Assembly (NCBI GenBank): GCA_000320605.2
Contig: KB445795.1
Span: 309,867-373,866 of the forward strand
Direction of reading: 5' to 3'
DNA length: 64,000 nucleotides
Origin: Gelatoporia subvermispora B
Taxonomy: Eukaryota; Basidiomycota; Agaricomycetes; Polyporales; Gelatoporiaceae
Positions 1 through 64,000 of the stretch are shown here, in pieces (the stretch's first letter is position 1; each line of letters opens with the position of its first letter). The position numbers and the translations under genes are program-made. The notes beneath the pieces are model-generated. The model was not told the DNA's origin and made no database searches. It was given only the letters and a program-made list of their open reading frames with translations.

Positions 1-117
1 CGCCTCAGCTTGATCGCCTGGATGACATGACATTATTGAACCAGGTCAGCGCCGTGCCTACTTTCTTCATATTAAGGTCTATACCGCGTCATGTCTACTC
101 TGTGTGTCTAGGAACTA

Positions 118-2460
118 TGTCTAACGTCGTCAGTAGCGATACAGACGTGGTCGTTGATATCTCACAGGCATATTTTGTCAAGGTGGGTCGCTACAGATTT
201 TCATCGGATTGCAGACCACCTCATGACGTCTCGCAGTATGGGATCAGTACGCAGTCTCCTGCGACACTAGTGTATGGAGTCTGACCTGGTTTCTCGCAGT
301 TGCAGCGTTGGCGGTTATCGTATGCGTTGTACTCCGAAGCGAACTATGTGATACATGACGTTGACTCGACGCCGCTAGGTGTATGACTACTTTCTGACTT
401 TAGGAGACGAGGTAGGACTCTCAAATATTATTCGGGTCTTTATGGCCCATACATTCCTACAGATTTCTCTGGTTTGGCCTTCGCGCTGGAACTTCACCAA
501 AGTGCTCTTCTTGCTCAACCGATACCTGAGTTTTGCAGATGTCGCTCTAGCGACCGAAGGTCCTTATTTTATGTCTTACTGGCGCACAAGTTGACATTGC
601 TTTTGAAAATAGGCAGCACCCGCCCTTTCATAAGCATCAAGGTCTGATATGACCTTCATCATGACCGTATAGCCGGTTCTGATACCGATCTGAGGTCTGC
701 AGGATTGCCTTGCAGAGTATCGTCTCGTAGTTTGTGGGTGCTATCTCCACTTGCGTCTTATCGAAGACTGATGAGCCTGTCGATCCATGAGACTTTTACA
801 CAGCGGGGTTGTGCATGGCCGAAAGTAATGCTTGAGCTCTTTCATCCGCCGCAGCCGTCTGCTGACTCACCCCAGACCTCATTGGCATCAGGACATACGC
901 AGTGTGGAAATTCGACAAGCGCATACTCTGCTTCTTGACTGTGGTGTACTCTGTCAGTGGATTGCTTCATTACTTCTGCGCGTGTGTGCCTGCTGATAGA
1001 AATATATAAGGGGTTTTTTGCTGGCGCCATGGTGTTTCTCTGTGCAGCACTACGTACTCAGACATGTAGGTAGTACTTGGCTCAGTGAATTCGCAGCTTC
1101 CCGCTGACCTTGAGTACAGCGGTTGACATCGTCCTAATGGAACACGGGTTATGCGTTGCGAGTACATCAGATGGGCGATCGTGGCCGGCATTCATGTTTC
1201 TCATGCTCAATGAACTTGGTACGCATCTCTTCTGCCTTAGTTTTCGAATTGCTCTCGATCGCTGATATCTCGGCTTAGTGGTGATCCTCCTTACAATGAT
1301 CCAGTGGTATTCCTCAGCGAGTCAGTCTTTGTTATATAGCCCTTATGCACCTCCTGATCTCATATTCCCAGGAAATTTGTCTGGTGTTTTTCCTCTGTCA
1401 AGGATTCTGTATCGAGACGGTAAGCCGCCCCCGATGCACCTGATGTATGATAGGTAGTGAGACATAACAGGAATGGTTTTCTACCTCGTGATGCTCGGTG
1501 AGTACGGTACGATGCTGGCATATGTGATACAACATCAACCTCGTTTACCAGGAATGTCTATCATCAACCTCTCTCTTATGCTTGCAGGCCCCGTGCGTTG
1601 TTCGCCATAACAATCATGTCCATGAACTCCATTTGACCTCGGCGCTCTACAGCCGGCGATGTCGTCTATGATGCAAATGTGAGTTGTGCATACTAATTGA
1701 GCAAGACGGTAAGTTGATCATATAATCAACCGCAGGCCGATGAAGGCAATCCACAGCGTGCTCTGTAGTCGGATGCTCCTCAATATTAGGGGGGTCTCGT
1801 TGGCAGGATATACAACCAATCCCTCGGCCATAGGCATCGACTTTGTGCGTGACAGCCATCTTGCCTACGAGGATATCCAATTACAAGATCTTCATGAGCG
1901 CGATACCGGACCTATGCATGACAGTCGTATTGTGTAGACCGAGCGCTTCATTTCTGTCTGTAATTGGATGGTAGAACCACATTCACTCGAGTGTTGTAAA
2001 GTTTGGTAGTAGTGTAAACGGGATTCCTCACGCAGTCGATCTATTTTGCGCAATTTGTATACACACTGCTGCATGTCCAACATTTCCTGGGAGGTTTACC
2101 TGAGATGTCTACTCTGCCCAGAATTTTGTGTGAAGATGTTAAGATGTCTCTGGCGTGCTCCATGCATACTGGCTACTAAAACATGACGGAAATGCTATTT
2201 TGTCTCACTGCTAGGCGAGTGCGGCTCAAGACAAAGGTGTGAAATGCTGCAGGCCCTGTGAGTTGTTTTCTTGCTGAATTTGCATTACTAAGGCAACTTG
2301 TCACAGCCGGCACTGTCGTTCATGATGCAAATGCTAGGTTGTATATTACCGCTGAACGAGGGGTAGACGTATTCGCTGGATCAACTAGATGCCGATCAAG
2401 GCATTTCATAGTGTCCTGTGCAACCGGATGCTCCTCAACATAAGCTTCGTCGGCAGGATA
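118..2460 (+). pseudogene. Decayed DUF6533 membrane-protein gene
   Basis: Fragments of a DUF6533 protein, a basidiomycete multi-pass membrane family of unknown function. A likely start at 118 begins MSNVVSSDTD. The domain core is at 379-545: the exon VYDYFLTLGDE, a 51-nt GT-AG intron at 412-462, then SLVWPSRWNFTKVLFLLNRY. After about 690 a frame beginning VCRIALQSIVS is broken by a TAG. Two diverged copies of what resembles the family's C-terminal part (HSVLC-N/S-RMLLNI) follow at about 1738-1800 and 2386-2440. Stops and frame changes between the pieces mean no continuous product can be read. The family assignment of the core is firm; that of the C-terminal pieces is by resemblance only. A better preserved relative lies at 57434-59084. 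Confidence 0.6.
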
Positions 2461-2461
2461 G
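1574..2461 (+). repeat. Diverged direct duplication (about 220 bp units)
   Basis: Unit A is 1574-1813 and unit B is 2246-2461, in the same orientation. Matching blocks in the same order are 1585-1607 with 2250-2272, 1650-1679 with 2303-2332 (about 26 of 30 identical), and 1738-1813 with 2386-2461. Spacing between blocks differs by small indels. The last block holds the HSVLC/RMLLNI coding remnant, so this is probably an old duplication of the 3' end of the DUF6533 gene. Confidence 0.65.
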
Positions 2462-3139
2462 CGTGAGAGTCGCGTTCCGCTTGAGGATGTACAATGCCAG
2501 TGCCTTAACGCGGAGTTGAACTAGAGGAGAAAATCAGGATGATGCTGTAGACGTGGGCTGAGTGTGGTCTCAATTCCGAAAATCACCCAGTAGCATTGGG
2601 CCATATATATCATCCTTGTCATGCATGACTTCTGATGTGATGCGCCTTGGTCGTCATATAAGTATCATTGATCAAAAACCGTATCGAGCCCTAGAGTTTG
2701 AGATAAGCGTGAATGAGAACTGTGAGCTCCAAACCAATACATGGTGTGCGGGAATGGCCCAACGGCGGTTTCTCGACGGCCACACGGCTGCAGCGCGAGC
2801 TGATCGCCGGAACATACATCCTGCTATAATCACTGTGCTGGGTGTGAATTTGCACTATTCGCGGCTTATGACTTATTTTCCACGCCCAAGAGAGGCTCAG
2901 TCAAACATTCACATTCACGAACAGAATCGACATAGACCTAACAACCAATTTCTTTATGAGCCCTGCGACCCTACTCTCGGCACTTATTTCGGCGTAAGCA
3001 CCCGAGGCCCGTCTATGCGTCACACGAGCAGAGGTAATCCCGGATCAGTATTCGTCGCCGGCAAAGACTATCAAACCCTACTCACCAGACGTGGATTTTC
3101 CCACCACGGTGGCGTTTCTCTCCAGTCCTAGTCACTAGG
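2462..3139. other. No supported gene
   Basis: This stretch holds one long open frame (2562-3131, plus) that opens on GTG and resembles no family I know. I see no splice signals, promoter or repeat that would support a gene. Confidence 0.5.
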
Positions 3140-3654
3140 TTATGGCAGATAATGGTGCAGGCCATCTGTAGTGGGTTGGGTCCCGAGCCACGCAGTCTCG
3201 ATGTTGTTCTCTTTCGAGATTTCATCGACTTGAACTAGCTCCGTAACATTCTTCCTTCCCTCGGTTCTCTCGAGGAGAACGCCGTCGACTTCCTCCCCGA
3301 CATAGTACAGCCCAAGGGTTTCCATGCCGCCGATAATGGCACGGAATGCATCCAGTAGTCCTGCGGGGGTGACTGGGTGGGATTGATGTTGAACTCGTAG
3401 GCCTCGCCCGAGGCGAGCCAGCGCTCGGGGTAACATGGAGTATCGCGGAGAGGCTCGGAAACGTATTCCTTGGCGATCATCTTCTCCCCTTCATCAATTG
3501 AGCAATGCGCGTGGACGAGGCAGATCCCGAATTGGTTGCCGTACTGAGCAAGCAGCGGCGCCAGCTTCTCGAATAACGCTTCACGATCTTGGAATCGAGC
3601 ATCGGCATCCTCGACAATGGGGAGAGCATTATAGAGCTGAGTGAGAGTAGACAT
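3140..3654 (-). pseudogene. Frameshifted copy 1 of the CLVHAHC-type family
   Basis: First of three paralogues in the window (others at 17007-17606 and 19983-20649). The start at 3654 gives MSTLTQLYNALP, then CLVHAHC, CYPERWLASGE and YEF as in the other copies. At about 3364-3369 the frame breaks: the C-run on the coding strand has five C where six would restore the aligned residues. The next frame then carries LLDAFRAIIGG and LERTEGR and stops at 3140, about 28 residues short of the other copies' C-terminus. One missing base in a homopolymer could be an assembly error, but the second defect, the early stop, argues for a real pseudogene. A TATA-like box remains upstream. No function is known to me for this family. 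Confidence 0.7.
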
Positions 3655-3726
3655 GCTGGGAAGAAACCGTGACTTCAAAAAAGAGAAGAGGCTCTTGACC
3701 TGAGGACTGGAGGGTGATAAATCGGA

Positions 3727-3734
3727 CCTTTATA
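3727..3734 (-). promoter_or_regulatory. TATA-like box of copy 1
   Basis: TATAAAGG on the minus strand, about 73 nt upstream of the ATG at 3654. Copy 2 of the same family has a TATA-like box at a very similar distance. Confidence 0.5.
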
Positions 3735-4975
3735 CCTCGCGAACCGGGCGCTATCAGATCCAACCTCTCCGCAACTGACAGCAGCTTGAGAAGAGGTTCA
3801 TCCAAGTTGTCGGCTTCATCTGCAACTGCCTGAGTCAATTGCACGTGCGAATATGCCGCAGGATGTTGGCAGTGAAGATCTCGATCTCGCAGCTTCGGTC
3901 TATGCTGCTCCATTTTCTGAGCTCGACAGATGTGCACACGAACATCAACTTCTCGGTAGTATCTGCGACAGAGTGATCTTGAAGAAGTGAAGGTGATGAT
4001 CGATATATCTGATGGACACAATTATGACGGCGCTTCTAGATTGGTCCTGAAATTGTGAACTCGGCATTCTGGCCGTGTTGTCTCCCGGTGGCATACCAAA
4101 AATAAATTAAGCGAAAACTTCTATACGAGCATCTCCGTAGAACAAGGACTTCCCTTCTATTTCCTGTAATAAGGACGGCTAATTGGTGACTCAGATGTCA
4201 TGAGGGAGATGACCTAAGATCGACGCCACGCACAACATTTGTTTAATCGGATCATATGAGATTAGACGAACCCTATACTTACCTACACTAGGTATCTTTT
4301 CGACTTGTGTCATATCGATGGCAGGGGCCCTCGTCAACATGAGTACTACTTGAATCGCTTCGGTCGGGTTGCATCAATTTGGAGATGTTTTTTTGCGGTG
4401 AGGCTCCAAAGACACGGGCCAAAATGCACCTACGCTAAGCACGGAGCCGAGGGCGCTACGGAATAGCGACTACAGCTGCAGTGGAAACTGTTCGATACCT
4501 GGGAAGCGGTGAATCCAGATCTGCAAGTGCTTCCGGATTGGATCCTGGCGACTATCGACAAAAGCAGGAAGGTGTTATATCCGGGGTTGGCATGCCGAGT
4601 TTCATCTTCCACATCAGAATGCGATTGACACATTCCCGAAGTAATCCCAGCGATCCTGCGGTTCGTACAGTGGGTCTGGGAAAACTTTATACCTAAATAT
4701 TACGATGGATACAGTCGTACGGTTACCACGGAACAGTAGGACATCCATCCATAGCAGCCAGATGTCACGGAAACACCGAAATGCGATTTGAGGAGAAGTA
4801 TCGTGAACCAACAAACGCACGAATGTGTACGATCAGCAGAGAGGAAAGGACCATATATGAAGAACACGGCTCATCGCCAGCTAACAAATAGAAGATCAAC
4901 ATAGGAACGGAATGGAACAAACCAAACAGTGTGGGGACGAATTGATCGGGTTACGAGTTGCGCCACAGGTGAAAA
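3735..4975. other. No supported gene
   Basis: Between the frameshifted family copy and the kinase-like gene. Only short open frames on both strands, none with a recognisable motif or consistent splice signals. Confidence 0.5.
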
Positions 4976-6033
4976 TTAAACTCCGATATCCTCTAACATG
5001 GTTCTGACTTGTGCAAGCGCAGGACGAAGCTTTGGATCATGCTGTGTACAGGCCTCAAAAATCTTCTCGAAAGGAGGAGGAACGGGCCATTCGATATACC
5101 GGCTACGAGGGTTGTTCGAGTAGCAGATAACCTGGAGCAGGTGTCCGAGACCATACATATCGGTAGCGATGTTATAATCCGTGTCGGCTGGAACGCCTTT
5201 GACGGCCAACTCCGGCGCCATGCAAACGGTGGTTGCCAGAGTACACTCTAAGTCGATGAGGATGACAGGGTCATGATCAAGCAGGTTGTCCAAGCGGAAG
5301 TCCCGATAGGTATGTCCGGCGGCATGGATCGCGGAGAGGCCATCAACGATGCCGAGCATCCACTTGCGAATGTTCGCAATCGACCGACCCGCTCTGGCAG
5401 CGGCAACGAAGGGTTTCTTGTGCAACGGGAAGACGAGTCTGTCGTCCCAGGTCCGTCCCAGGAGCTGTACGACATGAGGAGAACCACGGCACTTGAGTAG
5501 CACCTCGATCTCACGGCGAGTGCGCGCCGGCTTGGCGAAGTGGAGTGACTCATCGTACATTATGACTAGTAGCGTGTCCAGCAAGTCTTTGGCATCCTCG
5601 TTGAGCTTCTCCGAGAAGCGCGAGTCATCGTCCTCCCGCAGCTGCAAAGGCGCTTCGAACTCGACTTCAGTCACCTCGTCCCCAATGATCTTGAGGTGGC
5701 AATCGTATCTGGGGAGATCGCGTCTGCCTCGAAGAATGTCTCCGGATAACGTGTCCGGAACGTCGACCAAGTAGACGTAGAAGGGTGCCGCTCCGTAGTA
5801 CACAACCATCCCGCCTGGGACGTAGTACGTATCGTGTTCATCGTTCCAATCCATCCAGAGGCGGAAGTGATCGTAGCCCCATAAGGCTTGAGCCTGCGAA
5901 CGATCGATCTCTGCGAAAAACTTTTCGTTGTCCCATTTTGGGAGCCGCAAAGCTGAGACGGTATCGTGAGAGTCTGAAGCAGGTGTTAAGTCAGCACGAA
6001 CGTACTCAATTGTGTCTCCTGTTCTGTGGTCAT
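4976..6033 (-). CDS. Protein kinase-like protein
   Basis: Model: exons 6033-6006 and 5973-4976, 341 aa. The start rests on a 32-nt intron with GTACGT donor, CTGAC branch and CAG acceptor that keeps frame; this is very short, so the N-terminus is uncertain (the large exon alone has no early ATG). An N-terminal region of about 130 residues is shared with the paralogue at 15542-16571. A kinase-like domain follows: a candidate ATP-binding Lys near 157 (FAKPARTRREIEVLL), YRDFRLDNLL at 232-241 in place of HRDxxxxN (Asp and Asn kept, His replaced by Tyr), DLE at 250-252 in place of DFG (metal-binding Asp kept), and APE near 262. The essential Asp, Asn and Asp are therefore present and activity is possible. 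Its substrate is unknown. Copy 1 of the CLVHAHC-type family lies 1.3 kb downstream on the same strand. Confidence 0.7.
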
Positions 6034-8665
6034 AGCTTTGGCGGATCCGTTTTGAGAGCGGGGTTCAGATTGTATGATCACTAATAGAGCTCATTTAGTG
6101 GGGCTGGGTGATGACCGACAACGATCCGTACAGAGTGTGTGCGTATATCAAAAATCGATCCTATACGAAGGTGCAAGATCTGAGTCAAGGGCCCGAGGCT
6201 GTGTCAGTTGGTACCAGGCTCAAGTGCGAATAGTCTTATAGTCCTCTATCGTTGGACGGTAAACATGCACAAATCGAGAGTGTTGCCTGAAGTAGCGTGG
6301 TACTAAGGGTTGTGACGCTGATGATTCGCAGCGCTTTCATGTGCGCTTATGCCCTTCTGATTAGCATGACTAGCTTTTGAATGGCGGCCGGCGTGGTCAC
6401 GGATAGCCCATTGTAGTCCTGCTCTTAGGTTCGCTCGTGATCTCCTTTCATCCCATGTTCTTAGTGACTAGTGGACAAGCTAAAGTCTCAAAGGCTCGAG
6501 ATCTAGGTGGAACGAGGCGGTGGGAAATGTCGGAGAAATTTTAGCTGGAGCGGGTCTCAACTTCCTGGGACATACTACGGGCAGGATCCCTGACGACAAG
6601 AAGAGTTAACATGTATTATGTAAAGTCCTCTCGGCACGGAGTACCAAGGAATATGAACTTCGCGACCATGCTTGCCGGATGCCGATGGCTCCCGGACCTC
6701 CTTTCCGAATGCGAATTACACCTGAGCAGCCAAATCATGAAGCCAAATTCGATTCATGTGTGGGCGACTGAGAAACAAGCACCTTGCCAGACCCAAGAAG
6801 ACGAGAAAAGTTATCCCAGCGTCAAACAAGAAAGCCACGGTCGCGTCATAGTATTTGGATCTGTAGGTCCGCAAACAATGTGTACAAATAAATATGTACA
6901 ACGCCCAAGGTGCCCAAAACATCAGCTCTTGCCCACAGCACTTGACGGCCTTGTTCTCTCCTTGATCGTACTTCCTCAGTATCTGACAAATCATGTCCAA
7001 GTCAATTCCACGAGATTCGAGAATGTATTGATGTCCTGAATGTGATGTGACTCGGCTTGAGGCGAAATGGCAGGGCGTTGTCAACACCTATATCGATAAT
7101 CAATGATTCCTCCGACTCACGCGCGGCAGCCATGGCCCATGACTCAGTGGATGGAGGGCTGTGGAGGGTCCAAACGTGGCCAAAATGGATATTAGCCTAC
7201 TCCTTCTAGGACCCTGATCCGACATTCACAAATTAGGTACATCGAGCCGTGAAGATGCTTGAGATGAAACTGCCAAAACTTGTCATCAAGCGTCCTCGAG
7301 ACACATGCCACGATGCCCTTCGTCAGATCCCACACGCCGTAGCGTGTGTGCTGGTCCAGTATACCCGTGGCGACACGCACGGTGATACCTATCACCCCGC
7401 AGAGCACCGAGGTTTGCGGGGCGCTGATGTATGTTTAATTGCTGTGCGCCTCTTCTGATCTCCCCTCGCACTCGTGCTAGACACTCGCACCAAGAGGTTA
7501 TCTCTCTGAGATGCCCTTCCGTTAGAATCTTGTCGTGGAACGTGTAAGCAGTGCAACTGTGTGATGGGGACCCTGTTCCAGAAAAGCATGTACTGCCACA
7601 CAGTCTGAGCGTCTCTTAGAATCTGACGCAGTCTGTCTTACCTTAATCACATGTCATCCCGACCTTGAGGCACGTCCTCATCCTGGTCAGTAAGGCAGGC
7701 TGGATCCTTGGAAGTTCGCCGCGGCAGCGACGATGCCTTGACTTGACTCTTCGATACCGGTACATCTCACGCCCTGACCATCTTTATCCGCTGATTTAGT
7801 ACAAAAGTCTGTGAAACCTTCTGCAATCGCTGATCACTGTGGGACAGAACCTGACATCTATGACGAGGATAATGACACAGACATCTTGGATGAATGCCAA
7901 GCTAATTCACCAACATATGTCGCCTCGTGCTCACCTGCTAGTCATAGGCTGGATGCGTTCGGCGATCTCGCGCTAGTTGAGTCAGATCAGACTGCTCGAA
8001 TTGTCTGAGTCTCACAGGGCGGGTATGTGAGCATACCACTGCATAGGTGCATCTCCCGTTATGCTTAGCTTTTTGAGCAAGCCCTCTATTTCTGGGGTTA
8101 CTGGCCTTATGGGAGCAGGCTTAACATCTCAGATTTCCGACCGTGATCGAACTTTCGAATTAAACGCTAGATACACAGATGCGGGTTGTGGGCTGCGCTA
8201 TGCTCCAGCATCGAAATCGGTCGTGTGGGTGAAACCCAACGAATGACGCCGAGGAGCCATGCCATATCGGCTCCTCCTTGAAGCTTGAACTTTAGCACTG
8301 GCTTCTGCCCAATGGACTAGACTGATGATTGGCATATAATTAATTTCTGACCGCTCAGATTGCGTGGGCTGGGCACCGTTTCGCCGAGTTTTCTTGGGAC
8401 TCACAGAAACAGTCCTCACTATCACTCACGCACCTTTAAGAATATGCAATTGTGTACGGCGGGCGCCACGGACACTTGTCAGTAGCCTCTACGTTCAACG
8501 TTAAGCATGTGGACCTGTATCATGGTCAAGTCCTGCTTCGCTCAATATCTCCTTCTGACTCGTTCACATGCATGGCATCTCTGTTTCACATGGCGTCATA
8601 GGTTAGGAAGTGGTGCAGTAAGCCACTTTGAGTACAGATGCAGAAATAGGGACCATGTAACCTCA
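6034..8665. other. Gene-poor interval
   Basis: No gene can be supported. A minus-strand frame at 6716-7087 has two hydrophobic stretches (around LMFWAPWALYIFIC and AGITFLVFLGLA), and another at 7192-7407 reads smoothly, but neither matches a family I recognise or shows exon structure. The rest, to the end of the alpha/beta hydrolase, holds only short shadow frames. Confidence 0.45.
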
Positions 8666-10447
8666 CTACTCTAGCTCTTGCACAAAGCGTTTCAAGGTCT
8701 CAACCATTGGTCTCCTACGCTTCTCAGTGTCGAAAACCATCGCATGGTCGAGGTCTGCATAATACAGCACCTCCAGTCCATCACCCTGCCACTTGAACCG
8801 CCACGAGTTCGCGCCGGTGAGGTACTTCCACACCTCCGTAGCGTCCACAATCTGGTCTCTCCCGCTGAGGACGACGGCGGTGGGGCGGTCCTCGAGGTCT
8901 TCCTTCCAGAGGATGTTCTCCAACCAGAAAAAGTGGCGCGAGAGCGCATGCGCGATGTCGGGGTCACGGCTCGCGAAGTACCACAGCTGCCACTCGTTTG
9001 CGGTGTGCGGTGTGCGGTAGACGAAGTTGTACGCGACCGCAGGCTGGTGCAGCAGGAACGGGATCGGGTCCACGAGGAGCAGCCGGGAGATGAGCGGCGC
9101 GAGTGAGGGGTTGCGCACCATGTGGGCGGCGAGGATTGTACCGTAGGAGTGCCCTGCGACGACGAGCGAGGAGAGTCCGTGATGTGCGAGCACGTGCGAT
9201 AGGGCAGAGAGCATGGCGTCACGTGCGAGGGGCGGACGGGTGATGTGCATACTAATGGAGAGGTTTTCAATGGCGAGGATACCTACATCTGGCTCGGCAG
9301 CCGCAAGTTCTTTCAAGAAGTTGACATATGGCCACAGTCCGATCTGACTCGGAGTCAGCAATGTGGATCATATTGCGAGCGCAGGTGGCACTTACACCGA
9401 TCCCATGGAAAAAGAGGATGGGATGCTTCGTCTTTGACCGATGTGGACGATACCAGTATACGAGTTCCGGGTGGGGCGAGCGTTGCGAGAACATGGTAAA
9501 TAGCCTCGGAGGGAAGCAGCGAAAACTGACGCGCCCGGTGAAATGCATAAAGCCAAGTTTGAAAAGGCATATAGCAGTGATCGTGTCGACGAGACAAACA
9601 ATCTACGGAACGTGTCAGCGTTGAAACGGATCAAAGCAGGCGTTAACTGCATACCATGTACCAAAGGAATGGTCGATGCAACATTCTGACGGGATCGAGT
9701 GTAACCCTCATACACTCGACACTGTCATTCCGTCCGACTTCTAGTTTGTGTCCTAACATATCTTCTACGGAGTCTATGTATTCATCTATTTCTTCTTGCC
9801 ATTCGTCCCTAATTCCGTCCGTGTGTGTACAGAAGAAAGCCCACAGAAGCCATTCTTTGATATTTTCGCGTCTTATGAGTGACGAGGGAGTAGAATAGAA
9901 CCAGCCTGTCGTGAAATCTTCAACTTCTCGAAGCCTAGTGCAGCATCTCATGAAGAGAGCCTTGCGCTGTTCTTTCGGGAGAGGTGGGGGATGTGTGGCC
10001 GCCTGTTCAGGACATCAGATCGGCGCTCTATTTCGCACAACGTACGCCCAATCATCCAGACAGACCCAGCCGCTCTGGCAAGCCTGCCTCACACCCCGAG
10101 GCTATCAAGGCCGTATCGCAGACTACGACTCAAGTGGCGAGGATGGTCACGTATGCTTCTCCAACGAAGTTGGCGAGCCGCTCGCAATAGATGATGACGT
10201 CTCGCGCGCTCGGAGTGCTCGACTGAATGACACGCACCTGCTGCAACACATAAGTTCGTGGAAGGTAGACCAGGAAGTAGAATGTTGTCTCGAGGAGAGC
10301 ATATCTTCCTAACCATGGCGAATACCAGTATGATCCGATATACCAGTTGGCTATCGTGTAAGCTATACAGATTGGAGCAACGGCTCGAAGACACCAGATG
10401 GAGATGCGGATGAAGATGTATTCGGGTATCGAGTTGCCGATGGGCAT
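8666..10447 (-). CDS. Alpha/beta hydrolase-fold protein, fungal membrane-anchored type
   Basis: Four exons: 10447-10238, 10002-9655, 9602-9396 and 9343-8666, all phase 0, giving 480 aa. The N-terminus starts MPIGNSIPEY and has hydrophobic stretches, suggesting membrane attachment. A family-specific region follows (RRENIKEWLLWAFF, MLHRPFLWYM), then the hydrolase core. FFHGIG is the oxyanion-side HG motif. GHSYG holds the nucleophile Ser. SGRDQIVD probably holds the acid, and DLDHAMVF the catalytic His. Length and order fit the fungal family of about 480-500 aa lipase-like proteins of unknown substrate. The 235-nt first intron is long for this locus. The gene is divergent from the BuGZ-like gene, with 307 bp between start codons. 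Confidence 0.88.
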
Positions 10448-10754
10448 ATCCGTAGCATACGAACAAGCGACAGAAGTTGAAGATGGGATGTTGTGTAAGT
10501 TCGTTCAGGATTTCAGGCGCATTTTTTGTGGAGTGGTGCAGGGTGGTGCTCGAACAAAGTGCCTGGAATTGGAGTCGGAAATACGCTTCAGCTTGGCTGC
10601 CTGCGTCTGTCTGGCGCCGACTAGCCCGGCGCTCCGCGGTCCGGCCCGATGTGAGGCCGACACGGCCGGCGGGGCCGCCGGATTCCCCCGCAAACTTTGT
10701 TTGGCCATCCTTCGTCGCCGACGGTCATCTTCCACGCTCAACACCGTTCTCGCC

Positions 10755-12324
10755 ATGGCAAAGAAGAAGAATAAGCAGGTTTGTGTCTGCGTTATTGGCC
10801 ATCCAGGCTCGATCTAATACATTACAGCTCATCCGCCCGTGGTGCTGGTACTGCGAGAGGGAGTTCGAAGATGAGAAAGGTGCGCAGCCACCGCCAGTGA
10901 ACACGTCAGGTATACTAACAATCGCGTCCTATTGTAGTTCTTATGCAGCACCAGAAGGCTAAGCACTTCAAATGTAACATGTGTCCCCGACGTCTGAACA
11001 CTGCTGGAGGGTTGGCGGTCCATATCCAACAGGTACACAAGCTCGAGCCGGAGAAGTGAGTCTGACGACACCCTACTTGCCTGCGCGCCTGCTGACTCCC
11101 CGCAGCCTTCCGCGCATCGAGAACGCGCTCCCGGGACGCGATGGATATGAAGTAGAAATCTTTGGCATGGAGGGTATTCCTGCTCCCGATGTTGCGGATT
11201 ACAAACGACGTAAGGAAATTGAGCTCGGTCTCAACCCAGGCACTATTACTCAGCCGCCGAACAAGAGGCCTAAGGTTGAGAACCGCGCGCTCACCGAGGA
11301 AGAGCTCAAGGCACAGCTGGCGGCTCACAGGGCGCTCATGGGACAGTCAGACGCTGCTCCCTCTGCGACGCCTGAGGTGCCTACTGGTGCTGTATTCGGT
11401 GCGCCCCCGCAGACCTATGCCGCAGCCCCAGTCCCTGCGATGTCCCCGCCGACTGCGATGTCTCCTGGTGTACCGCAGGGTATGTATCCAGGTGCGCCCC
11501 CTTTCATGCCAGGAGCGATCCCGCCGCCTGGTTACCCAGGACAGCCTCCGTTCTCTCTGCCTGGAATGCCTGGTATGCCTCCCGGGTGAGTTATCGTACC
11601 ATTGTAGCGAATGGTTGTCTTATCTTACTGCAGGTTTCCGCCTCCTGGCTTCCCTCCCATGGTCCCTCCATTCGCTGGCTCTCCTCCCCCGGGCATGCTC
11701 CCTCCTGGTGCACCACCTTTCCCGCCACCCCCGGGTATGCGCCCTCCTTTCCCTCCCCCTCCTTTCATGCCTCCTGGCCCCATTCCGCCTCCTGGATTTG
11801 TCCCCAACGGAGCGTCTCCGCTTCCGCCCGTGCCTCCCGGTGCGTCTGTCTCTCCCCCACCTCCAGGTATGGCAGGAATGCCCGCGCCTCCCCCGCCAAC
11901 TAGTGTCGCTGCTCTGTCTGCGGCACCTCCACCACCGTCAGCCCCGCCATCAGCGCCAAGTTTCGCGCCCCCACCATCGCAGTCACAGACACCAGCAGAA
12001 ATCCCTCCCCTTACCCTGCCGAACCCAACGTTGGCGCAAACCAACCCTCCGTTCATCAAGAAGCCAACCGTGCTCAAGTGGTCTGACGCTAATTTCTCAC
12101 CGGTGCGTTCCTGATCTATATTGAGTGGTCTGACTCATCATTCATTTGTCTATTTACAGGATGAGGTGCGCTCGAGGCATTTGAAATATTACCATCGTAA
12201 GGAGCAGATTGCGGCTGCAGACGGCGCGGCCGGGGGGCTCAAGGGCGATGCTCAGGCTTCCTCCACTCCCGCACCTGATGAACCTAGAGGCAAGAAGCGA
12301 GCACGGGCCGAAGACTTCTTGTGA
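10755..12324 (+). CDS. BuGZ/ZNF207-like C2H2 zinc-finger protein
   Basis: Six exons: 10755-10778, 10828-10879, 10938-11055, 11106-11585, 11634-12102 and 12160-12324, 435 aa. The N-terminus has two C2H2 fingers of the ZNF207 type: WCWYCEREF followed by HQKAKHF, then CNMCPRRL followed by HIQQVH. It continues with the family hallmark [16 protein letters not shown]. The middle is a Pro/Gly/Met-rich low-complexity tract of roughly 200 residues. The C-terminus is a short charged block ending in a basic KKRARAED tail. In animals BuGZ binds Bub3 through a GLEBS motif, phase-separates on microtubules and acts in spindle assembly and splicing; the fungal role is inferred. I could not identify a clear GLEBS motif. 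The low-complexity tract also creates a long antisense frame that is not a gene. Confidence 0.9.
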
Positions 12325-13073
12325 TCTTGTTGGATAGGGTCCATCGCAGCAGCTCGCTTCTCATGTACGGATCAAGAATCGTGGAAATAGTGAGGAGTTG
12401 TCGGTGTACAAGGGGGATAGGGGCACGGAGACCACCAGTCCGTCCATCTGCTGTCTTGCTTTCGCGTTCTCGTTTCGTGTACTCATTACATTCTTTCCTG
12501 TCGAGGCAAAGCGGAGGAGGTTGGGCGAATCGCGAGGCATCACACGCGGTGCGGGCTTTTTCTTTTGTTCTGTTTTGGCCCTTGCCTTCTAGCTTCTATG
12601 CGATATGATACTGTACGGTCGGTCATTTCCCGCTATACATCCTTGATATCTGTATGCCGGGTGAGAGTAAGGTCGGTGATGTATGCGCTGCGATCAAACT
12701 CACGTCTAGTGAACGCTGTTTCTTTCCGCCTGTCGCACGTGGGCGATAACCTACGCTATTCTGAACGTCGGTCCAGCCCTTCACTGACCGTTAGCATGAG
12801 TGACTGATTCGTTGCTATAGTCGTGCTCTCCGACTGCCGTTTGCGAATGGCGTTACGTTTGGGTGAGTCCGCAGATCTGTAGCATACGCCGGGGCGCATA
12901 TGCATGTAGTTACACTCGATCATGTCAATCCATCGATGTTGCTCGCCTTTCGGTTTTGTGTCGTCAGTCTTCTGAGCTATGATGTAGGGTGGCATATTTA
13001 ATAGCACCGATGCGATGACCACCCCACATGTGTAGTATACATGATCTACTTAACTTCTTCACATGGTTTCAAA
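12325..13073. other. Convergent 3' region
   Basis: Between the convergent BuGZ-like and BTB genes. It presumably holds both 3' untranslated regions; no further gene is visible. Confidence 0.5.
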
Positions 13074-14147
13074 TCAAGGCCTTGCCTCGTTCCCACTGCC
13101 ACCCTCAAGGCCCAACCACGCATCCATCGCTTCCCACACTGCGCGCTGCTCGCCGCGCCACTCCTCGCGCTTCTCACGGACACACTCCGCGCAGAGACCC
13201 TGCGCGGCCCAGTCGAGATCGATGATCTCCTGGAGCGTCTCGAGCGGGCGGCAGAGCCCGTTGGACGCGAGCGCGGGCGCAATCACGAGCGGCATCCATT
13301 GCTCCGCGAGCACGTCCGTGCACGTCATGTGGTGCGCAGTCGCGACGGTGAAGAGGATCGGTGTGAAGTGCGCAACAAGCGCATCGAGGAGCGCCCGGCA
13401 GCGTACAGCGACCTCGGGTGGGAGGTCTGGACGAGTGACGGTGGGGTCGGGACTGGGAGCGCGACCGGCAGGAGCGTCGGGATCGTCGTGTTCAAGGTTA
13501 GGACCAGTGGCAATACTGTAGAAGAGGGACTTCTGTATCTTTAGGGAAAATGAGATCGGTAGCATTAGAAATATAGATGAGGGCGTACTGAGGGGATATC
13601 ATACTCGACCGCGAGTGTCAGAGCCTTGTCCGCATCATCTGAATGGAAGTGCGGGACCGGCTCAGAGGGGAATAGGGCTTCAATGCGTTCTCGTGCGAGG
13701 CTGTAAGCCGAAGGCAGATCTAGCTGCTTCCTCGACGAAGCCCGTAGCACCGCAGCAGCATGCTGAAAGGGCGAACGAGATAGCGGACTAGGACATGTTA
13801 AATCTCAGCGCGGAGTCAAAGGGGATCATTGGAAGCACGCACGCATCATGATATAGATGCTCTAACAGCGCCTCGACATCCCCGCTCTCCACGCCAAGCT
13901 CGTCTGGTATCTGCACAATGCGCACAGTGGTCGCCGCCGCATCGCCATAGGTCTCTTCGTCATTTCTCGCCCCCGCCTCAATGATCGCCGCCAGCCGCGC
14001 AGAGTGGCGCGTGAGCACGGTGCGGTGTACCTTGTACAGGTCGTCCTGCGCGCGGAGGATGAGCGATCCGTCGTCAAACCAGAATGTACGGTGGCGCCGC
14101 AGGCTGCCGTTGAGCACGGTGCCGTCGGGGGCAGTGTTGTCAACCAT
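13074..14147 (-). CDS. BTB/POZ-domain protein
   Basis: Exons 14147-13843, 13787-13589 and 13532-13074, 320 aa, starting MVDNTAPDG. The N-terminal half is a BTB fold: FWFDDGSLILRAQDDLYKVH with LTRHSARLAAI, then LLEHLYHDA and VLRASSRKQLD. This is the arrangement of the large basidiomycete BTB family. The C-terminal part (VEYDIPS, LFYSIATG, then a CAEC segment) matches the same family. BTB proteins often serve as Cullin-3 adaptors or dimerisation modules; no partner domain is visible here. The first splice (GTGCGT donor, CCTAG acceptor) joins HDA to PLSRSPF and restores the family pattern. A longer in-frame N-terminus from 14228 exists but looks untranslated. Confidence 0.85.
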
Positions 14148-15302
14148 GCTGACCGTGGCGGTGCTGAGAGGAGACAGGGCGGCAAGATAGCGGAAAAGAC
14201 TGCGACGCCAGAGGCCACCGAGGATCATGAAATTCTGCTGGTCGCAGTGTACATTGTGGCGGGCGTCGAACGCGTGTCGGTGTAGGCGCGGTCATGCTCT
14301 GGCTACCATTCTTTGGGCTCTCTTGTTCGACGAGCTCAATTTCCGGCGAATCAGCATAATCGATTGCTTGTCCTGCTCAATCTGGTCATTCTGGTCAGGC
14401 TCTGGACCTCTACGGATTCCATGCATGCTAGTTGGCAATGAGTACGGGGAGTTCTCGGTAGCATGCGGGGGCATTGTTCATCGCAGCTTGGAGCTGGTAC
14501 AAACAACGGCGGTATACTTGCATCCAGTAATAAGGCAGCAGTAACTATGCATCAACCGCAACCTCCGCGACGGGCATCATAGAAACATTCTTTCCATCCC
14601 ATCCCGCGCAGCATGCTGTACGTTTCTGGGGTCAAGAGCAATGATTTAGCAAACTCTTCGAGTCTTGATCAGAAATCATGGTCTATGCTTGCTCCACCCG
14701 GCGTGCTTTCTTACTTGTATCTCCCAACGGTGCCAAGGAACGGGGATCATGCCCGTGACCTCGCCATAGACGTGGACAGGGAATATGGAACTCTAGGAAC
14801 AGCGTCAGGATCTAGAGAACATATGACATGCCGCTGAGTTCCATTCGTCTTTCTTCAGATGTGGTGTCCGAGTTCCTCAGGTCAGCAGCACGGTGTCAGC
14901 TGCTGCGTCCACGGGAGGATCGCGATCGCATGCAGTAGTGAAGCTGTCAGGAAACACATGCTACACATGCTACATGCAGCGTAACCGAAAGCTGCTGTTT
15001 GCAATCCATTTACAGCTCAACAACGGACGCGACCTATAAACTATAGGCAAGAGGACCTAATCGTCTGGCGAAATACGACCGACCACGTTCATGCCTTGGG
15101 TGCGCCTCTTTGGGGGCCCGCTCAACGTAAAACAACGTGAGGGACGCGTCTCCCGTATGCGACTGGTGACTTCATGCACGACACATCTGCTTCTAGGCTG
15201 TCGAAATATCAAACTATTTCGTCTCCGAACTCCGATTGAGGTATGCACTCAGCGCCATTGCGCTCCTGGACCCGCTTCGCATAACCACGGCAAAAATAAA
15301 AG
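14148..15302. other. No supported gene
   Basis: Intergenic stretch between the BTB gene and the pseudokinase promoter. Only short frames are present; I see no family match, repeat or RNA gene. Confidence 0.5.
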
Positions 15303-15310
15303 TATATAAA
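15303..15310 (+). promoter_or_regulatory. TATA box of the pseudokinase gene
   Basis: TATATAAA about 230 nt upstream of the chosen ATG at 15542. The distance implies a longer leader, possibly with an intron (a GTATGT donor near 15391 and a CAG acceptor near 15461 would fit). Confidence 0.5.
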
Positions 15311-15541
15311 GCGGCCTTGTCGTGTCCAGATTGATAGCTCACTTATCGGAGAGTCCCCGTCGCTGGCACTAGCGCTCCGTCTGCTCTTCGGGTATGTTCT
15401 CCTTGATTCGCAAACCCCGCGCGATCGCTCACCCCCGATAGTGACTATACCACGCAACGCAGGAACGGCCATCTGTTCACGATACCCGAAAGCTCGCTGA
15501 CAAGCAACATTCAAGGAGACGAACAGTTCAACGAGCCAGTG

Positions 15542-16571
15542 ATGATGGTCGTAGGTACGCGCAGTGATGATCTTGAATGTTTGGCACCGCTCATAGATCC
15601 GGCTAGGAACACGCCACACGTATGATGATGCTGCATTCTTCGCGGCTATGGCGAATTTCCAAGCTGCCGCGCGCGGATTTGAAAAGTACCGGCTGTGGAC
15701 CGATCATGAAATTGGTCCTAGTACCCAATTCGATTCCACAGGCGCCGAAGTGTGGTACGGAGCGGCGCCTGAGTACTACGTTCGTATCGTCGATATACCT
15801 GACAAGCTTTCCGGTGACATTCTTCGATACAAATGCGACATCCCGCAGTATGACTGTAATCTCGAGATCATCGGAGACGACGTTTACGAGATAGAGTACA
15901 AACCCAAACCCGCGGAGGAGCCCTCTAGGGAGATCGAAGAAGATGCGAAGGAGCTTTTCCACACCCTCCCACTCATCGTCTACGACAAGACCCAGCACTT
16001 TGCGAAGCCTGCGCACACGCGGCGTGAAATAGAAGTTCTACTGAAATGTCGCGGCTCCCCACACATCATCGAACTCCTCGGACGCACGGAGGATGGGCGA
16101 CTCGTATACCCTCGCTACCCAGAGGGGAATTTCCTGCTCACCGTCTATCGGAACTTCTCCATTGCAAACATCAAGCGGTGGATGCTGGGAATTGTTGACG
16201 CTATCGAGACCATTCATGCGGCGGGGTACACCTATCGCGGTTTCTGCACCACCGACTTGCTCGGCGATGATCCCGTCGTCCTCACGAATCTAGGATGCCG
16301 TTACGCAAAGCAGATGGCACCCGTGAGGTGGATGGCGCCGGAGTTACTAGCGAAGGACAACACGGAGGATGCAGACTACACCGTAGCGACCGACATATAT
16401 GGCTTGGGCTTTATTCTGAAGCTGATCTGCCACACGAACAACCCCCGCAGCCCCTACGTTGATTGGCCTATGATCCCCCCGTTCGATGGGATCTACGATG
16501 CCTGTACGCAGGCGAATCCCGCAGACCGTCCGTCGCTTGCTGAGGTTAAAGCTATGCTCGAGGATATATAA
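15542..16571 (+). CDS. Pseudokinase paralogous to the kinase at 5 kb
   Basis: Exons 15542-15554 and 15607-16571, 325 aa; the 52-nt intron keeps the frame that aligns with the N-terminus of the 4976-6033 protein. The two proteins share long stretches (RREIEVLLKCRGSPH, WMLGIVD, HAAG-TYR, NNPRS-Y). The catalytic loop here reads YRGFCTTDLL at 214-223: the catalytic Asp is Gly and the metal-binding Asn is Asp. The DFG position reads NLG (232-234), so its Asp is Asn. The APE motif (WMAPELL) and the later DIYGLGFIL helix remain. It keeps an intact frame but has lost all three catalytic acidic/amide residues, which argues for a folded pseudokinase. It converges on copy 2 of the CLVHAHC-type family, 435 bp away. 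Confidence 0.78.
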
Positions 16572-17006
16572 TCTTCCCAGATTCCTACTACTGAGCTGTA
16601 CCTTGTGGTTATTATCCCCTTTAGCGTCAAAGGTTTCTGATTGCGCACCGATAGCTCCTTCCTGTTTCAGAAATAAGAATGTATTGGCATATTCAATCAT
16701 GAGAGCTAGGGCATCGAATGTTCAACGCTTCAAGCTGAAGTGATTGGTCACTCTGACTCCTCTCATTCTCAGCAAGTGCTATAAATGACGTTTATAGCGT
16801 ATTCGAGAAAGCGCCGTTTTGTTCTAGCTCAGGAACTAACTTGGAAGTGAATACGTATTGACGGACGGTGCATATACATATACTCGAACGGACATCACGA
16901 GGCAAAATTGCGCAAAAAAGTCGATACTAGGGGGAGGGTAGACTACTCCTTCAAAATGCATGGAATCAGCATTAGAGTCGCAGCGGAGTGAAGAAGACCG
17001 GCTTAC
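16572..17006. other. Convergent 3' region
   Basis: Lies between the pseudokinase and copy 2 of the CLVHAHC-type family. Nothing beyond likely 3' untranslated sequence is seen. Confidence 0.5.
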
Positions 17007-17606
17007 TTAGGCGGAGTCAAGCTCACTATCTCTGTGGACGTAGTGCTCCCGGCCGAGATGGTTGCCGCGGCCGTCCATACGGCACATTGTTCTGCAAGCC
17101 CCAAAGACGGTACTTCCGGGGCCGTCTTGGCTGGGGAGCCAAGCGGTCTGGATGTCCTCTCCTCCGGCGAGCTCCTCCGGTTTCCTCAGCTCGGTGATGT
17201 TCTTCCTTCCCTCAGTCCACTCCAGTAGAATTCCGTCGGCGAGCTTGCCAATGTAGAACAAGCCCAGAACACCGAGGTCCCCGATAGCGGCGCGGAATGC
17301 GTCGAAGAGCTCGGGAGGGGGTGTTTTGGTGGGCTCGCTGTTGAACTCGTACGGCTCTCCGGTGGCGAGCCAGCGTTCAGGGTAGCAGGGAGTGTCCCGC
17401 AGGGGCTCGGAGACATTGCCACGAGCAATCATCTTCTCGCCATCTTCGATGGCGCAGTGGGCATGCACGAGGCAGACGCCAAATTGGTTGTCGTACTTGG
17501 CAAGGAGGGGTGCGAGCTTCTGGAGCATGGCTTCGCGATCGTCGAACCTCGCGTTGGCCTTCTCGACAGAAGGGAGAGAGTTGTAAATGGCGGTAAGAGC
17601 TGACAT
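17007..17606 (-). CDS. CLVHAHC-type family protein, copy 2 (function unknown)
   Basis: A single exon of 199 aa, starting MSALTAIYNSLP. It shares an ordered set of motifs with the copies at 3140-3654 and 19983-20649: NSLPSVE near the start, a central CLVHAHC followed by GEKMIARGNVSEP, CYPERWLATGEPYEF, PTKTPP-ELFDAFRA, LGLFYIGK and a late W-TEGRKNITEL. No signal peptide or membrane segment is visible, so it is probably cytosolic. I do not recognise a named domain. The conserved Cys/His pair in CLVHAHC and the strict length suggest a folded small protein. A TATA-like box lies about 70 nt upstream. Confidence 0.82.
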   Translation of the reverse strand: MSALTAIYNSLPSVEKANARFDDREAMLQKLAPLLAKYDNQFGVCLVHAHCAIEDGEKMIARGNVSEPLRDTPCYPERWLATGEPYEFNSEPTKTPPPELFDAFRAAIGDLGVLGLFYIGKLADGILLEWTEGRKNITELRKPEELAGGEDIQTAWLPSQDGPGSTVFGACRTMCRMDGRGNHLGREHYVHRDSELDSA

Positions 17607-17675
17607 GTCGTCCGTGCAGATGCTTTCGATGCTTCAGTGGGTTGCTGTCTGAACCTCTCTCTCCTGCTGCGTCGA

Positions 17676-17682
17676 ATTTATA
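17676..17682 (-). promoter_or_regulatory. TATA-like box of copy 2
   Basis: TATAAAT on the minus strand, about 70 nt upstream of the ATG at 17606, nearly the same spacing as for copy 1. Confidence 0.5.
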
Positions 17683-19982
17683 CATAACGCATTCCAGTGC
17701 CAAACGGCGGAGAAAATGGACATCAGTGACACATGGTTGGACAACTACACACCTGCGGACGGCACAATACATTAAGCATGCTGTTGCGACATGTTCTCCG
17801 CCATGAACATCACATTCGGCCCTAGTCGTACTGAAGGTATTCAAAGCGTCAAAAGCGTATTAGCGAGGTTATTTACTGCCGGTATCCGATGGGAATGGTA
17901 TGATGCTAAGAAAGCAAGTACAACAGTGACGAACTGTTGGAATACTACAAGGCAGTCAAAATATCAGTTAATATCAGCGGTACCGTCTCCGACCCGACGG
18001 TGAACTTAGTGTAGGGCTTACGGGATGGCTATTCGAATTCATGTCGCATCACTCATGTCAGCAGCTTGATGTTCGGGTTTTCACTAGAATCTGGATCGAC
18101 ACTATGAGGGTAGAGTCTCTCTCTCACAACAGAGGCTCGAGGAAATACTTGGTACACCACGGGTCTATGCCTCGACACCTTCATATTGTCTGCACTAGTA
18201 TCAGGTGAGTGGAGCGGAAGGTGTTCAGGGTATTCTGAAGGGTATTGACTAACGTTTACCCCGAGCTTGATACGTGTACGTCACCACCAGAGTGGTGCAG
18301 GTTGGCCACAACAAGCTGTTGTAAGATCTGGTTCTCAGCTCCGGCGACACCGGACCTGCCTCTTCCGTTCAAAAGGAATACTCCCCCATTCTGTTGTAGC
18401 TCTCTCTTTGACAACAGCCCTGTAGCAGAGGGTAAGATAGAGCGAAATCAGATGGAGCCATAAGTGTATAGCAACGGCGAACGCTTACGTCTTACACAGG
18501 CGCCACAAGATTGTAGCGGACTGGTATAGTCGGTGGTGCCTGCAACGACAACGGATCATTTTGATATGAGCGTGAGCTGGTGACAGTCAACAATGTATAT
18601 GATATACAGCCTGACTTTGTATGTAACGTCGAATGATCGCTTCCGGAACCAGGGGACGCCACGGAGCTGTGACATTTGTTGAACGTGTTATCACTGCAAG
18701 CGAGTAAGTAGTAGGTTGCAAATCCCGGAAATCACACTACCATAGTGCCTTCTGATCCTGGGTGAAGACGTCTTTGAACTAGAATGGAGTAAACTGGAAT
18801 GTAAACATAGCCAAGTTACATATGGAATAGGTTTGAGGCGATTTACGTCGGGTAAACATGCTTCGAGGTGAGGGCTAGAACGAACATCCATTGTTACGAA
18901 AGCCGCGGTCTCGCAAGTCCGTAGAGATATCATACGAACCTGGCAAGAATATGTCGCAACACCGTGTGGCGTAACGCACATCCCTACGCATTGACAGCAT
19001 ATGTCGCGGAAAAATATAGAACAAGCGCCCAATAAACAAGCGTATCTCAATTAGGGATAGCGGCAATGACGCGAGTTTCGAGGTAATGCAATAGCTGGAC
19101 GTGTGCAAATAAACGGATCCGGCACGGAATTCATCAGCGATTGCCGAGCAGAGCTCTAAGATCTGCTCAGTGAGTGTTCCGATAGCGTAGCACACATCCC
19201 GTCATTTGCGAGCTAGATCAACACAAGAAAAACCCACAGCAGAGAAGGGGACAAACTAAATTTGTGGGCGATGCCATCGAGTTTATGGTATGATGAAGGA
19301 CCAGGAGGAATATTCAGCTTGCAAGCTCGGCGCGGTCTCGTAATCTCATAGAGGCTACGCAGCAGACGCTGAATGCGACGGCCTCCGAGAGCAAGCGCAA
19401 CAAAGCACGGAATTGACTGATCTCATCATCGCAGACTAAAAGTGCCCCATCATGCGTCGACTAATGGGCGGGCCGCATATGGACGTAGGCATAAAGTGTC
19501 CTGATATCTTGCACGTCAAAGGGCGAGGCCGCAATAGTGAAGAAGTCAGAGATCCGTGAATTCAGCCCCGGAGCACGAATTCGTAGATACTGCAGCATAT
19601 TCACGAATCAGATGACTAATGGAAAGTGCTGGCGCCATGCAGAAAGCACCAATAAGCGCGCATGCCACGCATAGTGGCGGTGGCCCAACAACCGATCAAA
19701 TATTTGTTCGCAGTGGCTGTTTTGACACGCGAGTTACAACGACGATGCACATGGAAATTATGTAACGCCGGTGTGCACTACATTTCAAGCCATGACGGAT
19801 TTCGATGAGGTGCGTGACATACTGGCAATCATCTACCGAATCGCTAGCGTGAACGTGGCGCTCTACCCCGAGCTCTATGGTATATATCGTAAGTACGGAC
19901 AACTCCCGGCATGTGTCGTGGAAAAAGCGTGGAGATACAGGAATAGAATAGCCTCCAGAGAAGGTAGCACGATGGTGGCTCA
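17683..19982. other. Gene-poor interval
   Basis: 2.3 kb between copies 2 and 3 of the CLVHAHC-type family. Short frames on both strands only; none has a family match. No repeat or RNA gene was seen. Confidence 0.5.
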
Positions 19983-20649
19983 TTATGCCGCGCATTTGGA
20001 GAGCTTGTAAGTTACGACCGGTTGTTATCAGATGGTAGAGAACGAGTAGGAGCGACGTATATGAACTCACCTGTTCCTGATGATCATAATGCTCTCTGAT
20101 CTTCGTGTGTCCTACGCCTTGCTTAATGGGACAGTATAGTCTACAGACCATCTTGACAGGGTTGGTCTGCTGGTTGGGCAACCACGCGGTCTCGATGTAC
20201 TCTCCGGCTTGTGCATCCAGAGGCCCATTCACGAGCTCAGTGATATTTCGTCTCCCTTCTGTCCTCTCAACTAGTGTTCCCTCCCTCAACTTTCCGGCGT
20301 AAAAAAGTCCCAAAATGCCGATGTCGCCTACGATGGCACGAAAGGCATCGAAAAGTTCGGAAGGAGGTGTCTTGGTGGGCTCGGAGGTGAATTCGTACGG
20401 CACTCCAGAAGCCAGCCATCGTTCAGGGTAGGATGCTGTATCTCGAGATGGCTCGGAGATGTCCCCCCTAGCAATCATCATCTCCTTATCGTCGAGAATA
20501 CAGTGCGCGTGAACGAGGCAGACGCCGAACTCGCTATACTGCGCAAAGAGCGGAGCGAGCGTGGAAAGAATGCCATCGTGACCGTGGAGTCGAGCGTGAG
20601 CGGCCTCTACGGACGGGAGTGAATTATAGAGGGCGGAGACGGATGCCAT
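19983..20649 (-). CDS. CLVHAHC-type family protein, copy 3 (function unknown)
   Basis: Exons 20649-20071 and 20003-19983, 199 aa, the same length as copy 2. The start MASVSALYNSLPSVE aligns with copy 2; a long in-frame extension upstream to 20838 is not conserved and I leave it out. The 67-nt intron (GTGAGT donor, CTGATAAC branch region) leads to a six-codon last exon. Motifs shared with the paralogues are CLVHAHC, SYPERWLASGVPYEF, PTKTPPSELFDAFRA, LGLFYAGK and ERTEGRRNITEL. Copy 3 keeps an extra stretch (PIKQGVGHTKIREHYDH) matched in copy 2 but lost in copy 1. Function unknown. Confidence 0.78.
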
Positions 20650-22038
20650 GAGTGTAGCCAGCGATGACAGTGATACAGATCGGCCGTACAGGCTGTTGTT
20701 ACGACGGGCCGGATGGCATGCGTCGAGAACGACGCGGCTAGGCTTATGAAGGCCAGTGCTTCCAACGAGAATCAGTGAGCACATGACGCCCCCTGTGGAA
20801 GACAGATGAGTGCAACTAGTAGAGAAGTGAGCATGCATGATGGATGAACCGATGACTGCCTCGGAGCAATGCAGCCTTTTCTGTCCAGTATTGTACAGAG
20901 CATCGGCTTTGCTGATGCAATTGAATCGATGTGGGGACCGCCTCTTCTAAAATACTGATATAACGAGATTAGGATACGACAGCTTGCCTCATTCCGAAGA
21001 CAGTACTCGCGGAAGAAGGTCATGGAACCGCCGCTCCTTTATTCGTCCCCAAACGTGTTTCTGTGCTTCACGCCTAGAGCAACTATGCGTTACTCAAGAT
21101 ACCATGAAAGCCCAGAAGACTCATCACCAGAAATATGGTAACCCCGAGCCAATTGAGCACAGCCTCCACAAGGTGACCTCGTTTCTTCAGTGCTGCGCTG
21201 ACGACAGGTCTGCACGACGCCCAGAAAACATCTACATCTTGAATGAGATAGCCCCAGCAGTGTAGTCCTCGACGAAGTTGGTGACTTCGAGAACCAAAGC
21301 AAGAGAAAAAGCTACGAGAGATATGCATAGCTAAGGGCCATACCGAACGCCGATGACCGAAGCCCTTGGGTTAAGGAAGGTAGCCGCCAATTACAGTGTC
21401 CATATAAGGCGACGGAGATGAACGGCAAGCATCACGGCAGTCATTACTGTATGTGTGAGGCGTAGATCCTATTCTTATGACCTCGACTTAGGCACCGCCC
21501 TTGCTCTCCAAGGACAGAATCCACTGAATTCGAGAGGGCTATGAACGCATTCGCCCGGGGCACCTGTTGCTCGGCTTCTGCTTGATATATGGACTTTGAG
21601 GGTCCGAACCTTCCTTCCGTCGGTAATCAACCTAATTTCGGTCAAATGTCTCAAGCAAGACGGCAAATGTCACGATCGCGGGTGTCCGACTCAACAGGGC
21701 AAGCCGAGTGGGCTGTTATATGTCATGGGACTGATCATACATTCACAATGTTGCAGCACGTCGATGGTCGGTCGTCATCGATATGCCAGTAACAACGCGT
21801 GATGCCCGAGATGACTGCAGTCCGGCGACAGGGAACCTCTAGTCCCGCTCGGCCAGAATGCAAGAGCCGGTATCTTCTATGAATGAGCCAAGTTTATGGA
21901 AATCGTGTTCCGAAGGTCGAACTCACGAGAGATAATTTGTACAGGCTGACGGAGAGGACCTAGTGAACCGTCACTAATCATTCTTTGGGAGCAGAGGAAA
22001 CTGCGAGATACCACCTTTGATATTCACGACGCAGAGCA
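20650..22038. other. No supported gene
   Basis: Upstream of copy 3 and downstream of APN1. One hydrophobic minus-strand frame (21083-21328) has no other support. Nothing else is recognised. Confidence 0.5.
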
Positions 22039-24024
22039 TTAAATCTTCGCCTCATCGTCTGAGCAGCGGTGCTCTTCACTCTCATCTTCCCCCACCTCTT
22101 TGGTAACTTCTCCTTTCCTTCTCTTCTTGACTGATTTGCCTTTATCGTCCAACTTACTTCCTTTCGCACTTCTCATCTTGCTTGCCGCGCCAACCCGATC
22201 CGCGAGTTCACGCGTCCACGTAGCAAGGTAGTCTTCGGTTCCTGTATCAAGGCCCGCGGTCTCGCCACGCCCCTGTGTTGCCGAGCTGCCGCCCGCGAGA
22301 CGATGCAGTACGGCAACCTCCGAGCGCCAAACGTCCATTCCACCGGTCCGCCAATTCGTGCCCGGTGCATCGAATGCTGGCGTCTCGAGGATGAGCGGGA
22401 GGTCTTGTGTCCGTGGGTCTGACAGGATGTGCGCAAAGGTCGAAAGTTTGAGCTCGCCGCTGAATGCCAGTGCCCATGACACACAAAATTGATGTCATAG
22501 TCATACCAGATCATGTCAGCGGCGTCGGCAGCCGCGGAGAAGGACGTCGTACGTACAGTCCAATGTTGGCATGTCGGTCTTTTTTGCTGCCCAGAGGAGC
22601 CTTAGAGTCGTTGAGGTGCATCCCTCTGAGATATTCCAGTCCGATTTCCCTCTCAAATTCGGCCACTATGAGTGCACGACGTTAGCATGAGCGACTGTTG
22701 CCCCGTATGAAAACCAACAGGTAGCGCTGGCAATTGGTCAGATGGGCGTGGTGAATGATCAGAAACCAGGAGTGCTTACTCCCAGCCTTCCTTTGTCCGT
22801 ATGTCATATCCCTGAGTGTAATGTGTCTCAAATGAGCGTGCATGGAACTTATCTACCGACTACGCACCGCTACAAACAGATGGCCTAGGAGAGAATGGTG
22901 AGACAATGCTTTACACAAATGAAGACAATCTTACAGGTGTCTAGGCACACCCCAACTCTGCTTTTCTCTTTTACCAGCCGGATCACGCTCCCGAGTTCTG
23001 AAAAGCGAGCGCCAAGGATATTGCCCGCCCCTGCCTGCGGAGAGTACACAGCAGAGCGTGTGTCAACCGGGGTGCTTCTAGAGCTTCATGGTGACTAAAG
23101 TATTGACCATATTCTCCAGGACGATGACAACGTTCTCAGTCTCTTGATGGGCGCGATTGATGCAATCTGCTATGAGTGCTAAAGAAGCCTCAGGTGTAGT
23201 CTGGCCGACAGTTGAGCCAGGGCTGCACCACTTAATCATGATTTAGAATTTCTGAGAATATACGACTGAGGGTCCTGGTGACGCACTGGAAATTGTATAG
23301 GTGTAATCCGAGGAGCTCGCAGCGCTTCAAATCGTCTATGAAGCATTGGTAAGACTTCTTCCTCTTTTCGCTGCTTGGGATTAAGTTTCGGAAGGTAGAG
23401 AGGATCGCAAGACGTACTCGTCCGGGTTGCCGAGGTTCACAAGATAATTTCCATGGGGCAAGATATGCGCAGGGGAATATCCAAAGCTCTTCATTCGCTC
23501 CTTGAAAGCAGCGACCGACTCTGGTTTCAGGTCTGGTGCGGCCCATTGCCTCTGTGATTTCAGAAACAGGGCAAAAGCGGTCGCCCTAGGCGCGTATAAG
23601 AAAGGGCTGAGTCCAAAGGCTGAGCATTGACAAACCCGACAGATGCGGCGTTCACAATGGTATTTTCAACGCCGCCTGCCGAGGAGACATGCGGGCCGAT
23701 TTTCCAAAGGCTCGTCGCCCTTGGCGAAAACTCCTCGGGTTTTGGCTCAAGAGGTTCCGCCGTTTTCCTTTGTCTTGACTTCTTCCTTAAAACAGGCGAT
23801 AGTTCTTCGCCAGAAGATGTCAATGGAGACAGAGAATCAGCGACATCCTCTGGATCAGCGTACGCGATGCTAGACGTAGCGCGATTGTCTACACGAGCAC
23901 GTTTCCTCGGTCGCAGAGTCCCATCCAGATCAGCCCGAGTATAGCTCGCCTGGGCACCTTTTGTCGTAGTATTTACTGCAGAAGAAACCAGACGACTACT
24001 GCGTCGGAGGGAGAGGCTGGACAT
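22039..24024 (-). CDS. apn1: AP endonuclease, endonuclease IV family (APN1)
   Basis: Ten exons: 24024-23636, 23585-23418, 23370-23287, 23222-23108, 23034-22935, 22884-22868, 22811-22780, 22726-22719, 22665-22557 and 22459-22039, 480 aa. It cleaves DNA at abasic sites in base-excision repair in nucleus and mitochondria. All metal-ligand motifs of the family are present: [34 protein letters not shown] (Glu), CLDTCHLF (Asp, His), [15 protein letters not shown] (Asp, His) and LILETP (Glu). The basic N-terminus before about residue 110 and the KKRRK-rich tail look like targeting extensions. Exon 8 is only 8 nt and is needed to join GW to LAEFEREIG in frame. Intron 4 has an unusual GTCAAT donor. 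An alternative ATG lies at 24096. The gene is divergent from the small-protein gene at 24382. Confidence 0.94.
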
Positions 24025-24268
24025 CGAAACGGAAAGGCAGTCTCGTGGGAGCAAGTCGCGGTGCAAGCAGCGGTTCTGCGCGTCTACTGCGTCCATAGGC
24101 GCTAAAACAACAAGCGCGCCGGTTGCCACAGGCACGTGATGAGGGCGGGGTATGCAACCGCATTTGGAAGGTGGTGTGGTGGTGACGAGCGTCGTCGAGC
24201 CGGGTGGCCGCGACGATGATGTCAACAACGTCAGTCACGTAGCAGCGCCGCCTTCCCTTCCGGGGCCC

Positions 24269-24276
24269 TATATAAA
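24269..24276 (+). promoter_or_regulatory. TATA box of the PPQEEK protein gene
   Basis: TATATAAA about 106 nt upstream of the ATG at 24382, inside the 357-bp region shared with the divergent APN1 gene. Confidence 0.6.
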
Positions 24277-24381
24277 CCTCCGAAAATCCACAATGCTCAT
24301 CCTCATAACACCCATCTTACACCGCATCCAAGCAACCACTCACCTCCAGTTGATATACCAGTACCTCTCACAATATCCATT

Positions 24382-24887
24382 ATGAGTCACCTCATCCCGC
24401 CCCAGGAGGAGAAGAAGACTACCGGGACTAGTTTCGGAAAGCTTCCAGTCGATCACGAGTACCCGCCCCAGCAGAACGCATTCCAAAGAGGGTCGGAACA
24501 TGCAACGGCGGCAGTAGGCGACGCTGCGGAGGATGCTCGATACCTCGTACCACCTCAGGAAGAGAAGGTCGATACGTCATCTCCGGCGAAATGTAAGCAC
24601 GTGTCCCCACAGACTTGTATGCTTTATGCTGACGACATTGATAGCGAACATTGACAAAGGTGTGTGCCGACTCTAAGACGGGGTCATGTTACAATTCTCA
24701 ATCGTTTTCTGTAGTTGTCGATCGTCTCGAACAGCATATCAACGAACACTCTATCCGCACGGACCCAGAATTAGACACACGAGACGAGCGACTAAGATCC
24801 AAACTTACCGCGGACACGATTCGAGCTGGAGCTGCGGGAGTAACGGGAGAAGATTTGGCCTTGGGAGAGGATAGGAAGATCGTCTAA
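24382..24887 (+). CDS. Small hydrophilic protein with PPQEEK repeats
   Basis: Exons 24382-24592, 24645-24659 and 24715-24887, 132 aa; all three splice phases fit. The N-terminal half carries two similar blocks, LIPPQEEK and LVPPQEEK, about 50 residues apart. The C-terminal half is a charged helical stretch (VVDRLEQHINEH, then DERLRSKL) ending in GEDLALGEDRKIV. There is no signal peptide, membrane segment or cysteine-rich region. The hydrophilic composition suggests a disordered or stress-related cytosolic protein, but I do not recognise a family. The middle exon is just 15 nt. The gene has a clear TATA box and is head-to-head with APN1. Confidence 0.72.
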
Positions 24888-25179
24888 CGTGGTCGCACGA
24901 ACACATCCCGGACTGGCATAGAATACAATGTAATTATAGCATCGGCTGTACACAAGCAATCGCATCGAACTACACATTGCATTATATGAATTATGAGCCT
25001 GTGTCTTGCGTTTGCATCCTGCGGACCATGCATTACAATTGCGAAGTCTTCGTCCACAATACGTCAATACTCCCAGCAGGGAAGCATACTTCGTGGGATC
25101 AAGATGTCGCACAGCGGCGCTCTCTTCGTGATGAGTCTCGATGTATAGCTACAGCCCTTGATCTCGTCGCTTCGGCACC

Positions 25180-25765
25180 GTTATTATTCTATCTCGTGGA
25201 AGAAACCCACTGTCCACCAGCCTATCCATAAGCTCGCACCCCAGAAGTTCATAAAGAGCTTCTCCCCGATGCAGCACTGTCACCGTACACCGGGGAGCCC
25301 TCGTAACAATCATCGCCGACTTGAAGGTATGCCGGGGTATCTATGGTTGAAGAATCTACGATATTCCGCTGGCTCCAGCGCGATCTGCAGGGCATGAAAA
25401 TCCCCCGCCCAGAACCGACCCTGACAGGGGATGTGCCTTCCTTAGCTGAATCGGGGCTGCAGGGTCGCGAGGCGTCCAATAGCTACGTACAATCGGTACC
25501 TAGGCGTGCCTGGACTCGGGGTTTGCCTCGGGAGCAAAGACGTATGCCCGAGTCAAGTCGCCTTCCGCGAAATTCGGATTCCCAATAACAACAAAATACC
25601 AATCGGTGATCTTGATAGGATCGGTGAGCGGCAAGACATGCAAGATCGCCGTGCGCTCCATGCATGTTACTCTCAGAGCCCAACTCGAGGAACCTCGGAC
25701 ATTGTCGAATATGGCCAGCTGGACAGCAGCGCGCTCGTGCTGAGCTTTGTATATATTCTCACTCC
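25180..25765 (-). pseudogene. Relic fragment of an unrecognised gene
   Basis: Minus-strand reading shows coding-like pieces in changing frames. About 25760-25525 reads AVQLAIFDNVRGSSSWALRV and then TDWYFVVIGNPNF and AYVFAPEANPES. About 25425-25330 reads GRFWAGDFHALQIALEP and FFNHRYPGIP. About 25275-25190 reads GEKLFMNFWGASLWIGWW and ends with TAA. Two stops interrupt the third join and no starting ATG is visible, so this looks like a truncated, decayed gene. The aromatic-rich C-terminus resembles secreted or membrane-associated fungal proteins, but I cannot name the family. The 24888-25179 gap next to it shows nothing else. Confidence 0.45.
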
Positions 25766-25879
25766 CTAGCAGCGGTGAAAGCTCAGAACTTCCTCAACTC
25801 TCGTATTCGATCTTCTCATCGGGTCTTTCCACTGATTGACTTGCAACAGTCACCTACCTGTCAGATACACGCTGAAACC

Positions 25880-27529
25880 ATGATTCTCCCGACATTTACT
25901 AACGTTCTCATCGTTGGCACCGGCCCCGCGGGCCTGGCATGCGCCATCTCCCTCGCTGTTAATGGGTACAAGGATGTCACCATCGTCGACGCTCGACCAA
26001 GCGGCCGAACATTGTCTCGAGCAATCGTCATCCATGCTCAGACCCTCGAGGTAGGACGGTGCGTCTCCATGTTACCAATGCTCATAACCGTGGTCTGTTC
26101 CAGGAACTCGATACCGTTGGCTGCGCGGACACGCTCAACACGCGAGGGCTACACGCGAAGTACATGACTGTCCGCGCTCAGAAGACCCTCCTCGCGAAAG
26201 CGAACTTCCCAAGTCTTGCGCCGCGGACACGATTCCCATGGGCCCTCCTTATCTCGCAGGCGGAAACGGAGGACATTCTCGACCAGCGGATGAACGAGCT
26301 CGGGATCAAGATTCTTCGGCCGTACAATGTCACGGGCATGAAGACAGTCGAGGGTGGCATGCAGGTCCAATTTGAATCTGGTGAAATTATTAAGGCTCGG
26401 TATGTGATCGGTGCAGACGGCAGCAGGTCGACGGTAAGTGCTCGGGCAATTACAAAGGGCTCAAGCCCTCACTGGTTGCTTGCAGATCCGCCAATTGGCG
26501 GGGATTCCGTTCAGAGATCCCCTGACAGATCAGGAGCCGTACGTAGAGAGGCCCAAGGGTGTCGAGACAACGAAGCAGCTCGAGAAGAGACTCGGCAAAG
26601 AGCTTGTTATCGCCGACGTACACCTCTCCGGACCAATCCCACCTGAGGTCAATACGGAAGAACTGTCCGTATTCCTCAGTACCCTGCAATTCCTACTCCT
26701 CGTCCCCCTCCCAGCCCTGAAGGATGACCCCAATGGGAAGACCGTCTACCGTATGTCGTGTCCCGCCGAGCCAGGTTCGTTGGAGGTTACCCTCCCGCGG
26801 CTGCAGACGGTGCTCGACTCCGCGCTGGGGCACCTGCCCGCGCACCAGAAGCCGCGCGTCGAGAAGATTATCTGGTCATCCAACTTCCGCGTCAAGTCCG
26901 CAGTCGCAGACCGCTTCTTCACGCGCATCGGAGACGGCGTCGTCGCGCTCATCGGCGATGCAGGGCACGTACACTCGCCCGCGGGCGGACAGGGCATGAA
27001 CCTCGGCATCCGCGACGCGATCCAGCTCGGGCGCACGCTCGCGGACATCCTCAAGCGCGAGCAGAACGGCACCGCGCTGGCGCACGCTCAGCGCGCATAC
27101 GCGCTCCAGCGCCTCGAGCAATTCTCCGAGGAGCGCAGGAAGATGGCGATACAGGTCATCAAGATGACCAAGGTCATGACCTGGGCGACGGGCCTCGAGA
27201 CCCTGCCCGCGCAGAAGGCGCGCGACGTCGTCTGGTGGCTGATGGGTCGTGGGTCGTTCGTCAACAACAGGTTGGCGCTGCGATTGAGCGGACTGCAGGC
27301 GGGGGAGCAGACCAGACAGCCAGCGTCCGCACAACAGGCGACGCCGTCGGTCTCCTCAATCGAGACCGCCATCCGCTCACTCCTCTCGAAGGATCCCCAG
27401 CACCTGCAGCAAGGAGCGGGAGGCGCCGCCATCCGCCTCTTCTCGTATGCAGTACTGCTCGTATGTCTGCTCTTACCTACTATCTGGCTTCGTCGGTCTG
27501 CTTCAGTCACTGCTGTTACTCGCGCATAA
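25880..27529 (+). CDS. FAD-dependent monooxygenase with C-terminal membrane anchor
   Basis: Exons 25880-26050, 26104-26433 and 26486-27529, 514 aa. The N-terminal Rossmann motif is LIVGTGPAGLACA (GxGxxG). The mid-domain motif ARYVIGADGSRS is the DG motif of class A flavin monooxygenases. The second FAD site is GDAGHVHSPAGGQGMNLG. This is the PHBH/phenol-hydroxylase fold, which hydroxylates aromatic or polyketide substrates with NAD(P)H and O2. A C-terminal hydrophobic helix (LFSYAVLLVCLLLPTIW) followed by RR suggests tail anchoring to the ER. No pathway partner sits beside it. The gene's third position is strongly GC-rich in its 3' half. Confidence 0.9.
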
Positions 27530-28255
27530 TAGATACGCTCTTTATATAACGCAGGATAGATTGTATAACATGTTTTAATGCAAGGGTCGCATGAATTCGT
27601 TTTCTTATGAATCAGTGCCTGAATGAGTGAACAGCAGCAGTGCCCCAAGACTAACAGGATCTAGCCCTTGATGGCGAGCGAGGGTTCACGAGCACAACGC
27701 AAGAAACTATGCGCAGGATTTTTGTACTGTGCACGTCATGATTCCCCAGCCCCAGCGTATTGAATTTGCAAGCATGCATGCAAGGTCACATAACGAAGCA
27801 GCCCGAGAGCAGATAATCAACAATAGAAAGAGACATAGCATTGGCTGGCAGCAGATATATACATCCTAGAGAGTCCATGTTGGAAGCCAGATCGATGAGT
27901 TTCACTGGGCCGGCGGCTACGACACTTTCGCGCTGCAGTCACGTGCACTTCGTTTTGAGCTCGCTGAGGACTTGTTCCCCGCCACCTATTTACGTCAACT
28001 GCGCGGTCCCCTCGAGGCCGAGAAGTATCTCATTTGACAGCGTGAGACAACGTGTTCATCCAAGATCCAAGAAATCGATAACCGTAGCCGCCGTTGAGGA
28101 GTTTGGGGATTCTGGCTCTTCGACTATCCCGCCACCTCTCGCAGTGGCTTTTAGCCCACCATCTCGGCACCTCGACACAATTTGGTCCTCTGCTGCAATC
28201 CTTGAGACTTGGGTATCAGGGCGCTCAGACACTATCTCCTGGACAAGTGACCGCG
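27530..28255. other. Intergenic region upstream of RNase H1
   Basis: Holds the FAD monooxygenase 3' region and the RNase H1 promoter. A plus-strand frame at 27841-28350 is a shadow that runs into the first RNase H1 exon in another frame. Confidence 0.5.
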
Positions 28256-30911
28256 ATGCCGCGTCCCAGCAAAGGTGCATTCTATGCGGTAGCGAAGGGG
28301 CGCGTGCCTGGGGTGTACTCGACGTGGTGAGCCTAATCCCACGCATGTGATGCGGCACAGCCAACATCCTGAAAGTGTACTGATCATAGGGACGAATGCA
28401 AGGCCCAGGTTGAAGCGTTCCCCGGTGCAAAGTACAAGAAACTAGGCACTCTCGCCGATGCGGAGGCCTGGGCGAAGTCTGCAAGCCCATCCCTTTCGGC
28501 AGCTTCAAACTCGATCCTAACACCCGCGCCGTCATCTTCGCGTTCACAGATCCCTGCGATCGCAGCACCCGCCGCTGTCCCACGAATCCTAGCCCCCGCG
28601 CCACCAACAATGGACGCGAAGGGCAGGTTGATTGTGTACACAGATGGTGCTTGTGGCGGGAATGGCCAGCGCGGCTCGAAGGCGGGTATCGGCGTATGGT
28701 GGGGGCGCAACGATACTCGGTATGTTGCATGACCTGGATGCCGTGTCAGGTGGCTGACGGACTAGCAGGAACCTATCCGAAAGATGCCCAGGAGACCAAA
28801 CTAATAACCGCGCCGAGTTGATCGTGAGTGGCATCTCTTACATCGCGTGCAGTCTGTTTCGAAATGTGTCACTTTCGTGCTCTAAGTACCGCAGCAGCAC
28901 GGCTGACACTCTTTGCCTCACCTTCATCGTTCATCATGCCCTGTGCTGCGCTGCGCGCAGCCATTTCGCCGGTGCTCATTCCGCTGCTGCTCTCAGGCGG
29001 GCTACTGGCTTTCTTCTTTTTGCACACGCTGGTCGTATACCCCATTACTGTCCTCATCGCAGTGCTCACTTATCTCACTGTCGCGCTCTGGCCACACATC
29101 CGTGCTGACCTTGGCCATACCCGCGCTATCCAGGCCATCGTGCGCGCGCTAGAGACTGCGCCAGAGAAGCCCTTGTTGATCAAGACGGACTCGCAGTACA
29201 GTATCAAGTGTACGTTTTCTCTTTGACCACAGTAGCCTGACTCCCATGCCCTAACACTATGCCCTCCACAGGTCTCACGGAGTGGCTGCAGGGCTGGGAA
29301 AGAAAGAACTGGAAGAACTCTAAAGGCGAACCTGTCAAGAACGCCCCGCTCATTCGGTATGCCTCCGCACTCCGCAAGGTGCGGCAGCGCAACGGCAACG
29401 ATGTGCGTTCTCCCCCATGCTTTCTCTTTCCCTCCTAACACGCCACAGGTCGAGGTCGAGTACGTCAAGGGCCATGCGGGCCACGAGGGCAACGAAGGCG
29501 CCGATCGTCTCGCGGTCGCGGGGAGCCTTCTCCCTGAGATGCCCGACGACCGCGACTGGGATACGCTCGCGGAGAAACTCCTGCAGGACGTCGAGGACAC
29601 CGTACGCGCGCGGCGCCTCGAGAAGGAACGTCTCGCGGCCGAGAAGGCACACGAGCAAGAGGCGCAGCGGGTTGCGGAGGAGGCCGAGCGACTGCGCGAG
29701 CAAGAGGCGCTCGTACAGGCGGAGCGCGCGGAAGCGAAGGCACGTGCGCGCGAGGAGCGCCGTGCACGGGAGGAGGAGACAGTCGTGCTCAGCGAGCCGG
29801 AGGAGGACGATGCGGAACCGCAACTGTGGGAGGACATAGATCGGGACGAGGAGGCGTGGGCTGAATACGAGGAGCTCTTAGAGAAGAAGGAGCGCGCGAA
29901 GGACACGGAGGACACGGAGGCGCTAGACGAGAAGCGTCATGCTCAGGATCGTTTCCTGCGCCAATATCTGCGGCGGGAGGCATACGAGGCGGAGGCGAAG
30001 AAGGCGCTGAAAGAAGAGCTGACGGGCGACGTTGTCGTGGATGTGCTGCGCAGACCGACACCGGAGCCGACCGAGCAAGAGAAAGAGTGGAGCCGGGAGT
30101 ACGAGGCAATTCAGGCGATGGACATCGACAGCTTGGACAGGGGCAACATGCTCTTTGCGTGGCAGTTTGGCCCGGACCCGGCCAAATGGGATTGGGTCTG
30201 CAAGAAAGTACTCGCGAAGCATAGTAGGCGGGTAGTCACGGACAACCTTCGCGATAGTGCCCTCAAGATCGAAGAGAAGCTGGAAGCACAAAGGAAGCAA
30301 AAAGCGAAAGCGCAGAAATCGCGGGCGAGCTCGAGCGCAAAACGGGATGTGTACGAGGCGGACGTGGACGAGAATAAACCTAACGGGAACAGCAAGCGCA
30401 ACAAGAGGCAGAAGACTGGCGGCAGCCGCGTACGCGAGGACGATATGGAGGACGACGAAGAGGTGCTATTCGAGCAGGAGCTTGGTCTGCGCGAACGAGC
30501 CGATCCGTCTGCGTCTAAACGCCACCTTCCGCCGACAGCGCAGTCAAATGCGAGCCTCAACAGATCTTTGTCGCCAAAATCATGCCCTTCCATGCGCACG
30601 AACTCTTCGAATACGATAGCTGGACCCGATCATTCCACTGCCGTCATTGTCCGCCAAGAGAGAGTTGGCTCTGCTACGTTCCTGTGGGATCAGGACGGTT
30701 ATCTCTATGCTACTGTGGATGATGGAGTGGAGATGGGTGAAGACGAACTCGCGGTGCGTCACTTTTGTGCCGAGCTTTGGGCCCCCGCCCTTGGCGAATG
30801 CATATATATATATTGATGTGTTAGGACCCACAGGCATACGCAGATGCTCTCCTCAGCGACGATGATGAGGTTCTACTCGAAGTGGAACTGGCAGAGAGCG
30901 TGACCGCTTGA
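28256..30911 (+). CDS. rnh1: Ribonuclease H1 with long coiled-coil extension
   Basis: Seven exons: 28256-28326, 28390-28719, 28769-28823, 29134-29209, 29272-29402, 29449-30753 and 30825-30911, 684 aa. Residues from about 5 to 50 are the hybrid-binding (viroplasmin-like) domain: FYAVAKGRVPGVYSTW, then GAKYKKLGT. The RNase H domain has the four catalytic acidic residues in TDGACGGN, TNNRAELI, KTDSQYSI and HEGNEGADRLA. It degrades RNA in RNA-DNA hybrids. About 430 further residues follow, more than a typical RNase H1 has in total: an Arg/Glu/Ala-rich coiled coil (LEKERLAAEKAHEQEAQR), a conserved-looking block (MLFAWQFGPDPAKWDW), a Lys/Arg-rich stretch (KRNKRQKTG) and an acidic end. Intron 3 is 310 nt, unusually long here. 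The splice frames are all consistent, so I read one gene rather than two. Confidence 0.88.
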
Positions 30912-32210
30912 TGAGCTTTTGCACAGTGCCTCTAAGCTGTAGCGCTCTTCGTGAATCCACATTTCGAGTATGTATCATAGATGCGTTGGTGCGTGTACTA
31001 CCATGTATATTAGTCCAGTCAAATGCTGCTGTCGTTCTTCATGTCCTGCTCTCCAATTGTATCATACTCCGTTGCAATGACGTCTTTCGCAATTCACGAT
31101 TTCCAGGAACCACTCCCGATCTTCCTTCTCTGCTTGCGAAGGTCTTAGAGTGATGCTAGGAAAGGTGCATGGTAGTGGCTAACCAAGCACCGCGACAGAC
31201 ACAATAGCCCCGGCGCCGGATCTATGTACGTGTGGCCAACATCGCTGGAATCAAGGCACATGGTACCTGCTATGCCTCGACGAGTCGACAAGCCGATTCA
31301 TGTGCGCCCCTCATCCCGGGCCCCACGGTAGGTGAGACTCGCTCACTGGGTTCTTACCAAAGGCATTGCATTTGACCCTCCGGTAAATTAAATGGCTGGT
31401 GACGATTTCATCTCTTTTTGGGATGATCCGACTGCGAACTGCGCAAAACTTGCTCCACAAACACATTTACGTTGTCGCCCCAAGCCACCCCGGAACTGGC
31501 ACCGGTGAGTCCGCAGACTTTCATGAGACGATGATGATCCAAGCGCCAGTTTCATAGTTCAGGAGCCACACGATGGACCCCACGGGGCAGCGAATGGTAA
31601 CTTGTCTAGTAGAGACAAGTGTCAGAGTTATGGCGTAACTGACTGCATGTGTTGGAGTGAATCGCATATTCGCAAAGAGTAAAGCAGGGTACCGGGTCAA
31701 GCCTCTCATGAAGCTTCCAATGGTTCACGCAATGCACAAAACCATTCATTTACAAGAAGGCACAGTACTGGACAGACGGCGCCGAAGTGGGGCGTGCAAA
31801 TTTACATCATCTTCGACGCAAGGTCGGAGTACTTGACGAAGTGGACAGGTGCATCAGTGCATCATCCCAGACAGTGTGCAATTAGTCCTTACGCAAATAT
31901 AGTCCTTACGGATTTTGCCTCTTTCGGGAAAGAGGCGCGGCTACAGACGACTCGCCAAGCATGGCGAACCGCAGCTAAGAAGGTCCGGAATTGGACCACG
32001 GTAGCCCACAACGTACGCTCCCATTACATCTCGAGGGTCAGTGACGTCATGTAACTAGCCACTTCGTTCAGACTCAACACTTGGCGTCTGTCAGCGGAGG
32101 TTCATAAATGCGAGCTACAACAAGCAAGATGCCCATCGACCGTCTACGCAGTTTTCTCCTTTTCTACCCATATCACCAACCAGAATTCAACTTGAACACT
32201 GAATTGAACT
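30912..32210. other. No supported gene
   Basis: 1.3 kb between RNase H1 and the dehydrogenase. Only short frames; no repeat, RNA gene or family match was seen. Confidence 0.5.
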
Positions 32211-33378
32211 ATGGCTACGCAACCACCTGAGACAGACCCCGTTGTGTTTGCGACTCAGGACGAGCGTCCCCACGATGGACATCCCACTGCACAGCTGAAT
32301 GGCCATGTTCCCTCTGGTCGTGTTGCGCTCATTACAGGTGCAGGCCAAGGTGGGTAACCCTGTGACTGTTGTGTAGGACCCAGAACGCTAATTCGACCTT
32401 AGGCATCGGTCGTGCCATCTCCCTCCGACTGGCACGCGATGGCTACCATACCGCACTCAACGACATCGCCTCGAATAGTGAGGCTCTTGAGGAGACTGCA
32501 CGACTCATCCGCGATCACCACAAGCGCAATGCTATCACGATTAATGCTGATGTCTCGAAAGAGGATGACGTAGAGAAGATAGTCGATAGGACGGTGAGAG
32601 AGCTTGGCGGGCTCGATGTCGTACGTGTTACTTTCATTCTACTTCCACGTCCGCGAACTTAGTCCTCCACCCCTGTGCAGATGGTTGCGAATGCAGGAGT
32701 CGCGCTTCTCGAGGCCTTCGTCGATTGTAACGTCATCCAACGCCTCTTACCGTCGTCACGTGACTCATCGCCACTTCGACAGCTACACTTTCTCTCTGGG
32801 AGAAGACGATGGCGGTAAACGTCTATGGCGTTGTCCTCTGCTACAAGTACGCTGCCCGCGCAATGATCAAGCAGGGCCGTGGCGGTCGCCTCATTGCCGC
32901 GTGTTCCATCGCGGGCAAGCGCGGCGACCCAGATTCGGCCGCGTACTGCGCAAGCAAGTTCGCCGTCCGCGGGCTGTCGCAGAGCGCGGCGCTCGAGCTG
33001 GCGCCGCATGGTATCAACGTAAATTGCTATGCTCCGGGCGCAATTCATACACACTTGTGTATGTCTCTTTAGCCGGATAATATACGCGTGCTGACCGTGG
33101 CTTCGTAGTGGATGAGGTGGATAAAAAGTATACGACGGAGGAAGGCGTACCTCCGGGATCATATATCAAGAAACGCGCGGAGAGTATCCCGCTGGGTCGG
33201 GTTGGCACACCAGAGGATGTTGCGGGTGTCGTGTCGTGGCTTGCGAGCGAAGATTCGAAGTTTGTCACAGGTAACGCTGACACTCCTGCCATCTGCGATT
33301 GGAGTTGATCGCTGAGTTCTATGATTCCTTCCCCCAGGTCAAGCTATCACTGTCGATGGCGGAACACTCTTCGACTGA
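32211..33378 (+). CDS. Short-chain dehydrogenase/reductase
   Basis: Six exons: 32211-32349, 32403-32620, 32681-32726, 32783-33058, 33109-33270 and 33338-33378, 293 aa. The classical SDR signature is complete: the cofactor motif ITGAGQGIGRA, VANAG, the catalytic Ser in CSIAG and YCASK (Tyr, Lys). NVNCYAPGAI follows the active site, and the C-terminal ITVDGG is typical of this group. The sequence resembles diacetyl/acetoin reductases and related NAD(P)H-dependent alcohol dehydrogenases; the substrate is not certain. The first 35 residues are a hydrophilic extension without a clear targeting signal. No biosynthetic partner lies beside it. Confidence 0.92.
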
Positions 33379-33801
33379 GTTCATCACGGAATGTGAGATA
33401 GTTTTCGTTATTAAGTATAGCATACAATTTTGCAGTAAATATGAGATTCGCGTTAACTCTCGGTGTAATATCTGTCCACTGATCAACGAGGCAATATGCC
33501 GACAAGCTATGCTGTACATATTTGTGCTTACTGTGGCGTCATGTGTTCTGAATGTTGTGATGGGACGCTACATGTCTAACGATTTGCAGTTATTACTCGC
33601 TACAAAGCCGGCTCCTGCGGTCGGATTGGTCGGTGAGTTACTTCAAACCATTACCAATGTTTAGTAGGGGAGTGAGGCCTCGTGAGCAGCTATATAATAT
33701 CAAATTTCTCGGACAATTCTGAACGCCGTAATCACATTCACTGTTCAATGGCAGTACATGGCTAATAACATTGTTTCATCTAGGCATCTGGCTGTTTGCA
33801 T
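33379..33801. other. Convergent 3' region
   Basis: Between the convergent dehydrogenase and F-box-type genes; no gene or element recognised. Confidence 0.5.
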
Positions 33802-35055
33802 CTACGCCGAGTCAGGCTGCGTAGGATTATGTTCCTCCGCGTAATTGACTTTAATGTGCTCCATGTCGGCAATTTGACTGATGAAGTCTGGTTCATTTCT
33901 GCAGTGGCGTAATATGAGATTCACTTCTCTCGGACGTTGTTTGGACAAGAATGCTTGAAGATGTTCCCATGTCTCTTCGCCGCTATCTGATTGAGTCCTC
34001 TTGAGATTGAAATCCACATCTACTAGTTGTAATTGCGATAACTCGAAGGGTTGTCCAGGCCTCAGGAAACAAGCACATTCCCCAGTAAGGCTTAGACTCC
34101 TCGTTGCCCCTACTAGAGACGGGAGTTGGCGTAGTAGTGTCACCCAATACCCGCCCGGTTGACACTTAATGGACGAGAATTCTAGTTGTAGTACTTTCTC
34201 GGTCGGCTCTATCGATGAGAACAGACCGCGCAGCGCGGCTAGACAAGTGCTTTGTATGGCCGCTGCGGTTTCCTGAGAGGTTGGTGGGGAGTAGCGGACA
34301 AAGAACGTGTAATGCAAAGGTGATGTTCCCGCCGGAATAGTTCCCCACAACTGGATGGAGAACCCCGGCCCCCGATGACCCGCATTATATACACCCACTT
34401 TTGTGGTGATGACTCTTTTAGTTTGAATCAAGAAAGCAAGTTGTTCCCCGTACTCCATAAAAATATCGTCTTGCCCGGGGCCTTCGAGGTCGCATGTCAA
34501 CTCAAGATTAGTGACTTTGAGGAGACACAGTCGTAGCGCAAAATGGGTGAGTTGATGTAATCCAGCTTGGGTATGGTGGAGTGTCAACTTTGTTACGTTT
34601 GCAAATTCGGTGACTTCACGGCCTCGGTCCGAATAAATGAAGTCTAGTTGCGGCCAAGGCGTTACATAGGCAAGCTCCAGGTGGGTCAAACGTTGCATCT
34701 GAGGTGGCATATAGAAGCAGAGTTCCCATTGAATATGCGTATACTTCAGATACACCGGAGACCCTTGGATGCAGAGATACTCCAAGTTCTGGAGCGGCGT
34801 GAGCCATATGAATAGGCTCACACCATATAGAGCTGTGAAACCCTTCTCCGATTCAGGCCATGGCCACGAAGGCCTCTTCTGATCATGGGCGTCTCGGCAC
34901 CGCAGAGAGAGTGATTTGAGTCGCTCCGTGCAGTATTCCCAATTCAGATGTCTAAGAATCTTATTCATTAAGGTCGAACGACAGGTAATATTGAGGCCGA
35001 TTGGACTTGACTCTTCTTCGAGAACCCGGGGAAACAACTTGCTCACATATCCCAT
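33802..35055 (-). CDS. F-box-type leucine-rich protein lacking a visible F-box
   Basis: A single open frame of 417 aa, starting MGYVSKLFPRVL. It shows irregular leucine-rich repeats typical of the C-terminal part of basidiomycete F-box proteins: LTPLQNLEYLCIQ, MQRLTHLELAYV, FANVTKLTLHH, LLKVTNLELTC, ATRSLSLTG and LSQLQLVDVDF. No LPxE-type F-box precedes them in this frame, and I find none in the upstream 900 bp. The gene may have lost its F-box exon, or belong to a subgroup without it. It would act as a substrate adaptor only if an F-box exists. The frame is intact over 1.25 kb, which argues against recent decay. Confidence 0.68.
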   Translation of the reverse strand: MGYVSKLFPRVLEEESSPIGLNITCRSTLMNKILRHLNWEYCTERLKSLSLRCRDAHDQKRPSWPWPESEKGFTALYGVSLFIWLTPLQNLEYLCIQGSPVYLKYTHIQWELCFYMPPQMQRLTHLELAYVTPWPQLDFIYSDRGREVTEFANVTKLTLHHTQAGLHQLTHFALRLCLLKVTNLELTCDLEGPGQDDIFMEYGEQLAFLIQTKRVITTKVGVYNAGHRGPGFSIQLWGTIPAGTSPLHYTFFVRYSPPTSQETAAAIQSTCLAALRGLFSSIEPTEKVLQLEFSSIKCQPGGYWVTLLRQLPSLVGATRSLSLTGECACFLRPGQPFELSQLQLVDVDFNLKRTQSDSGEETWEHLQAFLSKQRPREVNLILRHCRNEPDFISQIADMEHIKVNYAEEHNPTQPDSA

Positions 35056-36027
35056 ATGAAGAGGAACTTGTAACTGATCTCCATTAATAAATCTCGATTT
35101 AGACCTGAACCTGGGTTCCTTTACGTCTGCTTAGCATTGCTACGACCTGCATCGCAGCACTTTGAATGACGTACTGTTAGCTCATAATGCACTCCCGCCC
35201 AACGGGTCAGATATTGCTGACAGGCGACATCTGATTTGAAATGCAGCGACATGGTATCTGTCAAAGAGGCTCGTCATCATCGTGGGCACCGGATCTCAAG
35301 GTTTGGCGGCGAACCTGTGGTTCCTGAGTCTTTGTCGCCGCTTTCCGACATGACGATGTTGGTGAGTAGTATCTCGACGCCGATGATATCGCGACTGGGT
35401 CAACATATACAATCGCCCTGATTGATTCTTATATAGCTTCGACAGACTCTCCCGGAGGTTTGCCACCGGGCCCGACTTTATCGAGCTTAAGGTTTTACGA
35501 TTAGCATCTCCGATCATGTTTCGATAATATGAGACACTCCCTTGCTGATCCGTCAGCTTGCGATGCCAAGTTTCAGATTATAGTCTCCACTTGAAGAGGT
35601 TTGATCGTACTTACGGGCCACAAAGGCAACAGAGACATGCAGACACGCGAAACTTGATGCGGTTGCTGCGATGCATGCTTCTGAAGCCGCTCGGCGTGAT
35701 CGGTATGCATGATACAGATCAAATCCCCAGAGTGGTCACGTAGCTTGAGCTTGAAAGGCGATCTCCAACTTTACTGGTCATAAGCAGGTCCCTCAAAATA
35801 GAGATTAGTGTCCCCTTACGGCAGCGTCCTAAGAGGCCTCACAGCTCGCGACGTGTGCATCGAGAGGAACGTGTACACGATTTTCGGAACGTTCAGTCGT
35901 GAGACACATCCGAAACAGTCATGTTACAGTAGTAAAACGGAGCATCACAGTGCACGGGCCGCAGTATGCAGACAAGAAATAAATCGGGGACGCTTGCAAC
36001 TTAAACACGCGCACCCTCTTGAGAAAT
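35056..36027. other. No supported gene
   Basis: Upstream of the F-box-type gene and downstream of the basic-region protein. I looked here for a missing F-box exon and found none. Short frames only. Confidence 0.5.
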
Positions 36028-37211
36028 TTATGTCCGCTCTAGCTTACCCGCCACTCCAACTGCCTCTTCCCGTGCCTGGCCTAAACCGGGGTCGATCGTC
36101 CCTACACCGTTCGTGAGTTGTGGCGGTCGCTGCTCTCCTGGCCCAGTAGATGCGTCTAGTGACGGAGGCATGGACGGGGTAGTCGCGGATGCACTTGCTG
36201 CGGAAGCCGAGGCAGTAGAGCCTATCTGGGGTTGTGCATCCGCACCTACGATAGCGGACCGGAAGGGAGAGGGGGCAACAAGGGGTCGGTGAAAGCGGGC
36301 GCGAAAGTCATTGGGCGGTGCTTGTGATGGATCCTGAACGAATGGGTGACCAACATGCTCGCCCATAGGATACGGAGGTGCATTAGGATCTCCAACATTA
36401 GGTCCGTCTGGAGGTTTCGGCGCGTTCGCGGGATGATGCGCAAAATGCATCCGTCGCTAGGTCACTCAATTATCATGATGGTCTCGAGGGACGTGCTGCG
36501 AGAACTCACCTGCTGATCCCAATGGTCCCAAGCTTGCGCAATAATAGGTTCCAGAGAGGCTAGCTCCTCATTGGTCATATTCAGGGATCGTAAAACATGC
36601 TGTTTCAGTAGAGGCGCACAAGAGAATGATAGCAAGAGCGTGGAAGCGAAGGTCTGGCCACCCTGCGGCTGACCCTGAGGGAAGGGTGGTTCATGCATAG
36701 GGTGAGGCGGTGGTGGGTGAGGGTGGGGCGGGATCTCGTGTGGCATAACAGGCTGATACTGTCCCTCGGGGTTCATCCTGTACTGGACGTCCTCCATGCC
36801 CTGGATGATCTCGTTACCCATGTCCAAGCCTAGCTCCCTCAGCTTCCGCGCCTTCACAAGTGCACGGTGTTTGCGCTGTCGCTCTCGAGCGGCCGCACGC
36901 ATCCTCTCGCGTTTCGCCACATCCTCCGGGGAGATGTCGTCTCCTTTGTACTCCGAGAGCGTCGAGGCCACCGAGATTGACGTCGGCTCCACAGGAGGCG
37001 CACCAGCTTGCACCTGAGACAAAGCCAGGATGTTGCTCAGCCCAGCTTGACGGTCTCGTTCACGCTTCCGGCGCTGCCGCTCGGCGGCCTTCTCGCGCTT
37101 GTGTCTCTGGCTAGGAGTCTCGTTTTCTCGCGAGCGTTTTCTCGACGAGGACGGCGTTGGCGGCAGCGTCTGCTGATGCGATGGGTCGTGATGATGAACT
37201 GTTGAATCCAT
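36028..37211 (-). CDS. Basic-region nuclear-type protein
   Basis: Exons 37211-36510 and 36456-36028, 376 aa. After a Ser/Pro-rich start (LPPTPSSSRKRSRENE) there is a strongly basic helix (RHKREKAAERQRRKRERD) like a bZIP or homeobox-adjacent basic region. A second basic helix follows (KRERMRAAARERQRKHRAL). No leucine heptad follows either, so a true bZIP is not supported. Later parts are His/Pro-rich (PHPHPPPPHPMH), a helical segment LKQHVLRSLNMTNEELASLE, and a Pro/Ala/Ser-rich tail. It is probably nuclear and perhaps DNA- or RNA-binding; I do not recognise the family. A GTAAGC just before the stop at 36028 could be a donor for a further 3' exon. Confidence 0.7.
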
Positions 37212-37488
37212 GGTTGAAATACGTATGATATTGTGTCCTGATCCCTCCTGCGGTGACCGTTACAGCTGCTTGCTCCTTTCCGTCGGGGAGTCGAGTGACA
37301 AGTCGTGACGAGAGAGTGACAAAGGTGAACCAAACACTGTCACATGTGTTTATATAGAACCTGTGGCGTGGGAATGTCCGCGGCTGCAGTCTCCGGTGCC
37401 ATTCGTACTCAGTAAATCCATCTCCCGTTCAACGCAGCCCTTCAACGCACGGAAACCTTGTTGCTCGGGGCACATTACAATAGTACTT

Positions 37489-39166
<1,678 letters not shown>

Positions 39167-39749
39167 CGTCGAACGAAGACTCTGTCTCGGCAGAGCGCCT
39201 CAGATCAGATAAGAGCTTGGTCAAAGCCCGAAGGAGCTGGTGGTTGTAAACTCTGTATGCTGAACGTTTTACGACGATGCCATCTCAGCGAGTCATGTAT
39301 CGCTCATCTAATCTTATCGCCTTCACGCGCCACATCGCCCGACAAATCCGTCGGGCCGCTCTCGCGCCTGCGCCTCGGTGTCAATTGGACGCGCTTTCCT
39401 TGGCCACAGCAGGCTAGACCCACATATGAACTAATTTCCAGCGATTCGTAAAGTATGAGCATCAAGTCTATTCGATAATATGGAGACACAAGTGGGGGGA
39501 ATCAGAGCATGCCATAGCGTCCTAATCGTACAGTCCCCAACCAACTCCGCGAACCCCTCCGTGAGAATATACCATGCCATTAGTGAGAGTACAGTTGGTA
39601 AATCACCGAAACCCATGCAGATATGGTTGAATAACGAAAGTGTGGGGGAGAGCCTATATGAGCAGAGATGTGGGAGAATCGATACAACAAAGGAACGTGG
39701 ATCAGCAGCAAAGCAGGGGTAGTATGAGCACAAACAACACCAGTCAATT
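39167..39749. other. Intergenic region
   Basis: Between the 5' end of adenylosuccinate synthetase and the 3' end of the flippase, both on the minus strand. No gene or element recognised. Confidence 0.5.
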
Positions 39750-42700
39750 TCATGAAGTATCGTGATGGTCCTGGTCCGGAGGCGGTGGCTCCGAAGTAGA
39801 GGCCTCTTCTACTAGCGAGGGTTGCGGCGGTTTCTTTCTCCTGAGAGAACGCGGTAGAGAGAACGACGGGACGTGCCGCTTTTTCCGTCTCGTCTGCTGC
39901 TGCTGCTGAGACTGTCGTTCTGACAGGTTGCTCTGCAGCCGACGGAGGGCGACACCGTTCTCCTCGGTGGCAAAATCGAAGCCTCGGTGAATCGAGCGGA
40001 GACCGGTTGCCATGTCGGTCTGGCTGGCGTGGGGATGATTGAGGCGACGACCACTGGCAGAGGAGCGGCGGCGGTCCATCTGGCTGAGCGGCCTGCGCAG
40101 GCGGGAGAGGCCTCCCAGTCCGCGGTCCTTCTCAAAGTCACGGTCAGGTTGGATCTTGTGCAACCAGCGTACGCGATCGATGTCGCTGGTAATGTAACCA
40201 AACTCGTACGCCTTCCAAATATAGCGAGGAAGAATTGCGATGACAACGGTGAGGATCATCCCGAACCAGAACTCAGGCGACTGGAACAGGAAGTGATTGT
40301 TGCCGTAGATATCAGAGGCAAGCTCGCTCGGGGGTAACGCATTGTACACCAGCTGTACATGCAACTGTGAGTATGTTAGCTTCTCTCCTGCGAAACGAGA
40401 CGTACTGTGTAGACCCAGAGGAGGACAGGACCGAGCGCCACAGCGAAGAACACCCAGCCGGTCCAGACAGCAATGTTGAGACCATTGAACAGGTTCGACG
40501 CGAGGGCCGCAGCGAAAACCATAGTCTGGTGTTCATCAGCAAGTAAGATCAGAGGTAGACAAGTTGAAGCTTACTGTGGAGAACTCGTATATATACACAT
40601 CGTAACCGTCCCGGCGGGCGGAGGTCGTGGAATACGAGTACAGAGTCAGGAAGAAGACAAGGGCAGACTAAGAGCCAGATGTCAGACAAGGACCCTTTAC
40701 GTTACATGCATGAAGAAGCTTACCTGGACAACACCGTCAAACATGTATACGAGGAACAGGCCCATGCCAAAGTATTTCCCTTCTCGACTGGGACGGTACA
40801 GCTCGGGTAGAGCCATGAGAACATGGTCGTCTAGGTCGTTGTCAGTAAGCGCACTGCCGTGGACTGTAACAATTGACATACCCGCTATCCGGTCGAATAG
40901 TCCCATGGCAATCGGAGGCGCGATCGTCCAGAACGTGTTCCAGAAGAGTAGGTAGGTATACTCCATGACGCTATGATGCCATCATCAGACGTCTACCGCT
41001 GCATGACCTTGACAGAGACTTACTATTCACTACTCCAAGCGCAGTAGATCTGGAACCACCATAGGACACCGATACAAATGATGTTCTTGTAGAAGAAGTT
41101 GACGATCCTAAAGAACGCGGGGAAGTGAGCTACCTAATACAATATTAGGTATACCAAATAGGCGCACATATTGCCGTTGCGAGCGTAAGACCAATGCCCA
41201 TGCACAAGCAGCAATCGCTTCAAGAAGCGGAACTGGATCTCTGTCAGCATGAGTCTCTCCCTAACAACCACCAGGCACTCACCTGCCCAATGGCATAATC
41301 GGACGAGTTGACCGCTTGCAGACCCTCTTCACCAGAGATACCAACGCCAACGTCTGCGGCCTGGATCATACTGACGTCGTTCGCACCGTCACCAATCGCC
41401 AGTGTCATCGCACCCAGCCCGTCCTTCACGAGGCGGACGACGAGAGCCTTCTGGAGCGGCGAGACACGACAGCAGATGACACCTTCGCACTGCATTGCGA
41501 GCCGGAGCAGTAGATACTTCGAACGCTCGTCGTCAAGAGCCTAATGTACCCCTGTCAGGGGCTACCGGCCATATAAAAGGAGAAGGAATGCACATACAGA
41601 ACCGAGAGCAGCACCGTCGATGACAAGCACGAATCCACCCGGACGCTCGCCGTTGTTATGCCCGACGATGTCAGACACTCCGGTGTTGACACGATGCAAA
41701 GGATAGCCCATCGACGGCGAGGGCAGCGACGTCGTCGGGTCCTCCGAAACACCCTCTTCCTCGAGAATGCCACTAGTAGGGAAGAAGTCCTGGACGGCAG
41801 TGTACATTTGGGACCAGACGCTCTTCAAACCGCTCCCGCGGACAATGATGATGTTGTTATCGCGCTGGATCAGGTTCGTGCTGTGGCCGATGGCTGACAC
41901 GAGAATAAGCATGCAAACGAGATCGCCCGAGGAACGACAGCTCACCTATGGCGGTCTCGAGCTTGTCGCCTGTAGCAACCCAGATCTTGATCCCGGCCTC
42001 CTTGAGGTCAGCAATGGTCTCTGGCACACCATCCTGCAGACGATCCTCGATGGCCGTCGCACCCAGTAACTCAAGGTCTTGCTCTAGCTTCTCACACGCC
42101 GCATCGACATTGTCTTCTCGGTTTTTAAGCGACGTGATAGCGTGGTGGTACTCCTCAGCCCACTCCTCGTAGACGTCCTCTGTTATCACATGTCAGCGCA
42201 CATCGCGCGGCAGTGGCAACCTACGCACCAGGGATGACCTTCCACGCAAGGGTAAGCGTCCGCAATCCCTCGCCAGCGAACATATCCAAATGCTGCTCCG
42301 TCGTCTTCTTCAACTCATCATCCCCGGCCCTGAGGCGCTCAAAGATAACATTGTCCGCGCCCTTCGTCAGCAAGTATATCTTCCCATCCTGCTCGTCCAT
42401 CTTCCTTATGACCACGCTCATGCGCTTGCGCGCCGAGTTGAACTCGAGGATATGCAACAGCTGGAACTGCTCGAGCTCCTGCGCGAACGGGTTCTGCAAC
42501 CGCAAGGTATCGCGCTCACGCCCACGGAACACCCAGCCGACGTCCGCCGCAGCCTGCACGAGCGCGGCCTCGTCCGGGCTCTGCGCCTTGTACTCGAGCG
42601 CGCCGGTCTCGGGGTCCACAGCGACGAGCGCAGTGTGGCACAGCGCGAGCGTCGTCCAGAAACCGTACATCCGCTCCGCCTCGCGCGAGCGGCCCGAATC

Positions 42701-44708
42701 CGGCGACGCGCCAACGGCAGCTGCGACGTCGGCGGCGAGCGTGGAGTCCCGGAAGCGCGCGAGGACACCCTGAGCCAACTGCACGGCGCTGGCGCCAAGT
42801 GGATCGGGTGTGTCCTCGGAGCTGGGTGACGTGCATTTCTTGGGGGACCGGGTGCTGGACGTTGTTCGCGAGAGCTCCGCATCGGAGAGCACCTCGACTT
42901 TGTGTGGGACCTCGTCATTCTCCTCGGATTCTGGGTCACCCTTGTAGACGGTTCCTCCAACCGAGCATTGCCGGAACACCATGGCATTCTGCAATCGAGG
43001 TAAGCATGTGTGAGAATATGCGCCATACGAGGACAAATACCTGAGTCAGGGTACCCGTCTTGTCAGAGAAGATGTACTCAATCTGACCCAAATCATCTGA
43101 TAAATTCCAGCTACGGGCAAGGGTCGGCTGTTCCGTCTTCTCGTAGTAAATTTCCCTGTCGAAGTAGATGAACAGTGCTTGGCACGTCCGGACGACCTCG
43201 ATGGAGATGTACAGCGAGATGGGAATAATGTTCTGGAAGCTAGACGGGATAGCGATGAGCCAAAAATAGGTAGAGGAGCGGCGGGAACGCCACGTACGTG
43301 ATCAGAGCAAACGCGAAAGTGACCAATCCGTTGATGTGCGGATTATCACTCTTTTGGTTGTCATTGTACAGCCATGGCGCACTCAGGGGGTAATAATGCT
43401 GCTCAAGGAGTGCATCCGCAATCGCGCACGCGACAGCCATGACAGCGAGGAGGGCCAAATTAACGAACCTGTATCAGAAGCGCCGTCAGCATACTCACAG
43501 CCCCGTTCTCATGTGAAAATGGATACGCACACTTGGGGGTTCATCTGACGCTCCACCTTGCTGCGCTTACTGGGCGCTCCGCCCGAGTTGAGCACAATCT
43601 TCGAGTCCTCCCCAGTGAAAAGGACGATGCCGATGACCCAATGCGTGTTTCGGAGGACGGTTCCACGGAGTAGGATCTGTTGCAGGTCGACGGAGGACTT
43701 GGTCCCGTCCTCCTTTACGACGGCAGCGTTGAGCTTGTAGAGATTGTTATCCGGGCGGTCGCACTCGACGCGGAATGCGTTCCGCTTGTCGGAACATGTA
43801 GTGGCAGAGCGTAAATGTGTGAGGACGGGCGATGCGTTCCGGGACTTGAGATTCGTCTCTCCGTCTAAGTTCTTCGTCTCGACGTACGCCACGTTCTCCT
43901 CCTCCGAGGTAGCGCAGATGAGGATGTCCGCCGGAAATGACTCGTTGTCCATAATCTTCACGAAGTCACCCACCCGCAGATCCTCCCAAATCGTCTTCTT
44001 CCAATGCGGCCGCTCCGAGAAGTCTATGCTCTGACTCCGACTACGGAACCGATGGATTTCTTCTACGGGAACTGAGTCGTCACCACTGTCGTATTCCCTA
44101 TCGTCTTCAGGGGGTGCCTGCTGCGCCTCCTCATCCTTGGTCGGCTTCTTTCCCGAACGTTTCAGTCTGGGCGGGATGCCCGGAACGAACGTCTTGCTCT
44201 TCCCTTTGACAAAGTTCGGGTTGTGGAACTCGCCGCCGGCGAGGACACGCACTGTGGAGTAGTTGACGCGGCGGTCAGACTGATGCCGTTTGACGTCCTC
44301 GTAGCCATCCTTGAGCATGGTAATGCCAAGGACGATGAGCAAGGGGAGGATGACAAGACCGGGTGATACTGTCGGGAAGATAGGGAAGAACTGAAGGATA
44401 GCAATTCCGAGGAAGAAAATGTTTGCGATTCTGCGGAATTGCTCAAGGAGATTGCGCGGGACGAAAGTGATGATAGTGTATTTGGATGTGATGACTTGGT
44501 TAGAATGGTAAATGTGTTCTTTCTTGATTCGTTGCTTCTGGTCATAATAGTCTTCGGGCAGAGGTTGGTTGACATAGACAACACGAGGAGGCCCGGGCTC
44601 CCGTTTGCGCGAGAAGAGAGTCTCGATGTCGGTGTACTTGTTTATTTTGTCATACCATGATGCAAACTTTGAGCGATTTCCGCCCTTGTAAGCGAGCTGC
44701 TTCCCCAT
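39750..44708 (-). CDS. P4-type ATPase, phospholipid flippase (DNF1/DNF2-like)
   Basis: Fourteen exons: 44708-43531, 43468-43298, 43239-43041, 42988-42229, 42179-41946, 41893-41598, 41540-41283, 41232-41168, 41107-41024, 40970-40882, 40830-40724, 40667-40575, 40525-40406 and 40364-39750, 1422 aa. It moves aminophospholipids to the cytosolic leaflet at the plasma membrane or Golgi, normally with a CDC50-type subunit. Diagnostic parts: [17 protein letters not shown] before TM1; DGETNLKSR in the actuator domain; DKTGTLTQ with the phosphorylated Asp near residue 509; [43 protein letters not shown]; and a C-terminal membrane bundle. The last exon encodes TM10 and a basic, Gln-rich cytosolic tail. 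The N-terminal region is expanded by an acidic insert, as in the DNF group. All exon phases are consistent. Confidence 0.95.
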
Positions 44709-47648
44709 GGGTGCAAGGTAGAGAGGGTGCGCTCAGCAGACGAGCAGGGAGGAAGAGAGTAGCATGAGGAGCGGTACAGAGATTGAGGGGTTCGCACAGG
44801 AGTGGGCCTGAGTGGTCAGCGTCCTGACTCTGACATCAGCAGGCGGCATCCACGGCACGTGCCGCGCGTTCTTACCCGACCCAACGCCGCCGGCTCCTCT
44901 CCTATCTTGTTGTTTCCTTTCCGCAACGACTGCGCCGCTCGACGCCAGGCACAGCATCCTACTAATTCGTACTTTCATTTCTCCTCTCTTTCCTGTGTTT
45001 GATTTTGCACCGCAGGCCCATCATACAAAGCAGTCCGGGGTCGGCCGAGCGCATCGCACCCCGATCCGACCTCCGATTCTCTCGCCTGTAATCGGCGTTC
45101 TTACGAGAGCCATTATTTGTCCGGTCCAGCCACCCGGTCCTCCGACTCGACTCGATCACGCACCCGCCGTCACCAACTGCCGCCTCCTTATACCGACATC
45201 CATACCGACGACCCGCATTCGAATGCATTTGCATATTCTTACCTTTACAACGGCGAACTGTTCGCCCTCGCCCGGTCGCAGTTGATTCCTGATATTCCAC
45301 CAGATTCCGGGCGCTCCTTCTTCGGCCATGCGCTCTCACTCCCGAGTGCCACAAACGCCCCACAGCCCCAGCCAGTGCGTGTCGTACACGGTGTCTGCAG
45401 GGTGGACGTTACAACGCGCAAGCAGTACGCAGTCTGGAGAGTAGTGCCAATTGCGATGACCCACAGTATGACCGCGCAGCATATTACTCACACCCAGATG
45501 GTAAGGGTCGCGCATCTATCACTGCTGACGCATCATGGACACGGCAACTAGTCATCCCAATGATCGATCTTGCACACGTATCATATGATGTGGCGTGTCC
45601 CCTTTCGCATACTGAACCTCTCACCTTGTCTCGAAGAGTTGGCGAGACCATTAAAATGGACAAACCAAATGAGATTCTTCCCTACTGCGAGTTGTGCATC
45701 ATTGCGGCGCCTAATATCTACTTTCGAGGTAGCAACCGGGCGTACATTTCTGCAGCAGTCTCTGATCATCCTTCAAGATGTATCACAGCGATATCAATTC
45801 GGAGCCTCGGAGGTATACGGTGTTACACCATGCGCACCTTCTACTTCCCGGCAAGAGTAATTCCTAGAGTCTGTCCCGAGGTTCTAGTCCCAGGCTGATT
45901 CGGAAAAGCTTTCTCATGGCTCTGCGGGGTTGAAGCGGAAATAGGACGTGCCGTATCAGAAGGGCCCCGTGCGCAAGCCAAGAAAGCCAGGGGAATTGCG
46001 AGCCGTTCGTCGCCGTCTATATGCCGAGCTCTAGTGGTGAATATCCTAAATGTTCGACGGTCGTCCTCGATGCACGCAAGACGCACATGGTATGATGTCA
46101 CCAGAGGACGAGGGGCAACCACGATGCTAGAGAACGGGCCCAAGAGATGTTGCTCGACTTGGTAGTCGTCCTTCCCATTCTGGCGAGAAGGGGGTCTTGG
46201 GCTCCCGGAGAGCTCTGCGACCGCGGGTGGTTGAATTCGTGTGACGCGTCGGGGCGCGCTCATTGACGCGGTGCACGTGACAGCGGCGCGCATACACGCT
46301 TCCGGCGCTCGCCGGCCTGTTCAACTCGCCACAGACGCGTCCGGACACAGTCTCAACCAGATACATCCGCGCTCGGATGCCCTTGGCGAGCGACTTCATT
46401 CATGTTACGCCCGCGTTCGTGTTGCCGTGCTACCTTGACTGAACGGTGGTTGCGAGTTGCGATTTCCATACAAATTCCGTACAGGCCGCCGGGCGGGGGC
46501 TGAGTCAGAGACTCGACGAGTTATAGTCGAGTCCCTGCGGAGTGTCGGATCCAGCAAGCGAGGCGGGTTGCCGGGTCCTATGTGCACAAGGTAAGCTAGC
46601 TCAAGAAATCTGCCAAACTCATCTATTTCACGATACACTGCGCTTTGACATCGCCATTGGGACTAAGGAGCTGTCGCTCGATAACATTGATAAGGGTAGT
46701 CTGATACTAGCAGCTGTCACGTCCATAGAGCACCCAGTTACCGACAATCACGTCGGCGTATATGGATAGAACAGCTCAGAAAGGTAATGGCCGATGCATT
46801 TCGGTCATTGAGAACTGTATCCGTTATTTGTGAGAAAACACTGAAAGCTATCCAACCTGTACAGCTCAGATGCAAATTATGGTCTCGAATTGAACCAACG
46901 CACGATCCTTCTGCAAACACCCGGATTACAGCGGTACCTGCAATGGGTCCCTTATTTGAGTGGATATCTGCTCGCATCGTGACAAGCGGGATTTTCTTGG
47001 ACCGCACAAGTCCCCTCGCAGCAGGGAAAGTGCCCTCTGGAACAAGCTGCACAAGCTCGCGAAGCAGTGGGACGCGCTCCCCGCAAAGGGCATTATGGTA
47101 CTGTGTGCCGATGAGGCCGCTGCGGGATAGTTCCGGTACTGCCATCTGGGCTCAATCGCGTCGGCAGTGTTCGACCTCAGCAAGTACAACTCTAGGAGTG
47201 GGCCCGCGGCGGTGGCGCGTGGTAGAGTGTGTGCCAGAGCGAGCGGTAAGAGATCAAGTCTCGTCTTGAATATTAAGGCGGCTTCAATCACCTGCAATCG
47301 ATCAAGCATTCTAGCAAGTCTCCGGTACTTTGGTAGGTCTTACTCGACAGAGTTTGACCGATCACATCTTCGAGCTTGCGCGCAATGTGACCGACACCCG
47401 CACTCGATAACCGAGGATTACGGGACAGTCTCGCTGCGCCGAAGAAGGAATCCCAACACTGTCATCGCACACTTAAAACAGGTTATGGTTGCGCAAAGGC
47501 ATATCATACATAGCAGAGCAGCTCAGTATACCGTATCACAATCTAGCTCCTTGGGTTTGTTGACATCCTCCTGTGTTGTTGCTGATCCTGCTAGACATCA
47601 ACGCGATCGCTCTTATCTCCATTTATATGCTCGACTCACGCGGCACAG
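44709..47648. other. Gene-poor interval with possible coding remnants
   Basis: About 2.9 kb without a gene I can support. A plus-strand frame at 45117-45551 (145 aa, with NAFAYSYLYNGELFALARS) and a minus-strand frame at 45841-46293 (with RIFTTRARHIDGDERLAIP) read smoothly but match no family I know. A plus-strand piece at about 46980-47112 reads ALWNKLHKLAKQWDALPAK and is followed by a stop; it looks like a gene remnant. A diverged repeat shared with 56.3-56.7 kb lies at about 46420-46700. Confidence 0.45.
46420..46700 (+). repeat. Diverged repeat, unit 1 (pair at 56.4 kb)
   Basis: Order-conserved similarity to 56380-56660: a shared block ending TTGACTGAAC then GCGAG, a GGGTCCTA block, and a coding-like block reading LRFDIAIG and then DNID. 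In the second unit the last block reads LHFDIAIW and DNID. Differences fall partly at third positions, so both probably descend from the same lost gene. An 8-bp perfect hairpin (46510-46533) lies inside this unit only. Confidence 0.5.
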
Positions 47649-47869
47649 TTACTCCTCATCTGCCTTAGCGAAAGTAAACGGCCAAATCCCTGCAATCACG
47701 GAAGGGTCAGTGACATGATGAGTACTAAACGAATTGAAGGCTGACCAGTGGGTTCCGGACCTGCAGCACGTCCTACATTGTTTTCAATGGCAGGGGCATA
47801 CCCCGCAGACACTGCGACGATGGCGAGCGCAATGATGCAAATGCTAGAGAATTGGGTGATGAAACGCAT
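47649..47869 (-). CDS. Small secreted peptide precursor
   Basis: Exons 47869-47746 and 47689-47649, 54 aa, joined over a 56-nt intron with a perfect CACTGAC branch. The N-terminus MRFITQFSS plus a hydrophobic run ending AVSA is a good signal peptide (cleavage after about residue 22), leaving about 32 residues. The mature part begins GYAPAIEN and ends IWPFTFAKADEE; it has no Cys and no dibasic site, but carries Tyr, Trp and two Phe. A TATA box of the form GGTATAAAAAGCC lies about 52 nt upstream, closely resembling that of the repeat precursor at 53880. It marks the left edge of the UstYa cluster. It could be a second modified-peptide precursor or a small effector-like protein; I do not recognise a family. 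Confidence 0.7.
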
Positions 47870-47920
47870 GCTTGTCACTTGAAGATGAAGATGCTGCTCG
47901 GACAGTGTCGCCTGAATGGC

Positions 47921-47928
47921 TTTTTATA
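47921..47928 (-). promoter_or_regulatory. TATA box of the small secreted peptide
   Basis: TATAAAAA on the minus strand within GGTATAAAAAGCC, about 52 nt upstream of the ATG at 47869. The core and its flanks match the promoter of the repeat precursor gene. Confidence 0.65.
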
Positions 47929-49235
47929 CCGCTCTGACTCCCTGGTCATGGCTCCCTCAGCCGGTGCCATCCTTCGGCCTACCCCCTGGCAAAGCACTCC
48001 TACGAGATTAGGATATGACTGCGGAGTCAATTTGCCACCAACTTTCTGTCAGGACCAGGGTGTTTAGGTGAATAGGGTCAGAACGTGGTACCGAAAATAG
48101 GTGCGAATGTCCGATTCGAACCCGGCTTCATATCGATTGGTCATATTATAGAGCTAGCATTTCCTGTTCTCAAATACTTCCATGCCATAAATTTTACGCA
48201 CTCCACCAAAACCATAACAGAGGTTGTTGAACCGTCTACTATGGCAAAGGCGGCTACAGCTACGAGTCAACTGAATGAGGCCCGATATCAGAAGAAGCCT
48301 CTGACTTCTTGAATGTATCAATTGTCTTGTCCTATCCACCAGTCCACGATCTTATAATTGTTTGCTTGACACGGAATGCGTGCTGATAGAAGCCGTGTGC
48401 TTGACTTCTTTCTATTCGCATAGTGGATCCTAATATGATAGCCCGCCGGCGACGATTCTTGTCTGGCGCACAAGTCCCATCGACGGTGAAGCTTGAAGCG
48501 TTGCTGTCAACTCGCTCAACACGGTATCTCATGCAAGTCGCGCCCGACCTGGTTTCTTTCGGCACCAATCCTTCCTCAGTCTACAGAGTAGGTATTGTGC
48601 ATACTTATACGATACAAATCATCGCCTGGTATGACTCGTGCTACGAGGGCAATTACTGGAACTTTTTAAGTATGTGAATTATCCATCTTTCCGTGCAGAC
48701 CCCGGTTCTTAACACGGTCTACGCTGCGCCAGCAACTTCCGCTAAGGGAGAAAATTTAGTTAAGACGAGTAAAATAATATCTCGCACCACGCTCATATAA
48801 CTGATAGAACACGTCTATGATAGCGCAACATTCTCCCGATGGAGTCGAGGTGCTGTCCGACACGTGGCACCAACTATACGTACTGTGAACGTACGTACTC
48901 TGTGCCTATATCTGTGATAGCGAACAAATAGGGTTGGGACTGCTGACAGCCTCCTCTGCCTCAATGAATGGACGTGTGGTCATAGCAGGACATTCTCTTG
49001 CAGTTTCAATGCCTGAAGTTTGGAGTCAGAATTGCCGACATGCACCTTGTCATAGAGATGGCGTCAGCAGGAACATCTTCATGGAATAAGTATTTACTTG
49101 TTCTCTTTTCGAGAGTTCGCTCGATTTTGAAGTGCAACGCAGCAGACGAGCTGAATATTGCATAATTCAAGACAAACGTTATGCTCTACGGCGACGACAC
49201 GAAATTCAACAAAGTACAATTAGGGGGAAGATATA
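47929..49235. other. No supported gene
   Basis: Between the small secreted peptide and the first UstYa gene. Only short frames; I searched it for further short precursors with signal peptides and saw none. Confidence 0.45.
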
Positions 49236-49934
49236 CTATAGGTCAATGGTAGAGTTTGGGGGAAATCCACTGCGAAGCATGCGTTCGTTGTCTTCAGCAG
49301 CTAGCCTATACATCTCCGTCCAGTCTTTACAGACGTGCGGAACCCCTATGAATTCATTCCAAGGATTTCGAGGGGCAGGAACAACTGGCTCCAGTGTCGT
49401 GTCAGCCTCGCACAGGATCATTTGGCGTATGTAATTCAGGCAGTGATAAACATGGCCCGTGGCTCTCCCTGCCACCGCGGCCTCGCGAAGCTGCATGAGG
49501 CAGTGATGTTGATGGTATACCGAGAAACCGAAAGGTCTGTTGTCAGGACCAAGGTGTACGAAGCCGCCGCCAGGAGGAAATATGGAGTCCCACTCCTGAG
49601 CGCCTTCATTCGAATAGACGGGATAGTGAACGGTCTCCTCTGGCACGAGAATCACATTGCCTAACTCAACGGGATAATACGCGGGGAAGTCGTCTTCTTT
49701 GTACGCTTTGATTTCAATGAGCGAACACTACATCTTGCAGATAAGTACTAGCTCACTATATGCACGCGTTGACTGCCGCGATCTCGTAGAGTAGACCTGA
49801 CCGATGATCAGGTTAATGATGCCCGTGAGCACGAAGAGAACACTGAGGATGTTGAGCAATGCATTTTGGCGGAACGGTGAAAGTCGTTGTCGGTGCTTAG
49901 GGACCTCTTCACGAGCACGTATGGCCGTGTGCAT
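49236..49934 (-). CDS. UstYa-family (DUF3328) oxidative cyclase
   Basis: Exons 49934-49757 and 49705-49236, 215 aa, with a 51-nt intron. An N-terminal cytosolic tail and one membrane helix (about residues 25-45, LLNILSVLFVLTGIINLIIG) are followed by a luminal domain. Residues 59-75 read YTYKEDDFPAYYPVE, the usual start of the domain. Both copper-binding HxxHC motifs are intact: HQHHC at 124-128 and HVYHC at 144-148, followed by CEADTTLEPV and VCKDWTEMY. Known UstYa proteins install oxidative ring closures on Kex2-processed peptides in ascomycete dikaritin pathways. By family it should act in the secretory pathway on a small peptide, and a candidate substrate is encoded 4 kb away. Confidence 0.92.
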
Positions 49935-50432
49935 TGCGGGGAGAAGGGCGAGGATTGCAACGAGACAGCTGTGATGATCGAACGTCTCGTCGCTCAAGGT
50001 ATGATTGGAATGTAACCCGGGCCGGGCAAGAGGATTCACAAAACACAATGCCTCAATTCCGCGGGACCTCGACGGTCACACGCGGAGGGAATCGAATGTG
50101 ATAGGGCAAACGATCAGAAAAGAAGATAGTGCTGGGACATCAGAAGGTGGTGTCGGGTTAGACATCTCCATTGTGAGAGTGTGATTTCAGAGAGGAACAG
50201 CTCGGGCAAAGAGAGATCGAAAGCTTCGAGCGCCCTGGGTCACGGCCGAGTTGAAGTCGCCACTGCTCGGGTAATCGTCCAGGGAGACGCCGTCCGAAAA
50301 CGCATCTGCCGCCCAGCATCCGTTTTGGAGATGCGACGTTCATTTTCGAGTCTTTGTTCTCCTTGTCCACCGGGACCATCGGACTTCGTGCCATCGATGA
50401 TACATCGAGGCCCAGTATTTCCATCGGACGAA
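49935..50432. other. Spacer between the two UstYa genes
   Basis: 498 bp between two tandem minus-strand genes. A frame at 50158-50595 overlaps the second UstYa gene in another frame and is a shadow. Confidence 0.55.
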
Positions 50433-51061
50433 CTACTTTACGTGCTGCTCGAGTGAGGTGTACACTAGACTCCAGTCTCTGCAAGTATGCTCCATGCCTA
50501 AACCGTTGACACCGATACCGCTTGTCAGCTGCTTCACCGGTTCCAGTCGCGTGCTCGCGGCGCAGAGGCTCAACTGATGGACATAATTGAAGCAAAACGT
50601 CGTCGTGTTTCTATCCTCCTCGTTAATCCACGACGCGTCTACGATGGCTTTGCGGATGATATTCAAGCAATAGAGCTGGTGGAACATGGTCACCCGGAAG
50701 AGACGACGATCGGGTCCCAGGCGAACATATCCGCCTCCCTTGGGAAAGAGCGTGAGCCATTCCTCGTCATTAGTTGGGCCGTAGTGGAGGGTTTCCTCAA
50801 TGGTGAGTTGCGCATCATATGGATGCTCGTCGTATGGAATGAGGGAGTTCGGGAAGACGGACTCGGTGGTGTAGGCTGTGAATTACCCGATGTCAGGCCA
50901 GGCAGTAAGCAGATATATTTCCACTCACAATTTAAGTGAAGCTGTTTGCCGCCTTGGTTATGCATTGCGACGAGGATGAAGCATATGTTGAGCAGGATGG
51001 CACCGGCGAGCAGGACAGCTGCGCCTACGGAGGCATATGTCTCTCGGCGTCGCTCCATCAT
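50433..51061 (-). CDS. UstYa-family (DUF3328) protein with degenerate HxxHC motifs
   Basis: Exons 51061-50929 and 50875-50433, 191 aa, with a 53-nt intron. The N-terminal membrane helix is at about 11-33 (VGAAVLLAGAILLNICFILV). The luminal part aligns well with the family: EEWLTLFPKGGGYVRLGP, then FRVTMFHQLYCLNIIRKA, then FCFNYVHQLSLC, STRLEPV and TCRDWSLVY. The first motif is HQLYC (110-114, second His replaced by Tyr), and the second is TTTFC (135-139, both His lost). The copper ligands expected from the family are therefore mostly missing. It may be a non-catalytic partner of the intact UstYa next door, comparable in idea to paired UstYa/UstYb use, or a divergent enzyme. It is divergent from the membrane-protein gene at 51439. 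Confidence 0.85.
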
Positions 51062-51438
51062 TGTTGCACCCTACCGGGACTGGGTGGCGAGTGGTCAGCC
51101 TCGCAAGAACAGGTCCTACTACTTAGAGTACTAAGCGCAGTCATGAACTTCCGCGAAGACACATTTTCATCACCGTACTTGTCGCTTGAAATTGAATTGT
51201 ATGAAGCTCAGTCTCACGCTCTTCGGTCGCGGTGCGCGCTAATCGTGCTTCTCGAGCTTGACAGACGGGGGCTCCTGATGCAGAGTCCGGGCATAATTGA
51301 GCCATGTGCATACTCTGTCAAACTCGAGAATGTGCCGGAGATTGCCTCGGAATTGGTCGTTTACCAGCTGCATCGATATCGCTGTTATCATCGAACAGTC
51401 CTCGCCTGCTACTCGACCCGCCGTTGTAATCCCATACG
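51062..51438. promoter_or_regulatory. Divergent promoter region
   Basis: 377 bp between the start codons of the second UstYa gene (minus) and the type II membrane protein (plus). The arrangement allows joint regulation; I could not identify a shared binding site by eye. Confidence 0.35.
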
Positions 51439-52330
51439 ATGGACGCCTCCAAACACGAGTACATTCCGCTCAGCCCCACTGACGAGGATCACGAGCTCCT
51501 CTCTGAAGAAAATAGCACTATCAAGGAAGACATCCATCAGAGCACTGGAGGTACCTCATGGAATGGCTGGACATTGTTCCTCGCTGCTTGTATACTCTCC
51601 GCTGCACTTTCTGCTATCAACCTCAGTATCCTTTCCGCCGTCCAGACTATACGCGTTCTTCCCACTCCCATGAAGACCCCCTCTGTGTACATAGGCCTCG
51701 ATTCCTTACGAGGGAAGAACAATACCTTGTGCCGAAGTAGGGTCACATATCCCGAGAGTGTCGCGACCTTCGAAAAGGAGAACGTCCGCGGGAGGACGCG
51801 TCTGCATGCACCGGGCGACAAGATGATCTTGGAGCTTGGTGGCACTGTACGTTTTAGAGCTTGCTCCCCGTACAATGATCTCAATCACTACCCGAAGAAA
51901 TCTGCCTATGTCGACTTTCGCATACCAGACTACGGGCTGGAGAACTGCACACTGAGCTTGAAACGCAATGACACGTCCTCGCCTCCAGCTTTAACGCAGT
52001 ATGCAGCCAACGTCGAGATATGGCTGCTTCAGGACGAAGGCAAACTTAAGAACAAAGTCCTGCTGGATACGCTCAACTTCGCAAATGAAACTCAATCTAC
52101 CACAGCTCCATTCTTCTGTCCTGCTCAGTCGCACCTCTTTTTCCAACTTCGCTGTCCTGGAGAAGGATGCCACGTTCAGATCCCCCTTCAGAACGTCACC
52201 GCGATGAGTAAGCACCCGATCCAGCAGACTGCGTACGTAGGCTGACGCTATCTTAGCTGCTAGAGTAGATTCGCGTCTCCAAACAAGCTTGAGTTTGACT
52301 CAGTACGAGGGGTTAACTTGTATCTCATAA
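51439..52330 (+). CDS. Type II membrane protein associated with the UstYa genes
   Basis: Exons 51439-52207 and 52257-52330, 280 aa; the 49-nt intron has a GCTGAC branch. The cytosolic tail starts MDASKHEYIPLSPTDEDHEL. One membrane helix lies at about 44-68, followed by PSVYIGLDSLRG and a luminal domain of about 190 residues. That domain has several N-glycosylation sequons (NNT, NCT, NDT, NET, NVT) and six or more Cys, including the block VDFRIPDYGLENCTLSL. From memory, proteins with YIGLD after the helix and an FR-DYG-E-C block are multicopy in Agaricomycetes and often sit beside UstYa genes; their function is unknown. The topology would place the domain in the same compartment as UstYa. Confidence 0.75.
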
Positions 52331-53811
52331 CCCTGTACATAGAACGCATCCCTTCGGCAATTAATCGTGTACTTCGACGGGGCATCGCTTGATACCTTGT
52401 TTAACTCGAGCAAGCGGGCGTTGGAATCACTACAGTAAGCATGAACTGATGACTGTTTGCACCTTACATGATGACTTCGTGGATCATCCATTCGCGACAT
52501 TACCGTGGACTCCGAGTATCTCACTTGGGTCGAGCCCTGAGCGGCATAAACGTCAAGTCTTGCGGGTTCGCGGCTCGGTCGAAACTCATGTACTTTGGTG
52601 TAGACATCCTCTTCCTCCGGATTTCCCATATCCGGTCACGCTCAATTACACTTTCTGACGTGAGCAAGTTATAGATGAACATAATTGTCCATGTATCTTT
52701 GTGGCAAAAAGGCACGGATTTCTCCATCTGTCACCCCTATCAATCATGATGTTGATCGCTGTCACCAAGACCGGGGCACATCTCTTATTGACACGGATCT
52801 ACGGCTCCAGGGAAGATCAAACGGTCTACCTAGGCCTCAGTACAACGGGTGATCGGTCAAATTCTTTTCAGCAAACCGGTGCTTTAGAGATCCGTCTGAT
52901 GTACTAAAATGTTGAGAAGAAACTTTGATGCCCTGCTTTGAGGTTATACAGACTCGACAAGAGTCACACACATTGCATCGGCAATGCATCGATAGTCAGC
53001 TGCGACGCCGCCTGGGAGCGTGCCCCTGCGTTGACCCAGGGACCACCACCTCAGGTCTCTGTGATTTCTTGACACACCGTCACATTCAACTGTACGGATC
53101 TGTGATCGGGCTTCGATCGACCGTTTCCCTGATGTCTTTTCACCATCTTCGTGAGACCCGTGGGTGCCGTAATCGTCTATGTACACTTGGGGATGGTCGT
53201 CGGGTAATTAAATATCTGGGAAGGTCATTGAGAGTAATTAGTGTGCGAGTACAGAGTGCTTAACTGATTTTCACATGGGCTTGGAACTCTGGTCGAACTA
53301 TGCTCTCTTGGCGAAGGCAGATCGTATACAATAGTCATGTTCGGCTGCTGTCATGTCAACTTTTGCTAATCTTTTGCAAGTTCGTGGGAGTTCTCTTCAT
53401 ATATATGGGTCACGAAGTGATGCGAACCGGCTGCCATTGCAAACGTCAGTCTTCGAATGTTTTACGACACTGATTCTTGTTGTGATACCAGGCAGCTGAC
53501 CTGTCCATGCGAACGATCATCTCCAGCATTTTACTGCAACCACCTCCGGAACAGCCAAACACCGTCTATCTGATTGGCAGGCATATTGAGAAAGTGGTGT
53601 TTATGGCGTTAACAGTCATGCACAGGTTCAGGCACCAGTAGAAACTACATCTTTGAGGCTGATTCGAGGTAGAGGCACTGAATGGTATTGCCGACACCGG
53701 CCATATGTTCGTGTGCACACGGTCTCAGGAGGCAAAGCATCATCGGCATCGCCAGAGGTTAGCTCTGCGTATGAGTGATTCAGCTGGACGATGTTCGATG
53801 GAGAGAAGTGG
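52331..53811. other. Interval with possible relics of the membrane-protein family
   Basis: No intact gene. Two short plus-strand pieces, at about 52740-52880 (reading DQTVYLGLSTTGD) and 53507-53610 (reading QPNTVYLIGR), resemble the post-helix part of the protein at 51439. They may be remnants of former copies. The remainder shows nothing recognisable. Confidence 0.4.
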
Positions 53812-53819
53812 TATAAAAG
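53812..53819 (+). promoter_or_regulatory. TATA box of the repeat precursor gene
   Basis: TATAAAAG within GGTATAAAAGCC, 60-68 nt upstream of the ATG at 53880. Confidence 0.65.
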
Positions 53820-53879
53820 CCTAGGTGACGAAAGGCGGAACCATCAGGCTCCAACTCCTACATCGCAACATCCACCGCC

Positions 53880-54264
53880 ATGCACTTTTCCACCGCCATT
53901 GTGAACGTTCTCACTTTCGCCTGCGCCCTCGGCATGGCTTCCGCTGGACCGAATGGGGTGACACGGGAGGATGGTGCGTTCAGCAGCATCGCGGTCAGCC
54001 TCAAGCTAACCGATTAATTATGATTATCCAGAATTAATTCGGGATGTTGACGACTTTGACCCCAACATTAACAGCGGGTGGTTCGCCAGCGGTGCACGCC
54101 GTGACGATGAGGCAGAGTTTGACCCCAACATCAACAGCGGGTGGATCAACAGTGATGCACGCCGGGATAATGAGGCGGAGTTTGACCCCAACATCAACAG
54201 CGGGTGGATCAACAGTGATGCACGCCGGGATAATGAGGCGGAGCTCCGCGCCATTGACTGGTGA
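53880..54264 (+). CDS. Kex2-processed repeat peptide precursor (putative RiPP precursor)
   Basis: Exons 53880-53973 and 54032-54264, 108 aa; the 58-nt intron has a GCTAAC branch. Residues 1-22 form a signal peptide (MHFSTAIVN, hydrophobic core, ASA end). After a short acidic leader come three tandem 21-residue repeats (from residue 40), each starting FDPNINSGW and carrying Ala-Arg-Arg followed by an acidic Asp/Glu-Ala-Glu stretch. Arg-Arg at 54-55, 75-76 and 96-97 are Kex2-type sites; the Glu-Ala pairs after them could be trimmed by a dipeptidyl peptidase as in yeast alpha-factor. Repeats 2 and 3 are identical in DNA. The precursor ends in AIDW. No Cys is present in the repeats; the conserved Phe and Trp are candidate targets for UstYa-type cross-linking. 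Family knowledge and location support the role; chemistry and bioactivity are unknown. Confidence 0.85.
54055..54243 (+). repeat. Three 63-bp in-frame tandem repeats
   Basis: Units 54055-54117, 54118-54180 and 54181-54243. Units 2 and 3 are identical over 63 bp; unit 1 differs at 12 positions, changing residues after the conserved Trp and in the acidic linker. Identity of 2 and 3 points to recent duplication or gene conversion inside the precursor gene. Confidence 0.95.
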
Positions 54265-54954
54265 GCACCAAATCTGATCAAGTAACAAGACCCAGTAATT
54301 CATAATTGACATTCGGAGTAGACATTGAATAGGTTACATGAAGGCTTCATTGGGATGTACCAGTCACGACACTGGGCGCTTTAGTAGATGTTATGTTCCT
54401 TCGAGGTGAACAGATAATTTCGAATGATTTCGGAGTGTATGCGAGAGCTTCACACACGCGCGACTGAAGAGGCTGAGCTGGGATACGGATCCGCTGACAG
54501 ACGAGGTATAAAGTTGCTTGAGACCTGTTTCTATATGACACCGTCGAATAACAAAGATATGAAGAGGCATTATTCCAGAGCTGCAAAATTCCGCGAAGTT
54601 TCGACATATAGATCGGAATCAACGCATTTTAGGGGCGCTTGATTCTCACACCAACTTCAGGGTAGGGCGACCGTTTGTCGGGCCGACTTGTGGGTGTCGC
54701 GCTGCACGGCATTGGTTCCGGCGTCTGAGGGTACAGAGGACTCAGCGCACCTCGAAGGCGTGATGGTGGATTTTGAATTGAATGGTCCTTCGGTTCGAAG
54801 GTGGATGAGACGCCCGGTGTCTTCGACCACGTTCTTCTAGGCTCGAACCCGTCATCTTCACTCACTGCAATGGACCTCTGCATCTTGCAGGAAAAGATTA
54901 GCAGAATCTCTCGCGAATGGTCACTTTCTGTCAAATTTGTTTTCGAGCTGACGC
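54265..54954. other. No supported gene
   Basis: Between the precursor gene and the PUS4 remnant. The minus-strand frame 54629-55066 overlaps the remnant antisense and is not supported. Confidence 0.45.
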
Positions 54955-56000
54955 TGTACAAATTGCCAAAAGCACCAGCTAGTCTACCGGTCTCAGCCCT
55001 TTTTGACATCGTCAAGCCCTCGGGATCAATGTCTATGAGACTCTTCAAAAGCTTGGAACCCCTCATCGGTAGATGGCGCTGGCTCGTAGAGGAGGAAAAC
55101 TGATGAGAAGAACGAAGAACAATAAGTACACAAGGATTGGGCCGGACCGATCAAAATAGGCCAGAGAGGGGCGTTGGATCCGCTCGCGGATGGTGTACTC
55201 GGCGTATAATGTCGTTTGCGTTCCGTGTCAAGGTGATTTAGTTGTCGGCGTTGGCAAAAGGACGAAGAGGCTGCCGGAGTTCCTCGACTGCGTGAAGGTG
55301 CGGATCTCACTCTTCCTATACCTCATATTGCCTAACCTTCATGCGTAGGAATACAAAACAACATGTCTACTTCGGTGCGAGACATATTCGTACGACAGCG
55401 AGGGCGCATCGGCGCGCGTCGCGCCCTGGTGACACGTCACCCGGGAAGGAAGCCGAGGAGGCATAGCAGCAGCTTCGCGGCGGGATCATGCGAGTCCCAC
55501 CCATGTGCCTCTGCGCTCCTTCCTCATCAGTCCTCCCTTTACTCATCTCCCACGCCAGCCTCTCCGTGCTCAAGATAGACTGCAAGTTGTACTACCAGTA
55601 CGAGCGCAGCAGGATTCTGCTCCCGCGCCTGATCGAGAAGCGCAATGTAACGGTGGACGCGCTCGAGGCAGGCACTGACAGCATTCGTGCTGAGGATGCG
55701 TGTGTCGGGCGGGACGTATGTGCGCTCGATTGTTCACAACCTTTGCCATGTGCATGATCTCGGGAGCGCGGTGCATGCCGCCACGCTACAGCGCTTGAGG
55801 CAGCGGAATTCTGCGCTGGTGCCGACGGGGGGGAGCGATTGGGCGTGCGTGCCGTCACTGCCGTGGCAGGTGTTTGAGAAGGCACGGAAGGATCTGGGCG
55901 AGCCGATGAGCATGAATGGCTCGAGTAGGAGCAACAGGTGGTTGATACGTACGAGATCGTTGAGGGGAAGCACTTATGGCAGGATTGCGATCGCAGGAGG
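54955..56000 (+). pseudogene. pus4: Decayed tRNA pseudouridine synthase PUS4 (TruB family)
   Basis: Pieces of PUS4, which makes pseudouridine-55 in tRNAs, appear in order but in different frames. LPVSALFDIVKPSGSMSM is near 54980-55035. KIGQRGALDPLADG at 55152-55192 includes the catalytic Asp. VGVGKRTKRLPEFLDCVK is at 55239-55294. After an intron-like gap, EYKTTCLLRCETYSYDSEG and VAPW are followed directly by TGA where the family has Arg. A frame change then precedes GGIMRVPPM, KLYYQYERSRILLPRLIEK and GGTYVRSIVHNL (near 55704). The stop, the frame changes and a damaged donor near 55200 make it non-functional as it stands. The identification is strong; a working copy must lie elsewhere. Confidence 0.82.
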
Positions 56001-56236
56001 TACGTATATACCATAATCCGATTGTTGGCCTCACAGAGCTGACCTTGAGCCTTCGATGAAACATAGCCCCTCTTTCGTCAGAATACAAATGCATCGACAA
56101 ATGCATCGTCTCGTTAACTTCAGGTAGCAGCTTGTCAATATTTGCACATGCCGAGTACGCGCCATTTGCTCAACACTCAGCGAGACAGAAAGTAATTCCT
56201 TCCTGCCGGATCCTCAGCGGCTTCTTTACAGCCGCG

Positions 56237-56287
56237 ACCCGTACCCGTACCCGCGCGGGTTGAGCACCCGCCACGTACACGGGTACC
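56237..56287. repeat. ACCCGT-repeat patch with inverted symmetry
   Basis: Three tandem ACCCGT/ACCCGC units followed directly by GCGGGT, then further ACCCGC and an inverted ACGGGTACC. Such subterminal repeats occur in some DNA transposons, but I found neither target-site duplication nor transposase here. Confidence 0.4.
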
Positions 56288-56379
56288 AAACCCGCGCAGC
56301 TATTCTCAGATGCCGCTATCGCCTAGTAGCTCAGGTAAGAGTGGAAAGAGTTTACTCGGATCAAGCCCCCTTCTGCGTT

Positions 56380-56660
56380 GGTGTGCTAGGTTGACTGAAC
56401 AATGCTCGCGAGTCTCGGCTTCTATACCAATCACGTCTCGCCCGCCGTGGCGAGGCTGACTCCCGAGTATTGAGTCTCCGGAGGTCTCTGGCCGAACACA
56501 GCATAATCAAGTACTTGGGCGACATCGGGTCCTAAAGCTGATGTACACGTTATAAGCTCGAAATATGTAGTAATAATCAATGAGTCTCTGAAATCAGGCT
56601 GCACTTCGATATTGCCATCTGGGTGGAGGAGACGCAGCCGGATAATATCGATGAAGATGA
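56380..56660 (+). repeat. Diverged repeat, unit 2 (pair at 46.4 kb)
   Basis: Same block order as 46420-46700, including TTGACTGAAC, GGGTCCTA and the coding-like LHFDIAIW/DNID block at 56598-56650. Confidence 0.5.
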
Positions 56661-57433
56661 ACACGGTCGCAATGCACTTGACGATTGCGTTAAGACAGGC
56701 TAAGATGAAAGACTATTTCAAGATGAGTATTGCCTTTCTGCGATATCTGCTTTGAAAAGTCGATTCATGTAGGACAGGATATCCTAATGTGCAAAGTCAC
56801 AGTTACGTCGACGATCCTCAGTGGCGTCAGTTTCCGTGTGGACCGCATCCCAAGGTGATCGGCGATAACTTGTATGTACACGAGCACTGCTTCCATCTCT
56901 CCAAATTTACAATGGAGAACGAGTTCGGCAGCCCTTCAATGGAGATCTGGTATCGACCAACCATTCCTTTCCGTGATAACGGCGTCATGATGCACAACCC
57001 AGCTAGAGTCGCACATGTATGGCGCCAGTCCTGTCACCTCGAACTCGATCTGTTCCATCTCTCGGCAGTTCAATGTCGCTGCACACTTGAGCGCATACAC
57101 ACTGATACGTCGCAATCACTAGCGGAGACTTGAGCTCACATTGGCACCATGCTGCTCCGTCTACCTGACATCAAATTAATAACACGCCACCCGTTACTCA
57201 TACAACCATCATCCTTCGGTCGAGTCAATGTTATTGCAATACGTATCATCTGACGTGACACCTTATTCCAAGCAAGATCTACTCTCGCTGTCCATCGCAG
57301 CGAATCGCCCGGGAAATGCCGTCTGAGCTTCGTCGTACGTATATAAATCCTTTGACCGTGTCGCTTGCACCTTGGTTGCCTCCACCCCATACTCCAAACA
57401 TCAGTGCTGGTCACAATCTTTCAAAGGCACAAA

Positions 57434-59084
57434 ATGCTACACCTACCTGCTGCTTTGAAGCCATTTGCTCACATTGACGCCCTTGTGGCTGAGTGCGTGC
57501 CTCTTCTCCATCCAAATATTACACTGATACATTTCCTTGTGTTCAGGCGGGCTGGGTATAGCAGCACAGTTGCATCTTGCGGTACGTCCTCTGCATGTGC
57601 AGTGTCAACGCCAGCCACAGTAATATCTTGTCCAGTCCTCGTCCTTTACCACCACATGACCTCATTACCGCTAGAAGTTGAGGTTATGTGGGGACGGAAG
57701 CTCACCAGTGTTACTGCGCTCTTCTATCTTAATAGATGGATTGTCTTTGCCTCTTCTGTCATCAAATTATGTAATGCGATCCCAATGACGAGACTTTCGG
57801 TATGTTATAATTCTATCTCACGCAATGCTCAAACTTCTCTTACTTCTCAAGAAAAGGGGTATGCATCTCTTCCGTTTTTCCTTACGATGCGACTGATACA
57901 ATTACTGCATGGCGTTGCTAGATGTATCATATATGGCGACATCGATATTGCTACTCAGATACTGTTAATGATTGTATGCGCGTGTGAGTGTGCTGGTATC
58001 ATTTATTGGAAACACATATGATGACTCGGAGGCAGCTATCTCCGCCACCCGTGTTTATGCGATCAGCGGTGGCAGCTGGTTTCTCGCCTACACCATGCTC
58101 ATTCTGACGTCAGTCTCTGTGGGAGCGAACGTGGTAAGTGCTGCATCTGTGAACACAGGACCTATCTTTGACAACGAAATTAGTATATCAGTTACTTTAG
58201 AGAATACCGTAAATTGACAATGGTACCAGGAATGGGCATTCAGTGCTTGCAAAGACTTTCCCTCTCCGAGTGAGTTCATTTTGAGCACGTAAGTAATGTC
58301 CTTGTTCATATCGGGGCAGAGGTTGATCATAGATCAGATGTATGTTCATAGCTCTGCATGTCTTCGTCAAATCTCACTACGATCCAGTAACAATAACCTC
58401 AGACATATGTCTCATAACATCGAGTGTCCTACTGCTGCTTGTTACGTGGGTCAAGACCTTTCGTATGAGAAGAGATGCCAGTCATAATGGAATCCGACTA
58501 CCACTAGTGGAAATGTTGCTCATAGATGGTATGAACGTATCATTTTCTTACTTTTTAGCTAATAGTACGTTCAGGTACTCTATACGTTTGGTAAGCAGTT
58601 TAATGTTCTCCGAGTAGAGTCCGTATGATATTGTGCAGCTTTAAGATAACGATGCACGTACTGAACGTGCTGCAAAATACCATTCCTGTACGCTCTCATG
58701 GCAGAATTACACTCTAAACTCACACGACTTAGGGCCTACACACTCTCAATATCCCGGAATTCTCAATGTCGTTAGTACGAGATCCGAATGTGTCGATATC
58801 TATTGATCTGCTCCAGGCTGGAATCCATCCTACTCTCGGATTTCCTTCTCCGTCTACGAAAAACGGCAGCAAATCCAGCAACCACTGGACTTTCTTTGTT
58901 AAGCTCCGAGCGGTCAACCCTCCGTTTCGCCTCATTCGTAGATAACATGGGCGAGGAGTTATACTATGATTCCAATGACGTTGAGCTCAATGTCTCAGGC
59001 CACTGGGAAGAAACTCATGATGACGAAGTCTTGGATGCAAAACAGACGAAGAGTCTTGTCTCGGAAACACGAGCCACAGGGTAG
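57434..59084 (+). CDS. DUF6533 multi-pass membrane protein (exon structure approximate)
   Basis: Pieces follow one another in the family order. MLHLPAALKPFAHIDALVAE is at the start. VLVLYHHMTSLPLEVEVMWG then RKLTSVTALFYLNRWIVFA (57633-57755) form the DUF6533 domain. SATRVYAISGGSWFLAYTML is at 58042-58100. TITSDICLITSSVLLLLVTW then VKTFRMRRDAS is at 58395-58490, LLIDG at about 58512-58530, and SSERSTLRFASFVDNMGEEL at 58898-58957 forms the C-terminal tail. Several short introns join these parts, but I could not prove every junction; some pieces may be broken. The family has about seven membrane helices and unknown function. It may be intact or recently decayed. Confidence 0.55.
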
Positions 59085-60160
59085 TTCGTCAGTAATCACC
59101 AAACCGGACAATCTCTTGTATGCTTAATTTCCAGAACAGAGATAATTGCGATTATGATGACAGCGAGCTACTTTACGATGCGTTCGCTCGGAGGTTCGCC
59201 GAAGGTCTGACACTTGGTATCACTTTGAGGCAGCCAATAAACATCAAAACGAGGGATGTAGAGTTGACGCGGACTTCTGTCTTAATCGAGTAATGCGACG
59301 TAATGCAGAATGTCTGATGTTCGATATATGTAGAGGGGCACCTGGCGCGAGACAAGTGGTGATCACTCGCAAAGCATCAACGTGTCAATAAGAGCAGCAC
59401 TCTGTAGCATAATAAACTCATCTACATAGAGACTATGTAGTGGAAGAAGATTGTTGACAAGAACTTGAAGTGCGCAGAGACCGTCTCGGATCGAGCACAC
59501 GATGTCTCAGAGTAGCAACACAACGACCGATGTTTGCTCACGGCGAGTTGGCATCGATGTCGTCTGCACGCCGGAGCCGGGCCTACACATCGCTTTGTGC
59601 CGCGGCCAATCCTAGGTTTATTCTGTGTGACTTCTGGGATTATGAAGAATGAGGTTCGTGCTCCCTCATCCGCTTGTGCCAGCAGGTTTTCCGACTGAGT
59701 CGCTGCTAGATATTCAGATGCTTCCCTGAGGAACTGAACGAGCTCGGTTGCTTATTGTGGCTGAATTGGGTAGACATCTTGAAAGCGCAGTATTCCGTCA
59801 TATGTTGGTACATATCCACCCCTTCTGGGATTTCGTGAAAAATCGATCTGACTCTGTGAAAACGTCATGTATCGATAAACAAATTTAAAAGGGAGGGAGA
59901 CGCCGAGGCTGTAGTGCAGCCAGCCACAACGAACAAACATTTGTCCATGGCCGGTCCAAATACGTCGAAGAATGCGACAACTGGAATGGGAGCTGATAGT
60001 GCCGCAAGCGGTCACGATCGTCACTGTAGGGCTGAGTCTCGAGCGCCATTACTTGACTATATACTCCTAAACACTCGGCGGTACATCTCCCAGCGCATAC
60101 ACTGATATCGGTCCATCGATTAACATTCTGGCCTCCTTTCGTTCCCCTGTTCTGACAGCA
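59085..60160. other. No supported gene
   Basis: 1.1 kb between the DUF6533 gene and OTU1. Only short frames; no repeat or RNA gene was recognised. Confidence 0.5.
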
Positions 60161-61472
60161 TCAGTACTCTCCAAACTCTGCATGCCCAGTCTGCGAAGCA
60201 TGCGCCCTCGCCTCCTTCTCGCCCTTCAGACCCTGTCCGCATACCTGACCAGCGCACATCAACTCACGGAGCAAAAACCCGGACACATGCAACGCGGTGC
60301 ACACACCTGACATTTCAGATCAAACGTCGCTGTGTTCGTGTACGCCCTCTTCGCGCGCAGTGCATCCGCGAGCTTCTTCGCCGCACGCATCACCGCGTCG
60401 TCCTCGCCCGCCACGGGGACTAGCGTCTGGTGGAAGTCGGGAGGCGCGTCCGGCGCCGGCGCGACGCTCGCTGCGTCGTAGTGGATGCCGGAGTACATGA
60501 GCACGCCGCGGAGCCCCGAAGCGGTGGCGGGCGGGGGCTCGAAGCGGTCTACACGGCCCGTTTCAACGTCTACAGATGTGAGTTCCGTCCTGAAGTGCGC
60601 CGCTAGGATCGTGAGCTCGATCGCCCCACCCCACGAGGATGGTCGCAGGATTGTTGAGATGTATTCCTCACGGGGATGGCTATGTGGTGAGGCCTTGTCA
60701 GCAGAGGGACGGAAGTGCGAGAGCAGCGGTGACGCACCCAAGGATAGCCTCGTTCCAGGTAGCGGGGTCGTTTCGGATCGCGTCTGCGACGACTGCAAGA
60801 GCACGCGATCAGGGCGGGTCACACGAGATGCAGCAGTATAATGAGCAGAATCGAGGGGGGACGCACTCTGCCGCATCTGCGTCGCCTTGGCCATGTCCTG
60901 CGCGCAAATCAGCGCGACGCTCGAGAACAGACACGAGTTGTCGTCTGGCACGATCTGTCAACGACATGCTGGCATCAGCATATATCACATGGATCCATGA
61001 GATACAGTGCACACCCGATGAATGAGGTACGATCCGTCCGCCATCTCCACCCAGTCCGGACCCGTCTTCGGTACGGGCGCACGCGCGGGCACCTGCGACG
61101 CCGTCAGGCCCGTCATGGGCGCAGACGGCGGGGCCGTAGGCCTTGACTGCGCACCCGACTTCTGCGTAAGTATCAATTGCTCGCCAGCTTTGAGTCCGAG
61201 ACTTGAGACGGGGAGCTCGGGGATGAGTGTGAGCGGCTGCGGCGGGTATCCAGCTTTCACTGGGGATCGGGATGTCGCGAAGCAGAGGGTGCTCAGCTTG
61301 AAGTGCGCAACGGAATCTGAGAGGCAGGCGACGTACGGTCCTGCTGGGAGGGCGGGATCTCAGTCGCGGAGAAAATGGCTTGCTGCAGGTCGAGGACGGT
61401 GTAGGTGTCTGAGTTTACGTCGACCTGGAGGGTCGTCACGCCTTTCGGGTGTCGCAGGCGAACCGGGGCCAT
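60161..61472 (-). CDS. otu1: OTU1/YOD1-type deubiquitinase
   Basis: Six exons: 61472-61337, 61259-61015, 60954-60867, 60792-60738, 60679-60307 and 60244-60161, 326 aa. The N-terminal UBX-like domain (MAPVRLRHPKGV, TEIPPSQQ, GYPPQPL) binds Cdc48/p97. The OTU core has VPDDNSCLFSSV (Asp132, catalytic Cys135), EEYISTILRPSSWGG and GIHYD (catalytic His). The C-terminus has the OTU1 zinc finger: CQVCGQG with the two His in RAHASQTGHAEF. It trims ubiquitin chains from Cdc48 substrates in ER-associated degradation. Size and domain order match yeast OTU1. The last intron splits the zinc finger after LKCQ. Confidence 0.94.
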
Positions 61473-61764
61473 GGTGCAGTGAGGATCCCTGAATAGAGGG
61501 GGGCTCGGCGAGTAATTGAAAAGAGAAAAGTCGCGAGTATGTGCTATCGGTCGCTGCAGCTGGGAGAGACAAGCGAAAGTATGACGCAAGAGTCTCGATA
61601 AACGCAGACAACCACGCGCGGAAATAAGCATGTACTACGCGGTCCAATGTCCAGGAAAGGTTATTTCGATTTTCCAGTCTGCGTCGTCGCAGGTGGTCAT
61701 GAACATATCATGGCAAGCGTCAGATGCAACATTGCCCAGCTCATAGGTCGCTTTCGGCCCCTGC

Positions 61765-63145
61765 TCAGGCTGCAGCCTCGTCGACAGCTTCCTCGATCTC
61801 CTCTAGCGTCGCCGCCTCCTCTTCTTCTTCCTCTTCCTCATCATCCTCGCTTACGAATTGGATGGTCAGTCCCGTCCATCGGATATACGCGACAACTGCC
61901 AGGGCTGACAGCCCAATCCACCCCCACCTCATTAGCTTATACCTCCTCTCTTCCGCCAGCGTCTCAGGGCTCGAAGGTTGACGCCGTGGTGCAGGGTGCG
62001 CAGGGACTGTGAAGAGCGACTTGATCGAGAGCCGGAGGTCAGACTGGATCGTCGGAGGATGCGATGCAGGGTCGGGGAATGCAAAAGACTTGACAGCATC
62101 GGCATGTGCAATAAGCGAGGGGTAGGAGTCGTTAAGCAGGTCAGTGAAAAGTGGGTCTGCGAAGGGCAGGCTGGTGAGCATGTGAGTATGTGCTGCGAAG
62201 ACGATATCTAGCGTCGTAGGCCTAGTCAACAGTCAATAATGATAACCCGTAGAATGGTGGTATATGCATACTGGGCAAGATGGGGATAGAAGAATTGGTG
62301 GTCTCCGAGCAGCTTCGTATACATGTCAAGGAAGACCCGTGCCCTTTCCAGAACCTGTTCTCGATCAATCAACGAAAGTAGAGTAAGCCATGCAAAACAT
62401 CTCTCACTCGCTCACGCGCGAATGTCCGTTTGAACTTTTCTGGGCCCGTCTCCTGCCTCTTCTTCTTCTCCCTTTGGAAGGTCGACCGCTTTTCCTCTTC
62501 CTCTTCGACCTCCTCACCAGGTGTACCCCACAGGTCGACAGCCTCCAGCCGAGGCCTGTACGACTCCCTCATTCGGTGAGGAACGTAGTACCGTTGTGGT
62601 ACCGGGAGCATGGATACGAGAGCCGGTCGTGTCGTCTTCCACCAATTGGTGTGGAGGGCGTAGGCCATATGCGCCTGAGAACTGTCAGCAGCAATCCCAC
62701 ACAAAGCTCGATAGTGCCTACCACAAGATCACCGTACTCGGCCTGTACGTGCGCTATACGTGCTGCCGACTGGGCCTTTTCGAGTGGACCGAGTGCAGCA
62801 TCGACGTCGCGTGCACGTCCAAGGTGGGTGACGTACTTGATGATCGCGGGGAGAGTCGCGGCGCTATGCAGGCCATGTGTCAAGTACGGAAGCTGGCCTA
62901 TATACACCAGCACACAGACAGATCGTCAGGAGATACCGAAGAGATGCAACCGGCGAGCAAGCGACAGACCTACCGCTCGGCGAAGCGTCCGGGTTCGCGC
63001 AGTGCGCGACAGTGAAGCGGCCGGGGATGGAGAGCTGGAGGTACAGCAATGCTGCAGTACATAGTGGATCAAACGAAAGTGCAGAAACGTGAGGAGGCCA
63101 GATGTGCAGCACAAGATGCGACGAGCCGGGGTTGATTTGCGACAT
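61765..63145 (-). CDS. SAM37/metaxin-like mitochondrial import component
   Basis: Five exons: 63145-62974, 62897-62722, 62674-62408, 62354-62272 and 62221-61765, 384 aa. The N-terminal part (LHIWPPHVSALSFDPLC, LPYLTHG) is the thioredoxin-like half of metaxins. The middle has a GST-C-like helical region (AYALHTNWWKTTRP, then RPRLEAVDLWG) with an acidic insert. PTTLDIVFAAH is the classic metaxin motif. A C-terminal membrane helix (WGWIGLSALAVVAYIRW) anchors it in the outer membrane, followed by a poly-Glu tail. In yeast SAM37 helps insert beta-barrel proteins. The gene is divergent from TAF7 with 251 bp between start codons. Confidence 0.88.
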
Positions 63146-63396
63146 GGTCGACGATGAACTCGCCGAAATCGACGGCGAACGCGTCCCACAAGGATCACTC
63201 GTCACATCGTCACGACCACGTGATCGTTACAGTAAACGCCCTACGTCACGTCATCCCGCGACTCTAGCGCCTATGTATGTAGGGCTCTGGATAAGCGCCC
63301 ATCGCAGTAACATCCGCGAGCGCCTTGCTCTGTTCCAGCAATACTTTCTTTCTTTCTAGACCGGCTCTCGGATCGCACTCACGCACGCCGCCTGAA

Positions 63397-64000
63397 ATGG
63401 CGCACGAAGGCGAAGACGACCTCATCGTGGTGGACGACGTCGACGACCACGTCGATGTGACCGAGCCCGAACCCCCAACGCCTGCACCGCCAACACCCGC
63501 CGGCCCCTCGACTCCCTACACGCCCTATACCCCCTCCAACCCAAACGCATCGCGGACGCTCCCGCCTCGTGCGGCGCGGCGCACGTCACCATCATTATAC
63601 ACCATGGGCGAATCTGAGGGCCGCACGACCCGCTCGTCGGCGCTGCGCTCGAGTTCGCGCCCCCAACCGAAGCTGAAGCTAAAGCTGAGCGAGAAGGCCG
63701 CGGCACAGGCACCAGGGATGAGTTTCTTGGGCCCGTACGATCGCGAGCTGGACTCTGACGATGAGGACCTGGTGTTTGAGGAGCAGTTTATCCTTAGACT
63801 GCCCCCTGGAGAAGATTGCGAGAAGTTGCGGAAGATGGCCGCGGCAAGGGAGGTGAGCGATGATGTCTGGTTCAAGTTCAAGGGTGCGTAAGCTCTCAGT
63901 ATTTCTATCTATGAGCTGAATTTCATTCCCTCGCCCACAGATAGCCGGAGAGCGGTGTTCCATATCGGCAATACGACGTATGCGGCGAAGCTTGTCGACC
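63397..64000 (+). CDS. taf7: TFIID subunit TAF7 (5' part, cut by window end)
   Basis: Exon 1 is 63397-63883 and exon 2 starts at 63941 and runs off the window; 182 residues are visible. An acidic, Pro/Thr-rich N-terminal segment of about 120 residues precedes the TAFII55 domain: EEQFILRLPPGEDCEKLRKM, VWFKFKDSRRAVFHIGNTTY, AAKLVD. TAF7 is a subunit of the general transcription factor TFIID that binds TAF1 and restrains its acetyltransferase activity. The long N-terminal extension is longer than in animals, where the domain is close to the start. Confidence 0.95.

Follow-up and report, generated by a model that had tools for sequence, protein, structure and literature searches.

A compact cluster of five genes in Gelatoporia subvermispora probably makes modified secreted peptides. 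On balance, we read it as one copy of a recurring RiPP-like UstYa module of basidiomycetes, a dikaritin-type variant with a probable heterodimer of one intact and one deficient UstYa protein. The cluster lies in a 64,000-nucleotide stretch of DNA (the window), to which the positions in Table 1 refer. All five genes that a sequence-only reading had placed there were found: NCBI annotates three of them (CERSUDRAFT_93571, 93574 and 93575) and Pfam detects the other two, so the gene set is above chance. That reading's proposal of a basidiomycete peptide cluster centred on UstYa is supported. The lack of a tyrosinase nearby was confirmed as well, as the genome's tyrosinase matches (C9, C10, C11:674-676k and C29) fall at none of the UstYa loci, and Pfam gave no methyltransferase or P450 match among the scanned window ORFs (10 + 2 + 10; small exons could escape). 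A genome search with one methyltransferase family, Methyltransf_12, gave no hit at UstYa loci, and the 10 small flanking ORFs had no Pfam match. DUF6533 7-TM genes near UstYa loci (window 57356-58018) were considered as a linked receptor and rejected, since at least 150 members of DUF6533 occur genome-wide (255 candidates, of which 150 were scored). DUF6534 has 61 genome matches, none at UstYa loci.

Table 1. Features of the cluster and of its duplicate (window positions unless a contig is given)
Feature	Position	Strand	Basis
Five-gene cluster, Gelatoporia subvermispora	47649..54264	both	
preB, short secreted precursor, 54 aa	47869-47649	-	model identical to CERSUDRAFT_93571
UstYa1 (intact), 215 aa	49934-49236; exons 49934-49757, 49705-49236	-	PF11807, E = 2.4e-17
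UstYa2 (without copper site), ~191 aa	51061-50433	-	PF11807, E = 2e-12
Membrane protein, 263 aa, 3 exons	51439-51846, 51898-52208, 52257-52329	+	CERSUDRAFT_93574 and homologues
preA, Kex2-type three-repeat secreted precursor, 108 aa	53880-54264	+	CERSUDRAFT_93575
Tandem array in preA, 3 x 63 bp	54055-54243	+	TRF, 92% matches; repeat search
826-bp segment with preA, absent from duplicate	53516..54341		blastn alignment gap
Duplicated block, inverted	49282..54613 vs G000:C5:473296-469009		blastn

Both proteins proposed as UstYa belong to PF11807, but they are not equivalent. UstYa1 (HQHHC...HVYHC) has 4/4 copper-ligand His and 4/4 Cys and carries the complete HxxHC(x)nHxxHC site of four His and two Cys, which makes it a double-HxxHC UstYa/DUF3328 oxidase as expected in a dikaritin cluster. 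UstYa2 (HQLYC...TTTFC) retains 4/4 Cys but 1/4 His and is without this site. An N-terminal hydrophobic stretch was recognised by eye in both.

This combination recurs in the genome, the only one in which the module was counted. Among 22 UstYa exons, 13 have all four ligand His, nine have 0-2 and none has three, whereas the four Cys are conserved in 22/22. Outside the motif, Cys 106 and 133 of the UstYa1 exon are invariant in 22/22; judged by spacing only, they may correspond to C190/C213 of CctR, the candidate cysteines for a disulfide between subunits. Each of the nine deficient exons matches without internal stops and lies no more than 13 kb from an intact one; four intact exons (C7, C3 and two on C11) stand without a separate deficient partner. 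The distance matrices of the nine intact/deficient pairs agree (Mantel r = 0.96, p = 5e-5; r = 0.92, p = 5.5e-4 for pairs without the recent duplicate), and the membrane protein follows either UstYa at eight loci (r = 0.88-0.89; 0.85-0.88 without the duplicate). On the UstYa tree, in which the motif columns were kept, the deficient label requires 2 changes, a number as low as this being reached in 0/500 shuffles.

The third protein had been described as a type II membrane protein facing the lumen. One N-terminal helix is indeed predicted, together with a beta-sandwich (structure model pLDDT 52.7), and the luminal orientation would be consistent with this layout. No Pfam family matches at E ≤ 0.01. 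In the NCBI model of CERSUDRAFT_93574 (251 aa), the first intron is spliced out but the second is read through; our third exon was modelled on the ending of the homologues 93607 and Obba. Three whole-genome queries located the family at 9 places, one of them a weak match and all less than 3 kb from a UstYa exon. C5a and C3 have no homologue of it, and C7 has a weak match (E 0.004) and no precursor. Beyond this species, homologues were found in Obba, in two Mycena species and in one further hit. The membrane protein could serve as a marker when further basidiomycete genomes are searched for clusters of this kind.

An inverted duplicate of the block is located ~105 kb away (blastn identity 80.7% across 3861 columns, 77.8% across 180 and 77.4% across 274). 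It retains UstYa1, UstYa2 and the membrane protein; a supposed frameshift in its membrane protein was rejected, as the break is an intron according to the NCBI model CERSUDRAFT_93607. Two window stretches, 53076-53335 and 53516-54341, are missing from it. The second contains preA; in its place, the duplicate has 22 bp that separate the aligned flanks and lie in a 20-bp tandem repeat. The sequence-only reading had held that a Kex2-repeat precursor plus UstYa defines the cluster and had named UstYa genes kept without a nearby repeat precursor as speaking against it. Exactly this arrangement exists at G000:C5:469.0-473.3k, inside the same genome, and the definition is not supported in that form. 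Between the two cluster copies there is purifying selection, with a dN/dS of 0.20 for the UstYa1 main exon, 0.12 for the UstYa2 main exon and 0.22 for exon 1 of the membrane protein; these values cover one exon per gene and, among the deficient UstYa exons, 1/9.

The gene model of preA is letter-for-letter identical to CERSUDRAFT_93575. It comprises a signal peptide, a phase-1 intron (53974-54031) and three tandem units of the pattern (spacer)FDPNINSGW[FI][AN]S[GD]ARR. Every unit ends in ARR; units 2 and 3 are identical to each other and each 83% identical to unit 1. preA offers the multiple cores between Kex2 dibasic sites that are typical of dikaritins. Besides CERSUDRAFT_93575, no homologue was found at E ≤ 1 among 5.77e9 proteins, and partial inspection of the tandem arrays listed at other UstYa loci recognised no second precursor-like array. 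By eye, the arrays at C5:468072-468310 are Pro/Ala-rich.

The other type of precursor is short. In both cluster copies, UstYa1 is followed on its own strand by a secreted precursor with a single core, ending in ...GIWPFTFAKADEE or ...AIWPCTAC. The window copy, preB, has a phase-1 intron (47690-47745) and one C-terminal candidate core (...PEPTG-IWPFTFAKADEE). IWPxT is common to both precursors, though their overall identity is only 35%. With one core each, they depart from the repeated cores of dikaritins. Both are without a dibasic site, which leaves their release unexplained and counts against the module reading. Neither led to a precursor in another species at E ≤ 10, with a single candidate scored. 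Like a dikaritin precursor, preA and preB both have an ER signal peptide, as judged, like all signal peptides in this study, by our own hydropathy rule rather than by SignalP; preA passes only a looser version of it. In exon 1, preA and the duplicate's precursor share 43/69 nt, a value as high being reached in 0/20,000 codon shuffles, while the duplicate's precursor and preB share 36/69 nt (p = 1.5e-4) and preA and preB 32/69 nt (p = 0.004).

A scan for signal peptides followed by a phase-1 intron yielded candidate short precursors by all nine pairs, although for two of them (C5a and C25:193340) only under looser rules. In the 143.8 kb that lie no more than 5 kb from a UstYa exon, the scan counted 12 distinct phase-1 sites, against none in 105.7 kb beyond (p = 8e-4, with one nested start counted twice), under rules that were fixed after the first candidates had been seen. 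Dinucleotide shuffling of the 198 kb, repeated 30 times, gave a mean of 0.27 sites and never more than 1. The 12 still include C5a 238739, which is the membrane exon of the UstYa itself, and the doubtful C25:201671. Sites in other phases occurred twice near UstYa (C25:180777, also phase 1, and C3:656691) and once far away (C11:289962). The strict branch-point rule misses annotated genes, the loosened rule still misses preA and preB, and a wider 5'-splice rule finds preB. C5:236104(-), C25:193340(-) and preA were obtained under looser rules and are outside the counted scan.

In the pathway that we propose, a short precursor would enter the secretory pathway via the signal peptide encoded by exon 1. 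The variable exon behind the phase-1 intron would encode a frequently acidic linker and a C-terminal core that contains Trp, Phe, Tyr or Cys. The intact UstYa, holding a copper pair in its HxxHC(x)nHxxHC site, would oxidise this core in the Golgi lumen by cross-link, hydroxylation or desaturation. Its constant deficient partner, with every Cys kept, would most likely be disulfide-linked to it as a heterodimer and shape substrate binding, and the dedicated membrane protein may hold or present the substrate with its beta-sandwich luminal domain. Two precursors would be served here: the single-core preB, whose type both cluster copies share, and the orphan preA, with three cores between Arg-Arg Kex2 sites.

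The cluster could also be a classical dikaritin pathway, in which preA would be the true substrate, Kex2 would cut after ARR, both UstYa proteins would cyclise FDPNINSGW[FI][AN]S[GD]A and preB would be a bystander. preA has the full plan of such a precursor (signal peptide, repeats, dibasic sites) and lies less than 5 kb from both UstYa genes. However, it is missing from a duplicate whose UstYa pair and membrane protein stay under selection, it stands alone in the protein search and among the arrays inspected, and one of its two supposed cyclases is without a copper site. We consider this reading unlikely. A decaying UstYa copy in a cluster that is not functional is already disfavoured and appears extremely improbable: UstYa2 does have only one of the four ligand His, but its exon has the lowest dN/dS among the three that were compared, and 9/9 deficient exons have four Cys and no internal stops and co-diverge with their intact partner.

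Unrelated small secreted proteins abound in fungi, and those found here might be linear signals or effectors that are mere neighbours of UstYa proteins modifying something else. The KEP peptides detected in Agaricomycetes are described as linear or minimally modified in the parts of PMC9769878 compared here, in line with such a reading. Nevertheless, we regard it as improbable, given the phase-1 sites found near UstYa and none in the 105.7 kb scanned beyond, and the conservation of IWPxT, side and strand beside UstYa1 in two otherwise divergent precursors. The module reading can be extended, more tentatively, to mushroom-forming fungi in general, which may possess a large unrecognised RiPP class with short single-core precursors, an obligate heterodimer of intact and copper-less UstYa and a dedicated membrane protein; preA would be such a precursor turned repeat type. 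Repeat-based searches would miss this class because its precursors are without repeats.

A recurring module with an intact and a copper-less enzyme could explain the scarcity of such peptides found in mushrooms. These fungi are rich in UstYa genes (Pleurotus has 16, PMC8893723; 22 exons were counted here), yet few of their KEPs are DUF3328-linked. In the sections of Umemura 2020 (PMC7329392) compared here, a DUF3328 gene is nearby for 103/1680 (6.1%) of the basidiomycete KEPs, as against ~30% in Ascomycota, and it is suggested that the cyclisation motif may differ in Basidiomycota or that cyclisation may hardly occur there. Short non-repeated precursors would be a third answer to this puzzle. 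preA falls under the definition of Kex2-processed repeat proteins used in that survey; the non-repeated preB escapes its rules. Among the open-licence PMC papers that full-text searches brought up, judged by title and abstract opening, none describes a basidiomycete UstYa cluster built on short single-core precursors or an intact/deficient pairing of UstYa proteins.

Like the dikaritins (ustiloxin, phomopsin, asperipin-2a and victorin, which are ascomycete UstYa RiPPs), the cluster combines a signal-peptide precursor with adjacent UstYa/DUF3328 genes, and preA shares their Kex2-flanked repeats. Unlike them, it belongs to a basidiomycete, and its recurring precursor is short, with a single core and no repeats. 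In each pair one UstYa is without a copper site, a dedicated membrane protein is present, and none of the UstYa loci has a tyrosinase match. The borosins, among basidiomycete RiPPs, have a precursor fused to its methyltransferase. Cycloamanides and borosins are processed in the cytoplasm by an S9 oligopeptidase (PMC9769878), whereas preA (108 aa) and preB (54 aa) are secretory by the hydropathy rule and have no Pfam domain. The tyrosinase and methyltransferase that a Ding-type definition of dikaritins expects in the cluster were not found there, with Methyltransf_12 as the one methyltransferase family searched genome-wide; this definition was later relaxed (PMC12048977).

Among the literature compared, PMC12048977 comes closest to anticipating the single-core idea. 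Its putative dikaritin clusters from lichens have DUF3328 genes, as here, which are paired in one clan, and some contain signal-peptide genes with putative Kex2 sites and no conserved repeats, for which a single core peptide is raised as a possibility. Unlike here, these are ascomycetes and all signature genes have two HxxHC motifs; the passages compared mention neither an intact/deficient pairing nor the membrane protein. A copper-dependent DUF3328 cyclase has reportedly been described by Chiang et al. 2025. CctR, a copper-dependent DUF3328 hydroxylase, shares the HxxHC(x)nHxxHC site and the N-terminal hydrophobic stretch with UstYa1, and replacing its motif His and Cys by Ala abolished activity, according to the parts of PMC12435403 compared here. 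CctR is, however, a disulfide-linked homodimer of intact subunits, and the constant partner without a copper site found here would be a direct and testable departure from it.

All five genes that the sequence-only reading had listed as a compact cluster were found in the window (G000:C5:309867-373866) of the 37.7-Mb assembly: preA, encoding a three-repeat Kex2-type secreted precursor; preB, encoding a short single-core one; two UstYa (DUF3328) genes, whose proteins are both Pfam members; and a membrane-protein gene. Our model of the latter has three exons and encodes 263 aa. NCBI's CERSUDRAFT_93574 is the same protein except for one intron, at 251 aa, with the first intron spliced out and the second read through. 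This model and the two that equal preA and preB belong to Gelatoporia subvermispora B, a polypore, the probable source of the window.

Precursor genes of the window cluster and its duplicate, with neighbouring features
Feature	Position	Strand	Remark
preA	window 53880-54264	+	model equals CERSUDRAFT_93575 letter for letter
preB	window 47869-47649	-	model equals CERSUDRAFT_93571 letter for letter
Short precursor of the duplicate	C5:473872-474073		spliced gene, far side of UstYa1, encodes MRFFTAIANALVLALAVTMVSATPAPPGKPDELDSDANAIWPCTAC
Flippase exons	window 39753-44732	-	phospholipid-translocating P-type ATPase, adjoins the cluster
DUF6533 membrane-protein exon	window 57356-58018	+	considered as a member and left out of the cluster: at least 150 genome matches
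ORF	window 29236-30813	+	RNase H match barely passing the Pfam cut-off; may belong to a retroelement

In CctR, a copper-dependent DUF3328 hydroxylase, the four histidines and two cysteines of HxxHC(x)nHxxHC are described as making up a site for two coppers, the enzyme being a homodimer joined by disulfide, and replacement of the motif His and Cys by Ala as abolishing activity (PMC12435403). All four copper-ligand histidines are present in 13 of the 22 UstYa exons found in this genome ("intact", as in UstYa1 of the window); five have two, three have one and one has none ("deficient"; UstYa2 of the window has one of four). Both motif cysteines and two further cysteines are kept in 22/22. Nine intact/deficient pairs can be drawn (the window cluster, its duplicate C5b, C5a, C4a, C4b, C11, C24 and two on C25), the pairing on C25 being our choice and its last pair lying about 12 kb apart. 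The distance matrices of the intact and deficient members of these nine pairs match (Mantel r = 0.96, p = 5e-5), also when the recent duplicate is dropped (r = 0.92, p = 5.5e-4). On the UstYa tree, in which the motif columns were left, the deficient state needs two changes, a value as low being reached in 0/500 label shuffles; it may have a single origin.

Three whole-genome queries and a local profile, whose counts may be lower bounds, yielded at least nine members of the membrane-protein family (window, C5b, C11, C4a, C4b, two on C25, C24 and, at E 0.004, a weak one on C7). Each of the nine has a UstYa exon less than 3 kb away; the same searches found none away from UstYa exons and none at C5a or C3. 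Their divergence tracks that of the UstYa pairs (r = 0.88-0.89 over 8 loci; 0.85-0.88 without the duplicate). Homologues outside this genome were found in Obba rivulosa (60%) and Mycena (39% and 37%), with one further match (30%). Several are named But2 C-terminal domain in UniRef; no Pfam family was found for the membrane protein at E<=0.01. Its predicted structure is, at low confidence, one helix plus a beta-sandwich, with weak and common fold matches.

Window 49282-54613 aligns in inverted orientation with C5:473296-469009; the alignment breaks into three segments that are 77-81% identical. This duplicate retains UstYa1, UstYa2 and the membrane protein, and the dN/dS values between the two copies, from one exon per gene, show purifying selection (UstYa1 main exon 0.20, UstYa2 main exon 0.12, membrane-protein exon 1 0.22). 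It lacks window 53076-53335, a 260-bp stretch in which no gene was recognised, and window 53516-54341, which contains preA; no other preA homologue was found at E<=1 among 194 candidates scored. At the preA position, 22 bp separate the aligned flanks, inside a perfect 20-bp tandem repeat (C5:469251-469288) that looks like a repair scar. The preA segment may have been gained in the window, but its loss from the duplicate by end-joining suits the data better, because duplicated filler sits at the junction.

Relative to UstYa1, preB and the duplicate's precursor agree in side and strand, at 1.4 kb and 0.6 kb respectively, and the DNA from UstYa1 to the precursor aligns poorly between the two clusters. 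The proteins are 35% identical overall and have IWPxT in common, preB ending in ...GIWPFTFAKADEE; neither has a dibasic site before the core. A phase-1 intron follows the signal-peptide region in preB, the duplicate's precursor and preA alike. Judged by nucleotide identity, the first exons of preA and the duplicate's precursor are homologous (43/69 nt; 0/20,000 codon shuffles as high), those of preA and preB less clearly so (32/69 nt, p = 0.004). A database search found no preB homologue elsewhere, the sole candidate scored being preB itself. The linker NVGRA is common to preB and candidate precursor C4:1604907, which is otherwise unlike it.

This genome was scanned for a signal peptide (home-made rule), a short intron and a short second exon, with rules adjusted after the first candidates had been seen. 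The 143.8 kb lying no more than 5 kb from UstYa exons contained 12 distinct phase-1 sites, including UstYa's own membrane exon (one) and one doubtful site; the 105.7 kb further away had none, and one phase-0 site. Thirty dinucleotide shuffles of 198 kb gave a mean of 0.27 sites. Looser rules add C5:236104, ending in ...SPDWGWVDEGPISE, and C25:193340, ending in ...EELAWL; counting these two, none of the nine UstYa pairs is left without a candidate. Among the candidates, preA and preB were those compared with database proteins. Short motifs common to candidates at different places, as expected of core families, are AENFAYL, VEDFAYL and VEELAWL (C25:180777, 183923 and 193340; the first two are alike in their cores), and DARFF (C24:243221 and C24:255622). 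The cores ...RPLACCV (C4) and ...TLALCF (C11) are also alike. A dibasic site precedes the core at C11:279283, C4:1171407, C25:183923 and C3:658901 (-). The last, with an Arg-Arg site (LRR-DDSEYSALFGHSVPC), adjoins a lone intact UstYa that has neither deficient partner nor membrane protein.

The analysis itself establishes gene content, co-recurrence, co-divergence, ligand loss with cysteines kept and purifying selection between the duplicates. DUF3328 proteins are described as membrane-anchored copper enzymes with a large domain in the organelle lumen, tied to hydroxylation, halogenation and macrocyclisation (PMC12435403); in the phomopsin pathway, one is linked to desaturation. Here, intact and deficient UstYa would form a heterodimer acting on the short precursors and preA, with the substrate bound by the membrane protein.

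A literature search of openly licensed papers found no earlier report of this gene arrangement. Dikaritins are placed under ascomycete RiPPs in a review (PMC9233826), DUF3328 was reported near 6.1% of basidiomycete repeat precursors (Umemura 2020, PMC7329392), and a single core peptide has already been raised for ascomycete clusters in a lichen survey (PMC12048977). We file the cluster as a variant of UstYa RiPP clusters, and not as a dikaritin proper, because the tyrosinase/methyltransferase of the original definition was, as far as tested, not found in the window cluster, and because the recurring precursor of this module, unlike that of dikaritins proper, is free of repeats.
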